In this document: piece after piece, positions 1-6,108 of the stretch
Numbering within the stretch: position 1 is the stretch's first letter
Layout: the number at the start of each line of letters is the position of its first letter
NCBI GenBank assembly: GCA_948467695.1
Contig: CAOKFJ010000123.1
Span: 1 to 6,108, forward strand
Reading direction: 5' to 3'
DNA from: an uncultured Allobaculum sp.
Lineage (GTDB): Bacteria; Bacillota_I; Bacilli_A; Erysipelotrichales; Erysipelotrichaceae
DNA length: 6,108 nt
Notes under the pieces: generated by a model
Told to the model about the DNA's origin: nothing
Seen by the model: only the letters and a program-made list of their open reading frames with translations
The model's database searches: none
Position numbers and translations under genes: made by a program

Positions 1-1
1 T

Positions 2-1156
2 CTTTCAGCACTCAATACATCGCTGACCGAAACCGCAAACGATGTCGACTCCGCTATTCAGGATGTAAACATGCTTCCGGATTCGCTTGAGACAATTGAT
101 ACAACACTTACACCGCTTGCGACAGGCGATATTGAAAACCTCTCCAAAGACGCCGCAACGCTTGGCGCGCTTGGCACTTCGCTGACAAACGCGACGGGAA
201 CACTCTCTACACTGTCGAGTCATCTCGATACCGCGATCGCGACACTGAACCAGATTTCCCAGAGCCTGAGCACAACCGGCTCTTCGGCAGATTTCTCCAA
301 ACTGACCGCTTCTCTGAAAGAACTGCAGGATGCCGCAGCACAGCTGGACGGCGCAGGAAGCAAACTGTCCGATGGCATGAGCGCTCTGCAGACCGGCCTG
401 GAAAATCTCGTCACCCAGACTTCGGGCGGCATTGAAGAAATCGCCAAACAGTCCCAGAGTCTGAGCGATGGTCTCTCGCAGAAAACCGATGCGCTTAAAG
501 CCGGCGCAGCCCAACTTAGCGAAGGCACACAGAAACTTGCCGACAGCCGCGACACCCTGATCGCCGCCTCCAAACAGCTCAGCGATGCCGCAAGTCAGCT
601 TGATGCCGGTGCCGAAAAACTCTCTGCCGGCGCGCAGGCCGCAAATGCCGGCGCAGCCGCGCTCAAAAACGGAAGCCTGGAACTCGTCAATGGTGTAACC
701 ACGCTGAGCAAAGGCGCAACGGATGTGAACAATGGCATGAGCTCTCTGCATGATGGCATTGTCAAAGCTGATGATGGCGCAAATCAGGTGTACGCCGGAG
801 CATCCGCTCTGCATGCCGGATCCGCCAAGCTTTCCAATGGCGCAGCCGCTTTGCATGAGGGTGCAAGCCAGCTCAACGCCGGACTTGCGGATGCAAGCGA
901 TGGATCTTCCAAACTTGTAAATGGCGCCGATGAGCTCAACAGCGGAGCAGCGCAGCTGCGCGACGGTATTCGAAAACTCGATGAATCCGGCATCCAGCAG
1001 CTGAAAGCCGCTTTGAACTGGGGCGAAGATGAAGTCCGCCTGTTCAGAAAACTGTGCAATGAAACCATCGACTTCAATAAAGAAAACTCCAACTTTGCCG
1101 GCGCGCCCAAAGACGCGCAGACAAAAGTCCGCTATATCTTCAAAACCGACTACTAA
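2..1156 (+). CDS. Heptad-repeat (X-X-X-Leu-X-X-Gly) surface/membrane protein, YhgE/Pip/MMPL-associated type, 5' partial
   Basis: The frame is open from base 2 to the TAA at 1154-1156, so the gene begins upstream of the window; 384 residues are visible. An internal ATG at 71 has no convincing SD and is not taken as the start. From about residue 110 to 330 the protein is made of heptads ending in Leu-x-x-Gly (for example AAQLSEG, AEKLSAG, SAKLSNG, ASQLNAG), rich in Ala, Ser and Asp, which should form a long alpha-helical or coiled rod. The last 60 residues are a different, non-repetitive domain ending KVRYIFKTDY. From memory, similar tails end Bacillota proteins that combine such heptads with MMPL/RND or YhgE-type membrane regions. 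No membrane segment or sorting signal is visible here, so any anchor must lie in the missing N-terminal part. Likely role: extracytoplasmic part of an envelope transporter or secretion-associated protein. The substrate cannot be inferred. Family call moderately sure, function not. Confidence 0.75.
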   Translation, partial: LSALNTSLTETANDVDSAIQDVNMLPDSLETIDTTLTPLATGDIENLSKDAATLGALGTSLTNATGTLSTLSSHLDTAIATLNQISQSLSTTGSSADFSKLTASLKELQDAAAQLDGAGSKLSDGMSALQTGLENLVTQTSGGIEEIAKQSQSLSDGLSQKTDALKAGAAQLSEGTQKLADSRDTLIAASKQLSDAASQLDAGAEKLSAGAQAANAGAAALKNGSLELVNGVTTLSKGATDVNNGMSSLHDGIVKADDGANQVYAGASALHAGSAKLSNGAAALHEGASQLNAGLADASDGSSKLVNGADELNSGAAQLRDGIRKLDESGIQQLKAALNWGEDEVRLFRKLCNETIDFNKENSNFAGAPKDAQTKVRYIFKTDY

Positions 1157-1218
1157 GACTAATGCGAAAAGATGCTCTCCAGCAAAACGGTATCTGATCC
1201 ATTCGTAAAACGCGATTG

Positions 1219-1274
1219 AAAAGGCGAAAGACGCATAGCGTATGAGAAATGCGCAGTGTCTTTCGCCTTTTTTT
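1219..1274 (+). terminator. Intrinsic terminator of the heptad-repeat gene
   Basis: A 14-bp perfect stem (1219-1232 paired with 1258-1271, core AAGGCGAAAGAC) closes over a loop that can itself form a short gcat/atgc pairing. The 3' arm runs into seven Ts (1268-1274). It lies 62 nt after the stop codon and separates the heptad-repeat gene from the protease genes. Confidence 0.9.
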
Positions 1275-1399
1275 GCGTGAGCACAAGCGCTCATCTTTCT
1301 GCCTTCGTTTGTTTGTGCCGGAAATCGATATTCCGCTGCTAACCGAAAAGCAGTCCTGATAAGATTGCGCAATGGTTAAAACGGGCATAGATAAAGAAT

Positions 1400-1414
1400 A
1401 AATAATGATTATCG
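1400..1414. promoter_or_regulatory. Fur/PerR-family-like 7-1-7 operator
   Basis: The 15-mer aaataatGattatcg contains the perfect inverted repeat ATAAT-G-ATTAT. It matches the Bacillus Fur 7-1-7 box (TGATAATnATTATCA) at 11 of 14 informative positions. It lies 19 nt before the candidate -10 of the protease gene, where a bound repressor would cover the -35 region. The pattern is visible; its function is inferred, and AT-rich DNA yields such matches by chance. Confidence 0.4.
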
Positions 1415-1430
1415 GATATCATCAATGTAC

Positions 1431-1439
1431 TGATATAAA
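1431..1439 (+). promoter_or_regulatory. Candidate extended -10 promoter of the first protease gene
   Basis: TGaTATAAA fits an extended -10 element (TGn plus a 5/6 match to TATAAT). No good -35 is present at the usual distance, which is tolerated by extended -10 promoters. It would give a leader of about 105 nt before the ATG at 1553. Confidence 0.4.
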
Positions 1440-1552
1440 GAAAAAATAAAGATGCGGATGCGTGGAAATGCACTGTACTCGCATAGCGGTTCAGACAAAC
1501 AGACACAGGATCTCCGGGACAATGCAGCGGGATCCGGAAAGGAACGACGACG

Positions 1553-3019
1553 ATGACTCGAGATTTCAAGACATTCTTTACAAGCAAGCGGATTGCCGCC
1601 ATTCTTGCCTGCAGCACCATGGCGATAGCAGGCAGCGGGCCGATTCTGGTTTTTGCCAGTGATTCAAATCATGATTCAGCTTTTACTGAGGATTCCATGG
1701 ATGATTTCAGCGAAGGAAACGCTGCAAACGATACAGCGCAGAACATGGATATTGACGATCTGCCGTCTTCGCCCAATGGCACCGTCGTGCGCGATGGCGA
1801 TGCGGTGCGTTATACCTTTAACGACAAGCTTCCTGAACAGGATCTGTACACGCCCACGGAGGTAAAACCGATGGATCCGGTTGTGATCGGGGCGCCGGAC
1901 AACGAGCTCGAATCCGCGCTGCTCGAATACAATGCGCAGAAAGATCCCCGTCTGGAAGTGGTAAGCACCACGAAACTGCCGTACAGCGCCATCTGCAAAC
2001 TGCACATGACCTTCATCAACGAGAATGATGTTCAGGAATTCTATGTCGGAAGCGGCTATGTGATCGGAAAAAATACAATCATGACCTGCGGTCACTGCAT
2101 TTACGATACAGAACATGATCTTGGCTGGATTCAGCACATCACCATTGAACCTGGCAGAACGGATGCCACTTTCCCCTATGGAACACTGACCAGCGAAGAT
2201 GTCGATTATTTTGAAGTCGATGAAAACTGGCTGAAGAATGCGGATGAGGCTAATGACAATGCATTGATCGTTCTCAAAGAAAACATCGCGGACAAAACAG
2301 GGTATCTGCGTCTGTCTACAAATGCGCACGAAGTCGACTCGGTTCATCTGAGCGGTTATCCGGCTGACTATGAAGGCACTCACGATGAAGGCACGCAGGT
2401 CGAGAGCTGGGGCGGCAATATCTCGATGTATGACCGCCTGATTGAATCCGATGTATATGGAAGCGGCGGACAGAGCGGCTCGCCTTTGCTTGATGAGCGC
2501 GGACGCGTGATCGGCACTTTTGCGTATGTATATGCATTTCAGAATCGTTCCGGCGGTCCGCTTATGGATAAAGAGCGCGTATCCTGGATTACGGAACATT
2601 CCAATGTCAGCGATCCTGTCTACCGCTTGTACAATCACTATACCGGTGAACATTTCTATACGCCTGATCGCAAAGAAGCGGACTACCTGATTGCTCATGG
2701 CTGGGATGATGAAGGTCTGGCATGGCATTCGAGCGAAGAACCTGATGCCGTTCCGGTCTATCGCCTCTACAATCCCAACAGCGGCGATCATCACTACACG
2801 ACAAGTTCGCGCGAATACACATACCTTGGCACCAAAGGCTGGAAGAAAGAAGGCGAAGCATGGAAAGCCGCGCCGGAAAGCTACTTCCGTCCTGTCTTCC
2901 GTGTATACAATCCCAACGCGACAACCGGCCAGCATCATTTCACCGAAGATGAAATTGAACGCGACGAACTTGTGCGCCGCGGCTGGAAAGGCGAAGGCAT
3001 TGCGTTCTACGCTGAATAA
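1553..3019 (+). CDS. Secreted V8/BLASE-like serine protease (family S1B) with three C-terminal DUF5648-type repeats
   Basis: 488 aa. The ATG at 1553 is chosen because GGAAAGGA (1536-1543) sits 9 nt upstream and a signal peptide follows directly: a Lys/Arg region, a hydrophobic core (about 14-34) and a likely cut after VFA (35). Residues 36-130 are an acidic pro-region. About 131-345 is the protease domain. The His motif TCGHCIYD (His181) closely matches TAGHCIYD of Bacillus glutamyl endopeptidase; Asp235 lies in NDNAL, and Ser298 lies in GQSGSP. The triad is complete, so active peptide-bond hydrolysis outside the cell is predicted. Cys148, Cys179 and Cys182 could supply a disulfide. The position of the V8 Glu-selecting His184 is Phe313, so Glu preference is doubtful. 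Residues 356-393, 402-439 and 448-488 are three DUF5648-type repeats, probably a binding or wall-association module. There is no LPXTG and no C-terminal membrane segment. The gene has its own promoter candidate and terminator and is the most divergent of the three paralogues. Natural substrate unknown. Confidence 0.9.
   Translation: MTRDFKTFFTSKRIAAILACSTMAIAGSGPILVFASDSNHDSAFTEDSMDDFSEGNAANDTAQNMDIDDLPSSPNGTVVRDGDAVRYTFNDKLPEQDLYTPTEVKPMDPVVIGAPDNELESALLEYNAQKDPRLEVVSTTKLPYSAICKLHMTFINENDVQEFYVGSGYVIGKNTIMTCGHCIYDTEHDLGWIQHITIEPGRTDATFPYGTLTSEDVDYFEVDENWLKNADEANDNALIVLKENIADKTGYLRLSTNAHEVDSVHLSGYPADYEGTHDEGTQVESWGGNISMYDRLIESDVYGSGGQSGSPLLDERGRVIGTFAYVYAFQNRSGGPLMDKERVSWITEHSNVSDPVYRLYNHYTGEHFYTPDRKEADYLIAHGWDDEGLAWHSSEEPDAVPVYRLYNPNSGDHHYTTSSREYTYLGTKGWKKEGEAWKAAPESYFRPVFRVYNPNATTGQHHFTEDEIERDELVRRGWKGEGIAFYAE
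2618..3016 (+). repeat. Three DUF5648-type protein repeats (protease 1)
   Basis: Repeats are encoded at 2618-2731, 2756-2869 and 2894-3016. Each follows the pattern VYRLYNPNSG-(D/E)-H-(H)YT, then about 13 residues, then GW-x-x-EG-x-A-(W/F). The third has a two-residue insertion before HHFT and forms the C-terminus. The repetition is at protein level; the DNA has diverged. The family name is from memory of the motif. Confidence 0.8.
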
Positions 3020-3088
3020 AAAGGATACAAACGGAATGGCAGTACGCAGACGCGAAGAACCTCTTGCGGCTCAAGCCCGGATATGTAG

Positions 3089-3115
3089 TGTCGAAAAATA
3101 CTCTGCTTTTCGACA
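3089..3115. other. Perfect 9-bp inverted repeat downstream of protease 1
   Basis: tgtcgaaaa (3089-3097) pairs exactly with ttttcgaca (3107-3115) across a 9-nt loop. No T-run follows on either strand, so it is a poor intrinsic terminator. It could be a 3'-end stabilising hairpin or a protein-binding palindrome. Confidence 0.5.
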
Positions 3116-3172
3116 GATTGCTTGAAAAGCATCCGAGTTTTCACAGATGCCAATTCTCTTCCTTTCAAAACT

Positions 3173-3180
3173 TGTATAGT
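3173..3180 (+). promoter_or_regulatory. Weak candidate promoter for the pseudoprotease gene
   Basis: TGTATAGT contains a 5/6 -10 match (TATAGT, 3175-3180) but lacks the single base between TG and the hexamer and has no clear -35. Its support is position: 113 nt separate it from the ATG at 3294, exactly as for the candidate -10 before protease 1. If used, the transcript would run through the hairpin at 3194-3224. Confidence 0.25.
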
Positions 3181-3193
3181 AAAAATACATTAA

Positions 3194-3224
3194 AGCCCGG
3201 ATGAACTTTGTCCGGGCTCTTTTT
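3194..3224 (+). terminator. Intrinsic terminator between protease 1 and the pseudoprotease gene
   Basis: An 8-bp GC-rich stem, agcccgga (3194-3201) with tccgggct (3211-3218), has a 9-nt loop and is followed by C and five Ts (3220-3224). It lies 174 nt after the stop of protease 1 and 70 nt before the next start. It most simply ends the protease 1 transcript but could also act in the leader of the next gene. Confidence 0.8.
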
Positions 3225-3235
3225 CACCCAGTGGG

Positions 3236-3251
3236 TAGTAAATAATTACTA
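3236..3251. promoter_or_regulatory. Palindrome upstream of the pseudoprotease gene
   Basis: TAGTAA (3236-3241) is inverted as TTACTA (3246-3251) with a 4-nt AT spacer. It follows immediately after a second small palindrome, accca-g-tgggt (3226-3236). The arms resemble a Zur-type half site, but the spacing is one base too long for the 7-1-7 pattern. Possible operator; no regulator can be named. Confidence 0.3.
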
Positions 3252-3293
3252 TCTTCATGCGTGAAAAAACGAAGAAAGGAAAGGGAAGTTTAT

Positions 3294-4802
3294 ATGAGAA
3301 ATAAACATCCAAAAGCATTTCAGTTTCTGCTGAGCGCTGCTCTTGCGATCGGCACAATCACAGGTGCCGCTCCAATCATGGCGCAGGAAGACACACCGTT
3401 TGACGATACGGTGTCCGCTGAAGAATTCGCAGAGGCATACAGCGAAGAAACAGTGGAAGACGATATCGCTCTGGAAAGCGGCGAAGTCGATGAAATCGTC
3501 ATGGACGAGCAGACCATTGGCGCAGATGACACGTTTGCCGAGTCGGCGAAAGTGGAAAGCGCAGACGAGATCATCAAAAAAGCCCGACGCGAGGAAGATA
3601 TGCGTGCGCGTATGCTTACAGATGAAGGAACAGCCGGCATCACCAACCAAAAAGTGCCTTCCGGCACGCCGCTCTGGAAAGACGATCGTGTACGCGTCAG
3701 CAACACCCGTCAGTTCCCCAACTACGCGATCTGCCAGATTTATGCTGTCTATCAGACAAATACCGGTGAAGAGCGAGTATATGCCAATACGGGCTTCTTC
3801 ATTTCTCCCACGGAAATTCTGACAGATGCAGCCAACATCTATCAGCATGATAAAGGCATGGGCTATGCAACCCGCCTTGTAATTGACCGCGGAAGCGATG
3901 CAAACGGCATTTACTTCGAACGAATTGACAGCGATACGTCTACCATCAGCAGCAATGTTCCCTATGCGTTTATCAATGAAAGCAATGAGCAGAAGCGCAT
4001 GGAAATGGACTACGCGATTCTGAAGGTTTCCAAACCCGTTCTGCAGAATGGCTATATCCGTCTGTCGAGCGCGGCGGGAAGAGATGCGAGAGTTCGCATG
4101 ATCGGCTACCCGGATCATGCGCGTGGGGACTACAGCGGCGAAAACCAGTACGAAGACTGGAGTACAAAAACCAAAGCAGAAGGACGCCTTCTGGAATCGG
4201 ACGTTACCGGTTCCTTTGGACAGTATGGCGCTCCAGTACTGACGGCAGACAATCAGGCGGTTGCTCTGTACAGCTATGACTATATCAACGGATTTAACAA
4301 TCAGGTTCAGTGGAGCGGCGGAATCCGTTTCACACTCGATATCCTCAATGCGATCGACAGTTCCTTCTCCGGAAAAAATACAGTGGAATCTCCGGTTTAC
4401 CGCTGCTACAACCCGAACTCCGGTGAACATGTGTACACCATGAACTATAAAGAGGTAAAGAACCTGGTTCGTGTCGGCTGGGCATATGAAGGTCTGTCCT
4501 GGAGAAATGAAGACCAGGCTGGCCGCACGCCTGTTTATCGTCTCTACAACCCCAATGCCGGCGATCACCATTACACAACGAATGTGAATGAATACAACGG
4601 CCTGCGCAAACTCGGCTGGAGAGGCGAGGGTGTAATGTGGTATGCGCCTAAAGATACCCGCAACTACAACACGGTTTATCGTCTCTACAATCCGAATGCC
4701 AAAAAAGCAGGCGCGCATCATTTCACAACAAGTCTTGGCGAGTACAACGCTCTGGTACGTGCCGGCTGGAAGGGCGAAGGAAAAGCGTTCAACGCGCGCT
4801 AA
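3294..4802 (+). CDS. Secreted S1B protease homologue, predicted catalytically dead, with three DUF5648-type repeats
   Basis: 502 aa. The ATG at 3294 is preferred over an in-frame GTG at 3261 because the purine-rich SD (AAGGAAAGGG, 3276-3285) lies between them, 8 nt before the ATG, and a compact signal peptide follows (hydrophobic 11-29, likely cut near PIMA-Q). Residues 31-100 are strongly acidic. Residues 129-146, from KDDRVRVSNT to NYAI, resemble the mature N-terminus of Bacillus glutamyl endopeptidase and suggest a pro-region is removed there. The fold motifs are kept: GFFISPTEILT, MDYAILK (Asp239) and GYPDHARGD. The His motif, however, reads TDAAN (Ala180, with both flanking Cys lost) and the Ser motif reads GQYGAP (Tyr311). 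With His and Ser both gone, peptide hydrolysis is not expected. Three DUF5648-type repeats occupy 368-405, 414-451 and 461-502. The frame is intact, so it is probably expressed, perhaps as a binding protein, decoy or regulator. It closely resembles the truncated downstream paralogue. Confidence 0.88.
   Translation: MRNKHPKAFQFLLSAALAIGTITGAAPIMAQEDTPFDDTVSAEEFAEAYSEETVEDDIALESGEVDEIVMDEQTIGADDTFAESAKVESADEIIKKARREEDMRARMLTDEGTAGITNQKVPSGTPLWKDDRVRVSNTRQFPNYAICQIYAVYQTNTGEERVYANTGFFISPTEILTDAANIYQHDKGMGYATRLVIDRGSDANGIYFERIDSDTSTISSNVPYAFINESNEQKRMEMDYAILKVSKPVLQNGYIRLSSAAGRDARVRMIGYPDHARGDYSGENQYEDWSTKTKAEGRLLESDVTGSFGQYGAPVLTADNQAVALYSYDYINGFNNQVQWSGGIRFTLDILNAIDSSFSGKNTVESPVYRCYNPNSGEHVYTMNYKEVKNLVRVGWAYEGLSWRNEDQAGRTPVYRLYNPNAGDHHYTTNVNEYNGLRKLGWRGEGVMWYAPKDTRNYNTVYRLYNPNAKKAGAHHFTTSLGEYNALVRAGWKGEGKAFNAR
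4395..4799 (+). repeat. Three DUF5648-type protein repeats (pseudoprotease)
   Basis: Repeats are encoded at 4395-4508, 4533-4646 and 4674-4799. They match the repeats of the first protease position by position: repeat 1 has GEH and EGL-x-W, repeat 2 has GDHHYTT followed by EY, and repeat 3 has an insertion before HHFT and ends WKGEG-x-AF. The triplet therefore predates the gene duplication. Confidence 0.8.
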
Positions 4803-4878
4803 ACAGCAGAACATCAATCTGATTGGATAGATCCAGTCAGAGAGCTTTGTATACAGCTCAATGTTGAAGATTCACTCG

Positions 4879-4915
4879 ATCCGCATGGTCTGTTTTCACA
4901 GATTGTGCGGATTTT
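4879..4915 (+). terminator. Intrinsic terminator of the pseudoprotease gene
   Basis: atccgca (4879-4885) pairs with tgcggat (4906-4912). The pairing continues inward through three G-U or U-G wobbles to tctgt (4889-4893) with acaga (4898-4902), closing on a tttc tetraloop: about 15 bp in all. Four Ts (4912-4915) and CTT follow. It starts 76 nt after the stop codon. Confidence 0.75.
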
Positions 4916-4977
4916 CTTATGATTCGTTCATGACCGGGCAAAGAAAACATGGCAGGAATACAATCGCAAAAATAGAT

Positions 4978-4986
4978 TGGTATAGT
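4978..4986 (+). promoter_or_regulatory. Candidate extended -10 promoter of the third protease gene
   Basis: TGgTATAGT fits an extended -10 (TGn plus a 5/6 hexamer match), without a good -35. It lies 103 nt before the ATG at 5090, close to the spacing seen for the other two paralogues. In the leader, cctgcg (5012-5017) can pair with cgcagg (5064-5069), enclosing a gctct/agagc hairpin (5035-5052) and ending just before the SD. Confidence 0.4.
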
Positions 4987-5089
4987 GAAATCAAACCACA
5001 ATAATGAATAACCTGCGAAACAGAAAGAATAGGCGCTCTCAGATCAAAGAGCAAACCGTCATGCGCAGGGTAAAGGGAGGAATCCCAGG

Positions 5090-6004
5090 ATGAGATCCCC
5101 AAAATCAGCCGCATTTAAATACCTGCTCAGTGTTTTTATGGTTCTGGGCACTGCATCAAGTCCTCTGCCTGTGATGGCACAGGAAGATCTGTCGTTTGAA
5201 GAAGACGCAAATACAAAACACGCAGAAAACGAAGACGTTGGCGCATATGACGTCAGCGAACCGCTTTTCGAAACGCCGATGGATGAAGGCGAAGAGTCGA
5301 GTGCGGCACTGAGTATAGATGAAGAGACGTCCATGCTTGGCGGAGAACTTTCTATGGCGCAAATCGAAGAGGAAAGCGAACAGACAGAGTCTGTGATCGA
5401 GCGCGCATGGAAGACATTCGATGGCAGAACGCATCTTCTGCGCGATGAAGGAACAGCAGGCATTGCGCATGAATCCGTTCCTGCGGGAACGCCGTACTGG
5501 AGAGATGATCGCCGCAAAGTCGCCAATACGAAAAAATTTCCCAACTATGCTATATGCAAGCTGTATCTCGTTTTCGAAAATGCGTATGGCGATGAAGAAG
5601 AGTACATTGGCAGCGGATTTTTCATTTCGCCCGCTGAAATTCTGACCTGCGCGCACTGCATTTACAATCATGAAGACAGTCTTGGTCTGCTCAAGCGCGT
5701 CATCATCGAGCCGGGAAGCGATGCGAATGGCAAACACTTCGGCACAATCGATTCGAGGACATCGAGAGTCAGATTCCAGATACCGAAAGCGTTTGTGAAT
5801 GCGACAGAACCTGCCACGCAGAACGATTATGACTATGCGATTCTGAAAATCGATCAGCCGGTGAAAAACCGCGGGTTTATCCGTCTGTCGAGTACCGCCG
5901 GGCGCGAGGCGAATGTGCATCTGATCGGCTATCCCGGACTGGCCAGGGGAGATGACTCGAAACAGTTAGGTGTTAGTGTTATTTCTTGTTATCCATCGCT
6001 ATAA
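5090..6004 (+). CDS. Secreted S1B serine protease, truncated by an insertion element
   Basis: The ATG at 5090 has an excellent SD, AAAGGGAGG (5072-5080), 9 nt upstream. The frame encodes 304 aa. The signal peptide (hydrophobic 11-29, PVMA-QED) and the block RDEGTAG to NYAICKLY closely match the pseudoprotease upstream. The DNA shared at 3621-3640 and 5444-5463 differs at one base in 20. Residues 31-105 are acidic and variable. His189 in TCAHC and Asp248 in DYDYAIL are intact, so the ancestral enzyme was probably active. Homology stops after GYPGLARGDDS, near residue 282 (about base 5964). The last dozen residues, LGVSVISCYPSL, come from foreign AT-rich DNA and run to a stop at 6002-6004. The Ser motif and any repeats are missing, so the product cannot be an active protease. 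The 3' remainder may lie beyond the element, outside the window. Effectively a disrupted gene. Confidence 0.82.
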   Translation: MRSPKSAAFKYLLSVFMVLGTASSPLPVMAQEDLSFEEDANTKHAENEDVGAYDVSEPLFETPMDEGEESSAALSIDEETSMLGGELSMAQIEEESEQTESVIERAWKTFDGRTHLLRDEGTAGIAHESVPAGTPYWRDDRRKVANTKKFPNYAICKLYLVFENAYGDEEEYIGSGFFISPAEILTCAHCIYNHEDSLGLLKRVIIEPGSDANGKHFGTIDSRTSRVRFQIPKAFVNATEPATQNDYDYAILKIDQPVKNRGFIRLSSTAGREANVHLIGYPGLARGDDSKQLGVSVISCYPSL

Positions 6005-6108
6005 ATTGTATTATTACCGTATGAATCGAAATATTCCTAAATATCTTAAAACAGCCGATTATGCAAAAATGATCGGCTGCACACAGCGCACTGTGCATCG
6101 TAATTTTC
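5965..6108 (+). mobile_element. Left end of a putative IS607-type insertion sequence (continues past window)
   Basis: Around 5964 the protease homology ends and base composition becomes visibly AT-richer. A transposase-like HTH gene then starts at 6021, only about 55 nt inside, as is common for compact IS607-family elements. No terminal inverted repeat is visible, again consistent with that family. At the junction there are short direct repeats (GTTAG at 5965-5969 and 5972-5976, then GTTA) that could be transposase-binding sites, and a GG at 5969-5970, the dinucleotide reported at IS607 insertion points. The exact end is uncertain by several bases, and the right end is not in the window. Confidence 0.6.
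6021..6108 (+). CDS. Putative IS607-family serine transposase, N-terminal HTH only (3' partial)
   Basis: Twenty-nine codons are visible from the ATG at 6021 to the window edge. The segment YLKTADYAKMIGCTQRTVHRNF reads as a MerR/excisionase-type helix-turn-helix: an initial helix ending in YAKMIG, a turn, then a recognition helix. IS607 transposases begin with such an HTH and continue into a serine-recombinase catalytic domain, which would lie beyond this window. No SD is obvious before the ATG, and the frame is open further upstream with only a TTG (6006) as an alternative. With so little sequence, an excisionase or other small HTH regulator on a different mobile element cannot be excluded. 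Confidence 0.55.
   Translation, partial: MNRNIPKYLKTADYAKMIGCTQRTVHRNF

What the first reader, a model, noticed from the sequence alone, without database searches (positions are those of the whole stretch)
3831..4232. Intact pseudoprotease: catalytic His replaced by Ala and catalytic Ser by Tyr
Aligned with its two neighbours, the His motif TC(G/A)HC is TDAAN here (Ala180, codon GCC at 3831) and GQSGSP is GQYGAP (Tyr311, codon TAT at 4224). Two of three triad residues and both motif cysteines are lost. Yet the frame, signal peptide, Asp239, surrounding fold motifs and all three repeats are kept over 502 codons. That pattern suggests a kept non-enzymatic role, such as ligand binding, a decoy for inhibitors, or a regulator of the active paralogues, rather than decay.
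Basis: partly seen in the sequence, partly recalled or inferred. Interest (0 to 1): 0.7.

Follow-up and report, generated by a model that had tools for sequence, protein, structure and literature searches.

The report
Inactive protease kept beside active sisters
In a row of protease genes from a relative of the gut bacterium Allobaculum mucilyticum, one intact copy lacks the residues needed to cut proteins, the middle copy of the matching row in that species lacks them too, and both likely survive as non-cutting partners of their active neighbours.

Summary
In detail: ORF B (3294-4802, 502 aa) has Ala180 and Tyr311 where relatives have the catalytic His and Ser, and both motif cysteines are gone. 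The genome lies in the genus of Allobaculum mucilyticum. Of 19 protease-type copies found in the genus, B included, two lack the triad: B, and the middle gene of A. mucilyticum's matching three-gene array (His to Ser, Asp to Asn, Ser to Phe). The other 17 keep every triad residue they cover. Trees reject a single pseudoprotease lineage, so either the slot was inactivated twice, or an old inactive copy was partly overwritten by neighbours. In both proteins changes concentrate in the active site, while residues invariant among close active relatives, the predicted V8-like fold and the DUF5648 repeats are largely kept. DUF5648 evolves under strong purifying selection; the protease domain is faster, and neutrality there is not formally rejected. 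Best reading: a predicted-secreted pseudoprotease, likely a non-catalytic partner of active sister proteases, comparable to MamO/MamE and CspC/CspB. Its role is untested. New variant of a known kind.

The parts
3294..4802 (+). gene B: intact 502-aa protein with predicted signal peptide, pro-region, V8-like protease domain without triad, three DUF5648 repeats
   Evidence: signal peptide judged by eye
3654..4349 (+). protease domain (residues 121-352), predicted chymotrypsin/V8 fold
3825..3836 (+). residues 178-181 Asp-Ala-Ala-Asn replacing Cys-Ala/Gly-His-Cys; Ala180 at 3831-3833
4008..4010 (+). Asp239, third triad residue, kept here (Asn in the A. mucilyticum counterpart)
4215..4232 (+). residues 308-313 Phe-Gly-Gln-Tyr-Gly-Ala replacing Gly-Gly-Gln-Ser-Gly-Ser; Tyr311 at 4224-4226
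4272..4274 (+). Ser327, Gly in the cassette-type active relatives, Ser in both pseudoproteases
4392..4793 (+). DUF5648 region, three repeats (residues 367-500)
1553..3019 (+). gene A: neighbouring active-type protease plus DUF5648, triad intact
5090..5959 (+). gene C: active-type protease with His and Asp, broken off before its Ser motif
5961..6108 (+). start of a repeated element with a small ORF (6021-6107) that interrupts gene C; boundary approximate, judged by eye
3194..3218 (+). terminator-like hairpin between A and B
   Evidence: 13 such sites in the window against 7.2, sd 3.5, in shuffles: weak
4878..4913 (+). terminator-like hairpin (16 pairs) between B and C

Best explanation
Gene B encodes an intact V8-type serine-protease homologue, predicted to be secreted, in which the catalytic His and Ser are Ala180 and Tyr311, and it is likely kept as a non-catalytic partner of the active proteases encoded beside it. 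Shown: the residues, the open frame, the array with triad-bearing sisters, and a second triad-less middle gene in A. mucilyticum. Predicted: secretion and the V8-like fold. Inferred and untested: that the sisters are active; that the DUF5648 repeats hold B at the same glycan-bearing surface as its sisters; and that the pseudoprotease domain, with its cleft probably filled by Tyr311/Phe308, uses its outer surface to bind a sister protease or that sister's target, so tuning where or how strongly the active copies cut. It probably arose by duplication within the array followed by loss of catalysis in one copy.
Against: The protease domain evolves faster than in active sisters: omega 0.41 against 0.10 (2dlnL 7.7), and omega = 1 is not rejected (2dlnL 2.4; catalytic codons masked, one fixed topology); synonymous sites are near saturation. 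End branches in the protease tree are longer (B 0.51 against C 0.31; A. mucilyticum copy 0.54 against 0.15). Against the consensus of all active rows B keeps 13 of 19 non-active-site positions and the counterpart 16 of 19, where full-length actives keep 12 to 19. The two pseudoproteases are not one clade (AU p 1.7e-4), so no single ancient conserved function is shown. Only 5 genus genomes are held; Allobaculum sp. Allo2 shows no B-type gene in the roughly 2.3 kb read downstream of its A-type gene, and its cassette-type copy has a broken frame. Gene C of this array is interrupted, so the array may be partly redundant. In the MamO precedent, activation of MamE needs MamO's TauE domain, its protease domain alone is insufficient, and no physical interaction was detected, so it supports the pairing more than the mechanism. 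No expression, interaction or activity data.
Confidence: 0.4

Rival explanations
1. B is a DUF5648 carrier: the repeats bind a surface glycan and are what selection keeps, while the protease domain is a drifting passenger on its way to decay.
For: DUF5648 omega 0.06 on the pseudoprotease branches; protease domain omega 0.41 with omega = 1 not rejected; B keeps only 13 of 19 non-active-site consensus positions of the whole active set; DUF5648 proposed to bind glycans (PMC12853789, one passage).
Against: Positions invariant in close active relatives are kept outside the active site (24 of 25 in B, 22 of 25 in the A. mucilyticum copy); hydrophobic columns of the close set kept 44 of 44 and 42 of 44 (33 and 29 of 34 in the whole active set, where the active sister has 30); the fold is predicted with good confidence. 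These traces may partly date from before inactivation.
Confidence: 0.26
2. B is a substrate or ligand binder (a protein lectin-like or shielding factor): it occupies cleavage sites or mucin or cell-wall targets that its sisters would cut, without needing the sisters themselves.
For: Same architecture and predicted location as the triad-bearing copies; active site changed but other close-set invariant residues kept.
Against: The cleft residues are the ones replaced (Ser to Tyr/Phe, G308 to Phe/Ala), which should hinder binding of substrate in the cleft; binding elsewhere remains possible.
Confidence: 0.2
3. B is a decoy for host or competitor protease inhibitors.
For: V8-like fold predicted; sisters have an intact triad.
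Against: Canonical inhibitors dock in the substrate cleft and serpins need the catalytic Ser (recalled general knowledge); both features are altered here.
Confidence: 0.06
4. B retains some catalysis through other residues.
For: Asp239 is kept in B.
Against: His and Ser are both gone and two residues close to the Ser (308, 313) changed; the A. mucilyticum counterpart has also lost the Asp.
Confidence: 0.03

Closest known systems
V8 / glutamyl endopeptidase family (PDB 1p3c, 1qy6)
   Different: Catalytic His and Ser absent; C-terminal DUF5648 repeats added.
MamO/MamE of magnetotactic bacteria (PMC4794232; abstract and passages seen)
   Same: Bacterial trypsin-like protein with a degenerate triad working with an active relative; repeated independent inactivation of one duplicate.
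   Different: HtrA-type with a TauE domain that is needed for activating MamE, magnetosome role and metal binding; no DUF5648.
CspC/CspB of C. difficile (PMC4619724; abstract and passages seen)
   Same: Pseudoprotease that activates a related active protease; two triad residues changed.
   Different: Subtilisin-like, spore germination; a different fold.
DUF5648-bearing secreted proteins (PF18885; PMC12853789, one passage seen)
   Different: There attached to pore-forming antimicrobial proteins and glucanotransferases, not to a pseudoprotease.

Membership tests
V8-like serine peptidases (Trypsin_2 / glutamyl endopeptidase type) | chymotrypsin-type double beta-barrel fold | tested here: met
V8-like serine peptidases (Trypsin_2 / glutamyl endopeptidase type) | Pfam Trypsin_2 above curated cut-off | tested here: met
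   34.4 bits against 27.6; the A. mucilyticum counterpart P0006 carries only PF18885 in the precomputed list
V8-like serine peptidases (Trypsin_2 / glutamyl endopeptidase type) | His-Asp-Ser catalytic triad | tested here: not met
   Ala180, Asp239, Tyr311; so a homologue, not a member peptidase
DUF5648 (PF18885) proteins | PF18885 match over the repeat region | tested here: met
   153 bits against 25, residues 367-500
pseudoproteases paired with an active paralogue (MamO-like, CspC-like) | degenerate triad in an otherwise intact protein, triad-bearing paralogue adjacent | tested here: met
pseudoproteases paired with an active paralogue (MamO-like, CspC-like) | non-catalytic protein alters activity of the active paralogue | not testable with these tools
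   needs purified proteins or gene removal
MamO family | HtrA-type protease with C-terminal TauE domain | tested here: not met
   Pfam scan at E up to 0.001 lists Trypsin_2 and DUF5648 only, and DUF5648 fills the C-terminus
CspC family | subtilisin-like fold | tested here: inconclusive
   Pfam lists Trypsin_2 and no subtilase and the model matches glutamyl endopeptidases, which speaks against it, but the fold lists exclude no family

The most novel reading that the evidence does not exclude
Allobaculum repeatedly turns one copy of its tandem V8-like surface proteases into a dedicated non-cutting subunit: parallel inactivation of the middle gene in two species, with an aromatic residue plugging the nucleophile site each time, creates an obligate active/inactive protease pair held by glycan-binding DUF5648 propellers in the mucus niche. 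This would be an extracellular V8-family counterpart of MamO/MamE.
Probability: 0.3. Interest if true: 0.72.

Novelty: new variant of a known kind. Interest (0 to 1): 0.55.

Why it matters
Bacterial pseudoproteases with a known job are few, and the two seen in the papers opened here (MamO, CspC) are not of the V8 family. A pair of species in which the same array slot lacks the triad gives a natural test of whether active proteases are selected to carry an inactive partner. A. mucilyticum has a cultured strain and is described as an IBD-associated mucin degrader (PMC8409761, abstract and passages; published as A. mucolyticum, taken from recall to be the same species), so the question can be tested with purified proteins and gene removal.

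Tried and rejected
Single ancestral pseudoprotease: grouping B with the A. mucilyticum copy is rejected in the protease domain (AU p 1.7e-4) and in DUF5648 (4.7e-5), and in the three sub-regions tried (residues 121-212 p 0.0055, 213-352 p 7.4e-5, 1-120 p 1.4e-57), catalytic columns masked. The call flags meeting long branches in the 1-120 tree, and in 121-212 the A. mucilyticum pair itself has only 91/89 support. It is not excluded that gene conversion from active neighbours erased the older signal: synonymous divergence between the two A. mucilyticum sisters is higher in the protease domain (pS 0.54) than in the flanking coding parts (0.34, permutation p 3e-4), and their upstream spacers are 74% identical over 543 bases.

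Pure neutral drift of the frame: a simple simulation from the active sister gives 3.9 stops on average in 360 codons at 0.1 substitutions per site, with 20 of 1000 runs free of stops, but selection on the downstream DUF5648 could by itself keep the frame open, so this does not prove a job for the protease domain.

Wider search for other pseudoproteases: of 120 listed homologues (of 2241 found, among 7990 scored candidates) 34 carry the protease domain, and only P0001 (= B) and P0006 lack the triad; P0007 is gene C and has no Ser part. A class-wide scan (71 of 395 genomes with a match, at most 30 loci kept) was read only by motif patterns for the 16 best frames plus one alignment (triad present); no further clear triad-less V8-like protein was recognised, but several weak or partial hits were not resolved. 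In a family-wide scan 10 of 272 genomes matched; cassette-type matches with E below 1e-100 lie in three genomes of this genus only. Repeat protein searches with the protease region or an alignment gave 3 and 6 proteins.

A shared promoter motif: a TATAGT-like box precedes B and C, but the promoter scan finds fewer sites than shuffles (3 against 6.1), so nothing is claimed. Long antisense ORFs opposite A and B were put down to codon bias and not tested.

Literature: no paper in the library holds both pseudoprotease and glutamyl endopeptidase; other searches. ChpG of Clavibacter was looked at as a possible precedent and dropped: its authors argue against a pseudoprotease (PMC11290698, passages). 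A passage on a DUF5648 endolysin (PMC13379245) added nothing used here.

Full report
Observation. Pfam finds Trypsin_2 and DUF5648 in B. The neighbour on the left (A) has the whole triad. The neighbour on the right (C) has His and Asp and breaks off at about 5960, before its Ser motif.

Where it is. The window is contig C123 of an incomplete genome (68% complete, 315 contigs). Five genomes of its genus were searched, this one included. Two of them are single chromosomes whose lengths equal those of Allobaculum mucilyticum strain 128 (NZ_CP078089.1) and Allobaculum sp. Allo2 (NZ_CP078088.1), which the named collection returned for the related query. The genus name rests on that match.

The array in this genome. 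Contig C18 holds two more copies: D (intact, triad present, 56% identical to B) and, at the contig's end, E, which starts at about residue 280 of B. C ends at about residue 281 and runs into an element whose 29-residue peptide recurs identically on contig C170 (edge judged by eye). C and E are therefore probably two halves of one interrupted gene; they were not joined. Downstream of D lies a GNAT acetyltransferase gene; a 67% identical one lies, beyond two transposase genes, downstream of the A. mucilyticum array.

The same slot in a second species. A. mucilyticum carries three such genes in a row (L075): triad-bearing (TCGHC, GQSGSP), triad-less (TSASM, Asn for Asp, GQFGAP; 511 of 513 residues identical to P0006), triad-bearing (TCAHC, GQSGSP; 513 of 515 identical to P0005). 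The triad-less one is in the middle, as B is between A and C. Over the genus I count 19 protease-type copies among the matches, B included: 17 in the alignment, one read by eye (L080) and one. Two lack the triad; the other 17 keep every triad residue they cover (C lacks the Ser part, E lacks the His and Asp part). One of the five genomes (G003) gave only DUF5648-region matches.

Beyond the genus. Of the 120 proteins listed (of 2241 found), 34 carry the protease domain. P0001 is B itself, P0007 is gene C, and P0006 is the A. mucilyticum counterpart; apart from P0001 and P0006 none lacks the triad where covered. In the 49-row alignment, 45 of the 45 other rows with letters have His, 45 of 45 Asp and 45 of 45 Ser; some of these rows are near-identical pairs. 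The classwide scan was only partly read.

One loss or two. With catalytic columns masked, B falls with C, D, E, P0002 and P0004 (support 87/92), and the A. mucilyticum copy with its active neighbour (99/99); a clade of the two pseudoproteases is rejected (sub-regions). The two A. mucilyticum sisters also share a 74% identical upstream spacer (543 bases), as after a tandem duplication. This favours two separate inactivations. Synonymous divergence is uneven along the sisters, so conversion between neighbours that left an older inactive core untouched remains possible. Shared details fit either: Tyr153, Ala313, Ser327 and an aromatic residue at 311 in both. Tyr153, Ala313 and Ser327 also occur in some active rows (8, 3 and 9 of them), so they are weak evidence.

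Selection. Among 39 columns invariant in eight active cassette-type rows, B changes 7 of 14 in the active-site set and 1 of 25 elsewhere (Fisher p 0.0014); the counterpart changes 8 of 14 and 3 of 25 (p 0.0045). In the leave-one-out control the eight actives change 0 of 98 in the active-site set and 39 of 206 elsewhere (sums of the rows). The active-site set was chosen around the known motifs, after the sequences had been seen. Hydrophobic columns of this close set are kept 44 of 44 and 42 of 44. Looser measures are less favourable: of 64 non-active-site columns with a 75% consensus in the close set B keeps 54 and the counterpart 51 (full-length actives 50 of 63 to 63 of 64); of 19 such columns in the whole active set B keeps 13 and the counterpart 16 (actives with all 19 filled: 12 to 19); of 34 hydrophobic columns in the whole set B keeps 33 and the counterpart 29 (its active sister 30). 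A branch codon model with catalytic codons masked gives DUF5648 omega 0.06 on the pseudoprotease branches, with omega = 1 rejected (2dlnL 17.2). In the protease domain it gives 0.41 against 0.10 on the background (2dlnL 7.7), and omega = 1 is not rejected (2dlnL 2.4). Divergence is near saturation, so these ratios are rough, and the separate estimate for B alone in the protease domain was not stable (0.03 with very long branches).

How it likely works. DUF5648 is reported as a three-bladed propeller with a suggested role in glycan binding (PMC12853789, one passage). B and its sisters share what look like a signal peptide, a pro-region and DUF5648, so they would be exported to the same place. 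Two bacterial precedents show pseudoproteases promoting the activity of a related protease: MamO for MamE (PMC4794232, abstract and passages) and CspC for CspB (PMC4619724, abstract and passages). For magnetotactic bacteria the authors also report independent inactivation in three taxa and infer selection for pairing active with inactive copies. Against a simple transfer of that model, MamO needs its TauE domain to activate MamE, its protease domain alone is insufficient, and no physical interaction was detected there. On this basis the partner model is preferred, at about 0.40 (lowered from 0.42 and the passenger rival raised to 0.26 on re-reading); that B is a retained protein without protease activity I hold at about 0.85. 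Each step after the sequence facts is untested.

Novelty. Pseudoproteases as a kind are known. A V8-family one with DUF5648, repeated in two species at the same array position, was not found in the searches made, which cover open-licence PMC papers only and of which I opened six papers in part.

Noticed in passing
window 5961-6108; L111: Gene C is interrupted by a repeated element with a small ORF whose 29 residues recur identically on contig C170; its family is not identified (no Pfam match for the 29 residues).
   Followed up: partly
genome G000, 33 matching places: DUF5648-bearing regions are numerous in this genus (33 matching places in this 68% complete genome, some in the same protein, most outside proteases), while the 54 genomes outside the genus gave no match at the cut-off.
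   Followed up: no
L076 (Allobaculum sp. Allo2): A cassette-type copy with His, Asp and Ser present but with its frame broken between the protease domain and DUF5648.
   Followed up: no
window 2-1156; L077 4561-5940: A long repetitive, probably coiled-coil protein lies upstream of gene A here and upstream of the A-type gene in Allo2 (46% identical over 314 residues).
   Followed up: partly
window 3255-4817 (-) and 1676-2938 (-): Antisense ORFs of 520 and 420 codons run opposite all of B and much of A; probably a by-product of codon bias.
   Followed up: no
L075 6697-7247 and 8790-9357: The spacers upstream of the triad-less gene and of the next triad-bearing gene in A. mucilyticum are 74% identical over 543 bases, a trace of tandem duplication.
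   Followed up: partly
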